Positions 1 through 64,000 of a DNA stretch of 64,000 nt are shown piece after piece. Origin of the DNA: Desulfonatronovibrio magnus (GTDB lineage: Bacteria > Desulfobacterota > Desulfovibrionia > Desulfovibrionales > Desulfonatronovibrionaceae); the NCBI RefSeq assembly GCF_000934755.1, contig NZ_KN882175.1, positions 148,456-212,455 of the forward strand, written 5' to 3'. Position 1 is the stretch's first letter; each line of letters opens with the position of its first letter. A program made the position numbers and the translations under genes. The notes under the pieces are model-generated. The model was given only the letters and a program-made list of their open reading frames with translations, made no database searches and was not told where the DNA came from.

Positions 1-9
1 AGTATCCTA

Positions 10-56
10 AAGTTACTCACAAGTTCGGTCCCGGGCCGCCCGGGTGAGGAGCTTCT
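10..56 (+). repeat. REP-like palindrome (family F1 end unit), left edge
   Basis: A palindromic unit that begins AAGTTACTCAC, has a GGTCCCGGGCCGCCCGGG core and ends GTGAGGAGCTTCT. The same unit recurs near 10558, 15240, 21149, 21375 and 62714, and inverted near 36245, 36470 and 53075. Here it stands alone at the window edge, 70 bp beyond the 3' end of the ABC ATPase gene. Confidence 0.75.
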
Positions 57-129
57 GACTTCTGATCTCTGCCCTCTGCTCAAACCCTATTCAAGATTTT
101 AACCTTCTGATGCTGCCACAAACAGGGCA

Positions 130-882
130 TTATCTGGGCACAATAAGGATTTGTCCTGCATGTTCAATAATATCAACACTTACGCCATAAACGTGCTCCA
201 CCATAGCAGGGTTAACCTCGCATCTCCAGCCATGATGGAAAACCTTACCTTCTTTAAGAAAAAGAAACTTGTCCGTAAATCTGAATGCCATATTCAAGTC
301 ATGCATAGTCATCACCGCAGCAATCTCATGCTCCTTCACCACATGGCCTATGGTGCGCATGATTTCCATCTGATTTTTCAAATCCAGACTGCTTGTAGGC
401 TCATCTAACAGAATAACAGTAGGCTCCTGGACCAGAGCCCTGGCAATGCAGACTTTTTGCAGCTCACCCCCGCTCATTTCATCAATGTGACGCAAGGCCA
501 GGTGTTGAAGCCCCATATGCCTGACAGCAGAGTCCACAATTTTCAAATCATTTTCACTTATTTTCCATTTAAGATAAGGCTTTCTGCCCAAAAGAATGGC
601 ATCAAAGGCAGTCATCCTTCCTGCTTCACTTTTCTGTGCTACATAACCGAGCCTTCTCGCTATCTCAGCCGAACTCATTCGAAAAACATCTGCATCCTCA
701 ACCATGACAGCTCCTTTGCCTGGCTTTAAGATACGGTTGACGCATTTCAAAAGTGTTGTTTTACCTACACCGTTGGGTCCTAATATGGTAAGAATTTCGC
801 CTGGTGCTACGCTAAAATCCAAATTTTCAAGCACAAGACTTTTATTATAGCCGATGCACAGATCTCTAACAGAAAGAATCAC
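130..882 (-). CDS. ABC transporter ATP-binding protein, FecE/BtuD type
   Basis: Cytoplasmic ATPase of a metal-chelate importer (siderophore, haem or cobalamin class). Seen: Walker A GPNGVGKTT at about residues 35-43, signature MSGGE at 136-140, Walker B ILLDEPTSSLD at about 157-167, and the H-loop in MTMHDLN. The length of 250 aa is normal for the family. The start is GTG, chosen because AGGAGG lies just upstream; this GTG overlaps the TGA of the permease gene by 4 bp, so the two are translationally coupled. No substrate-binding protein is visible in the window, so the substrate cannot be set. The family is clear; the ligand is not. Confidence 0.9.
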   Translation of the reverse strand: MILSVRDLCIGYNKSLVLENLDFSVAPGEILTILGPNGVGKTTLLKCVNRILKPGKGAVMVEDADVFRMSSAEIARRLGYVAQKSEAGRMTAFDAILLGRKPYLKWKISENDLKIVDSAVRHMGLQHLALRHIDEMSGGELQKVCIARALVQEPTVILLDEPTSSLDLKNQMEIMRTIGHVVKEHEIAAVMTMHDLNMAFRFTDKFLFLKEGKVFHHGWRCEVNPAMVEHVYGVSVDIIEHAGQILIVPR

Positions 883-1952
883 CTGATCCTCCTTCTGATT
901 AGCAAATATAGAAAAGTCGGTGCTCCGAGAAAAGCAGTAAGAATGGAAACCGGCAGAACATGTGGTGCAAGCATGAGCCTGGCCACTGTATCAGAAGCAA
1001 GAAGCAGAACCCCGCCAGTCAGGCATGCAGCAGGCATCAGAAACCTGTGATCATCGCCTATTATCCGCCTGACAATATGAGGACATATCAATCCCACAAA
1101 TCCAATAATGCCCAGAAATGAAACAATAGTAGCGGTAACCAGAGAAGCCACAATCATTCCTGTCATGCGCACTATCTGTACCTGCACGCCAAGACCTTTT
1201 GCTGTCTCATCACCAGCATCAATGGCATTGTAATTCCAGCGATTATATATAAAATAGAGAACTGAAAAAAAGACAACAATTGCCATAATCCTGATCTCGG
1301 TCCACCCTGCTCTCGATACATCTCCAAAGGTCCAGAACACCATGGCTGCCAGCTGAACATCATCAGCAAAATACTGCAAAAACATGGTGCCTGCTCCAAA
1401 GAGAGAGCCCAGGGCCACACCGCTGAGCACCATGACTTCAGGAGTAGCACCGCGCATTCTGGCTATAGCCACAATCACCATTGAAGCTGCCATACAGAAA
1501 AAAAAGGCAATCATTGTGGTCAAGTATGGATTGGCGATGGTTATCGCTCCTAGCTGGCTGCTCTGCATTACTCCGCTGCCCATAATCATCACAGAGAATG
1601 CGGCTCCAAATGCACCTGCCTGCGAAATACCGAGAGTAAAAGGAGAGCCGAGAGGATTGCGTAAAATGGATTGCATGGCTGCACCTGCAGCAGCCAGACC
1701 TGCTCCTGCCAGAAAGGCTGCCAGAGCATGTGGAAGACGAATATTTAAAACAATGACGTTATATCTGCTGTCATGAGACTGCCCCAAAAGTGCTTTGACA
1801 ACATCCCAGGCAGGAATTCTTACCGCACCAAACGAAATGGCAAGAATAAAAAAAAAGCCTGTCAAAAACAGCAGCAGAATTAGAAAAAAAACCTTACGGC
1901 CTATATATGTTTTGTATTCAAAGGGGATTTGACCATCATCAAAATGTGACAT
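879..1952 (-). CDS. FecCD/BtuC-family ABC permease
   Basis: Inner-membrane permease that pairs with the ATPase encoded right after it. The 357-aa protein is strongly hydrophobic, with about nine to ten predicted membrane spans, and an N-terminal cytoplasmic stretch of about 20 residues. Around residues 88-118 it has the family block with QSILRNPLGSP and LGISQAGA; GLICPHIVRR near residue 285 is the conserved coupling-helix region that contacts the ATPase. The family moves iron-siderophores, haem, cobalamin or other metal chelates. I see no riboswitch or Fur-like box upstream that would narrow the ligand. Confidence 0.9.
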   Translation of the reverse strand: MSHFDDGQIPFEYKTYIGRKVFFLILLLFLTGFFFILAISFGAVRIPAWDVVKALLGQSHDSRYNVIVLNIRLPHALAAFLAGAGLAAAGAAMQSILRNPLGSPFTLGISQAGAFGAAFSVMIMGSGVMQSSQLGAITIANPYLTTMIAFFFCMAASMVIVAIARMRGATPEVMVLSGVALGSLFGAGTMFLQYFADDVQLAAMVFWTFGDVSRAGWTEIRIMAIVVFFSVLYFIYNRWNYNAIDAGDETAKGLGVQVQIVRMTGMIVASLVTATIVSFLGIIGFVGLICPHIVRRIIGDDHRFLMPAACLTGGVLLLASDTVARLMLAPHVLPVSILTAFLGAPTFLYLLIRRRIR

Positions 1953-2622
1953 GGATGGTCAGTTATATTATGTGGGAATTAATGTCAAAATGAAAACAAA
2001 AAAAACATCTTTGTAACACGCAGAGCCAGCTTTATATTACTTACCGTGCCTGAAATACTTCAAGACCGAGCACCTGCGCTTCTTTTCTCAAGCCCGAGTA
2101 ACTGAAATCGCATGGAGGATGCAGACTCCACTTATCAAGGCAGTTTCTCACAGGTTTGGTCCCGAAAGTCTAAATGAGGCACTGCCAAAAGACAATATTC
2201 AACAAAAAAATTATATATTATTAAAATTAAATCGCAAAATAGAAAAATATTTTTAGAGCAATATTGACATTAAAAGCATTTATAATCTAAGCTTTGCAAG
2301 TTGTACCTAGTACTTCAGGCAATTATATCGCCTGATAAAAAATAAGGCAGCCAGCACCCTTAACCCTTTTGGAAAAAAGCCATATGCCGAAGCCTGGGAC
2401 AGTCCGGAACTCACTTAACATTAATTAAAACATAAGCGAGGTTTGATTAGAACCATGGACCTTCCGAGTAGTTGTGCTCTGAAAAAAACAATAAACGCTA
2501 TTACTTCAATTCATAAAGTTGTAATCAACTGTCATCAAATCCGGTTCCATCGGATTCCAGCCTAAATTCATAAGTGGTCTGGTTTCCTTATGCCGCGATT
2601 TGAGGCAGAAAGGAGGCAGACA
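1953..2622. other. 670-bp intergenic region with a degenerate F1 remnant
   Basis: Lies between the divergent ABC operon and mgtE. The stretch 2110-2168 is a worn copy of the F1 repeat (GGAGGATGCAGACTCCACTT, then CAGTTTCTCACAGGTTTGGT). The rest is AT-rich. I looked for a cobalamin riboswitch or an M-box here and found no convincing conserved core on either strand. Confidence 0.5.
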
Positions 2623-4056
2623 ATGATCGATAAAATTCTTCTCGAAGAACAGGATTTTTTAAATGCTGCACTTGAAGGCGACAATTCCAGCCGAAAACTT
2701 CTCATCGCCAAACTGGACGAATATCTTCATTCAAGCAATCATGAGATAATTCGCGATTTTTTCATGCGCCTGCACCCGGCTGACTCAGCCCAGGTTATTG
2801 AATTTTTCTCCCCTGAAAAGGCATGCGCTTTGATCAAATTTCTTGATATCGAAGATCAGGCCAGAATATTCAATTATCTGCCTGCCAACTTTGAGGCTAG
2901 AATGGCCAAAGTATTGGGCAGAAGAGATCTTGCCAAAATTGTCAGTGCCATGTCCCATGATGAACGGGCAGACCTTTTTAACAGGCTTTCTCCCGAACAA
3001 CAGGAGGAAATACTTCCAGCCCTGGCTCAAGCAGAGAGAGAAGACATTCGCAAACTTTCATCCTATGCAGAAAATACTGCAGGTGCGGTCATGACTTCAG
3101 ACTATTGCGCCCTGCAACCAGACATCTCAGCCAGCCAGGCCATTGACAAACTTAGAAGGGAGGCCCCTGACAAAGAAACCATTTATCAGTCTTTTGTCAT
3201 TGATAAGGACAGAAGGCTGCTTGGGGTTGTGTCTTTGCGTGAGTTGCTCGTTGCTTCTCCTTCAGTGAAAGTTAAGGACATTATGAATGCCCAGCCGATT
3301 TTTGGAAGTGTTAATGATGAAGCAGAAGAAATTGCGGAAACCATGTCTAAGTATGACCTTCTGGCCATGCCCATCATCAATGGCAACGATAAGCTTGTGG
3401 GTATTGTTACCTTTGATGATGTGCATGATATTATTGAGGAAGAGGCAACTGAAGATTTTCATAAGATGGGCTCCATATCAGGACACGGAGAAAGTATAAC
3501 CGGTGTGAACTTTCTTCAGATAAGCCCCTGGCTTTTGATCCAGAAAAGGCTGCCATGGCTCATAGCTTTGGTATTTGTCAATCTTTTGTCCGGTGCTGGC
3601 ATTGCATTTTATGAAGACACCATTCAGGCCGTAGTAGCTCTGGTTTTTTTTCTGCCTCTGCTTATTGCCAGTGGCGGAAACGCCGGGGCTCAGTCAGCCA
3701 CTTTGATGGTCAGGGCCATTGCTACCGGCGATGTTCATGCCAAGGACTGGATGAGGCTCTTAGGGCGTGAAGTTGGAATAGCGCTCATCCTCGGTGGGGG
3801 TATGGCACTGGCTGTTTCACTTATAGGTGTATATCGGGGCGGTCCTGAAGTGGCCATAGTTGTAGCATTGACCATGCTGGCTGTAGTAATTTTCGGAAGT
3901 CTTGTAGGATGTCTGCTGCCCTTTTTACTGACCCGATTTAAAATGGACCCGGCGACTGCCAGCGCCCCTCTCATTACTTCCATTGCTGATGTGGGTGGCA
4001 TTCTTATTTATTTCAGCATTGCTACCTGGATTCTGAATATCCATGCCCCGGTCTGA
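2623..4056 (+). CDS. mgtE: Magnesium transporter MgtE
   Basis: Inner-membrane Mg2+ channel/transporter. Domain order: a helical MgtE N-domain (about 25-125) with repeated ADLFNRLSPEQ-type motifs, two CBS domains (about 130-250) that sense intracellular Mg2+ in this family, then five membrane spans (about 280-477) with the hallmark GGNAGAQSATLMVRAIATGD. An ATG 33 bp upstream is possible, but the ATG at 2623 has AGGAGG six bases before it, giving 477 aa. It appears to be a single-gene unit. No M-box was recognised in the 5' region. Confidence 0.95.
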   Translation: MIDKILLEEQDFLNAALEGDNSSRKLLIAKLDEYLHSSNHEIIRDFFMRLHPADSAQVIEFFSPEKACALIKFLDIEDQARIFNYLPANFEARMAKVLGRRDLAKIVSAMSHDERADLFNRLSPEQQEEILPALAQAEREDIRKLSSYAENTAGAVMTSDYCALQPDISASQAIDKLRREAPDKETIYQSFVIDKDRRLLGVVSLRELLVASPSVKVKDIMNAQPIFGSVNDEAEEIAETMSKYDLLAMPIINGNDKLVGIVTFDDVHDIIEEEATEDFHKMGSISGHGESITGVNFLQISPWLLIQKRLPWLIALVFVNLLSGAGIAFYEDTIQAVVALVFFLPLLIASGGNAGAQSATLMVRAIATGDVHAKDWMRLLGREVGIALILGGGMALAVSLIGVYRGGPEVAIVVALTMLAVVIFGSLVGCLLPFLLTRFKMDPATASAPLITSIADVGGILIYFSIATWILNIHAPV

Positions 4057-4190
4057 GTGCCGGCAAGGCTGTATTTTAACTCTTGCGACTAAAAAATGAT
4101 TTTTTTCAATCAAGCATCAGAAATCACGACGAAAAAAGAACCGACTCCCTGAGCCCAAATATAGACAGGCTGCTGAAGTGTTGATTCGGG

Positions 4191-4562
4191 CGCTTAGTGG
4201 AAATCTAAAGCAAACATGCTGGTCGTTACGGCAATTTTAAGTGGAGCTTGCATCCTGCTGGCTTTTTTTTAAAAAAGGCCTGCTGGAAGCAGGCCCCACT
4301 TTACAAAGACTTAACAAACAGCTGCCCCGAAGGTGCCACTTTTTCCTTGCAGGGTCGCGGTAGAAGCATAGTAACTTACTGTTTCAATCCTGTAGAAAAA
4401 AACAAGAAAGTTTTTTAACCATAGAAAGAGCAATGATGCCCAAGATCCTTATTTTTCATTCTTCAGCCTTGGGCCTTAAATCTTTACCCTGAAAAAGTGC
4501 GGTTCTCGTTCCAACTCAAAAATCTTTGTTAAAAATTGGTTGTGAGCACAGCCCGGATTAGT
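4191..4562 (+). repeat. Dispersed repeat F4, long copy 1
   Basis: About 370 bp, closely similar to 58731-59092. Shared landmarks are CGCTTAGTGGAAAT, ACATGCTGGTCGTTACGGCA, GGAAGCAGGCCCCACTTTAC, AAACAGCTGCCCCGAAGG, GTTTCAATCCTGTAGAAAA and TTGGGTTGTG...CACAGCCC. Shorter 3' parts recur at 9101-9280 and 29488-29640. It holds no open frame of interest. Confidence 0.8.
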
Positions 4563-4595
4563 GCCGGTCAAGCTCAAATTAGCCATTCTTAATAT

Positions 4596-4625
4596 TTGAC
4601 ATAAAATCATAAAATAGGATATTAT
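4596..4625 (+). promoter_or_regulatory. Predicted sigma-70 promoter of the TAXI receptor gene
   Basis: TTGACA at 4596-4601, an 18-bp spacer and TATTAT at 4620-4625. It lies just 3' of repeat F4 and about 75 bp before the receptor start codon, in an AT-rich stretch. Inferred from consensus match only. Confidence 0.5.
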
Positions 4626-4700
4626 AGGTAAATATGGTAAAGGACCTCTATTATACATTAATTATCAAACCAATTCTTTATCTCAGGAGGTAGGTTGATC

Positions 4701-5660
4701 ATGTTTACGAAAAAAATTTTTATTGCCCTGGCTGTCATTACCATGATGGCTGTGTCTGCTCCTCAGGCCAAAGCCAAACAGGACATCCTCTTTGGTGGTG
4801 CTTCCATAGTGGGAGTATATTATCAGGTAGCTCTCCAGATCAGTAACATCATGAACAGACACCAAGGCAGTGATTACAACTACATTGGCCGCCCAACCGG
4901 TGGCTCAGTGTTCAACATCAATGCTCTGGAACGAGGTGCTTTTGATTTTGGTGTTGCGCAGTCCGACCGCAACTGGCAGGCCTATAATGGAGCAGCTGAA
5001 TGGGATGGCAAGCCCATCAAGTCACTGCGCAGTGTATTCAGCATGCATCCTGAAACAGTAATGCTCGTGGCAAGACAGGATAGCAACATCAACAAGGTTG
5101 AAGACATTAAGGGCAAGAGAGTGAATATCGGCAACCCTGGTTCTGGACAGCGCGGCAATGCAATGGACGTACTGCGCATTTACGGCATTGATCCGGGTTC
5201 TGATTTCAGGGCTGAAGGCCTTCAGCATCATGAAGCAGCCAGAGCTCTGGTTGACCGCAATATTGACGCTTTCTTCTACACCATTGGCAACCCCAGCGCT
5301 GCCATTGAAGAACCCGCAACTTCAGTTGACATAAACATGGTTCACATCAATTCCCCTGGCATCAAAGAAATGGTCGCTGAAAGACCATATTACATCATGA
5401 CCAGCATTCCGGGCGGTACTTACAGAGGCATTGACGAAGACATCGAAACCTATGCTGTGACTGCCACAGTTGTAACCAATGAAAACGTTCCTGACCAGGT
5501 TGTTTACGATATGGTCAAAACTGTATTCGAAAACTTGGACGAACTTAAAGGCTCTCACGCAGCTTTTCGTAATCTCAATGTAGAAGAAATGCTCCAGGGT
5601 CTGTCTGCACCACTTCACCCAGGTGCTGAAAAGTATTATAAAGAACAAGGCTGGATGTAG
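4701..5660 (+). CDS. TAXI-family TRAP transporter solute-binding protein
   Basis: Periplasmic substrate receptor of a TRAP transporter. It has a Sec signal peptide (MFTKKIFIALAV..., cleavage likely after QAKA), then the TAXI fold starting at ILFGGASIVGVYYQVA with GSVFNINALERGAFDFGVAQSD and GNPGSGQRGN typical of glutamate/dicarboxylate-type TAXI receptors. The 319-aa length is normal. An upstream in-frame TTG (4695) was rejected: AGGAGG at 4685-4690 is better spaced for the ATG at 4701. A terminator follows immediately, then the fused permease gene, so receptor and permease form one transport system. The ligand is unknown. Confidence 0.93.
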   Translation: MFTKKIFIALAVITMMAVSAPQAKAKQDILFGGASIVGVYYQVALQISNIMNRHQGSDYNYIGRPTGGSVFNINALERGAFDFGVAQSDRNWQAYNGAAEWDGKPIKSLRSVFSMHPETVMLVARQDSNINKVEDIKGKRVNIGNPGSGQRGNAMDVLRIYGIDPGSDFRAEGLQHHEAARALVDRNIDAFFYTIGNPSAAIEEPATSVDINMVHINSPGIKEMVAERPYYIMTSIPGGTYRGIDEDIETYAVTATVVTNENVPDQVVYDMVKTVFENLDELKGSHAAFRNLNVEEMLQGLSAPLHPGAEKYYKEQGWM

Positions 5661-5670
5661 CTTATACTGC

Positions 5671-5704
5671 AACCGGTGTCCGATAACCGGACACCGGTTT
5701 TTTT
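5671..5704 (+). terminator. Strong intrinsic terminator between receptor and permease genes
   Basis: Perfect 12-bp stem (AACCGGTGTCCG with its complement), ATAA-C loop, then a seven-T run. It begins 10 bp after the receptor stop codon. The remaining 280 bp to the permease gene hold no other feature that I recognise. The placement would let the receptor be made in excess over the permease. Confidence 0.92.
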
Positions 5705-5983
5705 AATATTAACAGTGTGAAAAAGTCCTTATCAGGCAGGCTGTTAAGGGCAAAATCAAAATTCATTTCATAGGCAGGTCCGACTGTTTTATACTTGAAT
5801 TTACACGATACATTTTACTGTTGATGATTCAGGGGAATAAATTCTGGCTGACTGCAGGAAAACTGCTCCCAAATCCTGAGTCCCACCTCTAAAGTAATGT
5901 TCAGGTGCATGATTTTCATATAATAACTCTTCACTGGATAAATCATCCCATCATGACAATTCACATTATACTCAGAGATACCC

Positions 5984-8200
5984 ATGCAAGAAAAATTAGA
6001 TAAACAAGACAGCACTGAGCCGGAAAGCATAGTTGACAAAGATGATTCCGTAAAAAAAGCAGCCCAGGACCTGGTGGTAATGACCGAGGCCGGGGCAAGA
6101 AACCCCCGAAGTGTTGTAGCCAGATATATAATTGTTGCTATCTGTCTGGCCTGGTCCGGTTTCCAGCTTATGATCGCATTCGACCCTATCAATTCCCAGA
6201 TTGCCCGTGCCTGGCATCTGGCATTTGCCATGACTCTGGCCTTTCTGGCATTTCCTGCCTACAAACAGGAATCCAAGCCAATATGGGTTAACTGGACCCA
6301 CAAAGTAATCCCCATTCTTTCCCGTCGGACCATAAGAAAGTACATTCCCGTCTATGACTGGATATTCGCAATTCTTGGTGCCGCCTCAGCCCTATATATA
6401 TGGTGGGACTATGAAAACCTGATTTATCGTCAGGGAATGCCCAACCAGACTGACATTATTATGGGGGTCTTGCTTATTATTCTTCTTCTGGAAGCAGCCA
6501 GGAGGACCCTGGGGCCGGCTTTGACCATTCTGGCCGCTCTTTTTCTGGCCTATAACTTTGTCGGACCATATCTGCCTGCTATGCTCAGACATCGCGGACT
6601 GCCTCTGGACTTCATTATCAGCGACATGTATCTGACCACAACAGGTATATTTGGAGTACCTCTTGGTGTTTCCACCAGTTTTGTATTTTTGTTCGTACTT
6701 TTCGGCTCTCTACTTGATAAGGCCGGTGGAGGAAAATATTTCATTGATGTGGCCTTTTCCGCCCTTGGCACTTACCGCGGGGGGCCTGCCAAGGCTGCGG
6801 TCATGGCTTCGGGACTTACCGGCATTGTTTCCGGCTCCTCCATTGCCAATACAGTTACTACCGGCACATTCACCATCCCTTTGATGAAAAAAGTAGGGTT
6901 TCCCGCTCACAAGGCAGGGGCTGTGGAAGTGGCATCATCTGTTAATGGGCAGCTAATGCCGCCCATCATGGGTGCAGCAGCATTCATCATGGCTGAAATT
7001 ATCGGCATACCCTACTTAGACGTTGTCAGGGCAGCCCTTTTTCCTGCTCTGATTTCTTATCTGGCGCTTTTGTATGTTGTGCATATTGAAGCATTAAAAA
7101 TGGGTGTCAAGGCCATTCCTCGCCTTGACCTCCCGAAATTCTGGAAGACCACCCTGAGAGGTTGTCACTTTCTAATACCCCTTGCCATTCTGATAATCTA
7201 CCTCGTGGTCCTCAGACGATCCCCTGTTGCTTCTGCTCTTTTTGCAGTGCAGAGCCTGATGATCATAATGATTATCCAGCGCCCAATGATCGCTTTTATT
7301 TCTCTGGGGTATCACCGCAGACTCGGGACCCTGGATCCCAACCTCAATCTCAAGCGCTTTATTCTTCATGCCTTTTTTGAAGGTCTCAAAGATCTCTGGG
7401 AAGGCTTGATTGCTGGAGCCAGAAATATGATTTCCGTAGGAATAGCTACTGCTACTGCGGGAATAATTGTTGGTGTAGTAACTATTACGGGTCTGGTTAG
7501 CAGGTTTGTCAATATCATTGATATTGTTTCCATGGGTAATGTTACACTGATGCTGGTTTTTACAGCCATGACCAGCCTCATCCTGGGCATGGGCATGCCC
7601 ACTACAGCCAACTACATTATCATGGCCACGCTGACGGCCCCGGTCATCCTCACTCTCGGTGCTGACGCCGGACTGATACTCCCAATTATCGCCATCCATC
7701 TATTTGTTTTTTATTTTGGAATTATGGCAGATGTTACTCCTCCAGTTGGCCTGGCCTCTTACGCTGGAGCTGCAATTTCCAGATCTGATCCAATAAAAAC
7801 TGGTGTTCAGGCTTTTTATTACAGCCTGAGAATAATGATTCTTCCCTTTATCTTTTTGTTTAACACGGAACTGCTCATGATAAGCGGGGTAACAGCAGAC
7901 GGGCATGCCATCTGGATAGATAACTATCTCCACATCAGCTGGATTTTCTTTTCAGGGCTCATAGCCATGTTTGCTTTTGCTTCTGCGCTGCAGGGCTTTC
8001 TTGTGACCAAATGTTCATGGTTTACACGCCTCATTTTATTGGTTAGTTGTTTGACCGTTTTCAGGCCAGGTATATTAGAGTCATATGTTTTTATGGGGCG
8101 AATAGGTTTACAGATAATCGGTGTGGCAGTCTTTTTCTCGATATTCTTTATTCAGAAATATAATTATAATAGAAGAAAGCATCTATTACAGAAAAGTTAG
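5984..8200 (+). CDS. TRAP transporter fused permease (4TM-12TM, DctQM type)
   Basis: Inner-membrane permease that carries the small (DctQ-like, about residues 45-190) and large (DctM-like, about 200-640) subunits in one chain, as is usual for TAXI systems. Key stretches: GGGKYFIDVAFSALGTYRGGPAKAAV, SGLTGIVSGSSIANTVTTG and the repeat-like GMGMPTTANYIIMATLTAP. The tail of about 100 residues adds further hydrophobic spans. The cytoplasmic N-terminus (about 45 residues) is charged and polar. It works with the TAXI receptor upstream and ends 17 bp before uspA. Transport is expected to be driven by a Na+ or H+ gradient, from family knowledge. Confidence 0.93.
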   Translation: MQEKLDKQDSTEPESIVDKDDSVKKAAQDLVVMTEAGARNPRSVVARYIIVAICLAWSGFQLMIAFDPINSQIARAWHLAFAMTLAFLAFPAYKQESKPIWVNWTHKVIPILSRRTIRKYIPVYDWIFAILGAASALYIWWDYENLIYRQGMPNQTDIIMGVLLIILLLEAARRTLGPALTILAALFLAYNFVGPYLPAMLRHRGLPLDFIISDMYLTTTGIFGVPLGVSTSFVFLFVLFGSLLDKAGGGKYFIDVAFSALGTYRGGPAKAAVMASGLTGIVSGSSIANTVTTGTFTIPLMKKVGFPAHKAGAVEVASSVNGQLMPPIMGAAAFIMAEIIGIPYLDVVRAALFPALISYLALLYVVHIEALKMGVKAIPRLDLPKFWKTTLRGCHFLIPLAILIIYLVVLRRSPVASALFAVQSLMIIMIIQRPMIAFISLGYHRRLGTLDPNLNLKRFILHAFFEGLKDLWEGLIAGARNMISVGIATATAGIIVGVVTITGLVSRFVNIIDIVSMGNVTLMLVFTAMTSLILGMGMPTTANYIIMATLTAPVILTLGADAGLILPIIAIHLFVFYFGIMADVTPPVGLASYAGAAISRSDPIKTGVQAFYYSLRIMILPFIFLFNTELLMISGVTADGHAIWIDNYLHISWIFFSGLIAMFAFASALQGFLVTKCSWFTRLILLVSCLTVFRPGILESYVFMGRIGLQIIGVAVFFSIFFIQKYNYNRRKHLLQKS

Positions 8201-8217
8201 AACCGGAGGCAAACTAA

Positions 8218-8691
8218 ATGTTTAAACACATCCTGATTCCCATTGACCTGCAAGAGGAAGATGAACGTCCGCGTACCCTGGCCCTTCACAAGGCTATTGA
8301 GCTTTGCCGGGTTTATGATGCCCAGCTGCATGTGCTCACAGTTGTACCTGATGTAGGCATGCCCATCGTAGGTTATTACTTTCCAACAGAAACAGAAGAT
8401 AAAATTGTTCAAGAATCGGAACGTTTTCTTCATGAACTTATCAATCTGCACATCCCTGATGACATTGAGGTTCAACACCTGGTTGCCCAGGGAACAGTTT
8501 ACAAACGCATTCTTAAAATGGCGGACAAAGTAAATGCAGACTTGATCATCATGCCCGCCCAGCAAATGAAACTGCAGGATTACCTCATAGGCTCCAACGC
8601 TTCAAGGGTAGTTCGCTATTCCAAATGCTCAGTACTTGTGGTAAGATCAGACTTTGATGATAGTTTTGTATGCATAAGTTGCGAAAAGTAA
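8218..8691 (+). CDS. UspA-family universal stress protein
   Basis: Small cytoplasmic protein of 157 aa with the Usp fold: FKHILIPIDL at the start, a central beta strand QLHVLTVVPD and the C-terminal SNASRVVRYSKCSVLVVR. The usual ATP motif (G-x2-G-x9-G-S/T) is only partly kept: IGSNA is present but the first glycines are replaced by PAQQMKLQ, so nucleotide binding is uncertain. RBS GGAGG precedes the ATG. It is 17 bp behind the TRAP permease; Usp genes often ride with TRAP operons, sometimes as regulatory partners, so a link with the transporter is likely. Confidence 0.88.
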   Translation: MFKHILIPIDLQEEDERPRTLALHKAIELCRVYDAQLHVLTVVPDVGMPIVGYYFPTETEDKIVQESERFLHELINLHIPDDIEVQHLVAQGTVYKRILKMADKVNADLIIMPAQQMKLQDYLIGSNASRVVRYSKCSVLVVRSDFDDSFVCISCEK

Positions 8692-8998
8692 GCAACTTGA
8701 GAATTGAAAGTTATTTGTGAATTATTCCTGAAACAATGTCAAAAAATAAATTAAAGTTGAACCGCTATGGCGCTAAGGACTCAAAGCCAAAGACAGTGTA
8801 GAGGGTATTTTTTTGAAAACCGGCATTGTTTTCCAAAAAATCTGCCTTTTTGGTTAAATTTCCCATTTAACTAAGCGGGTTTAACTGGATTCCCCGGCAA
8901 ATGAAAACTTCTTTCTTACTTTGCGTACTTTGCCTGCCCGGTTAAACAACGCTGAAAGCGTTCCTGCGCAGCAGGGTTTAACTTGGAGTTTAGAGTTC

Positions 8999-9048
8999 GC
9001 CCGGTTGAATAGGCCTACAGTCTCATGCAAAGCCTTATTCAACCGGGC
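8999..9048. repeat. Inverted repeat GCCCGGTTGAATA / TATTCAACCGGGC
   Basis: Arms at 8999-9014 and 9032-9048 pair over about 16 bases with one bulge, separated by 17 bases. There is no T-run, so it is not a standard terminator. It sits in a gene-free stretch (8692-9284) that also has several GGTTTAAC/GTTAAAC-type words near 8853-8992 and ends in an F4 copy. Confidence 0.6.
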
Positions 9049-9100
9049 AAATCTTATAACGGACGGTTAAAATATCTATTTTGAGATTCCACGAGAAACT

Positions 9101-9280
9101 CGAGTTAGTAACTTGCTGTTTCAATCCTGTAGAAAAAACAAGAAAGTTTTTTCACCTTGAAATAGCAATGACGCCCAAGCTCCTTATTCTTCAGCCTTCA
9201 ATCTTCAGTCTTCAGTCTGAAAAGTACGGTTATCGCCCCAACTTAACGGTCCTTGTTTAAATTGGGTTGTGGGCACAGCA
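9101..9280 (+). repeat. Dispersed repeat F4, short copy
   Basis: Shares GTTTCAATCCTGTAGAAAA, CAAGAAAG, AGCAATGA-GCCCA, CTTCAGCCTTCA, GTACGGTTATCGCCCCAACTT and AAATTGGGTTGTGGGCACAGC with 4390-4562 and 58940-59092. The 5' half of the long form is missing. It abuts the 3' end of the FlgO-like gene. Confidence 0.75.
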
Positions 9281-9284
9281 CTCA

Positions 9285-9950
9285 TTAATTTATATTTCCA
9301 GTAGATATATTTGGTGTAAAGTGATGCAAGGTTATGTCTGCACCTGAAAAACCTGCTGGATTTAAAGCCCTTAAATCATAGGGAAGCATGTAATCTGCTG
9401 CAGCCAGTGTCAGGCCATCTGCTGTCCTTAATACCTTGGTATGGACATAGACCTGGTTATACACCACTGAATAAGTACCTACAAGAATAGCATTGGCCTT
9501 ATTGTCCCTGGCGAGCTCTGTCAGTTTTCTGGATAAGGCAAACTCCCCTTCTTTTTCCCTGACGAGAAGGCTCTCAGTTCTCAAGCGCATATCTACAACC
9601 TCATAGCCGCATTGAGTCAGTCGTGTACCTATCTGGTGTGGAATAATTCTTCCCAGAGTGCTCGTTTCTGAGAGATTATCTAAGTTGACAAATGAAGTAA
9701 GCAGAAATCTGGTGTCCTCAGGCACCCTCCCAGCCATTATGCTTATGAGACTCGTGCCCGCTGCATAGTTAGGGGTAATTATTTCAGCCTGGCGGGACGG
9801 AATATTTTGCCCTCTGTCCGGAACCATTCCGGCAATGGAAGAGCAGCCAGCTATGGTTAGAACCAAAATGAGCACAGCGAAATAACTCATTCCCAACGAA
9901 CACCTGCCTGCCAAATTTTTTTTTGCAGGCTTTGACAGTGACTTGTCCAT
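9285..9950 (-). CDS. FlgO-domain outer-membrane lipoprotein
   Basis: Predicted envelope lipoprotein of 221 aa. An N-terminal signal segment (about residues 20-36) ends in the lipobox LTIAGC, giving lipidated Cys36. The body matches the FlgO-type domain: FVNLDNLSETSTLGRIIPHQ, GYEVVDMRLR, SLLVREKEGEFALSR and ANAILVGTYSVVYNQVYVHTK. In Vibrio FlgO is an outer-membrane protein needed for flagellar assembly or stability; the job here is inferred. A second protein with the same core is encoded at 11883-12713, so the window has a paralogous pair. Start ATG has GGAGG about nine bases upstream. Confidence 0.8.
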   Translation of the reverse strand: MDKSLSKPAKKNLAGRCSLGMSYFAVLILVLTIAGCSSIAGMVPDRGQNIPSRQAEIITPNYAAGTSLISIMAGRVPEDTRFLLTSFVNLDNLSETSTLGRIIPHQIGTRLTQCGYEVVDMRLRTESLLVREKEGEFALSRKLTELARDNKANAILVGTYSVVYNQVYVHTKVLRTADGLTLAAADYMLPYDLRALNPAGFSGADITLHHFTPNISTGNIN

Positions 9951-10220
9951 CAGCCATCCTCCGCTTTTGAGATATATATTTTTTTTAGAATAAGTATCTT
10001 GATAAAATAAACTTTATTAACCAGGCTGTAGTTAGACACATTGACACCCTAATCAACATGCTCATTCTTACACCCTTATCTAATTGCACATTTCAGGCCA
10101 TTTGAGGCGCTGTCCCAGCTGGAGCATCCCAAATCAAAACCAGCAGCAGAAATATGGCTTTACCCCCTGCGAGAATTCGGTTTGCACAAATATGCATAAA
10201 AACACATTTTTTAGTACATG
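9951..10220. other. Gene-free stretch before repeat block
   Basis: AT-rich upstream region of the FlgO-like gene. I see no clear promoter or gene. A GTTTAGCGCTTCC word near 10218 resembles the end of repeat F3 and touches the start of the next repeat. Confidence 0.4.
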
Positions 10221-10706
10221 TTTAGCGCTTCCAAGTAACTACAATTATTTTGCTAATAAAATCAGACGTTTATAATTTTTACAATTTTTATAATTTTTTC
10301 ATATGATTGATTCTCAATTTCCTGAAAAGTTCCATCAAAGATGGGAGCTTTGCGCCTGGCACAGGGACTGTCCCTCGCTGTGTAAATTTTTTCATTTAAG
10401 CAATTTTTTCCAGGAACCAATGCAGCATAAATCTTTTTTATAGTACCTCGCGGGGACTGTCCCAATTTCCAAATATGGGACTTTTCTTCAAGGTGGAGGC
10501 GGCTTCCAGCCGCCTGGAATTACATAGCCTGCAGGATGCAGGCTCCACTTTAAAGACAGTTACTCACAGGTTCGGTCCCGGGCCGCCCGGGTGAAGAGCT
10601 TACAAGTAACTACAATCGTATATGCAATAAATTCAAAGCATTACGGTTTTACCATACAGATTGCTTTGGTCGCTTAGGCTCCCTCGTAGGTGACAGGTTT
10701 TCAGAT
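10221..10706 (+). repeat. Composite repeat F1 + REP + partial F5
   Basis: Full F1 copy: CTTCCAAGTAACTACAAT, AAAATCAGACGTTTA, AAAGTTCCATCAAAGATGGGAGC, GCGCCTGGCACAGGGACTG, CCTCGCTGTGTAAATTTT, TATAGTACCTCGCGGGGACT and GGCGGCTTCCAGCCGCC, then the REP palindrome at 10558-10612. From about 10640 it runs into the left part of F5 (TTTACCATACAGATTGCTT and TAGGTGACAGGTTTTCAG). The following 400 bp to 11133 hold no gene that I can support. Confidence 0.85.
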
Positions 10707-11133
10707 ACCATTTTTACAATTAGCCTAAACATATTCAAGATATGACCGAATAAAACAATATTGACACCTTTTTTATGAAGCCAATATCGCTTCATCATTT
10801 TTTTTACACCGCAGGAGTTCGGTCTTTGGAGACTGGTTACGTATCTTTGATTTTTTTGATCTGTACAATCACTTTTCAAGTCGTATAACTTTCTGTAGTC
10901 AGTCCTGACAGGAAAACTGATTTTTCTTAGTTTTACTGCAGGTTACTTGTTATGTTATAGTTTAGACTTTGGATATGGCACAGGAACAAAATCTTCCGGG
11001 ACCAACTTATTCCATAACCGACACATTATGGACATCAATATTACTCAAGTCGGTCCAGGAATGAGTGTTCTCTGCATACTAAAAAAAATATACTATCCTT
11101 TTTTAAAAAAATCGTTCTCACCTGGAGGTGACA

Positions 11134-11868
11134 ATGTCTTTAAAGAGCACAATCATACTGATTATTTGCATTTTTTTTATAGCTGGTTGTGTTGGTTCGC
11201 ATAGGGGGTATGAGGCACGGATTTCTCAACCGGTTGCTTCGCAGGTTCCGGTTCCAGCTGCTTATCCCTTGAGCACCCAGAATAAAATGCAGGCCATGCA
11301 TCACTGGAGATTGCTTGCAGAGGATGTAGCATGTCGAATTTCTGAATTCCTCGACATAAGTGTGTTCGAGCGACACCACCCCATTTATGTATCACCCGCA
11401 GGAACAACCCCTTTTGAAAAAGCATTTTATGATCTTTTAATCACCAAACTTGTTGAGAGAGGAGCGCAGGTATCAAGACACAGTCGCGAGGCCATGGTTC
11501 TTTCATTTGACCTGCAAATGGTCAGGCACAGCAGAGGCAGGACCGTCAGAACACAATCTGGTGTTTATCAATCACTGGCCCCGGGAATGTATGTCCAAAG
11601 GCAGTCTCCGGAGACAACCACGCTGGAAGGCCTGCGCCAGGCTGAACTGCATGTAGCTCGTTCACAGATAAATGTTGACTCTGGAATATATACCCATCAT
11701 CTGCCAAATATTGAAGTAATGGTTACGACATCTTTAACAAGAAATGACAACTACATGATCCGTGACTCATCTATTTACTATATAAACGATGCCGACTGGA
11801 GCAACTACAAACAAAATGTCATGTACCAGGATCCTTCGGTAGTTAATTACAGACTCGTTGATCAATAG
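11134..11868 (+). CDS. Envelope lipoprotein of unknown function
   Basis: 244-aa predicted lipoprotein: hydrophobic signal SLKSTIILIICIFFIAGC with lipobox FIAGC. Not recognised as a named family. The mature part is rich in short strands, with a CRISEFLDISVFERHHPIYV stretch and a segment PFEKAFYDLLITKLVERGAQV that recalls the periplasmic proteins encoded beside FlgO. An upstream GTG (11128) overlaps the RBS itself, so the ATG at 11134 was chosen (GGAGG at 11124-11128). It lies 14 bp before the FlgO-like gene at 11883, so the two are almost surely cotranscribed. An outer-membrane, flagellum- or envelope-linked role is inferred only from this context. Confidence 0.8.
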   Translation: MSLKSTIILIICIFFIAGCVGSHRGYEARISQPVASQVPVPAAYPLSTQNKMQAMHHWRLLAEDVACRISEFLDISVFERHHPIYVSPAGTTPFEKAFYDLLITKLVERGAQVSRHSREAMVLSFDLQMVRHSRGRTVRTQSGVYQSLAPGMYVQRQSPETTTLEGLRQAELHVARSQINVDSGIYTHHLPNIEVMVTTSLTRNDNYMIRDSSIYYINDADWSNYKQNVMYQDPSVVNYRLVDQ

Positions 11869-11882
11869 GATAAGGAGAGGCC

Positions 11883-12713
11883 ATGAAAAAATTTTGTTTT
11901 TCGTTATTTTTTGTTCTGATTTTCTACGCAGGACAAGCTCCGGTTTATGCCTGGTCACCGGTTGCCCACCATGGCTTTACGAGAGTGGAGGGTTTTCCTG
12001 CGATAGCATATCAGGCAGCTGATGCTCTCGAATACAACCTGAGTGCAGATATAAGCAGAACTTTGCCCATACTGTTTTCAAGTTTTGTGAATTTAAATGA
12101 CTTTAACTCAACTTCCACGCTGGGAAGAATTTTAGGTGAGCACATTGGTTCAAGGTTTTCCCAGCACGGTTATAATGTAATAGAACTGAGACTCAGAAAG
12201 AACTCACTTCATATTAGTGAAAAAACAGGTGAGTTTGCCATGTCAAGAAACATGAATCTTATCAGAGATTCCTGGAACGCACAGGCAGTTATATCCGGAT
12301 ATTACCACATAGTACATGACAGAGCTATTGTTTCAGTCAGGCTGGTTAGCACTATTGATAATTCCATACTGTCTTCACACGACTTTTCCTTTAAGCTTAA
12401 CAGATATTTAATGGACATGGTTGAGACTGAGACACTGGTCGCAACTGTAGATAAGAAAGAAGAGGAAGCCAGGGTTCCTCCAGGCCCCATATCAACAGGA
12501 AGAATTGAACTTAGTATTTCCAGAAGTACTGATGCCAAAATCATCCAGACCAGACTTGCAGAACTGGATCTTTATCTGGACAGAATAGACGGCATTTGGG
12601 GAAGAAACTCCAAAATAGCCCTGGAAAGATTCAAGTCAAGACATCAGCTTGCCAGGCCTGACAGGTGGGACATGCCTACTCAGCTTAAACTATTTCAGGG
12701 AACCGGGCAATAA
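11883..12713 (+). CDS. Exported FlgO-domain protein with C-terminal peptidoglycan-binding-like segment
   Basis: 276 aa with a Sec-type signal peptide and no lipobox. Residues of about 60-180 repeat the FlgO-type core seen at 9285-9950: SSFVNLNDFNSTSTLGRILGEH, GYNVIELRLRKNSLHISEKTGEFAMSR and AQAVISGYYHIVHDRAIVSVRLV. The last 60 residues (IQTRLAELDLYLDRIDGIWG, then NSKIALERFKSRH) look like a PG_binding_1 domain, which would tie the protein to the cell wall. RBS AAGGAGAGG is well placed. Middle gene of a likely three-gene envelope operon. Confidence 0.8.
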   Translation: MKKFCFSLFFVLIFYAGQAPVYAWSPVAHHGFTRVEGFPAIAYQAADALEYNLSADISRTLPILFSSFVNLNDFNSTSTLGRILGEHIGSRFSQHGYNVIELRLRKNSLHISEKTGEFAMSRNMNLIRDSWNAQAVISGYYHIVHDRAIVSVRLVSTIDNSILSSHDFSFKLNRYLMDMVETETLVATVDKKEEEARVPPGPISTGRIELSISRSTDAKIIQTRLAELDLYLDRIDGIWGRNSKIALERFKSRHQLARPDRWDMPTQLKLFQGTGQ

Positions 12714-12797
12714 AAACACACTAATTTTTACCAAAAAGTGAGCCATTCGGGCTTCAATAAACATGATTTTTTCAAAAATGATATCCAAGGAAGAAAC

Positions 12798-13103
12798 ATG
12801 AAAGCAGCAAATCATATGATATCTCCAATTCTGTTTGTGCTCATAGCAATCCTTCTCATGGCAGGTTGCGGCGGTGGAAGTTACTGTCAATATGACCCAT
12901 TAAGATCTGAAGGCTATTTACAGCCTGTTCACATCAGAGGCATTGGCAACAGAGTTATTGAACCGGGAACCCCCTTTGCATGTCCATCATTTAGAACAGA
13001 GCCACGTTCATTACCATATAATGTGCGTTACTATGAAATGGTTCCAAGATCGTGCTATCACTACTACGGCTACAGATCATGCGGGTCTTGCTACCCAAGG
13101 TAA
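12798..13103 (+). CDS. Small lipoprotein
   Basis: 101 aa starting MKAANHMISPILF, with lipobox LLMAGC and a mature part rich in Gly, Tyr, Pro and Cys (YYGYRSCGSCYPR at the end). An in-frame start 60 bp upstream lacks an RBS, while AAGGAAG precedes the ATG at 12798. No family recognised. It is 84 bp behind the FlgO-like gene and probably in the same transcript. Seven cysteines besides the lipobox Cys would be unusual for a reducing compartment and fit an exported disulfide-bearing peptide. Confidence 0.7.
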   Translation: MKAANHMISPILFVLIAILLMAGCGGGSYCQYDPLRSEGYLQPVHIRGIGNRVIEPGTPFACPSFRTEPRSLPYNVRYYEMVPRSCYHYYGYRSCGSCYPR

Positions 13104-13140
13104 AACATGTTGCGAGGAGCATTGTCGGTAGCTGATAGCA

Positions 13141-13283
13141 TAGCAATATAGCGGCTTTGTTTAAGCAGTAGGGGGAATGGCTCTTTTGCCGCCGGACAGT
13201 CTGCCTGTTATGGTTTGAGGTCGGCAAAGGAGCCTGTCCCTGGTGGCCGAGGCGATAATTTGTGCAAAGTATCGCTGTAGTGG
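13141..13283 (-). repeat. Repeat F2 (hairpin MITE-like), worn copy
   Basis: Shares GGCTCTTTTGCCGCCGGA, GGTTTGAGGTCGGCAAA, CTGTCCCTGGTGGCCGAGGC and the end ATCGCTGTAGTG with the intact copies at 29326-29468 and 49614-49755. The left end (AGCAATATAGCGGC) has drifted. Confidence 0.75.
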
Positions 13284-13337
13284 CAGCATTCTTAACAATG
13301 CACCTTAAATTGTACCAATATGCCTGACTCTAAAAAT

Positions 13338-13367
13338 TTGACATTAAAATGACACATTGGGTATGTA
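13338..13367 (+). promoter_or_regulatory. Possible sigma-70 promoter of the arsC-like gene
   Basis: TTGACA at 13338-13343, 18-bp spacer, TATGTA at 13362-13367, about 50 bp before the start codon. The -10 match is mediocre. Confidence 0.35.
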
Positions 13368-13417
13368 TGCTTTATTGACTTTGCGAAAGCAGATAATCAC
13401 AAAGCCAGGAGGTGTAC

Positions 13418-13849
13418 ATGTCGCAGAAAAACATTTTATTTCTTTGCACCGGTAATTCATGCAGGAGTCAGATGGCTGAAGCCTGGACCAACCATTTACA
13501 TCCTGAAAAATATAAAGCATATTCAGCCGGAGTCATGAAAACCAGGGTTGACCCCAAAGCAATCAAGGTTATGGCCCAGGCAGGTCTGGACTTATCAGGC
13601 CAATATTCCAAGCTTATAGACGAAATCCAGGATATCACCTTTGATTATATCATCACGCTATGCGGTCACGCCCAAGAAAACTGCCCTTTTTTTCCAGGAC
13701 CCGCCAAAGTTATTCACCAGGGTTTTGACGACCCACCTTCCCTGGCCTTGAAAGAACCTGACGAAAAAAGCGCCTTACAACATTACCTGAGAGTCAGGGA
13801 TGAAATCAGGCAGTTTGTCCAGAATCTACCTTCAGTTTTAGATCATTAA
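13418..13849 (+). CDS. arsC: Arsenate reductase / low-molecular-weight tyrosine phosphatase family
   Basis: 143-aa cytoplasmic enzyme of the thioredoxin-coupled ArsC type: N-terminal P-loop CTGNSCRSQMAEAW with the catalytic CX5R, then a GxDLSGQYSK segment and the CGHAQENCPFFPG pair of cysteines that act in the disulfide relay of this class. It is expected to reduce arsenate to arsenite. The ATG at 13418 was chosen over an upstream GTG because AGGAGG lies five bases before it. It stands alone: no arsenite pump or ArsR gene is visible here, and general phosphatase activity remains possible. Confidence 0.88.
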   Translation: MSQKNILFLCTGNSCRSQMAEAWTNHLHPEKYKAYSAGVMKTRVDPKAIKVMAQAGLDLSGQYSKLIDEIQDITFDYIITLCGHAQENCPFFPGPAKVIHQGFDDPPSLALKEPDEKSALQHYLRVRDEIRQFVQNLPSVLDH

Positions 13850-14243
13850 AAGGATTGTTCAATCAGACAATTGTACAGGGCAGAACACCACACTTTTTTA
13901 GGGCAATTTGTCATAACAATAATACGGTTCTATCAAAAACGGGACACTTATATTTTTGCAAAGCGTACCCTGACCTCAACTTATAAGCAAACATCACAGG
14001 CCAGCATTTTGAAAAGCTACTTTTCAATGTGCACAGACTGGATTTCTGCCGGAAAACTTTCCTGTTTTTTTTGACAGGCAATCTGCAGTATGAAACTTGT
14101 CTCGCTTAACTTATCAAAATGCGCACATGTTTGAGTTCTTATCTTCTTGAAAATGCTACACAGTTGAAAATTGCCGGCATATTGCAGAATATGCGGTCAA
14201 AGTATCACTTGCATTGAACAGTTAATTTTAAGGAAATCGAGAT
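13850..14243. other. 394-bp intergenic stretch without a supported feature
   Basis: Gap between the ArsC-like gene and the XXXCH gene. A 67-codon frame at 13871 has no RBS and no protein-like composition. No repeat family of this window is present. It should contain the promoter of the GAK-type cluster, but I cannot place it. Confidence 0.4.
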
Positions 14244-14870
14244 ATGGAAAAAAAACAGCGTAAATACAATCAAGCCATGAGTATCTCCCAAACTGCTGAT
14301 TTTTTAAGGAAAATGGCTGATGGTCTGGAGCAAGGTTTTCTGAACTTTGAAAGTGAAACCTTTCAATGGGATGATATCAGCAAAATCAAACTGACATTTA
14401 AAAATCATGAAAGCCTGGTTTTGGTCAAAACAAAACTCAAAGGAGAACCTGGTGCTGACATAGAGGTCGAATTGCGTGATTCCGATAAAAGCACTACTGA
14501 AGAATATCTGGATGAACTGGATGAACTGGGTGAGTTAGATGAAAATGATGAAAACAGCCTTCAAGTGGAAAATGCGGAACCGGAAATATCATATAAAAAA
14601 CTCAAAAAAAGGATGAAGAAATCGTTTAAAGCCATTCATGTTGATCTGAAAAACGGTAATATGCCACAGGATCAGGAGATGGAAAGATTCCTCGAAGATT
14701 GTACGTTAATGACGAATTATACCGGTTACGGAGATGAATATTATCCTGTTTTCAATGAGGCTGCAGAACAAATGCGCAAGGCCTGGCAGGCTAACTATTT
14801 AAATGATCTGACTACAGCCTTTCAGGACATGGTAAAAATCATGAAAGTATGTCACGATCGCTATAAATGA
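14244..14870 (+). CDS. GAK system XXXCH protein
   Basis: 208 aa. The N-terminal 75 residues have an amphi-Trp-like pattern (SISQTADFLRKMADGLEQGF, then an FQWDDISKIKLTF strand), the middle is a highly acidic linker (DELDELGELDENDEN), and the C-terminus is helical with a final MVKIMKVCHDRYK, the Cys-His end that gives the XXXCH family its name. TIGRFAMs/NCBIfam treat this family as a member of the 'GAK system'; I recall no established function. It is the first gene of the cluster 14244-20802, separated from the rest by repeat F1. Start ATG with AAGGAAA upstream. Confidence 0.8.
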   Translation: MEKKQRKYNQAMSISQTADFLRKMADGLEQGFLNFESETFQWDDISKIKLTFKNHESLVLVKTKLKGEPGADIEVELRDSDKSTTEEYLDELDELGELDENDENSLQVENAEPEISYKKLKKRMKKSFKAIHVDLKNGNMPQDQEMERFLEDCTLMTNYTGYGDEYYPVFNEAAEQMRKAWQANYLNDLTTAFQDMVKIMKVCHDRYK

Positions 14871-14871
14871 G

Positions 14872-15296
14872 CTGGCGCTTCTAAGTAACTACAATCGTTT
14901 TGTTAATAAAATCAGATATTTACAGTTTTCACATTTTGACGATTTTTGCTCATGATTGATGCACATTTGCCAGAAAAGTTCCGTCAAAGATGAGAGCTTT
15001 GCGCCTGGCACAGCTTCCTGCCCGGAGGCTTACAGCCCAGAGGGGGACTGTCCCTCGCTGTGTAAATTTTATCATTAAGGCAAATTTCTACCATGAACCT
15101 ATGCAACATCAATCTTTTTTATAGTACCTCGCGGGGACTGTCCCAATTTCCAAATATGGGACTGTTCTTCAAGGTGGAGGCGGCTTCCAGCCGCCTGGAA
15201 TTAAATAGCCTGCAGGATGCAGGCTCCACTTTAAAGACAGTTACTCACAAGTTCGGTCCCGGTCCGCCCGGGTGAGGAGCTTCTAAGCAACTACAA
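14872..15296 (+). repeat. Composite repeat F1 + REP, full copy
   Basis: Same module order as 10221-10612, with an extra CTTCCTGCCCGGAGGCTTAC insert near 15015 that it shares with the copy at 20990. The REP palindrome is at 15240-15291. It splits the XXXCH gene from the PHP-like gene and so may interrupt an older operon. Confidence 0.88.
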
Positions 15297-15365
15297 CAGT
15301 ATTGGAAATAAATACAGGTACTTATCCATTAAAAATATATTATCTCAACCAATCAGGAAAGACTT

Positions 15366-16562
15366 ATGCCTAAACAAGCTCAAACAATGTCACTAATAAA
15401 ATCTGAAGACAAGAACAAACTTTTTGACCCGGAAAAGGTCAGCAAAGAAATTACTGATGATGACCTTAAAGCTTTCCATGAAATAACCAATCTGGAAATA
15501 AGCTCCCAACAGGCAGACAGAATTACTACACCCTACGAGGTATTGCTAAGACAAAAGAAAGTTCTGGCAGTACACTGGCATCCAGAATATATACCCATGG
15601 ACCTCATTAGACAGCGCATCCAAAATACCTTTCCCAACAGGGATGAAGAACTGATTATCCCTACCCAGCATAATCAGATAATGTCTTATGATGGTGAGTA
15701 TTCCGGGGTGGAGGTAGATTGTTATTCCAGTGGCTTTAAGCGCAAGGTACAGCTGCTGCTGCATTTTAAAAGCAGTAAGCTGGAAAATGCTGATGTTCTT
15801 AAGTCTATGCTGGCGCACACCTTTGAATACAGATCAAGCCAGTTATTCGACCTAATGGACACATTGATTGAACCCAAGTGGGATGATTATCGCCAGCTCG
15901 CTGCCGAAGGAACCGGGGTAGGAGAAAATGTTATCAGATTTGCCATGATTCAGACTCATAAGCTGCGCACACTACTTGAGCAGCATGAGCACTCAATCAG
16001 TAGAGAGGTCTTAAAAAATAAAATCGTACGCAATTTTCTTGATGCACAAAGGCATCTATATCCTGAAAACTTTATTAACAGAGTACAGGTTTTTGTAAAA
16101 TCTGTAAAAAAGGTCGTTAAGGCCAACTTCAGCCTGACATACTTTTACCGTACATCTGAAATCATTGAGGAGGCGCGGGGAATTGGCGGCGGCATTATTG
16201 TTCCTCATCCGGAACAGTTCTGGCCTATCCTGCTATGTGATTATGATATAGACGGCTACGAAGTCTGGAACCCTCAGTCTCAGGAGTACACTGATTTTCT
16301 AATCAATGTCATTAATCGTCAAAATAAGTCCAGATCTGCGTCTACCAAAAAGCTTCTTCTTTTTATGGGTGATGACACACATATGTCTGAGAAAATCAAA
16401 GACAGCACCCAAATCGAGGCTTCAAAATTTTATCGTGACATAGGTGTCCAGCCTGCCTGGGACGATCTGTCCATCAGGAAATCCCTGATAGTTGGCAGCT
16501 TCAGCCGTAAAAAAATGATTGATGAATACAGAGAACGTCTTGAAGGACAACTATCACTTTAA
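15366..16562 (+). CDS. PHP-like metallohydrolase of the GAK-type cluster (putative)
   Basis: 398 aa, no signal peptide. Not an annotated family to me, but the residue pattern is that of the PHP superfamily of metal-dependent phosphoesterases: HWHPE at about 70-74 (H-x-H), GVEVDCY near 114, GGGIIVPHPEQFWP near 275 (His), DGYEVWNP near 295 (Glu), and FMGDDTH near 345 (D-x-H at the end of the barrel). The central 140-250 region is helical and charged. A phosphoesterase or similar hydrolase would be a logical antagonist of the kinase encoded two genes later. The function is inferred; sequence search and metal-site modelling are needed to fix the family. Confidence 0.7.
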   Translation: MPKQAQTMSLIKSEDKNKLFDPEKVSKEITDDDLKAFHEITNLEISSQQADRITTPYEVLLRQKKVLAVHWHPEYIPMDLIRQRIQNTFPNRDEELIIPTQHNQIMSYDGEYSGVEVDCYSSGFKRKVQLLLHFKSSKLENADVLKSMLAHTFEYRSSQLFDLMDTLIEPKWDDYRQLAAEGTGVGENVIRFAMIQTHKLRTLLEQHEHSISREVLKNKIVRNFLDAQRHLYPENFINRVQVFVKSVKKVVKANFSLTYFYRTSEIIEEARGIGGGIIVPHPEQFWPILLCDYDIDGYEVWNPQSQEYTDFLINVINRQNKSRSASTKKLLLFMGDDTHMSEKIKDSTQIEASKFYRDIGVQPAWDDLSIRKSLIVGSFSRKKMIDEYRERLEGQLSL

Positions 16563-16599
16563 ATCCCTTCAATTAAACAGACCAGTGTAAGGATTCACC

Positions 16600-16887
16600 A
16601 TGAACACAGATAAAAAATTTGCATTATCATCCATTCAGGACTCAGAAACAATTTGCAAATACCTGGACGAAGTAAAAGAAGGTTTTCAGAAAGGAAACAT
16701 ACAATTCTCATACCAGGGAAATAGCGTGAAGCTCACACCCCATGGACTGGTAAAATTTGAAATAAAGGCCAGGCATAAGGAAGGACAGGTCAAGCTTACC
16801 TTGCGTTTCCGCTGGGAAGAGAATGAAGAAAAAAGATTCATGCTTTCATCTGATGAGCAAACCAGGCTCATGTCTCAGGACGAATAA
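16600..16887 (+). CDS. Amphi-Trp domain protein
   Basis: 95 aa, a stand-alone domain: DSETICKYLDEVKEGFQKG helix, then amphipathic strands FSYQGNSVKLTPHG, VKFEIKARHKEG and KLTLRFRWEEN. The FRW(E)E end is typical for amphi-Trp proteins, and it resembles the N-terminal part of the XXXCH protein at 14244. Function unknown. The TAA stop is directly followed by the ATG of the PhoU-kinase gene, so the two are translationally coupled and likely made in equal amounts. AAGGA lies before the start. Confidence 0.8.
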   Translation: MNTDKKFALSSIQDSETICKYLDEVKEGFQKGNIQFSYQGNSVKLTPHGLVKFEIKARHKEGQVKLTLRFRWEENEEKRFMLSSDEQTRLMSQDE

Positions 16888-18534
16888 ATGAAGTACTTTA
16901 AAGAATTAGAAGACAAAATTCACTTTATGGTCCTTGAGGTTACCAGACAGCTCGAGAATACCCAGAAAATAATCCACGACCCCAAATCAGAGCTGGTGGA
17001 CAAGGTAAAATCCCGTGATGACCATATTGACAATTACAAATCTATCATAGAAAATATGTGTTTTTCCAGAATTCATGGCCATGAAAATCTGCATAAACAG
17101 CGCATTGATTTTATAAGAGCTGTCAACATCATCAGCAACAATCTTGAAAGAATAAGTGACTACGCTGTTAATATCGTTGTGCAGCTCGGCTATCTTGAGT
17201 CTCAGGACATCTTGAAAGACTATAAATTCAAACCTTACTTTCAGCAACTGCTGGTTGCTCTGGAAAGCCTGACCAACGCCCTTTTCAAAAAAGACCTGAA
17301 CCTTGCTCTGAAAATCTGCAAGGCAGAGTTTATTATTGATAAGCTTTATAAAAACAACTTTGACACCATAATTCAAGAGTTAGACTACGACAAAAACAAG
17401 CATGACCTTGTAACCTGCCTTTTTATCTACCGCTACTTAGAAAGGATGGGCGATGCTCTGCTGAACATCGGAGAAGCCATAATTTTTTCCGTATTTGGAG
17501 AAAAACTCAAGATCCATCAGTACCAGGCCCTTAAGGAAAGTTTAGACTCCATAAATTATAATATCCACATTGACGAAGTTGATTTTGAATCCATCTGGGA
17601 ATCAAGATCAGGCTGCAGAATCGGAAAAATTATTGACCCCGGGATCAGAGAAGGCCGAGGTGTATTGTTCAAGGAAGGAAAGATTAACAAAATTGCAAGG
17701 GAAAAGCAGAATATCGAGACCTGGTCCAGCATTTTTCCCAGCCTGGTTCCCAAGATTTTCAGCTACAATCAAGTCAAGGACAATGCCTCAATGCTGCTGG
17801 AATTTCTGCAGGGTTGCTCTTTTCAGGAAACACTAACTTTACATGACCCTGAGATTCAGGACAATTCCTTTTTCCTGCTCAAAGAAACACTGTCTTTGAT
17901 CTGGGAAAAAACCATGCAGAATGAATCAGTAAACGCAAAGTTCATTGCCCAGCTTGTATCCAGAATTGATGATGTGCTCATGATTCATCCAGAGTTTGAC
18001 TTTTCTGAAGCAAGAATAGGTTCTCTCAAGACCCCTTCACTCAATACATTTATTGAAATGCTGACAGAAATCGAAAACAGCATCGAGGCTCCTTTTTCAG
18101 TTTTTATTCACGGAGATTTCAATGCAAATAATATCATCTACAACCAAAAAAATCAGCAAATATATTTTATAGACCTGCACAGATCCTGTCACAACGATTA
18201 TGTTCAAGACGTCTCTGTTTTTCTGGTATCCAATTTCCGGCAACCAAACTTCGAGCCGCAGTTCAGGTCCCTTAGTAATAAGCTCAATGATGATTTTTAT
18301 ACTTTTGCTGCTGAATTTGCCGCTGAAAACAATGATCAGCTCTTTGATACAAGACTGGCTCTCGGACTTATCCGATCATTTTTCACCTCTACCAGGTTTG
18401 AACTTAACCGCGAGTTCGCAGGCAGCATGTATCAGCGCGCCCTTTATCTTGCTGAAAAACTGATCGCACACCAGGGAAGCGCGTGGGAAGATTTTCACTT
18501 CCCCAAAGATGTTTTTAAATATCAAAATTTTTGA
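16888..18534 (+). CDS. PhoU-like domain fused to aminoglycoside/choline-kinase-like phosphotransferase
   Basis: 548 aa cytoplasmic protein. Residues of about 1-220 form a PhoU-like three-helix repeat pair, with the two (E/D)xxxD sites in NNLERISDYAVNI and YRYLERMGDALLNIGEA that bind metal in PhoU. Residues of about 235-540 are an APH-type kinase: a divergent nucleotide lobe (GRGVLFKEGKINKIAREKQN), MLLEFLQGCSF as hinge, catalytic loop HGDFNANNI and the IDLHRS metal site. Both catalytic Asp are present, so it should be active. It may phosphorylate a small molecule made or handled by the neighbouring ligase and CofD-like protein; this is inference from clustering. Confidence 0.82.
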   Translation: MKYFKELEDKIHFMVLEVTRQLENTQKIIHDPKSELVDKVKSRDDHIDNYKSIIENMCFSRIHGHENLHKQRIDFIRAVNIISNNLERISDYAVNIVVQLGYLESQDILKDYKFKPYFQQLLVALESLTNALFKKDLNLALKICKAEFIIDKLYKNNFDTIIQELDYDKNKHDLVTCLFIYRYLERMGDALLNIGEAIIFSVFGEKLKIHQYQALKESLDSINYNIHIDEVDFESIWESRSGCRIGKIIDPGIREGRGVLFKEGKINKIAREKQNIETWSSIFPSLVPKIFSYNQVKDNASMLLEFLQGCSFQETLTLHDPEIQDNSFFLLKETLSLIWEKTMQNESVNAKFIAQLVSRIDDVLMIHPEFDFSEARIGSLKTPSLNTFIEMLTEIENSIEAPFSVFIHGDFNANNIIYNQKNQQIYFIDLHRSCHNDYVQDVSVFLVSNFRQPNFEPQFRSLSNKLNDDFYTFAAEFAAENNDQLFDTRLALGLIRSFFTSTRFELNREFAGSMYQRALYLAEKLIAHQGSAWEDFHFPKDVFKYQNF

Positions 18535-18710
18535 GGCAAACTTTTCCCACAACCCGGCAACAATTATCCTTGACCGGTATTTGGGACAGTCTCGCAGACA
18601 AAATGACAATAACTTCTAATCAAACTGCTAAAGTGAGGCCCCAAGTGCCTGTCCCCTGATGCCCATTAAACGGTCCAAACTATTACAAACTCATAATGAG
18701 GAAGTAAATT

Positions 18711-19592
18711 ATGCATAATCTCAAAATAGCTGTCATAGGTAATCCAGGTAGCTGGTCGACTGAGGTGCTGGCTGATGCTCTGGAAAAGAAAACAGGCTAT
18801 AAATGTGTTGTGGAAATGTCACAGGTAACCATGGACTTCGACAGCAGATCACTTTTTCAAGGTGAGGTTGATCTGGCCTCATTGGATGCTCTGGTTATTA
18901 AAAAAATAGGACCTGTTTACTCCCCTGACATGTTTAACAGGCTGGAAATCCTGCGCTTTTTCTGTAAAATCGGTATCCCTGTCTACTCCCGCCCAGAGAG
19001 AATTATGGCTGCCATTAACAGACTCAGTTGTACTGTTACTCTGCAAAAAGGGGATATTCCCATGCCTCCAACCGTAATTACAGAGAATATCAACCAGGCA
19101 GTCAAGGCTGTTAAAAAATTTGGAAAAGCTGTATTCAAGCCCTTATATTCCAGCAAAGCCCGGGGGATGCTTGTTGTGGAAGACCATGATAACTGCCGTT
19201 CTGAAATTGAAAACTTTCAAGCCTCGGGCAATACCACCATGTATATCCAGAAAATGATAGATATACCTGGCAAAGACCTCGGAGTTGCATTTCTTGGAGG
19301 AAAATACCTTGGCACGTATGCAAGACGACAAGGCGAATCCTGGAACACCTGTACTTCCAGCGGAGGAAAATACGAACCTTATGAACCATCTCAGGAAATA
19401 ATTGAGCTTGCTCAAAAGGCTCAGTCACTTTTTGATCTGGATTTCACCTGTGTGGATGTTGTGGAGACTGATCAGGGCCCGATGGTTTTTGAGGTTTCGG
19501 CATTTGGAGGTTTCAGAGGGCTGATTAATGCCTGCAGCATTGACGCTGCAGCCCTATATAGTGAATATGTCATTAACGACTTAAGCTCATAG
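18711..19592 (+). CDS. GAK system ATP-grasp ligase
   Basis: 293 aa, ATP-grasp enzyme of the RimK/glutamate-ligase branch. Seen: GKAVFKPLYSSKARGMLVVED (ATP-binding loop and lysine, about 142-162), MYIQKMIDIPGKDLGVAFLGG (hinge and Glu/Asp strand) and DVVETDQGPMVFEVSAFGGF, where the metal-binding ExN is EVS. These enzymes join a carboxylate to an amine using ATP. TIGRFAMs has a model for this family under the name GAK system. It follows the PhoU-kinase gene after 176 bp, which include a short GTGCCTGTCCCC remnant of F3 type. Start ATG with GAGGAAG upstream. Confidence 0.88.
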   Translation: MHNLKIAVIGNPGSWSTEVLADALEKKTGYKCVVEMSQVTMDFDSRSLFQGEVDLASLDALVIKKIGPVYSPDMFNRLEILRFFCKIGIPVYSRPERIMAAINRLSCTVTLQKGDIPMPPTVITENINQAVKAVKKFGKAVFKPLYSSKARGMLVVEDHDNCRSEIENFQASGNTTMYIQKMIDIPGKDLGVAFLGGKYLGTYARRQGESWNTCTSSGGKYEPYEPSQEIIELAQKAQSLFDLDFTCVDVVETDQGPMVFEVSAFGGFRGLINACSIDAAALYSEYVINDLSS

Positions 19593-19608
19593 TCTGCTGG
19601 GCAAGGTT

Positions 19609-20802
19609 ATGCTGAAAATCAGACTTTCCCGGGCTGTATCAATTCCTGACAAGCTGAAGATGGCCAGGTACCGCAAGGTACCCGAGCTGGGACCAAAGAT
19701 TCTTTTCTTCAGCGGCGGAACTGCTCTTAATCCCCTTAGCAGGGCACTTGTAGAATATACCCACAATTCCACCCATATAGTAACTCCCTTTGATTCAGGG
19801 GGCAGTTCTGCCAAGCTTCGCAAGGCTTTCAAAATGCTGGCAGTGGGTGACATGCGCAGTCGTCTTATGGCTTTGGCCGATCAGAGTGTGAAGGGAAATC
19901 CTGAGATCTTCAGCCTGTTTGCCTACCGACTGCCCCAGGATAAAGATGATTACGAACTGAAGAATATATTAAATCTCATGGCTGCAGGGCGACACAAGCT
20001 TGTTAATAACATACCTGACCCTTTGCGCAGAATCATCCGCAATCACCTTGCTCTGTTTATTGAAAAAATGCCGGAAAATTTTGACCTTAAAGGTGCAAGT
20101 ATTGGCAATCTGATTCTGGCATCAGGTTACTTTGCCAACGATAGACATATCGATCCCGTCATTTTTATTTTTTCCAAGCTTGCCGAGGTCAGAGGAACTG
20201 TGCGTCCTGTCATGAACAGTATGCTTCACCTGATCTCTCTTCTGGATGATGGATCAACTGTCAGAGGGCAGCATATGCTCACAGGCAAAGAAAATGCTCC
20301 CATAAAATCAAGAGTAAAGGAAGTTTATCTCAGCAAAAACTTAGACAATCCTGCTCCTTTCAATCCAGCCATCCGCAATAAGATTAAAAAGCTTATACTT
20401 GACGCTGAGCTTATCTGCTATCCCATGGGCAGCTTTTATTCCAGCATCATTGCCAATATTCTGCCGAGAGGAGTCGGCGAAGCAATTGCAGAAAATCTTT
20501 GCCCTAAAATATATATTCCCAATACTGCCCACGATCCGGAACAATTTGGCACATCACTGCATCAGCGTGTTGAAATACTGCTGCAATATCTCAGGCAAAG
20601 CTCCAACAATCTCTATCCTGACTCAAAACTACTGGATATGGTTCTCATCGACCGAAACCATTCATTATACCAGGGCGGAATTGATCCTGAATATATTAAA
20701 AGACTTGGAGTGGATGTTCTTGAAACCAACCTTTGCATAGATCACAAAAATCCTCGATTGGACAACCAGCTTTTGATGGAATGTCTTCTCTCCATGGTAT
20801 AA
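19609..20802 (+). CDS. GAK system CofD-like protein
   Basis: 397 aa with the CofD/YvcK fold: FFSGGTALNPLSRALVEY (nucleotide-side GGT loop), THIVTPFDSGGSSAKLRKAF (DxGGS motif), DLKGASIGNLILASGYF and PMGSFYSSIIANILPRGV. True CofD transfers phospholactyl from a nucleotide diphosphate to F420 precursor, while YvcK-type members bind UDP-sugars. NCBIfam keeps this as a separate GAK system family, so the ligand is open. It begins 16 bp after the ATP-grasp gene. It is the last gene of the cluster, followed by a repeat block. Confidence 0.88.
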   Translation: MLKIRLSRAVSIPDKLKMARYRKVPELGPKILFFSGGTALNPLSRALVEYTHNSTHIVTPFDSGGSSAKLRKAFKMLAVGDMRSRLMALADQSVKGNPEIFSLFAYRLPQDKDDYELKNILNLMAAGRHKLVNNIPDPLRRIIRNHLALFIEKMPENFDLKGASIGNLILASGYFANDRHIDPVIFIFSKLAEVRGTVRPVMNSMLHLISLLDDGSTVRGQHMLTGKENAPIKSRVKEVYLSKNLDNPAPFNPAIRNKIKKLILDAELICYPMGSFYSSIIANILPRGVGEAIAENLCPKIYIPNTAHDPEQFGTSLHQRVEILLQYLRQSSNNLYPDSKLLDMVLIDRNHSLYQGGIDPEYIKRLGVDVLETNLCIDHKNPRLDNQLLMECLLSMV

Positions 20803-20856
20803 ATTCCCATAACCACCAAACCAAAGCACCGAGATATCCTGACGGGCTTCGCTGCC

Positions 20857-21424
20857 TTCTAAGTAACTGGAGTCGTTTTGCCAATAAAATCAGACGTTTA
20901 CAATTTTCATATTTTGACGATTTTTGCTTTGATTAATGCATATTTGCCTGAAAAGTTCCGTCAAAGATGGGAGCTTTGCGTCTGGCACAGCTTCCTGCCC
21001 GGAGGCTTACAGCCCGGAGGGGGACTGTCCCTCGCTGTGTAAATTTTTCCATTGAAGCAAATTACTTCCAGGAACCAATGCAGCATCAATCTTTTTTATA
21101 GTACCTCGCGGGGACTGTCCCAGTTTTCAGAAAAGTGACAGACTCGTAAAGTTACTCACACGTTCGGTCCCGGGCGGCCCAGGTGAGGAGCTTCTAAGTA
21201 ACTACAATCGTATGTGCAATAAAATCAGGTTATTATGGTTTTACCATACAGATTGCTTCGGTCGCTTAGACTCCCTCGTGGGTGACAGGTTTTCAGCAAC
21301 TAAATCCATGACAGCTCAGGTGTCATTGCGAGCGAGTCTTCGAGCGCGGCAATCCCAAACGCGTTAAGGCTATTTCAAGTTACTCACAGGCTCGGTCCCA
21401 AGCCGCCCGGGTGAGGAGCTTCTT
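20857..21424 (+). repeat. Composite repeat F1 + REP + F5 + REP
   Basis: F1 core 20860-21130, REP 21149-21203, F5 21236-21372 (TTTACCATACAGATTGCTT, GGTGACAGGTTTTCAG and GTCATTGCGAGCGAGTCTTC), and a second REP end at 21375-21424. This is the clearest example of the nested order REP-F5-REP. It lies between the GAK-type cluster and the flagellar operon, where two opposite transcripts meet. Confidence 0.88.
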
Positions 21425-21499
21425 TAAAATTGTACCCATTGAATATCCGAAAGCCGGGGCTATCTTTAAACAGCCGCAGACAAGATATCTTAACTCCCC

Positions 21500-21525
21500 A
21501 AAAAAAGGGCCGCACATGGCGGCCC
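21500..21525 (-). terminator. Intrinsic terminator of the flgE operon
   Basis: On the minus strand, GCGGGCC-type stem (GGGCCGC at 21507-21513 with GCGGCCC at 21519-21525), ACATG loop, then seven T. It is 34 bp past the flgE stop codon. Confidence 0.9.
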
Positions 21526-21558
21526 TTTTAAGTGAGAGTAAGCAGGAGATCAATTATG

Positions 21559-23115
21559 TTATCTCTTCATTTGAATAAGTACATTCAACATCTGATCGGT
21601 AGTGGTTATAGTTTTGGAGTTAGCCTGGAATCCTTTCTCAGTTGTAATCATTTTAACAAATTCTGTAGCAAGGTCAACATTGGACATTTCTAATGAATTA
21701 CCCGCTATAGACCCAAAACTTCCGCTATTAGCCAAACCTGTGAGAGCATCACCAGAACTTCTGGTTTCACTGAAAAGATTTGATCCCTCCCGGCGTAACC
21801 CCCACTTATTATTAAAGTCAGCAAGAGTTAAAGCATAAAGCTCAAGAACTTGACCATTGGAATACCTTCCTGTAAGCACACCATCACGATCTATCTCAAC
21901 ATTTTGCAATTGCCCTGGTCCATAACCGTCCTGACTCTGCTGCACTGTGCTTGAAGGCGCACTGTAGCTTGTAGAAGAAAGGGCACCACTTATCCAAGCC
22001 TGATCCTGGGCTCCGTTATTATTCTTTATCCCAAAATTCAACTCAACAAGTTGCACTTCGTCAAGACCAGTAACTGGATCAACAGCACCCAAAAAACTCA
22101 ATCCCATCAGGGGATATCCATTTTGTGAATAGCCATCAGGATTATCCAAATCATCAAATGATGGAACTGTTTGTCCAGGACCTGGAGTAAAATTTTCTAA
22201 GTCTCTCATGGCCATCATCTCTCCTGCTGCGTTAAAAACTGCACGGCCCTGCATTACTATACCCTGATTTTGAGCACCAGGAACCGGTCCCCAAGGCCTC
22301 TGATCATCTTCTGGAGGAACAGTTACAATAAATTCATGCACCTGATAACCATTGGGAAGGGGTGGGTTTTGACTAGCAAGCCAATTTGTTTCATCATCAG
22401 AGTCCATCCTGTCAAAGTATGTAGTCAGGGTATGGGCACCTCCATTTTCATCATATACTTTCATGGAGGTCTGATGAATATACAGCGCAGGATCGATAGG
22501 CGGATCCTGAGTTGCATCCCAAGCATCGAAAATTTCAGCTCCAGCACCTGTAGCACTCGGAGCGCTTGAATCCAGATTTACAATCTTGGTAACCCTGCTT
22601 GTTTCCTCAGGAGGAGACTGGAAGTTTTCCAGTTGAATGTTTTGCGGCACTCCCTGAATCTGTACCTGTTGCCCCTGTGTAGCAGTTACACCTGGCTGAA
22701 TAGTTTGCGGCCTTATTTCCCATCCTTGAACAACATTGCCACTTGGATCAACCAGGAAACCTTCTTTATCAAACCTGAAATTTCCTGCCCTAGTGTAGTA
22801 GTTTTCTTCGCTTCCTTTTGGACTTACCACAAAAAAACCATCACCACCAATTGATACATCAGTTGCCTCACTTGTTGTTTCCAAAGCCCCTTGTTGAAAA
22901 TCAGCAAAGACAGCCGCGGTATTTGTCCCCCTTCCCACTTGCCCAACACCACTCGATGTATTGATGTCCTGACTCATAAAATCTTCAAAATGCATTCTTG
23001 ACCCTTTATAGCCAACCGTACTAACATTAGCTATGTTATTGCCAATAACACCCATTTTCGCACCATGTGCTTGCAGCCCGCTTACCCCTGTATAAAGAGA
23101 AGATGACAAACTCAT
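21559..23115 (-). CDS. flgE: Flagellar hook protein FlgE
   Basis: 518-aa axial protein of the flagellar hook, exported by the flagellar type III system. N-terminal LYTGVSGLQAHGAKMGVIGNNIANVSTVGYKGSR is the axial rod/hook helix, followed by FQQGALETTSEATDVSIGGDGFFVV, a variable hook domain (about 150-400) and the C-terminal NVDLATEFVKMITTEKGFQANSKTI helix. The upstream in-frame extension was rejected because GGAGG sits just before the ATG at 23115. It is the last gene of the fliK-flgD-flgE unit. The C-terminal order D0 is complete. Confidence 0.95.
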   Translation of the reverse strand: MSLSSSLYTGVSGLQAHGAKMGVIGNNIANVSTVGYKGSRMHFEDFMSQDINTSSGVGQVGRGTNTAAVFADFQQGALETTSEATDVSIGGDGFFVVSPKGSEENYYTRAGNFRFDKEGFLVDPSGNVVQGWEIRPQTIQPGVTATQGQQVQIQGVPQNIQLENFQSPPEETSRVTKIVNLDSSAPSATGAGAEIFDAWDATQDPPIDPALYIHQTSMKVYDENGGAHTLTTYFDRMDSDDETNWLASQNPPLPNGYQVHEFIVTVPPEDDQRPWGPVPGAQNQGIVMQGRAVFNAAGEMMAMRDLENFTPGPGQTVPSFDDLDNPDGYSQNGYPLMGLSFLGAVDPVTGLDEVQLVELNFGIKNNNGAQDQAWISGALSSTSYSAPSSTVQQSQDGYGPGQLQNVEIDRDGVLTGRYSNGQVLELYALTLADFNNKWGLRREGSNLFSETRSSGDALTGLANSGSFGSIAGNSLEMSNVDLATEFVKMITTEKGFQANSKTITTTDQMLNVLIQMKR

Positions 23116-23131
23116 AATTGCCTCCTGTAAT

Positions 23132-23845
23132 TTATTCTTCTTTTTGAGATTCTGCTGACCTTGATTCAACCACTTCACTTACCTGGGCAAAGTTGATTAC
23201 CCTGCCGTCAGCAAGGCGAAGATAAGACTGCCCATTCATACTTTGAACACCAGAAACTCTTCCCGATACACTCGTATTAACCATAACTGGCTCGCCGTTA
23301 AAACCTTCAGCACCTATAGTTACCTTATAGTTACCATCAGGTACTTCTCTACCACTGTAATCTTTCCCGTCCCAGTTAAACTCATATTCTCCAGCCTGCC
23401 TGGCCTGCATTTCTACAGTTCTGACCATATTACCGTGTGAATCAAAAATATTGAAATACATCTTAGCAGCTGTATCGTCCATATTGTAATAAAGTGTTGA
23501 AATCGTGTTTGCATCCTTACTTACTTGATCGCCTTCAGCCATAACTTCCTTGCCGATAAATCCTACTGCACCAACCATATCCTGCTGAACGCTGTTTTCT
23601 TTTATGGCTTTAACTTCTTCAGAAATATTTGTCAGCTGCTCCAGGCTGGAAAACTGAGCCAACTGGGCCACAAATTCCTTGTCATCCATGGGATTGAGAG
23701 GATCCTGATTTTCAAGCTGAGTGATTAGGAGTCTTAAAAACTCCTCTTTACCCAGTTGACCATGATTCTCTGCACTGGGTATTTTTTCAGCTTCTCGTTC
23801 TCTGTCCCAATCCCCTATCATTCCTGGTGCGCCTGATGTATACAT
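23132..23845 (-). CDS. flgD: Flagellar hook capping protein FlgD
   Basis: 237 aa. The N-terminal part has the FlgD block [44 protein letters not shown], required for export and hook capping; the C-terminal half has Ig-like strands ([37 protein letters not shown]). It acts as the scaffold at the tip of the growing hook and is then removed. RBS AAGGAGAA precedes the ATG. It lies 16 bp before flgE. Confidence 0.95.
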
Positions 23846-23946
23846 TTCATTCTCCTTAAAGGTGGTGTTTTTATCAAATCAAGTATGAGCAAGCTGCAAA
23901 AGTTTTATGTTCTTACTTCAGTCTTCCGCCTTCAACCTTTCACAGT

Positions 23947-25989
23947 TCACGCAAAAATATCCAAACCCGGACCATCTCTGCTTTCCATGTTAAGTACTGC
24001 AGCAGATATTTTTTCATCATCTGATTTTCCTGTCATATCAAGTCCTCTCATCCTGGCAATTCTAATAGCCTCACGCATCCTTTCTCTTGCCTTATTATGC
24101 TCTTCGTGGCCTTGCCAGTTCTGCCCGTTATTTTCCTGTGTCTGAACCTGAACTTCTATCTTGTTGACCCTTAGTCCCTGCTGCTCCAGAGTTGCCTTCA
24201 ATCTTGCCAGGTTTTCACTGACCATCTGGGCTACCTCGGGACTACTGGGTTTAATCAAGGCCCGCACTTCCTGGTTATGCACTTGCAAGACAAGGCCCAC
24301 TCTACCAAGATTTGGTGGATCTAACTGTAAATTCAGCTGTGTACGGCCATCTTTCAACTTTCTGAGCATTCCATTTTGCACCTGGTCCAGAATCTGACGG
24401 GAAATAAATTCCCTGTGCTGAGCCTGAGCTTTACTTCTAACAGCATCCGAACTTCCACGAACTCCGGTGTCACCCATTACTGCATTTCTTGCATCTGAAG
24501 AATCTATTGTTCTTATTCTACTGATAAAATCTTTCCAGGGATCATCCTTTTCATTATCGGATTTATCGTTTACAGAGTCCCTCGCCCTTACGCTTTCCTG
24601 GAGCTTATCAAAAAGGGACTGCTCATTATGCCGGTTGCCTGATCCCTGGCTATCTTCATCTGGCTTGTGAGATCCATTACCGGAAGCCTCATCAAACTTA
24701 GCGTTGTTTTCCAGCCTGGATTTCAAAAAAGACAGTTCTTTCTTTTTATTGCTATCGGAAGAAGACTGACCCTCTTCTTTCAGGGCCAGCCTGGCAATAT
24801 CTCTTAATAGAGCTTCAACTCCGTTAGCTTTTGCACTTTCTTCCCCAGCCTGAAGCATTCGGGCCAACAAATAATTTTCTCTTGCTGCCCCTGCTTCTTT
24901 CTTGAGCAGATTCATGAGATTGGACAAGTCGTTGCCTGAAAGCTCCCGCCCAATAAAAGGGGAAAATTTTTCCATCTTGCCTGCTTCAATACCCAGAGCC
25001 TTGAGCAGACTTGCCGCCTGATTTTCCGTCAGTTGCAGTTTTTGATCTGGAGCCATATTATCCAATCGTTTGCTGATAGCTTCCCAAACCTGGGCATGCC
25101 TGCCCTGCTGGAGCAAATTCACAAGCTCCTGACTTTCCTTGCTGTTAAACCCCATGGCAGAAAAAACACTTAGCAGATCTGTTTTTTCACCTGGAGAAAG
25201 TTTGATATTTTTCGATAAACCTTCAAGTTCAAGCATGGATAATACATCCGACCACTTAAGATCGCCCTGACTATACCTCTCCTCAAGAGCTTTAATCTGC
25301 TCACCATCAAAACCGTGTTCAACCAAAAGTTTTTTCAAGGCCTGGAAGTCATCCTTGCTAAGTTTATCACTTAACATTTCAGACATGTCATTTTTGCTAC
25401 TTTGCAAATGTTTGCTGACTTCTTCCCAGCTTAAGCCATGTTGATCAAACTTATCCTGAAGCTTTGAAATCAAATCCTGGGAATAGCCATTTTCTAAAAG
25501 GTGTTGTTTTAGTGATAGAAATTCTTTTTCGCTCAGTCTTTTGGTTTTGTTGTAATATTCACTGCCATGAATATTGAACCTTACAAGACTCTTAAAAGTA
25601 TCAAACTCATCCCCCATACCAAGCTCTTGCTTGAGCTCATTCCAAGTCAGGCCGTCCTTCTCATATCTTGCCTCAAGCTTCTCTATCTTTTCAGGAGGAT
25701 ATCCGTTTTCTTCCAAGACATCTCTAACAGCGGCAAATTCTTCTTCAGTCAATTGCTTATTTTGCGATTGAGAGTTATCCTGAATTCGCTCAGGTGCTCT
25801 TACCTTACTGTCTGCTGGACGATTGTTTTGATTATCCTGAATTTGTTCCCTGGGCGGAGTGTGAACCGCCTGCTCAAAGATATTCTTAAAATCTTCATTC
25901 CAGGTCCCAAAATCAGGCCTGTCCCGCGGTCCGGCTTCAAGATAAGGATCAAACATGGAAAACAAATTGTTGGTAGGAAAATTTTGCAT
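23947..25989 (-). CDS. fliK: Flagellar hook-length control protein FliK
   Basis: 680 aa. The C-terminus (about 550-640) has the FliK/Flg_hook domain with LNLQLDPPNLGRVGLVLQV and RALIKPSSPEVAQMVSENLA, used for the substrate switch of the export gate. The N-terminal half is longer than usual and has three similar helical repeats at about residues 80-123, 152-194 and 210-252, each with an L(S/T)xxxF...LxExG(Y/F)...I..L...(Y/F)...(G/D)LxW pattern. These may form a structured ruler. FliK is exported and measures hook length. It is the first gene of the hook unit; AGAGGAG precedes the ATG. Confidence 0.88.
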   Translation of the reverse strand: MQNFPTNNLFSMFDPYLEAGPRDRPDFGTWNEDFKNIFEQAVHTPPREQIQDNQNNRPADSKVRAPERIQDNSQSQNKQLTEEEFAAVRDVLEENGYPPEKIEKLEARYEKDGLTWNELKQELGMGDEFDTFKSLVRFNIHGSEYYNKTKRLSEKEFLSLKQHLLENGYSQDLISKLQDKFDQHGLSWEEVSKHLQSSKNDMSEMLSDKLSKDDFQALKKLLVEHGFDGEQIKALEERYSQGDLKWSDVLSMLELEGLSKNIKLSPGEKTDLLSVFSAMGFNSKESQELVNLLQQGRHAQVWEAISKRLDNMAPDQKLQLTENQAASLLKALGIEAGKMEKFSPFIGRELSGNDLSNLMNLLKKEAGAARENYLLARMLQAGEESAKANGVEALLRDIARLALKEEGQSSSDSNKKKELSFLKSRLENNAKFDEASGNGSHKPDEDSQGSGNRHNEQSLFDKLQESVRARDSVNDKSDNEKDDPWKDFISRIRTIDSSDARNAVMGDTGVRGSSDAVRSKAQAQHREFISRQILDQVQNGMLRKLKDGRTQLNLQLDPPNLGRVGLVLQVHNQEVRALIKPSSPEVAQMVSENLARLKATLEQQGLRVNKIEVQVQTQENNGQNWQGHEEHNKARERMREAIRIARMRGLDMTGKSDDEKISAAVLNMESRDGPGLDIFA

Positions 25990-26016
25990 GGTATGTACTC
26001 CTCTGCTTCATATATA

Positions 26017-26032
26017 TCAATTAGCGTTCCAA
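26017..26032 (-). promoter_or_regulatory. Possible sigma-54 promoter of the fliK-flgD-flgE operon
   Basis: Minus-strand TTGGAACGCTAATTGA, 27 bp before the fliK start, resembles the -24/-12 consensus TTGGCAC-N5-TTGC, with GG in place and GA where GC is expected. Sigma-54 control of hook genes is known in many polar-flagellated bacteria. Weak match. Confidence 0.35.
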
Positions 26033-26220
26033 AAAAGTTTAATCCTGCAATATAAATGGAACAGTGTCGTTAAGAGGGAATGATGACTCATTTCAGGCTG
26101 AAGGCTGAAGATTCAGATCAGTAGCCACTGCCATTGTCAATGGCTAAGGTATCTTGTTCTTTATTGAGAATTGAAGGGGCAGTCTAATGGAGATGGCGGA
26201 GTCGTTTTACAGTGAACAAT

Positions 26221-27618
26221 TCAGCGCGTTTCAAGAAATCCCAGCAGGGTTTCAAGCATACGGGTGGAAGCGGCAAGAGATGATGAAGAATAATCCTGAT
26301 TCTGCCACATGATATGGACAAAACCTGCAAAAGGACGAAAATATGGAGGGGATTGGCGCCAGAAAGAATGATCAGGGATCTGTCCTTTCTGGATAAGTTT
26401 TTTCAGTTGAGCAAGAAATAACAGCGTACACTTGAGAAGTTTGTCATGAACAAATGGATAGTGCGTCACCATCAACCTGACCTTTTCCCTCACCTGTGAC
26501 TTACTGCCAAGACTTGCACTATAAAGCCAGTAACTCTGCCAGAACTCACCAAGATAAAAAGATACAGTTTGTTTTAAGCGGCAGGGATTCAGATTATAAA
26601 GACCTTTGCTGCGCGAAGTTTTAAATATATTAACTGCCTTGAACCCGGTTAGTTCAGCATCTTCAAGAGAGCCGTGCATCATTTTTTCCATGATCAGTAT
26701 AACCTGCCTGATCTTGAATGAATCTGCGCATAGCAAGTCTTTCTGGATACATTCCCAGCATCCTGTACAGCTGATGCTGGAACGAATGATTGCGTGACCT
26801 GGCTGATAAGGACCTGTTTCCCACGGGTTAACCGGACCAAGAGAAAGATTCAGGGTTTTCAGGCCGCACCACGCGCTCAAATGCATGGGACCGGTATCCG
26901 GCGTTATCAGGAGCTCCAAAGTGCTGAAAACAGAAGCAAGCTGGCTTAGACTCAGCTTACCGGTAAGATTTAGCAGTTTCACAGGGCTGAGTTTGACAAT
27001 ATCTCTGGCCTGTTTTTTATCTCCTGGACCACCAATGAGAATGGGCTGATAATTTCTTCTGATAAGCTCTTTGGCCAAAAGAGCATAAAAATAAGGGCCA
27101 GGTCGCTTGTTTTCCTGGCTTGCACCCACAAAAAGTCCAATTTTCCTGGTGCCTGAAGCTCCTCCCGGCTTCTGCCAGACAGTTTTACCCAGAACCTTGC
27201 AATCTATTACATCCAGAGCATTGAGTTCTGCCCAGTGAAAACGGTTATATCTGTTATTCTGGACAATACTTGAACGATAAAGCTGCCATTGGCCCTGTAT
27301 CCTTAAGTTATCACTTTCATCCCTGTAAGGCCCCACGATCTCCCTGGCCTCAACTTTGCCAGCCAGCCAGGCAGCTTCCTTGCGATGACTGAGATTGATG
27401 ACCATGTCATACTTATGCTTCAGCGCGTGTCCATGACTTTCCCATGGAATATAAAGCACTCTCGGTGACAGATCCACCAACCCCTGATAAAACTTCTGTT
27501 CTGCAATTACATGAATGGTTCTCTGCGGATATATCCTGCTCAACCATGAAAAAAGGGGAAATGATAATATCAAATCCCCCATACGCTGCATCTGCAAAAT
27601 AAGAATGGGTTTAGCCAT
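26221..27618 (-). CDS. Glycosyltransferase family 9 (heptosyltransferase-like)
   Basis: 465 aa. The N-terminal 320 residues have the GT-B fold of ADP-heptose:LPS heptosyltransferases: ILILQMQRMGDLILSFPLFSWL (start loop), then IGLFVGASQENKRP, LIGGPGDKKQA and the donor-site block LLITPDTGPMHLSAWCGL with NPWETGPY. A further 145-residue C-terminal helical tail is not part of the usual family. It overlaps the upstream glycosyltransferase gene by 8 bp. The place next to hook genes makes flagellin or envelope glycan modification as likely as LPS core synthesis. Confidence 0.85.
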   Translation of the reverse strand: MAKPILILQMQRMGDLILSFPLFSWLSRIYPQRTIHVIAEQKFYQGLVDLSPRVLYIPWESHGHALKHKYDMVINLSHRKEAAWLAGKVEAREIVGPYRDESDNLRIQGQWQLYRSSIVQNNRYNRFHWAELNALDVIDCKVLGKTVWQKPGGASGTRKIGLFVGASQENKRPGPYFYALLAKELIRRNYQPILIGGPGDKKQARDIVKLSPVKLLNLTGKLSLSQLASVFSTLELLITPDTGPMHLSAWCGLKTLNLSLGPVNPWETGPYQPGHAIIRSSISCTGCWECIQKDLLCADSFKIRQVILIMEKMMHGSLEDAELTGFKAVNIFKTSRSKGLYNLNPCRLKQTVSFYLGEFWQSYWLYSASLGSKSQVREKVRLMVTHYPFVHDKLLKCTLLFLAQLKKLIQKGQIPDHSFWRQSPPYFRPFAGFVHIMWQNQDYSSSSLAASTRMLETLLGFLETR

Positions 27619-29311
27619 AAACTTTTTTCATGGTTTCGCACAACTCAAGCAGACGATGATCGTAAGTGTGCTGCTGAAGAATTCTGTTCCTGGCTTTATG
27701 GGATATTGCATCACATTTTCCAGGATTTTTGAGGTAATATGTGACAATCTCCTTAATCTCTTCTTCTTCCCGGTAAAAAACCACCTCTGAACCCGGATCA
27801 AAGAGATTTTCCATCTGCTTGCGATAGTCAGTAATTAAAAAAGCTCCACAGGCTGGGACATCAAACACCCTTTGATTAACCGCCCCTTTCATTTGTGCAC
27901 TGGTGGTGTTGAAATTAATCCGGGCATAGGGATAAAATCCTGGAAGATCATCATAGTAGTTGAATTCTGGATGATAAGTCCAATCCTGGCTATGGTCAAA
28001 ACATTCCAGCCACCCGTCATCACCGGCAATAAAAGGATTAAAGTCCAGAATCTGTTTTACACATGCATTGCGGTAGATCCTGGTGGCTTCCCAGGTAACC
28101 AGGGTCTCAAAGTCAAGTTTGGACTCAATGCTGGGCAAAGCGTCAAAAACTTCACGCAATTCAAAAAACTTTTCTTCCAGCAGAGGATAAACCAGATGAT
28201 GATCAGAATTAACAAACTCCCAGGCAACCTGCTGGTAGCTCTTTGACAACAATCCTCTGTCATCAGCCCTCCTGACCTTTTCCAGCCTGGCCTCCACCTT
28301 GTGGACCATGGAATTACCAACAAAAGATACATCTCTGGTTTGACTTTTAAAGCCAGACAGACTCTGCCCCGGAGCAAAACGAATGCAGTCTGTAGCCAGC
28401 GGCAGGTAAAATACCTTGTCAAATCCTTTATCTTGCAAACTTTTTAAGTTGTCGGAATCCCATGTAAATATTGTACAGTATGGACTGTTCAGGTTTTCAT
28501 ATAAATAAAGAATCAAATGTGGATTATCAACAAACCAGGAAGCCAGGGGAAGTTCCATCCTGCTTAAAAGGTCCATGAGCACACCTTCGCGGTCAATGCC
28601 AAGATGGTTAATGGTAAACACAAAGTCAGGCCTAAATTCAATAACAGCTTTCAAGATGTCTTGAATGAAATCCTCGCAGCCCATTTCCTGGTTTTTCAGA
28701 CTCAGAAAGTGATGAGGAATGTCTAAGCGCTGGCATGCAGCCATGACTTCACCCATCAAAAAGTAATTAGTAGTAATAAGTAAAAGCCTGGGCTTGTCAT
28801 TCTTAAATCTGGGATACCTGGTTCTGGACCAGAAATCATACTGGCGACCAGTCTTGAGGGTATCAGCTATCAATTTATAGTAGTCACGATCAATACGCAG
28901 ATAGGATGGAATAACTATGGGCAGGAAAATTTTGCCGTTATTCTCCCATTGCCAGGCGGTTAAACGGGAGATGGCGTCTTGAGCATTAGATGACTGAATC
29001 AGAAGAATTCTTTCATCATTCAGAACGTCATGGCTTGCAAAGGCAGAAATGACGGCCTGTTCTTTGTCAACAAAAGCAACAGGACCTGAAGTATTATCTA
29101 AGATAAGCTCAATAAAAGCTCTAGGACCAGTACCAATAACAACCGGCAGGCTGTCAGGATTATTTTGCAGCAGGTTAATGGTATTTTCACAAAAACGAGA
29201 TGCAAAGCGCCCCATCAGGTCAAATTCACGCTCGTCCAGCCTGACTTTGAGGTCAAAACCCAGGCTGTCGTCCGGCCTGATGGAAACTTGAAGCAAACTA
29301 TGTGTACTCAT
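27611..29311 (-). CDS. CgeB-like glycosyltransferase (DUF3880-type)
   Basis: 566 aa. N-terminal 100 residues are an unknown region with VVIGTGPRAFIEL. Then LLLITTNYFLMGEVMAACQRL and FVFTINHLGIDREGVLMDLLSRM begin a DUF3880-type GT-B domain, with SWFVDNPHLI and FYLPLATDCIRFAP; the C-terminal glyco_trans_1_2 block has GAVNQRVFDVPACGAFLITDYRKQM. An 18-codon upstream extension in frame runs into repeat F2 and was not used; the ATG at 29311 is the first start outside the repeat. Proteins of this type act in flagellin glycosylation or spore/cell-surface glycans. Coupled with the GT9 gene. Confidence 0.82.
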   Translation of the reverse strand: MSTHSLLQVSIRPDDSLGFDLKVRLDEREFDLMGRFASRFCENTINLLQNNPDSLPVVIGTGPRAFIELILDNTSGPVAFVDKEQAVISAFASHDVLNDERILLIQSSNAQDAISRLTAWQWENNGKIFLPIVIPSYLRIDRDYYKLIADTLKTGRQYDFWSRTRYPRFKNDKPRLLLITTNYFLMGEVMAACQRLDIPHHFLSLKNQEMGCEDFIQDILKAVIEFRPDFVFTINHLGIDREGVLMDLLSRMELPLASWFVDNPHLILYLYENLNSPYCTIFTWDSDNLKSLQDKGFDKVFYLPLATDCIRFAPGQSLSGFKSQTRDVSFVGNSMVHKVEARLEKVRRADDRGLLSKSYQQVAWEFVNSDHHLVYPLLEEKFFELREVFDALPSIESKLDFETLVTWEATRIYRNACVKQILDFNPFIAGDDGWLECFDHSQDWTYHPEFNYYDDLPGFYPYARINFNTTSAQMKGAVNQRVFDVPACGAFLITDYRKQMENLFDPGSEVVFYREEEEIKEIVTYYLKNPGKCDAISHKARNRILQQHTYDHRLLELCETMKKVYG

Positions 29312-29325
29312 GTACTGATTTATAA

Positions 29326-29468
29326 CACTACAGCGACATATTGTGTAAATTATTGCCTGATCCACCGGGGACAGGCACTTTTGCCGACCTCAAACCGCAA
29401 AACAACTGGATAATCCGGCGGCAAAAGAGCCAGTCTCCTTCCAACTTGAATAAAGTGTCGCTGCAGTG
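29326..29468 (+). repeat. Repeat F2 (hairpin MITE-like), intact copy
   Basis: 143 bp with 13-bp terminal inverted repeats CACTACAGCGACA and TGTCGCTGCAGTG (one mismatch). Inside is GGGGACAGGCACTTTTGCCG paired in inverse with CGGCAAAAGAGCCAGTCTCC. It sits just in front of the CgeB-like gene. Confidence 0.9.
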
Positions 29469-29487
29469 ATAACGCATTATTTGTAAT

Positions 29488-29640
29488 AGTTTAATAACTT
29501 ACTGCTTCAATCCTGCAGCAAAAAAAAGATTATTTTTGGGCACTGACAAGACCAATAAGGTCCAACAACTTAGATCTTCAGCCTTCAGCCTGAAAATTAC
29601 AGCCAACCTCAAAACTCAACAATACTTGCTTCATTTGGGT
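29488..29640 (+). repeat. Dispersed repeat F4, degenerate short copy
   Basis: Starts TAACTTACTGCTTCAATCCTG, has CTTCAGCCTTCAGCCTGAAAA and ends ATTTGGGTTG, matching the 3' half of 4191-4562 with more change than the other copies. Confidence 0.55.
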
Positions 29641-29666
29641 TGCTGGAAAGGCTCTCACTAACCTTT

Positions 29667-31013
29667 TTAAATGTGATGATATCCGCAACTGTCAGGGTTT
29701 TTAGCCTTATACATGGCTTTATCTGCCTGCTGTATAATATCTTCAGCACATTTACCGTCATCAGGATAAACACTGATCCCTATGCTGACTCCAATAACAC
29801 AACCCTCGGCAATCTCAAAAGGTCTTGCAAGATCACAAGAAATCTTGTCAGATACAGATATGGCATCATCTACAGATTTAATCTCCGGAAGCACCACTAC
29901 AAACTCGTCTCCGCCAAACCTGGCTACAGTGTCTGAAGCCCTGACAATTTTTGTTATTCTGCTTGCCACTTCCTGGAGCAACAAATCACCTACTCTATGT
30001 CCGAACTGATCATTTATCTTTTTAAAACCATTGAGATCCATAAACAATATGCCGAGCTTTTTACTGTATCTGTCTGCAAGGGCCATGTTCTGGGTCAATC
30101 TCTCCTGCAGAAGATTCCTGTTGGCTAATCCGGTCAACTCATCATGCATGGCCATGTGCCTGATCTTTTCCTGCATCATGCGCTGATCTGTTATATCTAC
30201 CCCCGTACTAAGCACAAACTCAGGGCGGCCAATTTCATCGTAAACCAGAGAATTAGACCATGAGATAAGCCTTTGCTCTCCGTCTCTGGCAATCCAGTAA
30301 GCCTCATGTTCTTCGGGCATATCCAGCATATCTTGCATGAAGTAAGATGCTATAGTTTTCTGCTCATTAATAGAAATCAGAAAGTCCAGCATTTTTTTGC
30401 CTTCAATTTCTCGAGAATCATAGCCTGTAAGCTCTTCGCAGGCACGATTAAATATTATTATGCGGGCTTCTTTATCAAGCAGAACAATAAGAACTCTGGC
30501 CGAATCTAAAAGCAGGGAAATAAACCTCTTTTCTTTGCGCAGACGCTTTTCAATTTCCTTTCTTTTTTTAAGCTCATCCACTACCTGGTCTTTCACCTTG
30601 CGATACTCAACTATCCTGGTGTTGAGTTCAGTAACATCCTGAATAGTGATAAGAGCCAGATGCTGCCCCTTCATTTCAGGTAACGTTAAAGCCGTGACAG
30701 TCGTATTATGAAGTCTGACCTGGCCACTGCTGGTCTTCATTTCAATGAAGTTTCTATGTAAATGCGAAGAAAATATAGCTGGCGGTCCACCTTCAAATAT
30801 GGTGCTGATTCTCCTGATAAATTTAGGTTTATCCGCCTCAGGAAATCTTTTAAGCAAATTATCTCCAACAATATCACTTTCATGAATGCCTGACCAATCC
30901 CTCATGACCTTGTTCCAGAAAAGAACCTCATAATTGCTATTTAATACAAAAATGCCCAGAGGCAGTCGGTTCAATATCCAGAATTGATTATTGGTTTCTT
31001 CAATTTTAAGCAT
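29667..31013 (-). CDS. Diguanylate cyclase with two PAS domains
   Basis: About 448 aa, probably cytoplasmic (no membrane span). A first PAS (about 10-120, LPLGIFVLNSNYEVLFWNKVM), a coiled linker, a second PAS with PAC (about 150-275, VLLDKEARIIIFNRACEELTG), then a GGDEF domain. The active site FGGDEF is intact and RASD lies five residues before it, so the enzyme should make c-di-GMP and be inhibited by it. No EAL domain. The ATG at 31013 was preferred over a GTG four codons upstream; neither has a good RBS. It follows cheC after a repeat-filled gap of 400 bp. Confidence 0.9.
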   Translation of the reverse strand: MLKIEETNNQFWILNRLPLGIFVLNSNYEVLFWNKVMRDWSGIHESDIVGDNLLKRFPEADKPKFIRRISTIFEGGPPAIFSSHLHRNFIEMKTSSGQVRLHNTTVTALTLPEMKGQHLALITIQDVTELNTRIVEYRKVKDQVVDELKKRKEIEKRLRKEKRFISLLLDSARVLIVLLDKEARIIIFNRACEELTGYDSREIEGKKMLDFLISINEQKTIASYFMQDMLDMPEEHEAYWIARDGEQRLISWSNSLVYDEIGRPEFVLSTGVDITDQRMMQEKIRHMAMHDELTGLANRNLLQERLTQNMALADRYSKKLGILFMDLNGFKKINDQFGHRVGDLLLQEVASRITKIVRASDTVARFGGDEFVVVLPEIKSVDDAISVSDKISCDLARPFEIAEGCVIGVSIGISVYPDDGKCAEDIIQQADKAMYKAKNPDSCGYHHI

Positions 31014-31058
31014 TTTTAAGCACAATTAATAGCTTGAGAGTTAAAAGTTATCAGGTCA

Positions 31059-31172
31059 CACTACAGCGACACTTTTTTAAGCTGGAAGGAGAATGGCTCT
31101 TTTGCCGCAGGATAGTCTGCCTTTTTTATGGTTTGAGGCCGGCAAAAGCCAGACTCCCGTGCTACATCCAGG
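31059..31172 (-). repeat. Repeat F2, truncated copy
   Basis: Keeps CACTACAGCGACA, GGCTCTTTTGCCGC, GGTTTGAGGCCGGCAAA and CCAGACTCCC but lacks the second terminal repeat. The rest of the 31014-31414 gap has an AT-rich TTATCAGTTAATTGTTATTAG word that recurs at 33260 and 43670. Confidence 0.75.
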
Positions 31173-31414
31173 GGTCTAAACTTTTACGTTATCAGTTAAT
31201 TGTTATTAGTTGAAGAAAAAAATCATTATGATTTCGGGCACTTATGACTTGAAGGCGTTTAAATATCTAAAATTATGAAAGGCACCATAAAGCCAGGGTG
31301 CTGCACGATAAATTTTGACTGTCCAGTTAATGAGCCTGGTTTTGCTGACCGAAAATTCAGGCTGGCCAATGATGGCTATAGGCTGAATCTTAAACAGGCT
31401 GATATTCGCAATAT

Positions 31415-32029
31415 CTATAAGGAATTAAGAACATTATCAATGGCTTCTGTAAGACTTTTCATTGAATCAATACCAAAAAACAGTAAAATATCCCCAGCTA
31501 TGGCATGTTCTTCCACAACAAAGTGAGTTCTTGCAAGAATTATGGCAAATTCACCTTCAACGTGATTGAGGTTGAATATTTCATTTATGTCGGATTCAAA
31601 CATAAAGTCCGGAATTGAGTAATCCAGATTAAGCTTCAAAAAATTTGAAAAGTGTCCCATGACTGCATTTAAAACAATATTGCCGATCTCTGTCAGTGCC
31701 TCCCCGCGCATGGCATCTAAGTCCATATCCTCAATATTGGATTCTTCAGGCACCAGAAGGTTCACCAGATTGACCGCGCTCTCCGGAGGAAACAATAAAG
31801 CTGCCTGCCCGGGAACAGCACCCTCAAACCTCAAGATAACGCTTGCAAGTGATGACCTGGCAAGAAATGCCAGTTCATTCATCACCCTGTCCTGACTGAC
31901 GATTTTCAACTCGGGTACGCTCAAATCAACATGAGTGTCAAGAATGCTGTTTAGAGAACTTGCTGCTTGCCCTACCCCGATATTCACCACTTCGGTCAAC
32001 ACATCTTTGTGTACATCGCTTAATTGCAT
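31415..32029 (-). CDS. CheC-family chemotaxis phosphatase
   Basis: 204 aa, two-fold repeat of the CheC/CheX/FliY phosphatase fold. Site 1: DVLTEVVNIGVGQAASSLN; site 2: EALTEIGNIVLNAVMGHFSN. Both contain the E-x3-N motif that removes phosphate from CheY in this family. It sits 15 bp after the receiver-only gene and probably acts on that receiver. No CheD gene is adjacent. RBS is unremarkable. Confidence 0.88.
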   Translation of the reverse strand: MQLSDVHKDVLTEVVNIGVGQAASSLNSILDTHVDLSVPELKIVSQDRVMNELAFLARSSLASVILRFEGAVPGQAALLFPPESAVNLVNLLVPEESNIEDMDLDAMRGEALTEIGNIVLNAVMGHFSNFLKLNLDYSIPDFMFESDINEIFNLNHVEGEFAIILARTHFVVEEHAIAGDILLFFGIDSMKSLTEAIDNVLNSL

Positions 32030-32044
32030 CTCACCAATCCTTCT

Positions 32045-32404
32045 TTATGAGCCTAATACTGATTTTAAAACACTGGAGATTTTGTTTTCATCTACAGGCT
32101 TATAAACAATTTGCCTGACCCCGTCTTCCTCACATCTCTGCCTGGTAGTTTCCTGCACATCTGCCGTAACTACCACTACAGGTACAGTACTGTGCTTGCT
32201 TTTAAGCACCTTGAGGACCTGAAAACCATTAATATCAGGCATTAGCAGATCCAAAAAAACAAGATCAGGCTGCTTGGCTTCAATCAACCTCAAAGCTTCT
32301 CTGCCAGAATCGGCTTCCATAACTTCATGTCCAGCATTACTTACAATACGCTTTATGATTGTCCTTTGAAAGGCTGAATCTTCAACTATTAGTATCTTTG
32401 CCAT
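32045..32404 (-). CDS. CheY-like single-domain response regulator
   Basis: 119 aa, receiver only. Acidic pocket from VEDSAF (Glu-Asp) and phospho-acceptor Asp in LVFLDLLMPDINGFQVL; VVVTAD and YKPVDENK give the conserved Thr and Lys. No output domain. With CheC directly downstream it forms a receiver-phosphatase pair, and the diguanylate cyclase follows. Its kinase is not in the window. It may set chemotaxis or c-di-GMP output, by context only. Confidence 0.92.
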   Translation of the reverse strand: MAKILIVEDSAFQRTIIKRIVSNAGHEVMEADSGREALRLIEAKQPDLVFLDLLMPDINGFQVLKVLKSKHSTVPVVVVTADVQETTRQRCEEDGVRQIVYKPVDENKISSVLKSVLGS

Positions 32405-32425
32405 ACTTTTTCGTCTCCTTAATAT

Positions 32426-33223
32426 TTAATCCTTATAACAATGATCAGGCCCGGGAAATACGCTGTCTCTAACCTCAGCTGAATAGCTTGAAACAGCTTT
32501 TTTGATTTCAGTTGCAAGATTTGCATATGTTTTAACAAATTTAGGTCTGAACCCCTCTGTGATTCCAAGAATATCATTTATAACCAGTACCTGACCGTCA
32601 CAATGCGGACCTGCACCGATGCCAATAGTTGGAATGCGTAGCCGGGACGTGATTTTTTCAGCAAGTGACGGAGGTACCGCCTCAAGCACAATGCTGAAAC
32701 AACCTGCCTTTTCAAGCTCCAACGCCTGGGACAAAAGAAGATCTCCAGCCTTGCCTCTTCCCTGAACCTTGTAACCACCCATAACTGCGATTTGTTGGGG
32801 ATTAAGCCCAAGATGTCCCATGACTGGAATGCCGGTCTGGACCATGGATTCAATCTGAGGCAAAATCACTGATCCCCCCTCAACCTTGACAGCTCCTGCA
32901 CCAGCCTCCTTGAGAAAACGACCGGCATTGAACACCGCTTTACCAACACTTGTCTGGTAAGACATAAACGGCATGTCAGCTACCACTAAGGCATTGGAAG
33001 TTCCACGCACAACTGCCTTGGTATGATGTAGCATATCCCGCATATCCACAGGCAAGGTATCAGCATATCCCAAGGTAACCATGCCCAGGGAATCCCCCAC
33101 CAGAATGATGTCAATATTACATTGATCAACAAGTCTGGCCATGGTATAGTCGTAGGCAGTTACCACTGTTATCTTGCTGATATTTTTTGATTTCATTATT
33201 TTTGGCACAGTTATTTCATTCAT
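32426..33223 (-). CDS. panB: 3-methyl-2-oxobutanoate hydroxymethyltransferase
   Basis: 265-aa PanB, first step of pantothenate (CoA) synthesis: transfers hydroxymethyl from methylene-THF to ketoisovalerate to make ketopantoate. Seen: VTAYDYTMARLVDQ, ILVGDSLGMVTLGYADTLPV (Mg2+-binding Asp), VVADMPFMSYQTS, VKVEGG, MGHLGLNPQQ and IGIGAGPHCDGQVLVINDILG. No panC or panD nearby. It lies upstream of the response regulator by 21 bp and may share its transcript. Confidence 0.95.
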   Translation of the reverse strand: MNEITVPKIMKSKNISKITVVTAYDYTMARLVDQCNIDIILVGDSLGMVTLGYADTLPVDMRDMLHHTKAVVRGTSNALVVADMPFMSYQTSVGKAVFNAGRFLKEAGAGAVKVEGGSVILPQIESMVQTGIPVMGHLGLNPQQIAVMGGYKVQGRGKAGDLLLSQALELEKAGCFSIVLEAVPPSLAEKITSRLRIPTIGIGAGPHCDGQVLVINDILGITEGFRPKFVKTYANLATEIKKAVSSYSAEVRDSVFPGPDHCYKD

Positions 33224-33282
33224 AACACTATACTGTTAGTCATAGTTGGAGAGTTAAAAAGTTATCGGTTAATTGTTATTAG

Positions 33283-33433
33283 GTATCTGTTTAGCGCTTT
33301 TAAGGAAAGCAGGGGACAGGCACTCCGGGACCCACTTGAACATCATTTTGTGCTTAAAATATCTCATTTTTTGGGACAAGTGGGTCCCGGAAGAGCCAGT
33401 CCCCATGCCACATGCAAAGCGCTAAACAGATAC
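33283..33433 (+). repeat. Repeat F3 (hairpin MITE-like), intact copy
   Basis: 151 bp with perfect 18-bp terminal inverted repeats, GTATCTGTTTAGCGCTTT and its complement. Inside, GGGGACAGGCACTCC and GAAGAGCCAGTCCCC pair in inverse with few mismatches, and GGGACCCACTTG pairs with CAAGTGGGTCCC. The whole element can fold as one long hairpin. Flanks are AT-rich TTATTAG repeats. Confidence 0.92.
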
Positions 33434-33609
33434 GTTATTAGTTATTAGTTATTAGTTGAAGAAAAAGTTAACATAAGTTCAAATAGTCAGGCTTTGAGAA
33501 GTTATTCATATGCTCGGTCCAGTTCGCAACGGACTGAGACGATTACCAATAACAATGAACCGATAACTGATAGCTGATAATTTTACATTTTTAAAAAACG
33601 GAAAAAATC

Positions 33610-34305
33610 ATGGATAATAGTAATCTTCCGGTCAGCATCAACCATTCGCCCAGTAATGTCAAAAAACATTTTCTGATTATTGGAGCAATTTTACTGATAG
33701 CATTTGCAGGCGGTTTTGTGAGCAAACAGATGTCTCCTCCACCACATGCGGAAAATCAGGAAACTGCTTACAACCATAATATAAAGCTAGCTCAGGATGA
33801 TACGAGTCACTCAACAGATGAACAGCCTGCCATGCAAAGCCCTCCTTCTTCCTCTGCCATCTTCACAGAAATAACCGGAATAGTCGAGTACATTTCACCT
33901 GGTCTGGTTGAAACAGGTAGCGTGCAGAAAGGAGAACTGCTGATCAAGCTAAACACCCGACAGTATATTATTGCGCGCCAACAGGCAATTATTGATGCTT
34001 CGCAATTAGAGAGCAGACTGGCGCACTTGGAAAGACGGGCTCTTGCTGAACGTCAGGAATGGTATAGATTTCAGACAAGAAGATACTTTGAACCCGACCC
34101 CATGACTCAGTATGAACCAGCGCTGTCACAATTACGGCATGACCTGGCCAGAATTTATTCGCATATAGAACAATTGGATTATCATCTAACCAGATCAGAA
34201 GTGCATGCCCCGTTTAATGCAGAAGTGATGGAGATTAAAACTGGCATTGGCCAGCGGGTGGATCCATACCAGCCTTTTGCCGTTATCAGAGAACGCGTCT
34301 CCTGA
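33610..34305 (+). CDS. HlyD-like membrane-anchored adaptor, short form
   Basis: 231 aa: a 20-residue cytoplasmic start, one membrane span (about 20-38), a polar linker rich in Ser, Glu and Gln, then a lipoyl half-motif (VEYISPGLVETGSVQKGELLIKL), a helical hairpin (about 118-200) and the second lipoyl half (HAPFNAEVMEIKTGIGQRV). It lacks the beta-barrel and outer domains of normal RND/ABC adaptors, and no pump gene is adjacent. It may be a partial relic or a minimal adaptor. ATG start; convergent with cls. Confidence 0.7.
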   Translation: MDNSNLPVSINHSPSNVKKHFLIIGAILLIAFAGGFVSKQMSPPPHAENQETAYNHNIKLAQDDTSHSTDEQPAMQSPPSSSAIFTEITGIVEYISPGLVETGSVQKGELLIKLNTRQYIIARQQAIIDASQLESRLAHLERRALAERQEWYRFQTRRYFEPDPMTQYEPALSQLRHDLARIYSHIEQLDYHLTRSEVHAPFNAEVMEIKTGIGQRVDPYQPFAVIRERVS

Positions 34306-34306
34306 A

Positions 34307-34346
34307 GATAGTGTTCCGTCGCACAGGTGTTCTGAGTGACACTATC
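34307..34346. terminator. Weak inverted repeat between convergent genes
   Basis: GATAGTGT at 34307-34314 and ACACTATC at 34339-34346, with a 24-base loop and no clear T-run. It lies between the converging HlyD-like and cls genes; termination is only a guess. Confidence 0.3.
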
Positions 34347-34350
34347 CTGA

Positions 34351-35781
34351 CTATAATAGAGGACTGAATATCTTGACCACTCCTTCAACCATTCTTTTTG
34401 GAAGAGGCCGTCTCAACCAGGCCTCAGGTCTTATGGCAGTAGCATGCCCTTTGTAGCAATTCTGCAGCATTCTGAGATTGTAAATAAATTCCGGTTCAAA
34501 AATAAAGGTAACCAGTTCAATATTAAGATAAAAAGATCGAATATCAAAATTGGCGGAACCCACCATTGCCATATCATCATCCACTGTCATTATTTTGCTA
34601 TGAAGCATACCTTCGTTGAACAGGTACACATTACATCCATTCCTGAGAGCCACACCGCAATAATAGGCGCTTGCCTGGTCCACCAGAAGGTGATCGCTGC
34701 GATCAGGTACAATGATATCTACCCTTACTCCCCTTGCTGAAGCAAGCCGCAGAGCTGTTATCAAACCTTCACTGGGAATAAAGTATGGAGAGGCAATGGA
34801 TATTCTGGTTCTTGCAGACTGAATCGATTGGATCAATATATCCTGGAACCCTTCTGTTGGCTGGTCTGGACCGGTGGGCACCACCTGTATAGCGGCACTT
34901 CCGTCTCTCGAAGCACCTGGATAAAGATCTGGAAAATCAAGAACCTGATCTGTTTCATAATACCAGTCTTCTACAAATACAGCCTGAAGCTGCCTCGCTG
35001 AAGGACCTTTAATCCTGACCATTACATCATGCCATTCTCCGGCCTTTTTATGACCAAAGTCAGAATTTACTATATTTTGTGATCCTGTGTATCCAGTCTG
35101 TCCATCGATAATAGCCAGCTTACGGTGATTCCTGATATCCAGTCTGGAAAGCCTGAGTCTTAATGGATTGGCGGGTAAGGCTGGATAGACCTCTACTCCC
35201 TTGCTGCTCATCCATCGCCCAAGTTGAGAAAACATTCCTCTCGAGCCGACAGCATCTGCCAGAACCCGACATTCTACACCTCTTTTTCTGGCATCAACCA
35301 AGGCTTGTGCTACTTTTTTCCCAGTTTCATCATTTCTGAATATATAAAACAGGAGGTGGACATGAGAACAGGCCTTGCTGATATCCAGCACAAGATGTTC
35401 AATAAAATCATCAGTATTAGCAATAAGCAATACCTGGTTTCCGCCAAGCAATGGAAGACCACCGTGTCTCTCGGCCAGATTAACAAGCACCCGGTAATCA
35501 TCATTCACCTGGCAGCCAAGATAATTGGGACATTCGAGATATTGAGAATTAATCCTGTGAAAATCCTGATGACTTTTAAGTCTGCGACTGAGCCGAGGCC
35601 TGCTCAAACCATACTCACCCACCAGCAGATACATGATAAGTCCGAACCAGGGAGCCAGAAAAATAACTGCCACCCAGGCCAGGCTTGTGGTGGGGTCATC
35701 CTTACGCATTCCAATAACAGGAATCATACAGATTCTGATAACCCAGCCACCCAGTATCCAGAATAATGAATCAAAAATCAT
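34351..35781 (-). CDS. cls: Cardiolipin synthase
   Basis: 476 aa, membrane phospholipase-D-type enzyme that joins two phosphatidylglycerols to cardiolipin. N-terminus has two membrane spans (about 3-25, 34-55; PLDc_N). Two HKD motifs: NHRKLAIIDGQTGYTGSQN near residue 227, and LHSKIMTVDDDMAMVGSANFD near 403, both with H-x-K-x4-D. Length fits bacterial Cls (about 480 aa). Single-gene unit on the minus strand. Confidence 0.95.
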   Translation of the reverse strand: MIFDSLFWILGGWVIRICMIPVIGMRKDDPTTSLAWVAVIFLAPWFGLIMYLLVGEYGLSRPRLSRRLKSHQDFHRINSQYLECPNYLGCQVNDDYRVLVNLAERHGGLPLLGGNQVLLIANTDDFIEHLVLDISKACSHVHLLFYIFRNDETGKKVAQALVDARKRGVECRVLADAVGSRGMFSQLGRWMSSKGVEVYPALPANPLRLRLSRLDIRNHRKLAIIDGQTGYTGSQNIVNSDFGHKKAGEWHDVMVRIKGPSARQLQAVFVEDWYYETDQVLDFPDLYPGASRDGSAAIQVVPTGPDQPTEGFQDILIQSIQSARTRISIASPYFIPSEGLITALRLASARGVRVDIIVPDRSDHLLVDQASAYYCGVALRNGCNVYLFNEGMLHSKIMTVDDDMAMVGSANFDIRSFYLNIELVTFIFEPEFIYNLRMLQNCYKGHATAIRPEAWLRRPLPKRMVEGVVKIFSPLL

Positions 35782-36019
35782 ATTTTGTCTGATGAGGTAT
35801 AATTTATGTTTTCCAAGCTTGAAATAACGACTCAGACGATAAATAGTTGGTTTTTAATCCATAAACAAGTGATTTCTTAACCTCTCCAAGGGCAAATTCT
35901 GCCAGAATCCAATGCAGCATCAATGTTATAAATTATTCCTCGCGGGGATTGTCCCAATTTCCGTAGAAGTTGCTCACCTGGGGGCCTGAGACCAAAACTG
36001 TGAGTAAGTTAAAATAGCC

Positions 36020-36234
36020 TTACCCCTCGTTCCCAGGCTCCAGCCTGGGGAAGTTTAGTTATTGAGGCTCCAGCCCTTCTTCAAAGTGTGGCTGGAGACA
36101 CAAAAAAGAGGTATTCCCAGGCTGGAGCTTTGGAACAAGAAAAAACCTGGATTCCGGCTTTCGCCGGAATGACGGTAAAGAGTAAAAACTTGCTTTAACC
36201 GTCACCCCGGACTTGATCCGGGGTCCAGTTTTTT
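36020..36234. repeat. Repeat F7 and F6 tract
   Basis: F7: CTCGTTCCCAGGCTCCAGCCTGGG, then GGCTCCAGCCCTTCTTCAAA and TGGCTGGAGACACAAAAAAGAGGT (also at 52810-52900 and, inverted, at 62625-62710). F6: CCTGGATTCCGGCTTTCGCC at 36146 and CCGGACTTGATCCGGGGTCC near 36207, repeated at 40780-40860 in the 5' end of an open frame. This begins the gene-free tract 35782-36889; before it, 35868-35960 has an F1 core fragment. Confidence 0.8.
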
Positions 36235-36235
36235 T

Positions 36236-36795
36236 TAAAGTTACTTGTAAGCTCCTCACGCGGGCGGCCCGAGACCGAACTTGTGAGTAACTTGAAATAG
36301 CCTTAACGCGTTAGAGATTGCCCGCTCGAAGACTCGCTCGCAATGACACCTGAGCTGTCAGGGATGTAGTTGCGCAAAACCTGTCACCCACGAGGGAGCC
36401 TGAGCGACCGAAGCAATCTGTATGGTAAAACCATAATATTCTGAATTTATTACTAATTTGGTTTTAGTTACTTGTAAGCTCCTCACCTGGGCGGACCAGG
36501 ACCAAACGTGTGAGTAACTTTACGAGTCTGTCACTTTTCTGGAAATTGGGACAGTCCCCGCGAGGTACTTTAAAAAAGATTGATGCTGCATTGGTTCCTG
36601 GAAGAAATTTGCTTAAATGATAAAATTTACACAGCGAGGGACAGTCCCGGTGCCAGGCGTAAAGCTCTCATCTTTGACGGAACTTTTCTGGTAATTGAGA
36701 ATCAATCATATGTAAAAATCTTAAAATTGTGAAAATTATAAACGTCTGATTTTGTTGGTAATTTGGTTTTAGTTACTTAGAAGGGACTGGCAGTC
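36236..36795 (-). repeat. Composite repeat REP + F5 + REP + F1 (inverse orientation)
   Basis: Reverse of the 20857-21424 order: REP end 36240-36290, F5 36295-36440 (GCCCGCTCGAAGACTCGCTCGC, GCAATCTGTATGGTAAAACC), REP 36468-36525, F1 core 36540-36790 with GGGACAGTCCCCGCGAGGTAC and CACAGCGAGGGACAGTCCC. The last 80 bp to 36860 hold an AGGGACTGGCAGTCC...AACCAGTCCCC hairpin remnant that resembles F3. Confidence 0.85.
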
Positions 36796-36889
36796 CAGTT
36801 ATATTTTTCAACTATATGAAACTTATTGAAAAAACTCCAAGAGAACCAGTCCCCATCAACAAATAAAGAAGATATGCCTTATGCTGAAA

Positions 36890-37669
36890 TCAGCTATCAA
36901 GGGCCTCAATGATACTCTGTGCTACTTTACGGCCAGACATAAGCATTCCGCCAAATATCGGCCCCATGCGAAATGATCCGAATGTGGCATTGGCAGACAT
37001 GCCGCAGACATAAACCCCTGGAAAAGCCTCTTTTGTATTTTCCAGGGTGCTTTGCTCTGCTTTTTCCGCCCACATGGACTTTTCGCCTTCAAGAGCCCCG
37101 GATGGGGTATGAAGCTGGGCGTCAATCTTTCTTTGAATCACCTGCATGACCTCTACAGGATGACCTGTTGACTCAACCATATACTTTGTTCTAACAGTCA
37201 ATGGATCCACATGCAGCCCTGCACTGTCCACCGCAGACCAGTTAATAACCAGCCCTGTTACCCGATTCTCTCTAATCATAACATCTTCAACTGATACCAG
37301 ATTAAAAAAGTTTGCTCCAGCCTGGCAGGCCTTAGAGCCAATGGTGCAGACCGCCTCAACTGAATCAGCAGTAAAGTATCCCTGCTCGTACTGCTTTGAT
37401 CTTACACCAAGTTCATCTAGAATGTTTTTGGCCTCTTCCTGAATAACAATCTCATTAAACATCATGCCGCCACCCCACATTCCACCTCCAATGGATAACT
37501 TTCGCTCAAAAACAGCTGTTTTCTTACCTGCCTTAGCCAGGTAATAGGCTGCAACCATTCCTGAAGGGCCTGCCCCGCAAATGGCCACGTCCAACTCCAG
37601 ACAATCCACAAGCTTTTTGGTGTAAGTGTCAATAATTGCTTTGGAAATCACAATCTCATCAAGTGCCAT
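36890..37669 (-). CDS. thi4: Sulfide-dependent thiazole synthase Thi4
   Basis: 259 aa. Makes ADP-thiazole, the thiazole half of thiamine, from NAD+, glycine and a sulfur donor. Seen: [20 protein letters not shown] (Rossmann), [21 protein letters not shown] (family signature), the region [20 protein letters not shown], and the C-terminal [21 protein letters not shown]. The position of the yeast sacrificial Cys is His in GLHVDPLT, as in methanogen enzymes that use free sulfide catalytically. The upstream TTG was rejected; GGAGG lies five bases before the ATG at 37669. It sits under a TPP riboswitch and terminator. Confidence 0.93.
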
Positions 37670-37697
37670 TTCATCCTCCAACAGTTAATTTTTAACC

Positions 37698-37734
37698 AAA
37701 AAAAAGGGCTGTCTTCCCCAATGGAAAACAGCCC
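37698..37734 (-). terminator. Riboswitch-controlled terminator before thi4
   Basis: Minus-strand stem GGGCTGT / ACAGCCC (37728-37734 with 37706-37712) followed by eight T. It is located after the TPP aptamer and 29 bp before the thi4 start codon, as expected for transcriptional attenuation by thiamine pyrophosphate. Confidence 0.9.
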
Positions 37735-37784
37735 TGAAAAATCATGATTCGGTAATATATCAACCTGCATCATTATCTATGAAT

Positions 37785-37882
37785 CAGTGCCACTTTCCTA
37801 CGCCGGTATTAACCGGATCAGGTTCCAGGGGTCTTCCGGCAAATCCGGAATCTCAGGAAAAAACCTCCCCCAGTGACTAAAC
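37785..37882 (-). promoter_or_regulatory. TPP (THI element) riboswitch
   Basis: Minus strand shows the conserved TPP aptamer words in order: CACTGGGGGAGG, CCTGAGATTCCGG, GACCCCTGGAACCTGATC and GGTTAATACCGGCGTAGGAA, closing with GTGGCACTG. It precedes thi4 and its terminator. Predicted to turn off thi4 when TPP is plentiful. Confidence 0.95.
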
Positions 37883-37961
37883 TACATGCCCCTTAAAGCG
37901 GGCGAATTAAAAGAACTTAAGAGTATCTGATGAAACCCCAAGTGTGGAGAGCAGATACAAC

Positions 37962-39194
37962 TTAATCAATCAAGTCAATTATTTTTACAAAGAAAGAAGC
38001 TGACAGTCCTGCTGCTTCAGCTTTGATTTGCTTATCAGTTAAATCATCAACAGATAATTTAAGTAACACTCTACCATCTTCGTCAGTAGTAATCAACCCC
38101 TTATCCAAAAGGTCGCCATCAATATAAAAAAATACAGGCACGCCGACAACCGAAGTACCATCTTCACCTGACATTATAACCTGAACAGCATCTTCTAAGT
38201 GCTCCATTCGAATTGATGAGACTATGTAAGAAGTACCTCCAACTTGATCTGATGTAGTTGTTATGGATCTCGTGAGTGTTGTCCTCACAACATCAAGAGT
38301 AGCACTTACAGTTCCAGAAGAAGCAGTTACCCTTGCGGTATTTACTTCAGGTGGCAGAGTAAAGCTGACTTCAACTACTCCGTTTTGATTTGTAGTAGCT
38401 GAGCTTTCAATCTCTCCGGCAGTAATAACAAAATCAAGCTCAGCATCAGGCACAGGCATATCAAGAGCATTCAAAGCAGTTGCCCTTATGTCCCATCCAA
38501 ACTGCTCCAGCCTGATGCGACTCACGCCGTAGCCAACTGTAATGGTGACAGTAGCTCTGGCTCCACTGGCAAAAGATACTTCAACAACATCAATCCCAGG
38601 CTCTGATCCGGCAATATATATGGCGCGAGCCTCATCATTGCCATCAAGGCGCTCATCAATCACATCCAAGTAGGCACCGGAATTGTTGGTTCGAAATGAG
38701 AAATTTACAGCCTCAGGAAAATCAGGGGGAAAATCATATTGAGCACTGGCCACCAGCTCAGTTCTTGCTGAAGGTAAAAGTACTGTAGATTCTGCTGTCA
38801 AAGAAACAGAAGTTACCGGGTGTCCGACAGTTATGGTGACAATAGCTTTAGCGCCACTCTCAAAAGAAACCTCAACAACATCGATACCCGGGTTGTCTCC
38901 AGCAATGTAAACCGCTCTGGCTTGCAGGTTTCCATCCAAACGCCTGTCTATGACGTCAAGACTGGCTCCTGAGTTGTTTGTCCTGAATGAAAATTTTACT
39001 CTATCCCAATAAGGATCACTTTCAGGCAGTGCCTGCACTTCAGTAGCGATAAGCATGGCCCTTTCACCTGGAGCAAGCTGAGTTCTGTCAGCTTCCAAAG
39101 AAACTGCAGTGACAGAACTGCCGCCTCCGCCACAAGACATTAGCATCAAGCCAAATATAACTATCGTAACAAAGCCAAAATAATACCTGGACAT
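37962..39194 (-). CDS. Lipoprotein with two duplicated Ig-like domains
   Basis: 410 aa. Signal with lipobox GLMLMSC, then polyGly GGGGSS. Two near-identical domains of about 100 aa each (about 27-125 and 126-220) share FSFRTNNSGA, LDVID-RLDGN, AR-IYIAG and PGIDVVEVSF-SGA-A-VTITVG. The rest is Big_1-like: TTNQNGVVEVSFTLPPE and ITTDEDGRVLLKLSVDDLTDKQI. A surface or adhesin-like role is inferred. The neighbour at 39295 is another secreted repeat protein, 100 bp upstream on the same strand. The high identity of the two domains points to a recent duplication. Confidence 0.85.
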   Translation of the reverse strand: MSRYYFGFVTIVIFGLMLMSCGGGGSSVTAVSLEADRTQLAPGERAMLIATEVQALPESDPYWDRVKFSFRTNNSGASLDVIDRRLDGNLQARAVYIAGDNPGIDVVEVSFESGAKAIVTITVGHPVTSVSLTAESTVLLPSARTELVASAQYDFPPDFPEAVNFSFRTNNSGAYLDVIDERLDGNDEARAIYIAGSEPGIDVVEVSFASGARATVTITVGYGVSRIRLEQFGWDIRATALNALDMPVPDAELDFVITAGEIESSATTNQNGVVEVSFTLPPEVNTARVTASSGTVSATLDVVRTTLTRSITTTSDQVGGTSYIVSSIRMEHLEDAVQVIMSGEDGTSVVGVPVFFYIDGDLLDKGLITTDEDGRVLLKLSVDDLTDKQIKAEAAGLSASFFVKIIDLID

Positions 39195-39294
39195 CAGTTA
39201 TCTCCTGAGAATTAATTTAAAGATATCAATCAATTATTTAAGAGTTTTAAGCATTTGTAAACAAATATGTTTAGACAATCAAATTCCAACTAAA

Positions 39295-40599
39295 TCAGAA
39301 GCCTGATTCTCTGGCGTGTGGTATCCAACTATCCTCAAGACCAAGGTCATGAATTACATCCTCAATCTGTGGTGCATAGTAATACAATCTTCCCCCTTTG
39401 GAACCAAGATAAGCATCTGAGTCCGGGTAATATCTAATATACCAGCCATCTGTTTGTTGAACATGCAAGTTGGACAGTGGCAAAAGAGCGGGATAAACAG
39501 ACTCCAGCCAGTTCATTATCCTCACACCTGGCTGAGGCGACTGGTAATAACCTGTCATATTTGATGGGGGGGCGCCCCTGTGAATAGAAACAGCCTTATT
39601 GCCAGGTGGCACCCAACCTGGAACAGGCTTAAATTCAACAGTATAAGTACCTTCGGGAAATCCTTTCTCCAAATCTCCACTATGAAGCCAAACATCTGTA
39701 CCAACCCTTCTCCATCTCGCTCCAAGAAAAGCAGCCGGAGCAGGCTCTATGAACACCCTTAAAGATCCTGTTTCAGTTGAAATCACATACCTCGCAGATT
39801 GGAAAGTGGTTGATCCTGCAGTAATTCTGACTGTAATATTTTCAGGTTTAATCCAGCCTGGTATGGCATTAAACTCCATGGTATAAATTCCAGGCCTGAG
39901 TCCAAAAATTGTAACCAAATCTTCATCGTACCAACCGCTTGGAAACTTTTCCAAGTCAGGAACGATGCCTGCCAGCCTCCACCCAGCGCCTGCCTCTCTT
40001 GCTTCAAGCGGCTCAAGAAAAACCTGTAAGTCCCCACCCTGCTGGTAAGTTACAGATAATACTATGGTCTCATCACCAATAATCGTCACAATCTGATTAG
40101 CAGGCCTTAACCATCCTGGAACCCTTGCAAACTCAATTACATGTTCACCTGCTTCAATATCTAATATCGTATCTCCACTACCGTACCATTGATCTGTACC
40201 AGTTATTCTCCATTGAGCTCCGGCATCCCTTGCTTCAAGGGGATTAATAATGACAGTAAGCCCTCCTGTTTGCTGAACATAGGTCACATTTAACCTTGCT
40301 GTCTCATCGCCCCGGATAGTTACATTTCTGGTTGGGGGGCTATCCCACCCATCTATATCCATGAATTCAACCTGATAGTCACCGGCAAGGAGGTTCGTTT
40401 CAGTATAACCACTTTCATTCCAATCAAGCTCGCCCACTCTTCTCCATTGGGCACCAGCATCTCTTACTGCCTCAGGTCCAATTGTTACCTGCAAGTTACC
40501 TGTCTGAGCAAAAGAGTTATCAGGCAACATAAAACCGTAAAACAAAAAAAGAACCGCCAGAATAAATGACAATGAAGATATTTTCATATTACTGCTCAT
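39295..40599 (-). CDS. Secreted protein with four PEGA-like repeats and a C-terminal YxRYYP-type domain
   Basis: 434 aa with a Sec signal (cleavage likely after NSFAQ). Four repeats of about 85-90 aa (about 33-115, 116-195, 196-283, 284-365), each with a DAGAQWR or AGAGWR word, a W..SG step, a Y-VEF strand and a GW..P turn, similar in spirit to PEGA domains. The final 75 residues (IMNWLESVYPALLPL, GWYIRYYPDSDAYLGSKGGRLYYYAP) resemble a C-terminal domain in secreted proteins of other Proteobacteria. A start at 40587 is also possible. Role unknown; probably cell-surface with the Ig-like lipoprotein. Confidence 0.82.
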   Translation of the reverse strand: MSSNMKISSLSFILAVLFLFYGFMLPDNSFAQTGNLQVTIGPEAVRDAGAQWRRVGELDWNESGYTETNLLAGDYQVEFMDIDGWDSPPTRNVTIRGDETARLNVTYVQQTGGLTVIINPLEARDAGAQWRITGTDQWYGSGDTILDIEAGEHVIEFARVPGWLRPANQIVTIIGDETIVLSVTYQQGGDLQVFLEPLEAREAGAGWRLAGIVPDLEKFPSGWYDEDLVTIFGLRPGIYTMEFNAIPGWIKPENITVRITAGSTTFQSARYVISTETGSLRVFIEPAPAAFLGARWRRVGTDVWLHSGDLEKGFPEGTYTVEFKPVPGWVPPGNKAVSIHRGAPPSNMTGYYQSPQPGVRIMNWLESVYPALLPLSNLHVQQTDGWYIRYYPDSDAYLGSKGGRLYYYAPQIEDVIHDLGLEDSWIPHARESGF

Positions 40600-40779
40600 C
40601 TTGAAATTTAAGATTAAAAGGTTACCCTTGTTTTAATGAGTTGAACTTTTTGATTATTTTTACTATTCAGCCAGTCTTGCAGAGTCCTGACGCCTGGTAT
40701 GAATATACAGACAAAAACTCTATCAACTATAAAATTGACGTAACTGTTCACAACATTGGCAATAAGACTATTAAAGCAA

Positions 40780-40860
40780 CCTGGATTCCGGCTTTCGCCG
40801 GAATGACGGAAAAGGGCAACTACCTGCTTAACCGTCACCCCGGACTTGATCCGGGGTCCA
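40780..40860 (+). repeat. Repeat F6 in the 5' region of the helicase frame
   Basis: Contains CTGGATTCCGGCTTTCGCCG and CCCCGGACTTGATCCGGGGT, as at 36146-36228. Read in the frame of the helicase it codes for WIPAFAGMT and RHPGLDPGS, peptides that betray an intergenic repeat rather than a protein domain. Confidence 0.85.
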
Positions 40861-40967
40861 TGTCTTTTTATTTGACCTTGCTGAACAGTTACAAATTGAC
40901 TTTCCCAGGCAACAGTGCCAAATATTTATCGAAATCGCAAACAAAAAATCAGCAGAAAAATTCATTA

Positions 40968-43646
40968 ATGCTTAATATCAGGCTCTCACCCGGCAAAAAA
41001 CTAATCCTTGATAACGCAACTGTAGAGGACGCTTCAGTAGAGAAGTTTTCCCTGGCCTTTGCCCGTGACTGGCGTGAGGGGATGTTCATGCTTGGCGTGA
41101 GAAAGGAACAAACCATATGGTCTGCTTCAGCGCGCTACTGGGCGGAGATTGCAACCCAGTATCTCACAAAACTCTGTCATCTGCCACCTTCTCATACCGA
41201 CTATCATATTTCCACTCCTGAAAATGAGCAGCTTATATCATGGGCTGAAAAAGCCCCTCCCATGCAGGGGGGAGAGTATTTATCCCCTGATGCTCTGGCA
41301 CATATCTGGAAAGAGCTTGGCAATTGGGGCACCCAGGCCATTAAATCATGCAACGGGCTGGAAAACTTTCTGGATAAGTATGCCCCTCATTGGAACAAGG
41401 TGGGCAGAGTTACATTTCATCTTGCGGAAAACAAAAGCAGCACCGAGCTTCCATTTGCATTCATGGCCAGCTTTTCCACTGGTATTGGTTCATCCGGACA
41501 GGTCAAGCATCTGCCTCTCGGCAAAGCTCTGGAACTTTATGCAGGCACAAAAAACAAGCCAGCCCTTATCAGACTTCTGGAGCCGGTCAGCAAGGCTTCC
41601 AAGCTTTGCAACTGGGTTAAAGACATGGTTGAAAACGCCAGTATTTACCGACCCATGGCCTGGTCTGCTAACCAGGCCTACAGGATGCTCAAATCAGTAG
41701 ACAGTTTAGAACAAAGCGGACTTATGGTTCGCCTGCCTGACTGGTGGAAAAAACGCCCCAGACCAACTGTCAATGCAGTCATAGGAGAAACAAAAAAAGG
41801 CATGTTTGGCATTGATGCCATGCTGGACTTTCGGGTGAAAGCAGCCCTTGGAGACCAGAATCTTTCCATGGAGGAACTCGAGGAGCTTATGTCGGGCGAT
41901 TCCGGTCTTATTTTGTTCAAGGGTCAATGGGTGGAAGTTGACAAGGAGCGCCTGCAACAGGCCTTAGATCACTGGAAAGACCTGGAAAAATCATCAACAG
42001 GCGGGGAAATATCATTTATTGAAGGCATGAGACTGCTGGCCGGCACAGGACCAAACCTGGCCCATGATGATGCAGACATGGAAGAAGATGTCTGGTCCAG
42101 AACCATTGCCGGACAGGGTTTGAAGGAAACCCTGTCCAGGTTGCGCAGTCCTGCACTTCTTTCGGAAAAACTTAGCATCAATGACATTAAAGCAGAGCTT
42201 AGACCTTACCAGCTTGAAGGAACAGCCTGGCTCAATTTTCTTACTGAGCTCGGGCTTGGAGCATGCCTGGCCGATGATATGGGCCTGGGTAAAACCCTGC
42301 AAGTCCTGGCCATGCTTGGTCATCAATCCGCCTTGGGTCATAATGAACCATCCCTGCTCATTGTGCCCGCTTCCCTGCTTGGAAACTGGCGTTCCGAAGC
42401 TCAAAAATTTGCTCCTGGGCTCAAGTTGCTCTTTTATCATCCTTCAGAAATCAGCAAAAAAGATATGCAGGATGTGGAGAAAAAGCCTGAAGTGTGTCTA
42501 AAGGGATACCACCTCATGGTCACAACCTATGCCATGGCATCGCGAAGTCCATGGCTCAAAGATTTCAAGTGGCGGGTTGTCATTCTTGATGAGGCCCAAG
42601 CCATAAAGAACCATGGCACCAAACAGACCAAATCCGTTAAAAAGATACCGGCCATGGCCAGAATCGCCCTGACCGGAACACCCATTGAAAATCGTCTCGG
42701 AGATCTGTGGTCACTTTTTGACTTTCTTAACCCCGGACTTCTGGGCAACGCCAAACAGTTTCAAAGATTTGTCAAATCTCTTGAGGAAGGAAACTCCAAA
42801 TCATTTGGACCACTTCGCAAACTGGTCAGTCCTTATATCTTAAGACGCCTGAAAACTGACAAATCAATTATTTCGGATCTGCCTGACAAGAGTGAAACAG
42901 TGCAGTACTGCACCCTGACCAAAGAGCAGGTCAAACATTATTCCAATGCTGTCAAGACGATGGAGAAGACCCTTAAGGACAAAGAATTTTCAGACCCCAT
43001 GGTCAGGCGCGGCATTGTCCTTCAGACTTTGATGCGACTCAAGCAGATCTGCAACCATCCAGGTCAGTTTCTTGGAGATGGGGACTACAGCCCGGAAAAA
43101 AGCGGAAAGTTTTCCAGGATCGCTGAAATTTGCCGGGAACTGGCCCAGCGTCAGGAAAAAGTATTGATCTTCACCCAGTTTAGAGAAATAATCTCCCACC
43201 TTTCAGAACATCTTGAGGAAATTTTTCAAAGACCAGGGCTTCAATTACATGGAGGCACTTCCATCAAAAAACGAAAGTCCATAGTCCAGGACTTTCAAAA
43301 AGATGAAGGCCCGCCTTTTTTTATTTTATCCCTCAAGGCAGGTGGTACTGGTTTAAACCTGACTGCAGCATCACACGTTATCCATTTTGACCGCTGGTGG
43401 AACCCTGCGGTTGAAAACCAGGCTACTGATCGAAGTTTTCGTATTGGTCAGAAAAAAAATGTACTGGTCCACAAGTTTGTGGTGTCAGGAACCATTGAAG
43501 AAAAAATTCATAAACTGATGAATGAGAAAAAAGAGCTGGCTGATACCATGCTTTCAGGTGCAGAAGAGATTAAGCTCACTGAACTGTCAGACAATGAACT
43601 TCTGGATCTGGTACAATTGGACATTTCCAAGGCTTCAATGGCTTGA
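40968..43646 (+). CDS. SNF2-family DEAD-like helicase with SNF2-associated N-terminal domain
   Basis: About 892 aa. N-terminal 430 residues form the SNF2-associated region (LEQSGLMVRLPDWWKKRPRPT as landmark), then the ATPase: RPYQLEGTAWLNFL (Q-like), ADDMGLGKTLQVLAML (Walker A), VVILDEAQAIKNH (DEAQ box), LTGTPIENRLGDLWSLFDFL, and the second lobe with SLKAGGTGLNLTAASHVIHFDRWWNP and QATDRSFRIGQ. The open frame extends to 40641, but that part reads through repeat F6; the ATG at 40968 opens protein-like sequence. Family members are dsDNA translocases of HelZ/RapA type. Paired with the SWIM gene downstream. Confidence 0.88.
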   Translation: MLNIRLSPGKKLILDNATVEDASVEKFSLAFARDWREGMFMLGVRKEQTIWSASARYWAEIATQYLTKLCHLPPSHTDYHISTPENEQLISWAEKAPPMQGGEYLSPDALAHIWKELGNWGTQAIKSCNGLENFLDKYAPHWNKVGRVTFHLAENKSSTELPFAFMASFSTGIGSSGQVKHLPLGKALELYAGTKNKPALIRLLEPVSKASKLCNWVKDMVENASIYRPMAWSANQAYRMLKSVDSLEQSGLMVRLPDWWKKRPRPTVNAVIGETKKGMFGIDAMLDFRVKAALGDQNLSMEELEELMSGDSGLILFKGQWVEVDKERLQQALDHWKDLEKSSTGGEISFIEGMRLLAGTGPNLAHDDADMEEDVWSRTIAGQGLKETLSRLRSPALLSEKLSINDIKAELRPYQLEGTAWLNFLTELGLGACLADDMGLGKTLQVLAMLGHQSALGHNEPSLLIVPASLLGNWRSEAQKFAPGLKLLFYHPSEISKKDMQDVEKKPEVCLKGYHLMVTTYAMASRSPWLKDFKWRVVILDEAQAIKNHGTKQTKSVKKIPAMARIALTGTPIENRLGDLWSLFDFLNPGLLGNAKQFQRFVKSLEEGNSKSFGPLRKLVSPYILRRLKTDKSIISDLPDKSETVQYCTLTKEQVKHYSNAVKTMEKTLKDKEFSDPMVRRGIVLQTLMRLKQICNHPGQFLGDGDYSPEKSGKFSRIAEICRELAQRQEKVLIFTQFREIISHLSEHLEEIFQRPGLQLHGGTSIKKRKSIVQDFQKDEGPPFFILSLKAGGTGLNLTAASHVIHFDRWWNPAVENQATDRSFRIGQKKNVLVHKFVVSGTIEEKIHKLMNEKKELADTMLSGAEEIKLTELSDNELLDLVQLDISKASMA

Positions 43647-43838
43647 TTTGAGAGTTCAGTGTTATCAGTTAATTGTTAATAGTAGAAGAAATAATGATCA
43701 TTATTTCAAGTGGTTAGGCCACATGCATGTCTGGGCAGCTAAATTTGAGAAAGGTGCACTGAATTCAAGGTATTGCACGATAACTTTTGGATGTTTAGAG
43801 GTTAAATTTCAGTTAAAAAATCATAAAGGGAGTATTTA

Positions 43839-44885
43839 ATGTCACGCTGGGGGTTTGCGCCTTATGTGCCGGTGGCCCAAAGAAAGGCCAAGGCCAAAAA
43901 GGAAATGGAAAAATTGCGCAAGAAAGGAATGGATATCTGCCCTGTGGACATTGAAGGCAGAACAATAGCCAAAAGCTTTTGGGGAAAAGGGTGGTGTGAA
44001 CACCTTGAATCCTTTTCTGACTATTCCAACCGCCTGCCCCGAGGCAGAACTTACGCCCGAAATGGTTCAGTATGTCATCTTGGCATAGAACCTGGAACCA
44101 TAGAAGCCATGGTCAGTGGAACAAAAATTTATAAAGTCAGAATTTCCATCAAAAAACTCAATGTCAAAAAATGGAAGCTCATTAAAAGCAAATGCTTCGG
44201 TCAAGTCGGATCCATGCTTGAACTGCTTCAGGGCAAATTCTCAAAAGAGGTCATGATCATAGTCTCTCATCAGCAAAATGGCCTTTTTCCCCTGCCTGAT
44301 GAAATATCGTTGTCGTGCAGCTGTCCTGACTGGGCAGTAATGTGCAAACATGTGGCAGCAACACTTTACGGCGTGGGCAACCGTCTGGATAATGAACCTG
44401 AGCTTTTATTCAACCTGCGTGGAGTCGATGCTTCAGAGCTCATTAATGACAATCTGACCATACCTGATCCTGCCTCCCAGGCTGCGCAGAACACCCTGCA
44501 CGAAGACAGCCTGGGCGATATATTTGGCATTGATCTTGATGATGCACCATTACCCTCTGATACTGGAAAAAAGCAAAATAAAAACACAAAGAAAAAAACC
44601 AGCCAACCAGCCAGCACAGGTAAAAAACAGGCTGCTGAAAAAAGTATTATGCAGTCTAAACCCCAAAAACCATCTGCCGGCAAAAAGGTTTCCAAAAAGT
44701 TCAAGCCAACAGGACCTAATATCAAAAAACTGCGCCTTGCATGTGAATTGTCCGTACCCAAATTTGCCGCCCAGGTTGGAGTGTCTCCTGCAAGCATTTA
44801 CCGATGGGAAAAAACCAGTGGTGAGTGCTCTATTCTAGACAGCTCTCTCAAACAACTGGAAAAAATGCATGCTACGGTTATTTAA
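43839..44885 (+). CDS. SWIM zinc-finger protein with C-terminal XRE-like helix-turn-helix
   Basis: 348 aa. N-terminal 130 residues are the usual SWIM-associated part (RTIAKSFWGKGWCEHLESFSDYSNRLPRGRTYARNGSV). The SWIM motif is LSCSCPDWAVMCKHVAATLY at about 155-172 (CxC...CxH, Zn binding). A Lys-rich linker (about 240-290) leads to an HTH, IKKLRLACELSVPKFAAQVGVSPASIYRWEK. The HTH tail is unusual; most partners of SNF2 genes lack it. Probably a DNA-binding partner of the helicase; 192 bp separate the genes. Confidence 0.85.
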   Translation: MSRWGFAPYVPVAQRKAKAKKEMEKLRKKGMDICPVDIEGRTIAKSFWGKGWCEHLESFSDYSNRLPRGRTYARNGSVCHLGIEPGTIEAMVSGTKIYKVRISIKKLNVKKWKLIKSKCFGQVGSMLELLQGKFSKEVMIIVSHQQNGLFPLPDEISLSCSCPDWAVMCKHVAATLYGVGNRLDNEPELLFNLRGVDASELINDNLTIPDPASQAAQNTLHEDSLGDIFGIDLDDAPLPSDTGKKQNKNTKKKTSQPASTGKKQAAEKSIMQSKPQKPSAGKKVSKKFKPTGPNIKKLRLACELSVPKFAAQVGVSPASIYRWEKTSGECSILDSSLKQLEKMHATVI

Positions 44886-44940
44886 AGGCTGAAGGCTGAA
44901 GGAAGAAGGCGGAAGGCGGAAGGAAGAGGGCGGAAGGGTA
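44886..44940 (+). repeat. Short purine-rich direct repeats
   Basis: A run of GGCTGAAGG, GAAGGCGGAAGG and GGAAGAGGGCGGAAGG units between the SWIM gene and the YkgJ gene, nearly all purine on the plus strand. It is related to scattered CTTCAGCCTTCAGCC words (for example near 59020 and 29580). Confidence 0.6.
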
Positions 44941-44992
44941 AACTATTTAAGGCTTTCAGCTGTGATTCACCAACTCAAAACCCAGCAGTTTA

Positions 44993-45628
44993 ATGTCTAC
45001 ACTTAATCATACCAGATGCCGCAAATGCGGAACATGCTGCCGCAGCAACAGTCCAGTGCTGCATATTCAGGATCTGCAACTCATCAAAAAAGGTATTCTT
45101 TCAGGAAAGCAGCTCATGGTGCTGCGCAAAGGTGAGCCTGCCATGGACAACATCCAGGGGCGTCTGGTTTTATTAAAGTGCGAGCTTATCAAAATCAGGG
45201 GCAAAAACCCAAACTTATGGCACTGTCTGCTTCATGATCAGTCCACTAATTTGTGCACCATTCATGAGTCCCGCCCTGCACAATGCCAGGCGCTCAAGTG
45301 CTGGGACTCAGAGCAAATTAGAACAACATACCAGGACCAAACCATGAGCCGCAGCCATCTCTTCTCTTCTGGATCAGCCATGGAAGACATTATTCGAATG
45401 CATGAAGAAACCTGTCCGGTAGATACGTTTGTAAAGTTTACACAACAGGCATTAAAGGATGATTCTCATGCCATTGGTGAATTAGACACGATGATACAAA
45501 GAGATGAAAATATCAGAAAAGCATTCCAGGAAAAAACAGGAGCCAGCCAGGAACTTACCGAATACTATCTTGGCCGGTCATTTCTAAGCCTTAAGGATTG
45601 GGTTATTAAATTTATCAGATCATCTTGA
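44993..45628 (+). CDS. YkgJ-family cysteine-cluster protein
   Basis: 211 aa. CRKCGTCCRSNSP at the start (CxxCxxCC) and later LWHCLLHDQSTNLCTIHESRPAQCQALKC complete the zinc or iron-binding Cys cluster of the YkgJ (CxxCxxCC) family. Also EETCPVDTF. Function unknown. It lies downstream of the SWIM gene on the same strand and converges on the next gene. Confidence 0.8.
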   Translation: MSTLNHTRCRKCGTCCRSNSPVLHIQDLQLIKKGILSGKQLMVLRKGEPAMDNIQGRLVLLKCELIKIRGKNPNLWHCLLHDQSTNLCTIHESRPAQCQALKCWDSEQIRTTYQDQTMSRSHLFSSGSAMEDIIRMHEETCPVDTFVKFTQQALKDDSHAIGELDTMIQRDENIRKAFQEKTGASQELTEYYLGRSFLSLKDWVIKFIRSS

Positions 45629-45629
45629 T

Positions 45630-46655
45630 TCAGTTGCCGGCCAGCACCTCTTCAGCCCGGTCCAGTGACATTGCAGACAGCATACGTCCGGCCTCAGCCA
45701 GGGCCAGCATCGATTCTCTTGAGTAGCCGTCAACCTCTATTCTTCTATAAACCCATTGAACTTCATAAACATAGTCATAACCTGCCTCACGCATATCTGT
45801 AGAGGCTACAGCTGATACAATATTTTCCCTGATCTCTTCTCTTTCCGCAATCAGTGAATTAATTTTCCGCCCCAGTCTGTCTCTTTCTTCATTGCCTGCG
45901 TCATCTTCCATTTGCCAGTATTCAAAATAGGCTTGTTGCAGTTCATTGACTTTACGTAAATAATCCCGAGTATAAATGATAGTAGGATCATGAACAGAAT
46001 TTTCAAATACCCGGGAAAGGTATGAAAGACGTTGAGCCAAAAGCCTGAAAAGATCGGCAGACTCTGTTCTGCGCAGCTTTCTCTCTTCAACATCCTGCTC
46101 AACAGTTATGATCTTAGTTTTGTTCTTTGTCAGCTCCTCGACCCTGTCCAAAAGCCTTGGACCAAAATAAGCACTCAGAGCACTGATCACACCAGGCTGC
46201 AAAAGCTTGGCAAAAACCTGCTGCCTTGCTACAGGAAGGTCTTCTTCAGTTACCTCAAAATCTGACAGATCTGTGGCAAAGTGCATATTGACCTGATTAA
46301 GGGAAAGCAGGAGCTGCGACTGTCCGCCTGCACCAGGCAAGTAACTGGCAAAAATAATTTCAGCAAGGGAATTGACCGCCTGCTGGCCGATGAATTCTTC
46401 TAATGGTGTTTCTTCCTGATCTTGATGATCTTCTATCAAATCCTCGAGAACAACATCAATGACCTCAGGCTGTTGCTGCTCTTCTTCAGCCTGTCTGGCT
46501 TCCATACGGGCTGCAAAATCAATACGTCTGGTTTCTTCAACCCTGTCTGAGTCTTCATGCTGTTTCTGACTGCCGGACTGATAAACAAACCAGCCGGCAG
46601 CCCCGGCCAGACCAAGAACTCCGACAACAATCAAAATAATGGTTATTTTTGGCAT
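45630..46655 (-). CDS. Membrane-anchored protein of unknown function
   Basis: 341 aa. One N-terminal membrane span (IILIVVGVLGLAGAAGWFVYQ, residues of about 5-25), then an acidic, Glu/Gln-rich linker (EEEQQQPEVIDVVLEDLIED) and a long helical, likely coiled-coil extracytoplasmic part with an INSLIAEREEIRENIV stretch. No family recognised. It ends 2 bp from the converging YkgJ gene and starts 55 bp past the helicase gene's end, so it may be cotranscribed with that helicase. Confidence 0.7.
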   Translation of the reverse strand: MPKITIILIVVGVLGLAGAAGWFVYQSGSQKQHEDSDRVEETRRIDFAARMEARQAEEEQQQPEVIDVVLEDLIEDHQDQEETPLEEFIGQQAVNSLAEIIFASYLPGAGGQSQLLLSLNQVNMHFATDLSDFEVTEEDLPVARQQVFAKLLQPGVISALSAYFGPRLLDRVEELTKNKTKIITVEQDVEERKLRRTESADLFRLLAQRLSYLSRVFENSVHDPTIIYTRDYLRKVNELQQAYFEYWQMEDDAGNEERDRLGRKINSLIAEREEIRENIVSAVASTDMREAGYDYVYEVQWVYRRIEVDGYSRESMLALAEAGRMLSAMSLDRAEEVLAGN

Positions 46656-46710
46656 TCTTCAGCCCTCAATAGTCTATCTTTAGGGTTAAATTTTGTAATT
46701 CTGCATCTGT

Positions 46711-49581
46711 TTACTTCTGCCAGTTTACAGGCAGCCGCACCTTGCTGCCGGCTTTATTCTGATAGATCAGATGCCCATGTTCCAGTCCATACAAATACAA
46801 ATCCCTGGTTACTGCAACATCCTGAATACAATACTCAATGATTTTGTCCATCTTGCCCTCTTTCCACCATTTAAGAGCCATCAGCCCGTCAGCACTTTTG
46901 CCGGCCTTGAGAGTGTGCATTGCCAGATGGTTCAGAGATAAACGGTGCCCCAGTCTTTTTTCGATATGAATCAGGATATCCAGGGTAGGCAAAGAAAAAA
47001 AATCGAATTTGGACTGGCCTCTGAGAACTCTGTAATCAAATCGAATCAGGTTGAATCCCACCACACAGTCAAAAGTGCTTAAATATTCACCCAGTTCGTT
47101 ACTTTGATCCTGCAAAAAGGTTCGAAACTCTCTGGAAATGGAATCATAAACTACAGCACAACTGACACCCATGAGATGAGTGTTGCCCCACCCTCCAACC
47201 TCCTGGGCAGATAGCCTTGTTTCAATATCCAGGACCGCAAAAGATGTTTGTGCATCTGTATTGTGCAGAGTTTTGGACTGAGTCTTTTCTTGAGGTGCAC
47301 AGGCTTCAATTCTTGTAAGAGCACCTGTCCTGGAGCCAGCAATCTTTGCCAGCATGGTCATGGCCGCTGTCTTGTCGAGAGGTCTGTTGCCGGAACCGCA
47401 TTTGGGAGAATGAACACAGGCGGGACAGCCGTTTTCACAGGAACATAACGACATAATGGACATGGCTTTGTCAAGCAGCTTGTCAATGAGTACAAAGGCC
47501 TGGGAACTAAGGCCTATCCCCCCGGGTATTCCATCATAAACAAATACAGCACCCTGCCCAAGCTGTTCATGTGCCGGTGTTGAAATACCTCCAAGATCAT
47601 TGCGGTCTGTGAGAATAATCATGGGCATGGTACCGATTATACAATGCTCTAAAGCATGAATCCCACCCATGAAATGCATCATCTGGGACTCAATTGTCTG
47701 CTTAAGCTGTTTGTCAATGGTCAGCCAGAACCCCTGTGTTTCAAAGATTATGGGTGGCAAGTCCAAAGGTACAGTACTTAGCCTGGTCTGGCCGCGGACC
47801 AGCCTTTTTTCATAGGCCACTACTTCTTCTGTTACCTTAAGTCTCCCCCAGCTTACATATCCTGCACTGGTGGTTTTGGTTTCATAAGTTTCGATAATTT
47901 CTGTGACCTTTCTCGTGAGTGACTTGGTGTAGTATTTTAGGTTTACTTCTGACACAAAAACTGAAAATGTCTCAATGCTCAGCTCCTGAACCTGAAAAGT
48001 TTTGCCCATATGCAGATAAACTGCCCCGGGATGGGTGTCGTGAAACACTCTTGACTGATCTATATCTCCCAGGTGCTCGCCTGTCAGTTTGTCAAATATA
48101 CCATACTTTTGTCCGGAACCTCTCAGGTCAACATCCTTATGAGGATATTGTTCTTTAGTGTAGTAATAATCCATACTGTTTGCCTGAATAAGCACCCCAC
48201 TTTCTTGCAGCTTTTCCACACATGATTTCACCTTTTCATTCAAAAAATCTTCATTGCCTCGCAAAGGCAGTTCAGAAGCTGCACAAACAATATGCCTGGC
48301 CATAATATTACTATTGTAAGGATTGATGACCGCGCTCTCCGGCTCCATAGCAAAAAATTCCTCAGGATGGCGCAAGAAATACTGATCCAGAGCATCTTCA
48401 TGGCCAATGAGCACAACCGCGCTGTCTTTGCCGCTGCGGCCAACCCGGCCTGCTCTCTGCCATGAAGCCATGATGGAACCAGGATAACCAACGAGCAGAC
48501 AGACATCGAGATGTCCTATGTCTATGCCCAGCTCTAAAGCGCTGGTGGAGACCACAGCAAGCAGATCGCCGGAAGCAAGCCTGGCCTCTATATCTCTTCT
48601 TTGTTCAGGTAAAAAGCCTGCACGATAAGCACTGATTTTATCTTTATACTCTCCTGCTTTCTCAGCGCTCCATAGTGCAATAAGCTCGGTCATCTTCCTG
48701 GACTGGGTATAAACTATGGTTCTCAGTCCCTTCTGCAAGGCCTGATGCAAAAGCTTGATGGTGGCGGCAGCAGCTCCCTGAGTCAAAGGGTCAACCATCA
48801 TAAAGTGTTTTTTGCCATGGGGGGCACTGCTGCGTCTGATACTTCGGGATTTAATCCCGGTCAGGGCGGCAGCCAGTTCATCCGGGTTTCGGATGGTAGC
48901 GGAACTGAAAATAAAAATGGGCGATTGTCCGTAATGAGAGCAAATACGTCTTAAACGCCTGAACACCCAGGCCATGTTGGAGCCCATTACTCCTCTGTAA
49001 GTATGTACTTCATCGACTATAATATACTTAAGGCATGATAAAAAGTGGCTCCAGCCGCGGTGATAGGGCAAAAAGGAGCGGTGCAGCATATCAGGATTGG
49101 TCAGAATGATATTGGGCGGATCCTGTCTGATAACTCTGCGTAGATTATGGTCAGTATCTCCATCATATATTGCGCTTGAAAACTTGAGTTGGCCGTCTGC
49201 AATCCCGGCCATATTGTTCAGGGTCAGATGCTGATCCTGAGTCAAAGCCTTGAGAGGGAAAAGATACATTGCCCGGGTATCAGGGTCGCTTATAATAGAT
49301 TCCAGAACAGGAAGATTGTAAATCAGAGACTTACCACTGGCAGTGGGAGTGGATACTACAACACTCCTGCCGGACTTGACAGTTTCCACAGCTTTTGACT
49401 GATGAGCATAAAGCCTGTCTATTCCGGCCTTGTAAAGAGTGTCCTGCAATACTGGTGATATATGGGATGCTTGATGAAATTCACCTGCTTTTGGAGGCAC
49501 TGTCCTGTGACAGACAACATTCATACCAAGTTCCTCCTTAGATGAGACCTCCCTGATAAACTCTTCAACCGGTGCTTTCAA
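46711..49581 (-). CDS. MrfA-like helicase fused to an MrfB-like DEDD exonuclease
   Basis: 956 aa. Residues of about 40-420 are a superfamily 2 helicase: VVSTPTASGKSLIYNLP (Walker A), IIVDEVHTYRGVMGSNM (DEVH), FSSATIRNP, and ALELGIDIGHLDVCLLVGYPGS with QRAGRVGRSGKDS. Then DUF1998-type sequence with a CSCENGCPACVHSPKCG four-cysteine site near 710. Residues of about 760-940 are a DEDDy-type exonuclease: FAVLDIETR (Exo I), VVGFNLIRFDYRVL (Exo II) and YCIQDVAVTRDLY (Exo III). In Bacillus these are two proteins, MrfA and MrfB, for mitomycin repair. The start is TTG, as no in-frame ATG precedes the conserved part. Confidence 0.85.
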   Translation of the reverse strand: MKAPVEEFIREVSSKEELGMNVVCHRTVPPKAGEFHQASHISPVLQDTLYKAGIDRLYAHQSKAVETVKSGRSVVVSTPTASGKSLIYNLPVLESIISDPDTRAMYLFPLKALTQDQHLTLNNMAGIADGQLKFSSAIYDGDTDHNLRRVIRQDPPNIILTNPDMLHRSFLPYHRGWSHFLSCLKYIIVDEVHTYRGVMGSNMAWVFRRLRRICSHYGQSPIFIFSSATIRNPDELAAALTGIKSRSIRRSSAPHGKKHFMMVDPLTQGAAAATIKLLHQALQKGLRTIVYTQSRKMTELIALWSAEKAGEYKDKISAYRAGFLPEQRRDIEARLASGDLLAVVSTSALELGIDIGHLDVCLLVGYPGSIMASWQRAGRVGRSGKDSAVVLIGHEDALDQYFLRHPEEFFAMEPESAVINPYNSNIMARHIVCAASELPLRGNEDFLNEKVKSCVEKLQESGVLIQANSMDYYYTKEQYPHKDVDLRGSGQKYGIFDKLTGEHLGDIDQSRVFHDTHPGAVYLHMGKTFQVQELSIETFSVFVSEVNLKYYTKSLTRKVTEIIETYETKTTSAGYVSWGRLKVTEEVVAYEKRLVRGQTRLSTVPLDLPPIIFETQGFWLTIDKQLKQTIESQMMHFMGGIHALEHCIIGTMPMIILTDRNDLGGISTPAHEQLGQGAVFVYDGIPGGIGLSSQAFVLIDKLLDKAMSIMSLCSCENGCPACVHSPKCGSGNRPLDKTAAMTMLAKIAGSRTGALTRIEACAPQEKTQSKTLHNTDAQTSFAVLDIETRLSAQEVGGWGNTHLMGVSCAVVYDSISREFRTFLQDQSNELGEYLSTFDCVVGFNLIRFDYRVLRGQSKFDFFSLPTLDILIHIEKRLGHRLSLNHLAMHTLKAGKSADGLMALKWWKEGKMDKIIEYCIQDVAVTRDLYLYGLEHGHLIYQNKAGSKVRLPVNWQK

Positions 49582-49613
49582 AACTTCATCCCTGATTAAA
49601 ATGTAGAGCTGTC

Positions 49614-49755
49614 AATACAGCGACATTTCGTGTTGATTATTGCCTCGGCCACCGGGGACAGCTACTTTTTCCGGTCTTAAACCGCAAAATAACCGGACTA
49701 TCCGGCGGCAAAAGAGCCAGTCCCCTTCTAACTTTACATGAGATGTCGCTGTATT
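49614..49755 (+). repeat. Repeat F2 (hairpin MITE-like), intact copy
   Basis: 142 bp with perfect 13-bp terminal inverted repeats AATACAGCGACAT and ATGTCGCTGTATT. Inside, CCGGGGACAGCTACTTTTTC is the partner of CGGCAAAAGAGCCAGTCCCC. It fills the gap between the helicase-exonuclease gene and the response regulator gene. Confidence 0.93.
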
Positions 49756-49756
49756 A

Positions 49757-51130
49757 CTATTTACCTTGAATATTATACTTCTTAAGCTTGTACTGAAGTA
49801 GACTTTTAGAAATATTTAACAATTCTGCTGCTTTTACCTGTACAAAATTACTTCTGACAAGAGCCCTTCTGATGAGTGCAGCTTCAATTTTTTCCAGAGT
49901 TGAGGACAGCTCTAGACTGATGGGCAAAAGATCAACCGCGCTTTTGAACTGAGCCTCCTCATCTTTTATTTCACTGGGCAGATCTTCCACTCCAATAAGA
50001 TCTTTGGCTGAAAGAACAACACACCTTTCCACAACATTTTCAAGCTGCCGGACATTGCCAGGCCATTCATAGGCGCTTAGATACTCCAGTGCATCAGGCG
50101 TAAATTTTTTCTGAACTTGCTCTCCTTCTTTTGACAATTTGGCCATAAAATGCGCCACCAGCAGCGGAATATCTTCTCTTCTCTCTCTTAAAGGGGGAAT
50201 GTTGATATTAACCACATTGAGACGGTAGTATAAATCTTCCCTGAAAGTGCCCTTCTCCACAGCCTCCTTCAGGTTTTTATTGGTTGCAGCCACCAGTCGG
50301 ATGTCCACGGAAATATTTTTACTTCCCCCAACACGCTCAAATGACTTTTCCTGCAGCACTCTAAGCAGCTTCACCTGAAGATCTGAAGATAGCTCTCCAA
50401 TTTCATCCAGAAAAAGAGTTCCACCGTGAGCCAGCTCGAAACGACCCTTTTTCATGGCTGTTGCTCCGGTAAATGATCCTTTTTCATGGCCAAAAATCTC
50501 GCTTTCCAGAACACCAGGATTCAAAGACATGCAGTTGACAGAAATAAAGGGGCCGTCCTTGCGCGGAGAGCTGTAATGAATAGCTTTGGCAACAAGCTCC
50601 TTTCCAGTTCCGGATTCGCCTGTAACCAGAACAGTGGCCCTGCTTGGGGAAACCTTGGAAACCATCTGCAGAAGATCACGAACAGGCTTGCTTCTTCCCA
50701 CCAGCTTATGCGGACCGTGCTGTTCAGCAAGGGTCTGACGTAATAGCTTAATTTCCTGTTCTGATTTAGAAAGCATTACCGCTTTTTTTACGGACAACAT
50801 CAACTCATCATTGGAAAAAGGCTTGGATATATAATCAAACGCTCCGCATTTCATGGCTTCAACTGCCGCGTCAATGCTGCCGTAAGCAGTCATGATAAGT
50901 ACAGGAATATGGGGATAGTTTTTTTGAATATGTTCCAGTATGTCCTGACCGGTAAGACCGGGCATCTTCATATCTGTAATGACAACATCTACTTCGGACT
51001 CATCCAGATATCCCAGGGCCATTTCCGGATCATTCAAAGCTGTAACGCTGTAACCCTCTTCTTCAAGAATAGTCTCAAGAATCAGGAGGTAGTTTTTTTC
51101 GTCATCAACAACTAAAATCTGACTGCTCAT
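49757..51130 (-). CDS. Sigma-54-dependent NtrC-type response regulator
   Basis: 457 aa. Receiver (1-120) with phospho-acceptor in VDVVITDMKMPG and KPFSNDEL; AAA+ domain (about 140-375) with VTGESGTGKELVAKAIH (Walker A), EIFGHEKGSFTGA (L1 loop, GSFTGA instead of GAFTGA), GGTLFLDEIGEL (Walker B) and the R-finger region RLNVVNINIPPLRER; C-terminal Fis-type HTH with VKAAELLNISKSLLQYKLKKY. It activates sigma-54 promoters when phosphorylated, presumably by the kinase encoded 165 bp upstream. Target genes are unknown; the flagellar promoter near 26 kb is one candidate. Confidence 0.95.
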   Translation of the reverse strand: MSSQILVVDDEKNYLLILETILEEEGYSVTALNDPEMALGYLDESEVDVVITDMKMPGLTGQDILEHIQKNYPHIPVLIMTAYGSIDAAVEAMKCGAFDYISKPFSNDELMLSVKKAVMLSKSEQEIKLLRQTLAEQHGPHKLVGRSKPVRDLLQMVSKVSPSRATVLVTGESGTGKELVAKAIHYSSPRKDGPFISVNCMSLNPGVLESEIFGHEKGSFTGATAMKKGRFELAHGGTLFLDEIGELSSDLQVKLLRVLQEKSFERVGGSKNISVDIRLVAATNKNLKEAVEKGTFREDLYYRLNVVNINIPPLRERREDIPLLVAHFMAKLSKEGEQVQKKFTPDALEYLSAYEWPGNVRQLENVVERCVVLSAKDLIGVEDLPSEIKDEEAQFKSAVDLLPISLELSSTLEKIEAALIRRALVRSNFVQVKAAELLNISKSLLQYKLKKYNIQGK

Positions 51131-51295
51131 ATAATTTTCATTCCTGGTCTCATGCAGGCTGTGCCCACAACCAAGTTATCTGTTATCTGTTATTTGTTAT
51201 TTGTTATTAGTTGCAGACTTTCAGCAGTAAGTTACCAAGGTGCATGTTCGCCCCGTATGAAGGTCAATGTTCAGCGTCCCAAAAAAGGTTATTTT

Positions 51296-52732
51296 TTAAG
51301 TCTCAATGCCTTTTGCTGGGAAATAAACTCTGACCTCTGCTCCGCCCTGCTTTTGATTGCCTAAGACCAGCTCTGCTCCATGGTTTTTCAGTACATTTCC
51401 GGCAATGGCCAACCCCAGACCGGTCCCTGTATCCTTGGTAGTATAAAATGGTTCAAGATACTTGTCCATCATGGACAGCTCAAAGCCCGGACCAGTATCT
51501 GCTACAGTAACTACAGGCCTGTCCGTCCCGGTTATGGTCACATGAATACTTCCTCCTTCAGGCACTGCCTGAATGGAATTGATCAAAATATTGTAAAAAG
51601 CCCTGTAAATCAGGTCTTTATCTCCTGCAATAAATACGTGCTCAGGAAGTTCGTACTTGAGCTCAATATTATGTTTCTCCGCCTCAGTCTCAAGAAATGA
51701 GAAAACCTCTTGCCAGACCTTGACCAGATCAACTTGAAACATCTTAGGTTGTTTGGGCCTGGCATAATCCAGAAAATCATTGACTATTTGACTGAGCCTT
51801 TTGGTCTCATCAAAAATTGCAGCAAGAAGTCTGGTATTGGGCGAACCTTCTTTCTTGGCCCTGCGGTAAAGAATTTCACTGCTGCTTCTGATAATTCCAA
51901 GGGGATTCCTGATTTCATGAGCAATACTGGCCACCATCCTGCCCATGCTCGCCAATTTTTCATTCTGGTTCAACTCTTTTTCCAATCTTTGTTTTTCTGT
52001 AATGCGCCGGGCCAGAACTTTGTCCGTACGCAATATGATCATGTAAAGCAGGAAAAAAAGTATCAGTGAACTGGTAATGGAGCTGATAATGGTCAACCAT
52101 TGAAATCGAATAACTTTCTGATAATCAACGGTAATATCCTGAGTGAACTCTAAAATACCCATAATAGTTTCCTCCCGGATGCCCAGAGTTCTTTCAGCCC
52201 TTAAAGGATATACAGTCTTCAGAATAATTGATTGAGGCTCCATAGTTATCTGAAACATGGCCTTCCAATTGGAAATATTTCTTTTAAGTTTGAAGTTGTA
52301 ACTGCCCTTTTCAAGAGCAGCCATTATTTCTGATCCCGCAATTTCCGTTTCACCCACCAGTTCTTTATCAGTAGAGTATGACACACTACCCTCGTTATCA
52401 TAAATATTAACTTCCATAACATGAAAACTATGGGTAGTGGAGGCAATAACCTGTTCAAGACGCTCATACTGAACTGGCTGGCGCAATTCTATTCTGCCGA
52501 AACCCAGCACAGTCGGCAGAGTAAACCTCTGATATATCTGATGGTTTAGATTTTCTGCCAGCAAAAGCGCAAACTCGTGATTTTTCCCGATCATGGTTTC
52601 CCTGGCATAATTGGCTATAAATGCCGACAAAGCCAGACTCGAAGCCAGAATAAGAACCAGAGAACTCCAGGAGAGAAACTTTACAAGCTGAAATGGACGG
52701 GCCGGATCAGGCCGAAAAAGATGCTTGAGCAA
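51296..52732 (-). CDS. Membrane sensor histidine kinase
   Basis: 478 aa. TM1 about residues 18-40, a periplasmic sensor region of about 160 residues with no recognised fold, TM2 about 215-240, then HisKA with phospho-His in MVASIAHEIRNPLGIIRSSSEIL and an HATPase with NILINSIQAVPEGG (N box), VADTGPGF (G1) and GTGLGLAIAGNVLKNHG (G2). The start is TTG with AGGAGG ten bases upstream; no in-frame ATG precedes TM1. It partners the NtrC-type regulator that follows. The signal is unknown. Confidence 0.92.
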   Translation of the reverse strand: MLKHLFRPDPARPFQLVKFLSWSSLVLILASSLALSAFIANYARETMIGKNHEFALLLAENLNHQIYQRFTLPTVLGFGRIELRQPVQYERLEQVIASTTHSFHVMEVNIYDNEGSVSYSTDKELVGETEIAGSEIMAALEKGSYNFKLKRNISNWKAMFQITMEPQSIILKTVYPLRAERTLGIREETIMGILEFTQDITVDYQKVIRFQWLTIISSITSSLILFFLLYMIILRTDKVLARRITEKQRLEKELNQNEKLASMGRMVASIAHEIRNPLGIIRSSSEILYRRAKKEGSPNTRLLAAIFDETKRLSQIVNDFLDYARPKQPKMFQVDLVKVWQEVFSFLETEAEKHNIELKYELPEHVFIAGDKDLIYRAFYNILINSIQAVPEGGSIHVTITGTDRPVVTVADTGPGFELSMMDKYLEPFYTTKDTGTGLGLAIAGNVLKNHGAELVLGNQKQGGAEVRVYFPAKGIET

Positions 52733-52799
52733 ATTCGGTTTTCCTCCTGGATTAATTGAGAGTTCAAGATTCCTGGTTCATTGGGGTTCATTTTTATTG

Positions 52800-53396
52800 C
52801 TTTTTACCCCCCCTCGTTCCCGGGGTGGAGCCTGGGAACGTCTTGTTCTTGCGGCTCCAGCTGCTTCTTTGAAATGTGGCTTAAGCCACAAAAAAAGAGG
52901 TAATAGCCTTAACACGTTAGAGATTGCCGCGCTCGAAGACTCGCTCGCAATGACACCTGAGCTGTCAGGGATGTAGTTGCTGAAAAACTGTTACCCGCGA
53001 GGGAGCCTGAGTGACCGAAGCAATCTGTATGGTAAAAGCATAACGCTTTGATTTTATTGACAAAACGATTGCAGTTACTTGTAAGCTCCTCACCCGGGCG
53101 GACCAGGACCGAACGTGTGAGTAACTTTACGAGTCTGTCACTTTTCTGAAAATTGGGACAGTCCCCGCGAGGTACTATAAAAAAGATTGATACTGCATTG
53201 GTTCCTGGAAAAAATTTGCTTAAATGAAAAAATTTACACAGCGAGGGACAGTCCCTGTGCCAGGCGCAAAGCTCCCATCTTTGACGGAACTTTTCTGGCA
53301 AATGTGCATCAAACATAAGCAAAAATCGTGAAAATGTGAAAAATATAACCGTCTGATTTTATTTGCAAAACGATTATAGTTACTTGTAAGCTACTC
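52800..53396 (-). repeat. Composite repeat F7 + F5 + REP + F1 (inverse orientation)
   Basis: F7 at 52808-52900 (CTCGTTCCCGGGGTGGAGCC and CGGCTCCAGC), F5 at 52905-53045, REP at 53072-53130, F1 core to 53380 with GGGACAGTCCCCGCGAGGTAC and CACAGCGAGGGACAGTCCC, ending in a short REP remnant at 53381-53396 that touches the aminotransferase stop codon. A 137-codon minus-strand frame here is repeat sequence, not a gene. Confidence 0.88.
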
Positions 53397-54576
53397 ACCC
53401 CTTAAGGCTTTTTAAGTAATTGCCGATTTTATGCAGGCAGCCCTTCAGGACCTTCTCGTCAACAGCATAGGAAATCCTGATACATCTGTCATCACCGAAA
53501 GCCTCACCTGGAACAAGGGCAATTTTTTCTTCTTCAAGAATCTTTTGGCATAAAATGGAAGAGTTGCTTACTTCCTGGTTATAAAAAGAATCAACACGTG
53601 GGAAAACATAAAATGCGCCATCAGGCTTTGGACAATAAGCCTCTTCCCAGGAATTGATGATATCTAAGGTCATGTCTCTTCTTGGAGCGAATGCGGTCTT
53701 CATTTCCTTCACAAATTCAAAAGAGCCGGTCAGGGCGGCCAGGGCTCCGCGCTGAGCAAAAGAGCAGATATTGGAGGTAGACTGACTTTGAATTCTGGTC
53801 ATGGACTTAATCAGATCAATATGAGCCAGTGTATAGCCCACCCTCCATCCAGTCATGGCAAAGGTTTTGGACAGTCCATTTACCACCGCAACTTTTTCCT
53901 TGTTTTCCTGCCAGAAAGCACATAAGGATGCCGGTTTGGCAGGTTCATACACCAGTTGATCATATATTTCGTCGCAGATTATGAAAATATTTTTAGACGC
54001 TGCCCAGTTTGCCAGATCATTAAGCTGCTCCTGGGAATAATGACAACCAGTGGGATTTGATGGAGTATTCAAAATCAGCACTCTGGTATTATTTGTGACT
54101 TTTTTCTCAAGACTTTCAGCCGTTACAAGGAAATTTGCCTCTGGCTCTGTCGGTACAATCACTGGCACTCCCTGGGCAAGCTGAACCAGGGCCGGATAAC
54201 TCACCCAGTAGGGACCAGGAATAAGCACCTCGTGACCGGGGTCAACCATGGCCTGCAAAATATTATAAAGGCATTGTTTTCCACCATTGGATACCATGAC
54301 TTCGTCAAAACGGCATTCAATGGCATAATTTTTGGCAAAATAAGCAGCAACAGCCTGACGCAGTTCTGGAATGCCCGGAACAGCAGTATACCTTGTAAAA
54401 CCTTCATCAAGGGCTGATTTGGCTGCTTGAATAATATGCGCAGGAGTAGCAAAATCAGGCTCTCCAACTGCCAGGCTGACCACTTTTTCCCCGTTTGCCC
54501 TGAGCTCTTGAGCCTTGGCATTAATAGCCAGAGTGGCTGAGGGTTTAATACTGGAAATTCTTTGGCTAAAAATCAT
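53395..54576 (-). CDS. Class I/II pyridoxal-phosphate aminotransferase (aspartate aminotransferase type)
   Basis: 393 aa. Family I fold: SSIKPSATLAINAKAQELRANGEKVVSLAVGEPDFATP at the start, NGGKQCLYNILQAM, the PLP-binding ILNTPSNPTGCHYSQEQL, DEIYDQLVYE and the catalytic Lys in VNGLSKTFAMTGWRVGY; C-terminal RISYA holds the carboxylate-binding Arg. Most likely aspartate or a broad-range transaminase of the subgroup 1b. It stands alone between the repeat block and the ferredoxin gene. The ATG has a weak GGGGGT RBS. Confidence 0.92.
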   Translation of the reverse strand: MIFSQRISSIKPSATLAINAKAQELRANGEKVVSLAVGEPDFATPAHIIQAAKSALDEGFTRYTAVPGIPELRQAVAAYFAKNYAIECRFDEVMVSNGGKQCLYNILQAMVDPGHEVLIPGPYWVSYPALVQLAQGVPVIVPTEPEANFLVTAESLEKKVTNNTRVLILNTPSNPTGCHYSQEQLNDLANWAASKNIFIICDEIYDQLVYEPAKPASLCAFWQENKEKVAVVNGLSKTFAMTGWRVGYTLAHIDLIKSMTRIQSQSTSNICSFAQRGALAALTGSFEFVKEMKTAFAPRRDMTLDIINSWEEAYCPKPDGAFYVFPRVDSFYNQEVSNSSILCQKILEEEKIALVPGEAFGDDRCIRISYAVDEKVLKGCLHKIGNYLKSLKG

Positions 54577-54817
54577 AAGTTGACCCCCACGTTAAAAAAT
54601 TTTAAATATTGTCAATAGGTTACAATCTCAATTCATGAATCATTGAAAGGTTTCATCTGGTAACAGTCAGTAATCTTATTATAACTTTCAGATAAGGTAA
54701 AACATAAAAAAAGAGCATTACACGTTTCTAAAAAAGCAAGCAAGGCTGCCCTGTCTCGTTTGCAGGAGCGTTAATGCCATTCATAAAAATGCACATTTAT
54801 ATTGGAGGTTTTTTATT

Positions 54818-55240
54818 GTGAAAATATTAAAAGCCAGCAACATGAAACGCTGCATAGGCTGCTATTCATGTTCCCTGGCCTGCGCACGCAACATCCACAA
54901 GTCTCTTTCGTGGAAAAGGTCAGGAATAAGAATTCATTCTTCTGGAGGTATAAGTACAGGTTATGAAGCTACCGTTTGTCTGGCCTGCGATCCGCCCCCA
55001 TGCGCACCAGTATGTCCCACTGAAGCTCTTCGACCCAAAAAAGGTGGGGGAGTCATTCTGAAGAAAAGTCTTTGCATCAGCTGTTCAGAGTGCGCAACTG
55101 CCTGCCCTGTTGACGCAATTTATTTTGATCCTGATAATCAGATGCCTGTATTTTGCATTCATTGCGGACGCTGCGTTCCTTTTTGTCCGCATGATTGTTT
55201 AGAAATGGTCGGATCCGCTAAGGAGGTCCCAGATGAATAA
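54818..55240 (+). CDS. Polyferredoxin subunit of the aldehyde oxidoreductase
   Basis: 140 aa, with at least four Cys groups: RCIGCYSCSLACAR, CLACDPPPCAPVCP, CISCSECATACPVDAI and CIHCGRCVPFCPHDC, so up to four [4Fe-4S] clusters of the HycB/AorB type. It should move electrons from the AOR. The start is GTG with TTGGAGG nine bases upstream (an internal ATG at codon 8 is possible). Its stop codon overlaps the AOR start by 8 bp, so the two are coupled. Confidence 0.92.
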   Translation: MKILKASNMKRCIGCYSCSLACARNIHKSLSWKRSGIRIHSSGGISTGYEATVCLACDPPPCAPVCPTEALRPKKGGGVILKKSLCISCSECATACPVDAIYFDPDNQMPVFCIHCGRCVPFCPHDCLEMVGSAKEVPDE

Positions 55241-56996
55241 GCCTTTCAGGGTGCTTGTTGTCAATTTGACGCAACAAAAATCCAAAGTTGAATTTTTTGA
55301 CACCAGGAAACAATGGCTTGGCGGCAGCGGACTGGCTGCCGGTCTTTTCGAGAATTATGCTGATTTTGATCAGGATCCGTTTCACCCCAGCCAGCCTGTT
55401 ATTTTTGCCATAGGTCCTCTAACTGGACTATTTCCTTTGATGAGTAAAACCATTATGAGCTTTATGTCTCCATACAATGGGCAATACGCTGAATCACATG
55501 GAGGTGGCCGTTCAGCTCTGGCCTTGAGATTTGCAGGGTATGACGCTCTGGTTATTACTGGAAAGGCCCAACGCCTTACCTGTCTTGGTTTCGGATCCAA
55601 GGAAATCAATATCCAGGATGTTCACTTTCTCAAAGGACTGGATATATTCAAAACCGGCAAGGTTCTGCGCACGCTCAAACCCAGAAACCCTGGTCACCGC
55701 AGTATATTACGCATAGGTCCAGCAGGCGAAAATCTTATCAGCTATGCCTGTGTAAATGTTGATACTTACAGGCATTTCGGGCGAATGGGTGGTGGCGCGG
55801 CCATGGGAGCCAAAAACCTCAAAGGTATTATTATTTCAGGTGACTCAAGCCTTGAATTGCCTTCAGACACGTTGAAGGAATACAATAAAGTCTATCAAAG
55901 CATCTACAAAACAATCACTGAGAGCGGTGCAGTAAAAAAATATCATAACCTTGGCACACCTGAAAATCTTATTCCCCTTAATGAATTAAAGGCACTGCCC
56001 TGGAGGAACCTGCAAAGCACCCATGATCCGGAAATTGAAGGAATTTCCGGTGAGACCTTCGCCCAGGATCTTTTACTGCGCCAGGTCGCATGCGCAGGAT
56101 GTCCTGTTGGGTGCATTCACATTGGGCTCTTAAGGGAAAGATTCGGCGACGAACATGAATATCTGTACCGCCAGGTTTCTTATGATTATGAGCCCATATT
56201 TGGAGTCGGCTCCATGCTTGGGGTCACTACAGCTTCAGGAGTACTGACTTTACTTGAAGAAGTTGAAAAACTCGGATTAGACGCCATAAGTGCCGGAGTA
56301 GCCCTGGCCTGGGCCACAGAGGCTCTGGAAAAAGGCATCGTTACTACAGAACAGACCATAGCTGAGCTTGCTTTTGGCGATGTTCACGCTTATGTTGAAG
56401 CACTTGCCTGTCTTTCGGGAAAAATTAATGATTTTTACCTGCACTTGGGCAAAGGGGCCTTAAACGCGGCCTATGTCTATGGTGGTGAAGATTTTGCCTG
56501 CGTGTTGGGACAGGAAATGGCTGGCTATGCCACTGGTGAAAACTACTATGTCAGTCAGGCACTGGGTTTCAGGCACTCTCACCTTGACACTGGAGCCTAC
56601 AGCTTTGACCAGGAGGAGCAGGCCAGGGACATGGAAGTTGCTATTAAATACATGCAGGACCAGGAATATTACAGAATACTCATGTGCTCTGCTGCAGGCT
56701 GTCTTTTTGGAAGAAAGGCCTACCCCAGAGAAGTTTTCATAAAGGCCTTGAAATCCATAGGCCTTGAATACTCTGAAGAGGAGCTTGACGCTACAATACT
56801 GTCGATTCAGGCTCATCGCTGGGCCATAAAGTTCAGGACAGGCTTTAAACCCGAGGAGATTAAAATTCCCAAAAGATTCAGTGAAGTGGAAACATGGAAA
56901 GGAAAAACCGATACTGATTACATGATGAAGTTAAAAGAAAAATATCAGGAAGTATTGCGAGAGGTGGCTGCCAGGCATAAGTTTCAGGAAAAGTAA
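55233..56996 (+). CDS. aor: Aldehyde:ferredoxin oxidoreductase (tungsten type)
   Basis: 587 aa. Oxidises aldehydes to acids, using a bis-pterin tungsten (or Mo) cofactor. Seen: N-terminal WLGGSGLAAGLFENY and SQPVIFAIGPLTGLFPL, GGRSALALRFAGYDALVITGKA, GRMGGGAAMGAKNLKGI, the Fe-S region VACAGCPVGCIH, and a MCSAAGCLFGRKAYP block with the fourth Cys. Coupled with the upstream ferredoxin. Together they would feed electrons to the cell's low-potential pool. Ends cleanly; the substrate range cannot be told. Confidence 0.94.
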   Translation: MNKPFRVLVVNLTQQKSKVEFFDTRKQWLGGSGLAAGLFENYADFDQDPFHPSQPVIFAIGPLTGLFPLMSKTIMSFMSPYNGQYAESHGGGRSALALRFAGYDALVITGKAQRLTCLGFGSKEINIQDVHFLKGLDIFKTGKVLRTLKPRNPGHRSILRIGPAGENLISYACVNVDTYRHFGRMGGGAAMGAKNLKGIIISGDSSLELPSDTLKEYNKVYQSIYKTITESGAVKKYHNLGTPENLIPLNELKALPWRNLQSTHDPEIEGISGETFAQDLLLRQVACAGCPVGCIHIGLLRERFGDEHEYLYRQVSYDYEPIFGVGSMLGVTTASGVLTLLEEVEKLGLDAISAGVALAWATEALEKGIVTTEQTIAELAFGDVHAYVEALACLSGKINDFYLHLGKGALNAAYVYGGEDFACVLGQEMAGYATGENYYVSQALGFRHSHLDTGAYSFDQEEQARDMEVAIKYMQDQEYYRILMCSAAGCLFGRKAYPREVFIKALKSIGLEYSEEELDATILSIQAHRWAIKFRTGFKPEEIKIPKRFSEVETWKGKTDTDYMMKLKEKYQEVLREVAARHKFQEK

Positions 56997-57032
56997 ACCT
57001 GCTGACTGTTCACCATGCTTTTTGGATGATCT

Positions 57033-57175
57033 GTAACAGTTTAGCCTTTTTTGAGAATACAGGGGACAGGCACTCAGGGGCCGGTTGAGCATCAACAAAT
57101 GTTATTTTTGTTTGAGACAAGCTGGTCCCGAAAGATCCAGTCCCCGGTGCCATAAGCAAAGCTCTAATCTGATAC
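57033..57175 (+). repeat. Repeat F3 (hairpin MITE-like), imperfect copy
   Basis: Ends GTAACAGTTTAGCCTTTT and AAAGCTCTAATCTGATAC, 12 or 13 of 18 pairs kept relative to 33283-33433. Inside, AGGGGACAGGCACTCAGGGG and GATCCAGTCCCC, and a GGCCGGTTGAG...CAAGCTGGTCCC inverse pair. It lies before the flavin-binding gene. Confidence 0.85.
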
Positions 57176-57196
57176 AATAATTTGAGGAAAAACAAA

Positions 57197-57628
57197 ATGC
57201 AGGACATAATTTTAAAAATTATGAAACAAAACGACCTGGCTGTTCTAACTACCAGCACTGAAAATCAGCCACATTGCTCACTCATGGCTTTTATTTGTGA
57301 CGATAAAGGACATAACATCTTTATGTTGACCCAGAAAGATTCAAGTAAGTTCAGAAACATATCAGCCAACCCCAAAGTGGCTGTTATGATTGATACAAGA
57401 ACACAAAGCCCTGATAGATCATCCATAAAGGCATTAACTGTCAAAGGCACTTGCAGCCCTGCTCAATCCATTGATCAAGACACCCTGAAAGAACAGCTCC
57501 TCAAACAACATCCACAATTGCAGGGGCTGGCTGCTCAGCGAGATGCCATTATTTTACAAATTAAAGCAGAGTCGTTTCTGCTGTTGGACGGGGTTAGCGA
57601 TGCCTACTTCATGGAATGCAATTGTTAA
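57197..57628 (+). CDS. Pyridoxamine-5'-phosphate-oxidase-like flavin-binding protein
   Basis: 143 aa, split-barrel PNPOx-like fold: LAVLTTSTENQPHCSLMAF, then ifmltqKDSSKFRNISANPKVAVMID, and a C-terminal VKAES-like strand. Likely binds FMN, F420-like cofactor or haem; precise role unknown. The TTG at 57182 was rejected: TGAGGA precedes the ATG at 57197 at good spacing. It lies just behind an F3 element and may use a promoter within it. Confidence 0.82.
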   Translation: MQDIILKIMKQNDLAVLTTSTENQPHCSLMAFICDDKGHNIFMLTQKDSSKFRNISANPKVAVMIDTRTQSPDRSSIKALTVKGTCSPAQSIDQDTLKEQLLKQHPQLQGLAAQRDAIILQIKAESFLLLDGVSDAYFMECNC

Positions 57629-57798
57629 GTGCTCTTGATGCGCTATAACAGCTCAGACTTTTGCACGCTGCGCAATGACTGGCTTTCGGTCCCGACCCCC
57701 CCGGGTAAGGAGCTTCATTATAATCAGCCGTCACTATTTACTCTGCACTAAGCCTTGTCGTAGCCATCAGCACGCTGGTTTGAATGTTCACTTAGCTC

Positions 57799-58662
57799 TT
57801 AATATATCTTTCTTTTGTTAAAACTGGATCCCAAAACATTAAATGTATTTTCCACAATAAAAATGGCATTGTCATCATGGGAAAACACTGTCTGTTCCAA
57901 ACGTTTGAGCATGATATTATTGGTTATGGCCATGATTACATCCTTGTCATGACCGGTATATGCACCTCTGCTTTTAATAAAAGTAGCCCCCATTTTCAGA
58001 TGATCCATCATCTCCTGGGCAATATCCTTGTTTTTTTCTGATATAATCAAGACCAGCTTCCGCTGGTTGAATGAGGCCATGGTGTATTCCAGCACAATGG
58101 ACATAATAAAAACCAGAATCAGGGATGCTATGACCAGATCAATATCAAGAACAAGCAGGCTGAAAGAAAACAAAAAGAAATTAAATAAAAAGTAAAGTTT
58201 TCCAATCCCGAAATTATATTTCTGATTGAGCATTATAGCGATAACGTCCAAGCCGCCGTTAGATCCGAAAGTTCGCAGTACTATACCACATCCTACTCCA
58301 CAGACTGCTCCGGCTGCTATGGCTGCATAAAGCTGATCCTTGATACCGAAATTTAGACTAATCAACTCATAAGCAATGGTAGCAACCACCATGGCGTAAA
58401 GACTGTAATAAAAAAATCGTTTGCTTACATACATCCAGCCTAAAGCAAACAAGGGAATATTTAATAAAAAATATATCAATCCAGCAGATAATATTGGATT
58501 GAAATAATAAAACAGCAATCCAAGGCCAAAGACTCCTCCTGGAATAAAGTTATGGTGTACAGCTATCCCTTTTAAACCTACAGCAAAAATTACAGAACCA
58601 AAAGTGATCAGCAGCACGTTCCACCAAATTGCATAAGTAAACTGCTCAATTTTTTTTGGCAT
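57799..58662 (-). CDS. YitT-family membrane protein
   Basis: 287 aa. Six predicted membrane spans (about 12-200) with GLKGIAVHHNFIPGGVFGLGLLFYY and AIAAGAVCGVGCGIVLRTFGSNGGLDVIAIML (the YitT signature GGxDxI), then a C-terminal DUF2179 domain (about 210-287) with LVLIISEKNKDIAQEMMDHL and VIMAITNNIMLKRLEQ. Function unknown; transport is supposed. A single-gene unit on the minus strand. Confidence 0.88.
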   Translation of the reverse strand: MPKKIEQFTYAIWWNVLLITFGSVIFAVGLKGIAVHHNFIPGGVFGLGLLFYYFNPILSAGLIYFLLNIPLFALGWMYVSKRFFYYSLYAMVVATIAYELISLNFGIKDQLYAAIAAGAVCGVGCGIVLRTFGSNGGLDVIAIMLNQKYNFGIGKLYFLFNFFLFSFSLLVLDIDLVIASLILVFIMSIVLEYTMASFNQRKLVLIISEKNKDIAQEMMDHLKMGATFIKSRGAYTGHDKDVIMAITNNIMLKRLEQTVFSHDDNAIFIVENTFNVLGSSFNKRKIY

Positions 58663-58730
58663 AACTGGCTTACCATCCTGTTTTTTTATATTTTAGCGAA
58701 ATAATGGATTCTACGTCACCATGCTTTAGG

Positions 58731-59092
58731 CGCTTAGTGGAAATTTCAGACCAACATGCTGGTCGTTACGGCAATTTTAAGTGTAGCCCGCATCCTGCCG
58801 ACTGTTTTTGAGGGAGCATTACGCGTTTCTGAACCTGGCCTGATGGAAGCAGGCCCCACTTTACAAAGGCTTAGCAAACAGCTGCCCCGAAGGGGCCTCT
58901 TTTTCCGTGCAGGGCCCCGCAAAAAGCTTAGTTGTAACGTTTCAATCCTGTAGAAAATAACAAGAAAGAATTTTAACCTTGAAAGAGCAATGATGTCCAG
59001 GCTCCTAATTCTTCAGCCTTCAGCCTAAAAAGTGCGGTTATCGCCCCAACTTAACGATCCATGTTTAAATTGGGTTGTGGTTCACAGCCCGC
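58731..59092 (+). repeat. Dispersed repeat F4, long copy 2
   Basis: Second full copy, same landmarks as 4191-4562 with a small insert near 58805 (TTTTTGAGGGAGCATTACGC). It occupies most of the gap 58663-59288, just before the DHH gene. No promoter stands out after it. Confidence 0.85.
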
Positions 59093-59288
59093 ACTACACA
59101 GACAAGCAATAACAGTGTCCATTGATTCAAGCATCATCACATCGCAGAGAGCGCTTTACCTTCACTCCATTACTCGGTCAAGAGAAAATGATACTGTGGC
59201 TTTATAAAAAGTTTATCCCTTTTTTAAGTTAAGCATATACTGACAAACTCATACTTAACACTGATGCTTTCAGACAGGAGAAGGTATT

Positions 59289-60575
59289 ATGAAAATCATA
59301 ACCACACATTACAATACTGACTTTGATGCCCTGGCTTCCATGGTAGCTGCCTCTTTTCTATACCCAGACCATACACGGGTTATGCCCACTCAAGCATGCC
59401 CCATGGTCAGGGAATTTTTAACCGTGCACTGGGACATGCTCAGACTTGTATCCAGAAAAAATATTGATTTATCAGAGCTGACACACCTTGTGGTCACTGA
59501 TACTTCAAGCTGGCAACGCCTGGATAAAATGCAGGAATTGGCCGAAAATAAAAATCTGCAGATAGAAATATGGGATCATCATATGGGTCAGTCAGGCATA
59601 AAAGCTGGAAGCATGCGCAAGGAAGAAACAGGAGCAGCGGTCACTATTGTGCTGGAAGAAATCCAGAAAAAAGACCTGGCCTTTTCCCCTGTGCATGCAA
59701 CTCTTTTTTTACTTGGCATCTATGAGGATACTGGATCATTGTCATTTCCCGGAACAACCCACAGGGATGCACGCATGGCCGCCTTTATGCTGGAAAATGG
59801 CGCTGATCTGAATGTGGTATCAGCATATTTGGAAGCTTCATTGGACAGTAGACACCTTGAACTATTCAGCAGGATGCTGGCTGATTCAGACATTGTAACA
59901 GCAGGCAGCCTGCGTATAGGCATATGCACTCAGCAAGTGGATAAAGGTCTGAACATGCTTCCTTCAGTGGTCAATAAATTTAAGGATATCAAGGGTCTGG
60001 ACGCTGCATTCGGCATATTTCCCATGAATGCCGGCAAAACAGCTGTCATCGGACGCGGAAGTGCAAGAGCACTGGATATAGGCGCATTAATGCGCAAACT
60101 AGGAGGCGGGGGACATCCAGGGGCAGGTTCAGCCATTCTCAAAACTGAAATCCAGCAGGCTCGCGAGGAATTGACTGAAATCATCAGCAGCACAGAGATT
60201 ATTGAGCTGAAAGTAAGGCAGCTCACGACTCAAACTAACAGTGTTTTGTATTCATCTGATACTCTGGAAAAGGCTGCTCAGGTCCTTAATGAATCAGGTC
60301 GGTCAACAATTCCAGTGATTGATGAAAATTCGATACTTTTGGGCATGATAAATAAAAAACCCATAGACAAGATTAAAAACCAGAAGCAGTGGCAGCAGCC
60401 AGTGACCTCCATGCTTAACAGAAACTTTCAGGCGGTAAGTCCTGATCAATCTGTCAGACAAGCCCTTGAAATCATGGCTGGATCTGATGCAGGTTTTCTG
60501 CCGGTGATTGAAGACTCAGTCCTGACCGGAGAAATTACCAGGTCTTCCATAATACTCTATATGTATGAATTTTGA
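59289..60575 (+). CDS. DHH-family phosphoesterase with paired CBS domains
   Basis: 428 aa. N-terminal DHH domain (about 1-150): THYNTDFDALASMVAASFLY, VVTDTSSW and EIWDHHMG (the DHH motif), then DHHA1 with KLGGGGHPGAGSAIL near 265-280. CBS pair at about 310-420 (DTLEKAAQVLNESGRSTIPVIDE, MAGSDAGFLPVIED). In relatives this module is fused to a CCA-adding or poly(A) polymerase; here the chain ends after the CBS pair, so it is a stand-alone nuclease or oligonucleotide/cyclic-dinucleotide phosphodiesterase. CBS suggests control by adenine nucleotides. AGGAGAAGG precedes the ATG. Confidence 0.88.
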   Translation: MKIITTHYNTDFDALASMVAASFLYPDHTRVMPTQACPMVREFLTVHWDMLRLVSRKNIDLSELTHLVVTDTSSWQRLDKMQELAENKNLQIEIWDHHMGQSGIKAGSMRKEETGAAVTIVLEEIQKKDLAFSPVHATLFLLGIYEDTGSLSFPGTTHRDARMAAFMLENGADLNVVSAYLEASLDSRHLELFSRMLADSDIVTAGSLRIGICTQQVDKGLNMLPSVVNKFKDIKGLDAAFGIFPMNAGKTAVIGRGSARALDIGALMRKLGGGGHPGAGSAILKTEIQQAREELTEIISSTEIIELKVRQLTTQTNSVLYSSDTLEKAAQVLNESGRSTIPVIDENSILLGMINKKPIDKIKNQKQWQQPVTSMLNRNFQAVSPDQSVRQALEIMAGSDAGFLPVIEDSVLTGEITRSSIILYMYEF

Positions 60576-60579
60576 GTCT

Positions 60580-60713
60580 GTTCAACCCTTTACATATGCT
60601 TAGATAAAATACCAGCTGTCCTCTTTAACATTTTTTTGCTTCCCAGGGGCAAGCGTGAAAGAGCACTGGAGTGTTGGAACATCCATTCTTGTGTCATATG
60701 CAAAGGGTCGAAC
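60580..60713. repeat. Inverted-repeat element F8 between convergent genes
   Basis: 134 bp bounded by GTTCAACCCTTTACATATG (60580-60598) and CATATGCAAAGGGTCGAAC (60695-60713), inverse copies with two mismatches. It starts 5 bp after the DHH stop codon and ends 5 bp before the convergent gene's stop. No copy elsewhere in the window was noticed. Confidence 0.8.
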
Positions 60714-60718
60714 CAAAA

Positions 60719-62356
60719 TTATGAATTCAGAATCTGCCTGGCTTTGTCATCCAGGGCGTCTGTAATAAATGTAATCCCTGTCTCTTTTTCAGTCTCTCTG
60801 TTGCCAGCGGCGAGATCGTTTCTTGATATCTCTGACAAAGTAAACTTTCTGGTTCCGGCCAGAAACTGCTGCAATCCGGCTTTGAGCTTGTCAGCCATAG
60901 TCCAGAAAGCTATGGCCCCATATGGAATATTTTTTAATTCAGCAGAGCCAATTTTCTTGCGAACATCATAATAGCCAGCAAAAAGTTCGTCAGCCTGCTT
61001 GCCAATATCACTGACAGTTTTGGGCAGCTTTTCCCAGTTCCCACCAACTTTATCCCTATTTTTCGGGTTCAGCACTCCCTCAATATTTGAACCAAGAAAA
61101 CCTGGGATCATCAAGGCCCTTCCCATGCAGACAATCTTGGAGAAAGGCGCACCCAATGCCATGGCTTTAAAAATGTGATCTTCCCGGGCAAAGCCTCCTG
61201 CAAATGACAGATCAGGCACATTCTGCCCCTTTTCCTGAAGCATTGAAGCATACTGATAAGCTTTGGAATGCAGCAGAATGGAAGGAACACCCCATGATTC
61301 CATCATATTCCAGGGGCTCATTCCAGTGCCTCCTCCAGCGCCGTCAATGGTAAGTAAATCAATTTCGTTTTCACCGGCAAGTTTAATGGCCATGGCCAGT
61401 GCCTCCATGCCATAAGCACCTGTCTTTAAAGTAACGCCTTTAAAACCAAGGCTTCTGATATGATCAACAGTTGCCTTGAAGTTTTCTCTGACTTGATCGA
61501 ACTCTGACAGATCAGTATAGCCCAGCCGGCTGTGCCTGGCAAAAGATTTGATGGATCCATGATTGAATGCTTCCTGAACCTCTTCCAGTTCAGGATCAGG
61601 ATCAACAATATATCCTCTGTTTTTCAAGAACATGGCCTGCTCAAGATCAAAAACCTCAATTTCACCCCCAATATCTTTGGCCCCCTGACCCCATTTGAGT
61701 TCAACCAGCACCTTGTCGCCATATTTTTCTGACAGATATTCCGCTACCTTGTTCCTTGAATCTTCAACATTAAGCTGCACCAGTACAGCTCCATAGCCAT
61801 CATTGTAACGCAGGTAAGTGTCAATCCTTCTATCCAGTTCTGGGGCCGAAATAATTTTTCCATCAAACATGACGGATTTGGAGTCAACTCCCACTACATT
61901 TTCGCCAATAACAATAGGCACTCCAACTAATGAACAGCCAATGGCAAAAGAATCCCAATATGTTTCAGCAATCTTTGTTGAACCCAAAGCTCCAGTCATA
62001 ATGGGCATCTTAGCTTTAACAATTTTGTGATTTCCAAATGAGGTCTCTACGTTCACATCCGGAAAAGCACAGTTGTCAGGATCATGAGTTTTTCCTTCAG
62101 CCAGACCAAGAGAACCATAATTATACCCCTGAATTCGCAGAGAGTTATAAGAAACACCTACATGAGTGATATTATCACTGCCTGCTGTCACTTTTCCATA
62201 GCTTCTTGGATATAAAATTTCCCTGCCCCTGAGACTTGACAGCCAGACTTCACACTTACCAGCACAATCAGCACGGCATAGTGTGCAAAGTCCTGATTCA
62301 GCAGGATTCCCCCTGTTCACTGTTCCCAATACATCATTGCTTTTAGAAATTTTCAC
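60719..62356 (-). CDS. FMN-binding glutamate synthase family protein (archaeal-type GltB domain)
   Basis: 545 aa. Cys-rich N-terminus CTLCRADCAGKCEVW, then the alpha/beta-barrel of glutamate synthase: PIMTGALGSTKIAETYWDSF, LGYTDLSEFDQVRENFKATV, VTLKTGAYGMEALAMAIKLAGE, LLTIDGAGGGTGMSPWNMMESWGVPS and FAGGFAREDHIFKAMALGAPF. It would make glutamate from 2-oxoglutarate with amidotransferase and Fe-S partners that are absent here, so the true role may be different. The start is GTG with AGGAGG five bases upstream. Confidence 0.88.
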   Translation of the reverse strand: MKISKSNDVLGTVNRGNPAESGLCTLCRADCAGKCEVWLSSLRGREILYPRSYGKVTAGSDNITHVGVSYNSLRIQGYNYGSLGLAEGKTHDPDNCAFPDVNVETSFGNHKIVKAKMPIMTGALGSTKIAETYWDSFAIGCSLVGVPIVIGENVVGVDSKSVMFDGKIISAPELDRRIDTYLRYNDGYGAVLVQLNVEDSRNKVAEYLSEKYGDKVLVELKWGQGAKDIGGEIEVFDLEQAMFLKNRGYIVDPDPELEEVQEAFNHGSIKSFARHSRLGYTDLSEFDQVRENFKATVDHIRSLGFKGVTLKTGAYGMEALAMAIKLAGENEIDLLTIDGAGGGTGMSPWNMMESWGVPSILLHSKAYQYASMLQEKGQNVPDLSFAGGFAREDHIFKAMALGAPFSKIVCMGRALMIPGFLGSNIEGVLNPKNRDKVGGNWEKLPKTVSDIGKQADELFAGYYDVRKKIGSAELKNIPYGAIAFWTMADKLKAGLQQFLAGTRKFTLSEISRNDLAAGNRETEKETGITFITDALDDKARQILNS

Positions 62357-62431
62357 CCTTCCCTCCTGTTTGCATTATTGATAAAAATTACCAGATCCAG
62401 TTTCCATTGTCTGTTGAATCATATTCCACAA

Positions 62432-62765
62432 GTCATACAAGTAACTACAATCGAATATCCAATAAATTTAGAATATTATGGCTTTGCCATACAGATTGCT
62501 TCGGTCGCTTAGGCACCTTCGTGGGTGACAGATTTTGAGCAACTACATCTGTAACACCTCATGTGTCATTGCGAGCGAGTCTTCGAGCGCGGCAATCTCT
62601 AACGTGCTAAGGATATTTTCCTCTTTTTTTGTGGCTCCAGCCAGTTTTTGAAGAAGCGGCTGGAGCCGCAAGAACTAAACGTCCCCAGGCTGGAGCCTGG
62701 GAACGAGGTGTATAAGTTACTCACAGGTTCGGCCCCGGGCCGCCCGGGTGAAGAGCTTCTAACTA
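62432..62765 (+). repeat. Composite repeat F1-end + F5 + F7 + REP
   Basis: ACAAGTAACTACAATCGAAT at 62439, F5 at 62480-62620 (GCCATACAGATTGCTTCGGT and GTCATTGCGAGCGAGTCTTC), inverted F7 at 62628-62710, REP at 62714-62765. The gap runs on to 63499: a 75-codon frame at 62870 lacks an RBS and I do not count it as a gene; nothing else is recognised there. Confidence 0.85.
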
Positions 62766-63499
62766 TAAACTACAACATTTTTGTAGAATAGGGAAACATT
62801 GTGATAAATTTCTTTTTTTGATTAGCTAAACACTTTCAGAAAACTGCATTTTAGAGCAATGATTGCAATATGGGCTTTTTTGAAGACCTGGATGCAGGTA
62901 TTTTTTCGATTGTGTATCTTCTGCTGGAATTCAGTCTGATTATAGACTTTTCACCAAAGGCTGGATTAGAAACAAATGAAGATTCATTTATTTTGAATAC
63001 TGGCAAATCAAGGCTTGACAATTCAGGCAGGACTGAACTTTTTTCTGAACATGCACGTATAGTCTGCTATACAAAAACCTTCATCTTAACTGCTTAATGT
63101 TATGAAGCTCCCATAAGCTGATATGCTACTAATATCTCTCTTCTATCTAAAACTTTCTGTGTTTCCTGGTTCAGTTTGTATCGTTGTGGCTGATGCCTGG
63201 TCAATATAGATATTAGACATTTTTGGCATATGAGAATTAATCATATTGATTTTTTAAAAAATCTGTGCAATATTAGTTAGAGAGATAAATTTGTGTCACA
63301 AAGCCTACTTTCCAGATAAGTTTTCAGCTTAACCCACATGCCGCTACACATGAAAAACGCTAATCCTATTCAATTTTTTGAGTTCTTCCAGATATGCTCT
63401 TCAATTTTTATTAATCATTGTTTATGGCGAGTCTGTTTTAGACAAGAGCATGTAAGTTTTTTGAGCAATCATTTTAAGCACTGTTAAGTTGAGGTGTTA

Positions 63500-63760
63500 A
63501 TGCTTGAAATCAGATTTGAACTTGGCGCTCAAATCCATCTGCCAGTAAATTCGAGGATACCGGCATATAAACTGAGAGACAAGCTGCGTTTTTATGATAA
63601 TCACTTCTGGTTTTTTCAGGAGTCTGTTACGACCTTGGAAGATATTTATGAAAACAAAATCGACGTACTGATTAACAACAGATTTGTTAATGAATTTGCG
63701 CTCAGTGATCTGAGGCTTCCCCCATTGGTTGGACAAAAAATGGGTCAAGTTAAGGTGTAG
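63500..63760 (+). CDS. Small hypothetical protein
   Basis: 86 aa, no signal peptide or Cys. LEIRFELGAQIHLPVNSRIP begins it, and IYENKIDVLINNRFVNEFALSDLRLP has alternating strand character that could be part of a ubiquitin-like or small beta fold, but I recognise no family. The ATG at 63500 has GAGG five bases before it; an upstream GTG in frame overlaps the RBS. It stands between a repeat-rich gap and an insertion sequence, so it may be a host gene or an accessory one. Confidence 0.5.
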   Translation: MLEIRFELGAQIHLPVNSRIPAYKLRDKLRFYDNHFWFFQESVTTLEDIYENKIDVLINNRFVNEFALSDLRLPPLVGQKMGQVKV

Positions 63761-63782
63761 GCCACTGGTTTTTTTCAAGGGC

Positions 63783-63804
63783 AGGAACCCCCATGGGGGT
63801 TCCT
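63783..63804. terminator. Perfect 22-bp palindrome between small gene and IS3 fragment
   Basis: AGGAACCCCC followed by ATGGGGGTTCCT is a perfect palindrome, 22 bp after the small gene's stop codon and 10 bp before the transposase stop. It could stop transcription from both sides or be part of the IS end. No long T-run follows. Confidence 0.5.
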
Positions 63805-63813
63805 GGGATCGCA

Positions 63814-64000
63814 TCAGTTAATTCGTTCTTTGTCAAATAAATATGCATGCTCTGGAGTCCTTTTCCCCAAGGAATCATGCGGACGTTCCTGATTATAAAA
63901 GAGAAAATAATTCTTCAAATTTTCGAAGGCACCTCGGCCATCACTGTAATTCTTGAGGTAGACCTCTTCGTATTTTACTGATCGCCAAAGACGTTCGATA
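63814..64000 (-). CDS. IS3-family transposase OrfB, C-terminal part (cut by window edge)
   Basis: Minus strand, open to the window end; about 62 residues. It reads ERLWRSVKYEEVYLKNYSDG, then the RPHDSLGKRTPEHAYLF tail, which is the end of the DDE integrase core (the E of the catalytic triad lies in ERLWRS). The rest of the IS is beyond 64000, so the direct repeats and the left terminal inverted repeat are not visible. Confidence 0.88.
   Translation of the reverse strand, partial: IERLWRSVKYEEVYLKNYSDGRGAFENLKNYFLFYNQERPHDSLGKRTPEHAYLFDKERIN

Follow-up and report, generated by a model that had tools for sequence, protein, structure and literature searches.

The window analyzed here is a 64-kb stretch of the Desulfonatronovibrio magnus genome that harbors a cluster of six open reading frames between positions 14,244 and 20,802, all of them on the plus strand (Table 1). 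The encoded proteins were compared with the NCBIfam models of the GAK families (TIGR04354 to TIGR04358) and, for their domains, with Pfam, each model being used with its own cut-off. Five of the six are confirmed in this way, with scores over the cut-offs of TIGR04356, TIGR04357, TIGR04358 and TIGR04354 for the GAK families in the window, while TIGR04355 is encoded elsewhere in the genome. The exception is a PHP-like protein, which has no match among the Pfam and NCBIfam models and is recognized by its predicted structure. An earlier, sequence-only reading of this DNA had named the six genes as a GAK-type cluster, and their positions, names and identity are borne out by the open reading frame list, the profile matches and, for the PHP-like protein, the structure model; a link to phosphate uptake and a relocated seventh gene, both described below, had escaped it.

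Table 1. Genes and repeats of the GAK region, in positions of the window
Feature	Positions	Strand	Evidence
Arsenate-reductase-like low-molecular-weight phosphatase gene	13412..13849	+	TIGR02691, 129.6 bits, under cut-off (174.3)
XXXCH protein, with an amphi-Trp domain at the N-terminus, an acidic linker and a four-helix domain at the C-terminus	14244..14870	+	TIGR04358, 88.7 bits; structure model
Dispersed repeat between XXXCH and PHP genes, no functional part of the cluster	14878..15325		Repeat scoring in genome
PHP-like phosphoesterase (predicted)	15366..16562	+	Predicted structure; no Pfam/NCBIfam match
Amphi-Trp protein	16600..16887	+	TIGR04354, 59.6 bits
Fusion of PhoU domain and APH-type kinase	16888..18534	+	Pfam PhoU, 7e-23; APH, 4e-8
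GAK ATP-grasp ligase, RimK/LysX-like	18711..19592	+	TIGR04356, 459.6 bits (cut-off 300)
GAK CofD-like protein, closest to YvcK/GlmR	19609..20802	+	TIGR04357, 548.4 bits (cut-off 340)
Dispersed repeat, second copy, 3' of the cluster	20856..21236		Repeat scoring in genome

The intergenic spacings are, in order, 495, 37, 0, 176 and 16 bp. Spacings of 0–37 bp, previously ascribed to several of the genes, are therefore found in three of the five gaps (37, 0 and 16 bp) but not in those of 495 and 176 bp. Most of the 495-bp gap is filled by a dispersed repeat of about 430 bp, of which some 40 near-full copies are scored genome-wide. Comparison of this repeat with phages gave no match, and no Rfam RNA was detected in the cluster region. 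Since a relative (L032) has overlapping XXXCH and PHP genes, the repeat has probably split an operon that was formerly tight. The arsenate-reductase-like gene also neighbors GAK genes in L034, L035, L036 and L068, and it is a recurrent upstream neighbor of the system, possibly outside its core.

Conservation of the GAK cassette

Co-occurrence was followed in 198 genomes of the same phylum, 16 of which encode the GAK ligase (15 over the cut-off and one truncated). The HprK-related kinase B scores over its cut-off in 15 genomes, every one of them within these 16, and the PHP-like gene is found in 13 of the 16, always on the contig of the ligase; both genes are absent from the remaining genomes (0/182). 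In the three GAK genomes without a PHP-like gene, the ligase contig is shorter than 8 kb. Fisher P values are 1e-21 for the HprK-related gene and 7e-18 for the PHP-like gene, kinship among the genomes making them non-independent. The CofD-like gene is more loosely associated, as six genomes carry it without the ligase. At 47 well-flanked loci, which comprise the window and 46 loci from named genomes, the PhoU-kinase is encoded in 46, the HprK-related kinase in 41, the CofD-like protein in 32 and the PHP-like protein in 29. Because of this co-occurrence across genomes and loci, the PHP-like and PhoU-kinase genes belong to GAK as true members and not as chance neighbors, so that their inclusion in the cluster, for which co-occurrence had been put forward as a check, is upheld. 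The NCBIfam models found (TIGR04354 to TIGR04358) name neither of these two members and hold no link to phosphate. GAK is known from about eight phyla, as taken from the titles of database records, and its carriers include sulfate reducers as well as many bacteria of marine origin.

The composition of the cassette varies among lineages. In Pseudomonadota the PHP and XXXCH genes are absent from GAK loci, which carry instead a histidine phosphatase and a metallophosphatase, often with a SixA–Nudix fusion, and also Nudix genes. Over 81 loci, PHP genes are present in 50 and the histidine phosphatase and metallophosphatase genes in 17, the two types being found together in none. This exclusion is weak on its own, because it can be explained by one or two changes on the ligase tree; a locus of the Nitrospinota sample (G268) also carries the histidine phosphatase and metallophosphatase type, which represents a further swap. 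The pattern suggests that GAK requires a step in which phosphate is removed.

Predicted activities of the GAK proteins

The AlphaFold2 model of the PHP-like protein (pLDDT 92.4) matches PHP phosphoesterases with Z scores of 15–17, including 3o0f, RNase AM and 2yb1 with its bound nucleotide. The metal-site motifs, assigned by eye as HxH, H, E, H, H and DxH, are invariant or present in 42 of 43 homologues. As modeled, the protein is nearest to the RNase AM-type phosphoesterases. In the PhoU-kinase, two PhoU stretches score over the Pfam cut-off, the full-length model TIGR02135 giving 92.3 bits against a cut-off of 130.25, and a profile search of structures recovers both PhoU structures and APH(3') kinases. 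Its catalytic residues are invariant in 36 homologues. APH-type kinases act mostly on small-molecule substrates. The His, P-loop and NDR residues are retained in the HprK-related protein, whose likeness to HprK is limited to the P-loop region. The sequence-only reading had proposed that a phosphorylated group is made and removed; two kinases and a phosphoesterase would be suited to such a reaction.

When its profile is compared with solved structures, the relatives of the ATP-grasp ligase are enzymes of the RimK/LysX/ArgX type and peptide-modifying ligases. Conservation holds for most ligase residues, including the Lys, Arg, Asp and Glu shared with these best solved relatives, and the relation to the RimK superfamily is clear. 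The metal-binding residue of RimK is the Asn of an E-x-N motif, whereas GAK ligases have an invariant Ser in its place (E261-V-S263 in 15/15); no acceptor tail was recognized. ATP-grasp folds are also found in ITPK and PPIP5K, which control phosphate in eukaryotes. The ATP-grasp protein could be a kinase of this type that makes an inositol-pyrophosphate-like messenger, degraded by Nudix and histidine phosphatases, and SixA–Nudix and histidine phosphatase genes do adjoin GAK in Pseudomonadota; however, the ligase profile matches RimK/LysX/ArgX and related ligases only, with no inositol phosphate kinase structure among the matches, and this explanation is considered very improbable.

The XXXCH or amphi-Trp protein had been suggested as a possible bearer of the phosphorylated group, and their C-termini do not mark them as ligase substrates: a conserved C-terminal Glu, as a RimK-type acceptor mark, was not found on either protein. 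A conserved acidic C-terminal tail was likewise rejected as the acceptor, being absent from the upstream amphi-Trp proteins; many downstream amphi-Trp proteins have Glu-rich tails, but these share no common end. In the XXXCH protein TIGR04358 scores over its cut-off and the amphi-Trp domain match is below threshold. Cytochrome c' tops both its structure list (Z about 10, which is not decisive alone for helical bundles) and its sequence list (E 0.0024). The XXXCH domain shares with cytochrome c' the four-helix fold and the register of the C-terminal Cys-His pair, C203-H204 aligning with the heme Cys and His. It differs in the N-terminal amphi-Trp domain, in having no signal peptide by eye and in lacking the first heme cysteine of the CxxCH motif: CH is present in 21/21 sequences, and the residue at the first Cys position varies, never being predominantly Cys.

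The Pfam CofD domain matches the CofD-like protein well (E 2.5e-40), and the comparison of its profile with solved structures gives YvcK/UPF0052 matches only, with no CofD. Its nearest kin is YvcK/GlmR rather than the CofD 2-phospho-L-lactate transferase. Its description as a nucleotide-linked transferase therefore cannot stand as worded, such a role being possible but unproven. GlmR (YvcK) of Listeria has been reported to be a uridyltransferase that depends on D40, D41 and N198 (PMC10128056). In the GAK proteins the equivalent of D40 is invariant and that of N198 is kept in 27/32, but D41 is replaced by an invariant Ser63, so that the catalytic set is incomplete.

These features bear on what the system acts upon. 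GAK could work under phosphate control to build a small metabolite that is phosphorylated or activated by a nucleotide: the kinase of the APH type would yield a phospho-compound, the GlmR-like protein would nucleotidylate or transfer it, the ligase would add an amino acid, phosphoesterases and Nudix enzymes would trim the product, and the amphi-Trp proteins would serve as carriers or scaffolds. The APH fold of the kinase, the kinship of the CofD-like protein to a uridyltransferase whose D40 it keeps, and the phosphatase, SixA–Nudix and Nudix genes of Pseudomonadota agree with this route, and the invariant Ser at the D41 position, the action of several solved ligase relatives on proteins or peptides and the lack of a constant transporter or polymerase in the cluster weigh against it; as a full account it is held only tentatively. 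That the substrate is a protein rather than a small molecule is possible, somewhat short of probable, and a small-molecule product is a close rival, nearly as likely.

Phosphate genes around GAK loci

The HprK-related kinase B (TIGR04355) has no copy in the cluster of the window and is encoded on another contig of the same genome (G000:C18:18222-19274; 483.8 bits, over the cut-off), where the gene is followed by one small gene and then by pstS-pstC-pstA-pstB. In relatives its usual position is directly 3' of the ligase gene. Unlike in the usual NCBIfam GAK set, it has here moved beside pst, and on a Desulfonatronospira contig (L033) it also adjoins pst permease genes. Because of the position of this gene in its own genome, phosphate genes were sought near GAK loci.

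In G089, a complete phoR-phoB-pstSCAB-phoU set, phoH2, XXXCH and the other GAK genes lie within 16 kb. A PhoB-like regulator, pstB and phoU are encoded near GAK in L043, pstS-C-A-B-phoU and an arsC-like gene in L068, and phoU in L108. A PiT transporter is found near GAK in L077, L082 and L085, and PhoH2 adjoins XXXCH in G172 and likewise in the G379 locus. In G161, a lone CofD-like gene, with no ligase, lies 3' of pstA-pstB-phoU. After the hypothesis had been formed, 18 more regions, about 14 of them new, were inspected, and three of these contain Pst or PhoU genes. In G417 the order on one strand is pstS-pstC-pstA-PHP-amphi-PhoUkinase-ligase-hprK-cofD-amphi, and in G268, also on one strand, it is pstB-phoU-phosphatases-amphi-PhoUkinase-ligase-hprK; G130 has pstB-phoU and a phoR-like histidine kinase near GAK. 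By comparison, no phosphate gene was found at 18 control loci around RimK paralogues (0/18), drawn for the most part from the same genomes. Most of the GAK genomes checked encode PstB only once, so about 0.5 adjacent loci would be expected over the whole set. Eight are observed, with a rough Poisson P of about 1e-7 (1e-4 for the new set alone), these values being base-rate estimates made partly after the fact and without a matched permutation test. PstS-like matches in L048, L063 and L075 were left out of the count, since generic binding proteins could account for them. Most GAK loci are free of phosphate genes over a distance of about 10 kb. Perfect Pho boxes were found in 2/66 GAK upstream regions and in 0/708 others, the scan being otherwise near background, with no clear enrichment. 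Phosphate-limitation fitness data from Desulfovibrio alaskensis G20, a strain that may or may not carry GAK, name no recognizable GAK gene.

The Firmicutes offer a different comparison, as HprK, YvcK/GlmR and Crh have two counterparts in GAK, which likewise encodes an HprK-related kinase with a YvcK-like protein. GAK adds to these the PhoU-kinase and the ligase, the relation to HprK concerns the P-loop region only, and no HPr or Crh was found in the GAK cluster. It could be argued that GAK regulates carbon or cell-envelope metabolism as these proteins do, the adjacency to phosphate genes being due to co-regulation or chance; the presence of two distant relatives of HprK and YvcK/GlmR and the many GAK loci without nearby phosphate genes would agree with this, as would the finding that Bacillus YvcK binds UDP-sugars and affects the cell wall and carbon use (PMC5482804). 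However, the UDP-GlcNAc-binding residues R301 and Y265 of B. subtilis YvcK (PMC5482804) are seemingly not conserved in the GAK CofD-like proteins when the alignment is read by eye, a core GAK gene has a built-in PhoU domain, same-strand pst genes are located directly 5' of GAK in unrelated genomes, and the control loci are devoid of phosphate genes. This explanation is thus judged improbable.

A proposed accessory arm of the Pst–PhoU system

As read from the genomes, GAK is a conserved cassette with intact kinase and phosphoesterase sites, and in many lineages it lies repeatedly next to genes of phosphate uptake and sensing. A role in phosphate homeostasis is highly probable. With the Pst–PhoU system GAK has the PhoU domain in common, and pstSCAB, phoU, phoB, phoR and phoH are its neighbors in several genomes; kinases, a ligase, a GlmR-like protein and a phosphoesterase are what it would add to the known system. 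The model moderately favored here is that GAK is a module working as an accessory arm of Pst–PhoU. In this model, the PhoU domain would tie the fused kinase to the phosphate status of the cell, and the PhoU-kinase and the HprK-related kinase would put phosphate on one shared substrate, to which the RimK-type ligase would perhaps add an amino acid. The PHP phosphoesterase would strip the phosphate, a step carried out elsewhere by the histidine phosphatase and metallophosphatase. The likeliest substrates would be the small proteins of the amphi-Trp and XXXCH families, which are non-catalytic and accompany GAK. The most specific form of the model, in which GAK is an unrecognized phosphate-sensing output whose kinases, ligase and phosphoesterase modify the amphi-Trp and XXXCH proteins reversibly as the supply of phosphate changes, is a speculative proposal that we would rate as rather unlikely in full.

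No paper on the GAK system or its component families was found in the literature searched. GAK has so far consisted of names in an HMM library, and its phosphate context is the first solid clue to its function. With the link to phosphate, what was an orphan cluster becomes a system open to direct testing, and the physical joining of a PhoU domain to a kinase bears on how PhoU relays the phosphate signal.

Repeat copies and upstream genes

For the ~430-bp repeat, ~40 near-full copies of 87-96% identity were scored out of 538 candidate places in the 4.8-Mb genome; it has no match among phages and looks like a MITE-type element.

Dispersed repeat copies and upstream genes in the window
Feature	Position (strand)	Remark
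~430-bp repeat	14878-15325	
~430-bp repeat	20856-21236	
~430-bp repeat	21378-21464	partial
TRAP-type fused permease gene + UspA gene	5984-8691	upstream of GAK
Arsenate-reductase-like phosphatase gene	13412-13849	upstream of GAK
Similar protein gene, first	9285-9950 (-)	
Similar protein gene, second	11883-12713 (+)	

The two similar proteins look like diverged copies; the first harbors a lipoprotein-like N-terminus, and another lipoprotein-like gene lies between their genes. In the Desulfonatronospira loci L036-L038, a permease/UspA pair like that of the window is found immediately 5' of GAK. The arsenate-reductase-like gene is also located 5' of GAK in Desulfonatronospira and in L068, a pst-GAK locus.

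A second recurrent gene group

GAK flanks from several phyla (loci L063, L083, L108, L049 and L055) share a second recurring group, which comprises genes resembling those for phosphatidylserine decarboxylase and Lgt, plus one for an 801-aa protein that has no Pfam match; in some loci a glycosyltransferase of 814 aa, PHP-like at its N-terminus, is encoded as well.

CofD-like genes and cation transport

In L117 and L118 (genomes G138 and G076, one genus of the same order), a CofD-like gene occurs without the GAK ligase and adjoins yidC-like, mnmE-like and exonuclease-like genes, with no phosphate genes nearby. Genes for cation-transporting P-type ATPases, and an MgtE gene that comes after a lone CofD-like gene, adjoin GAK genes (L077, L085, L065 and L116), hinting that GAK is tied to magnesium in addition to phosphate.
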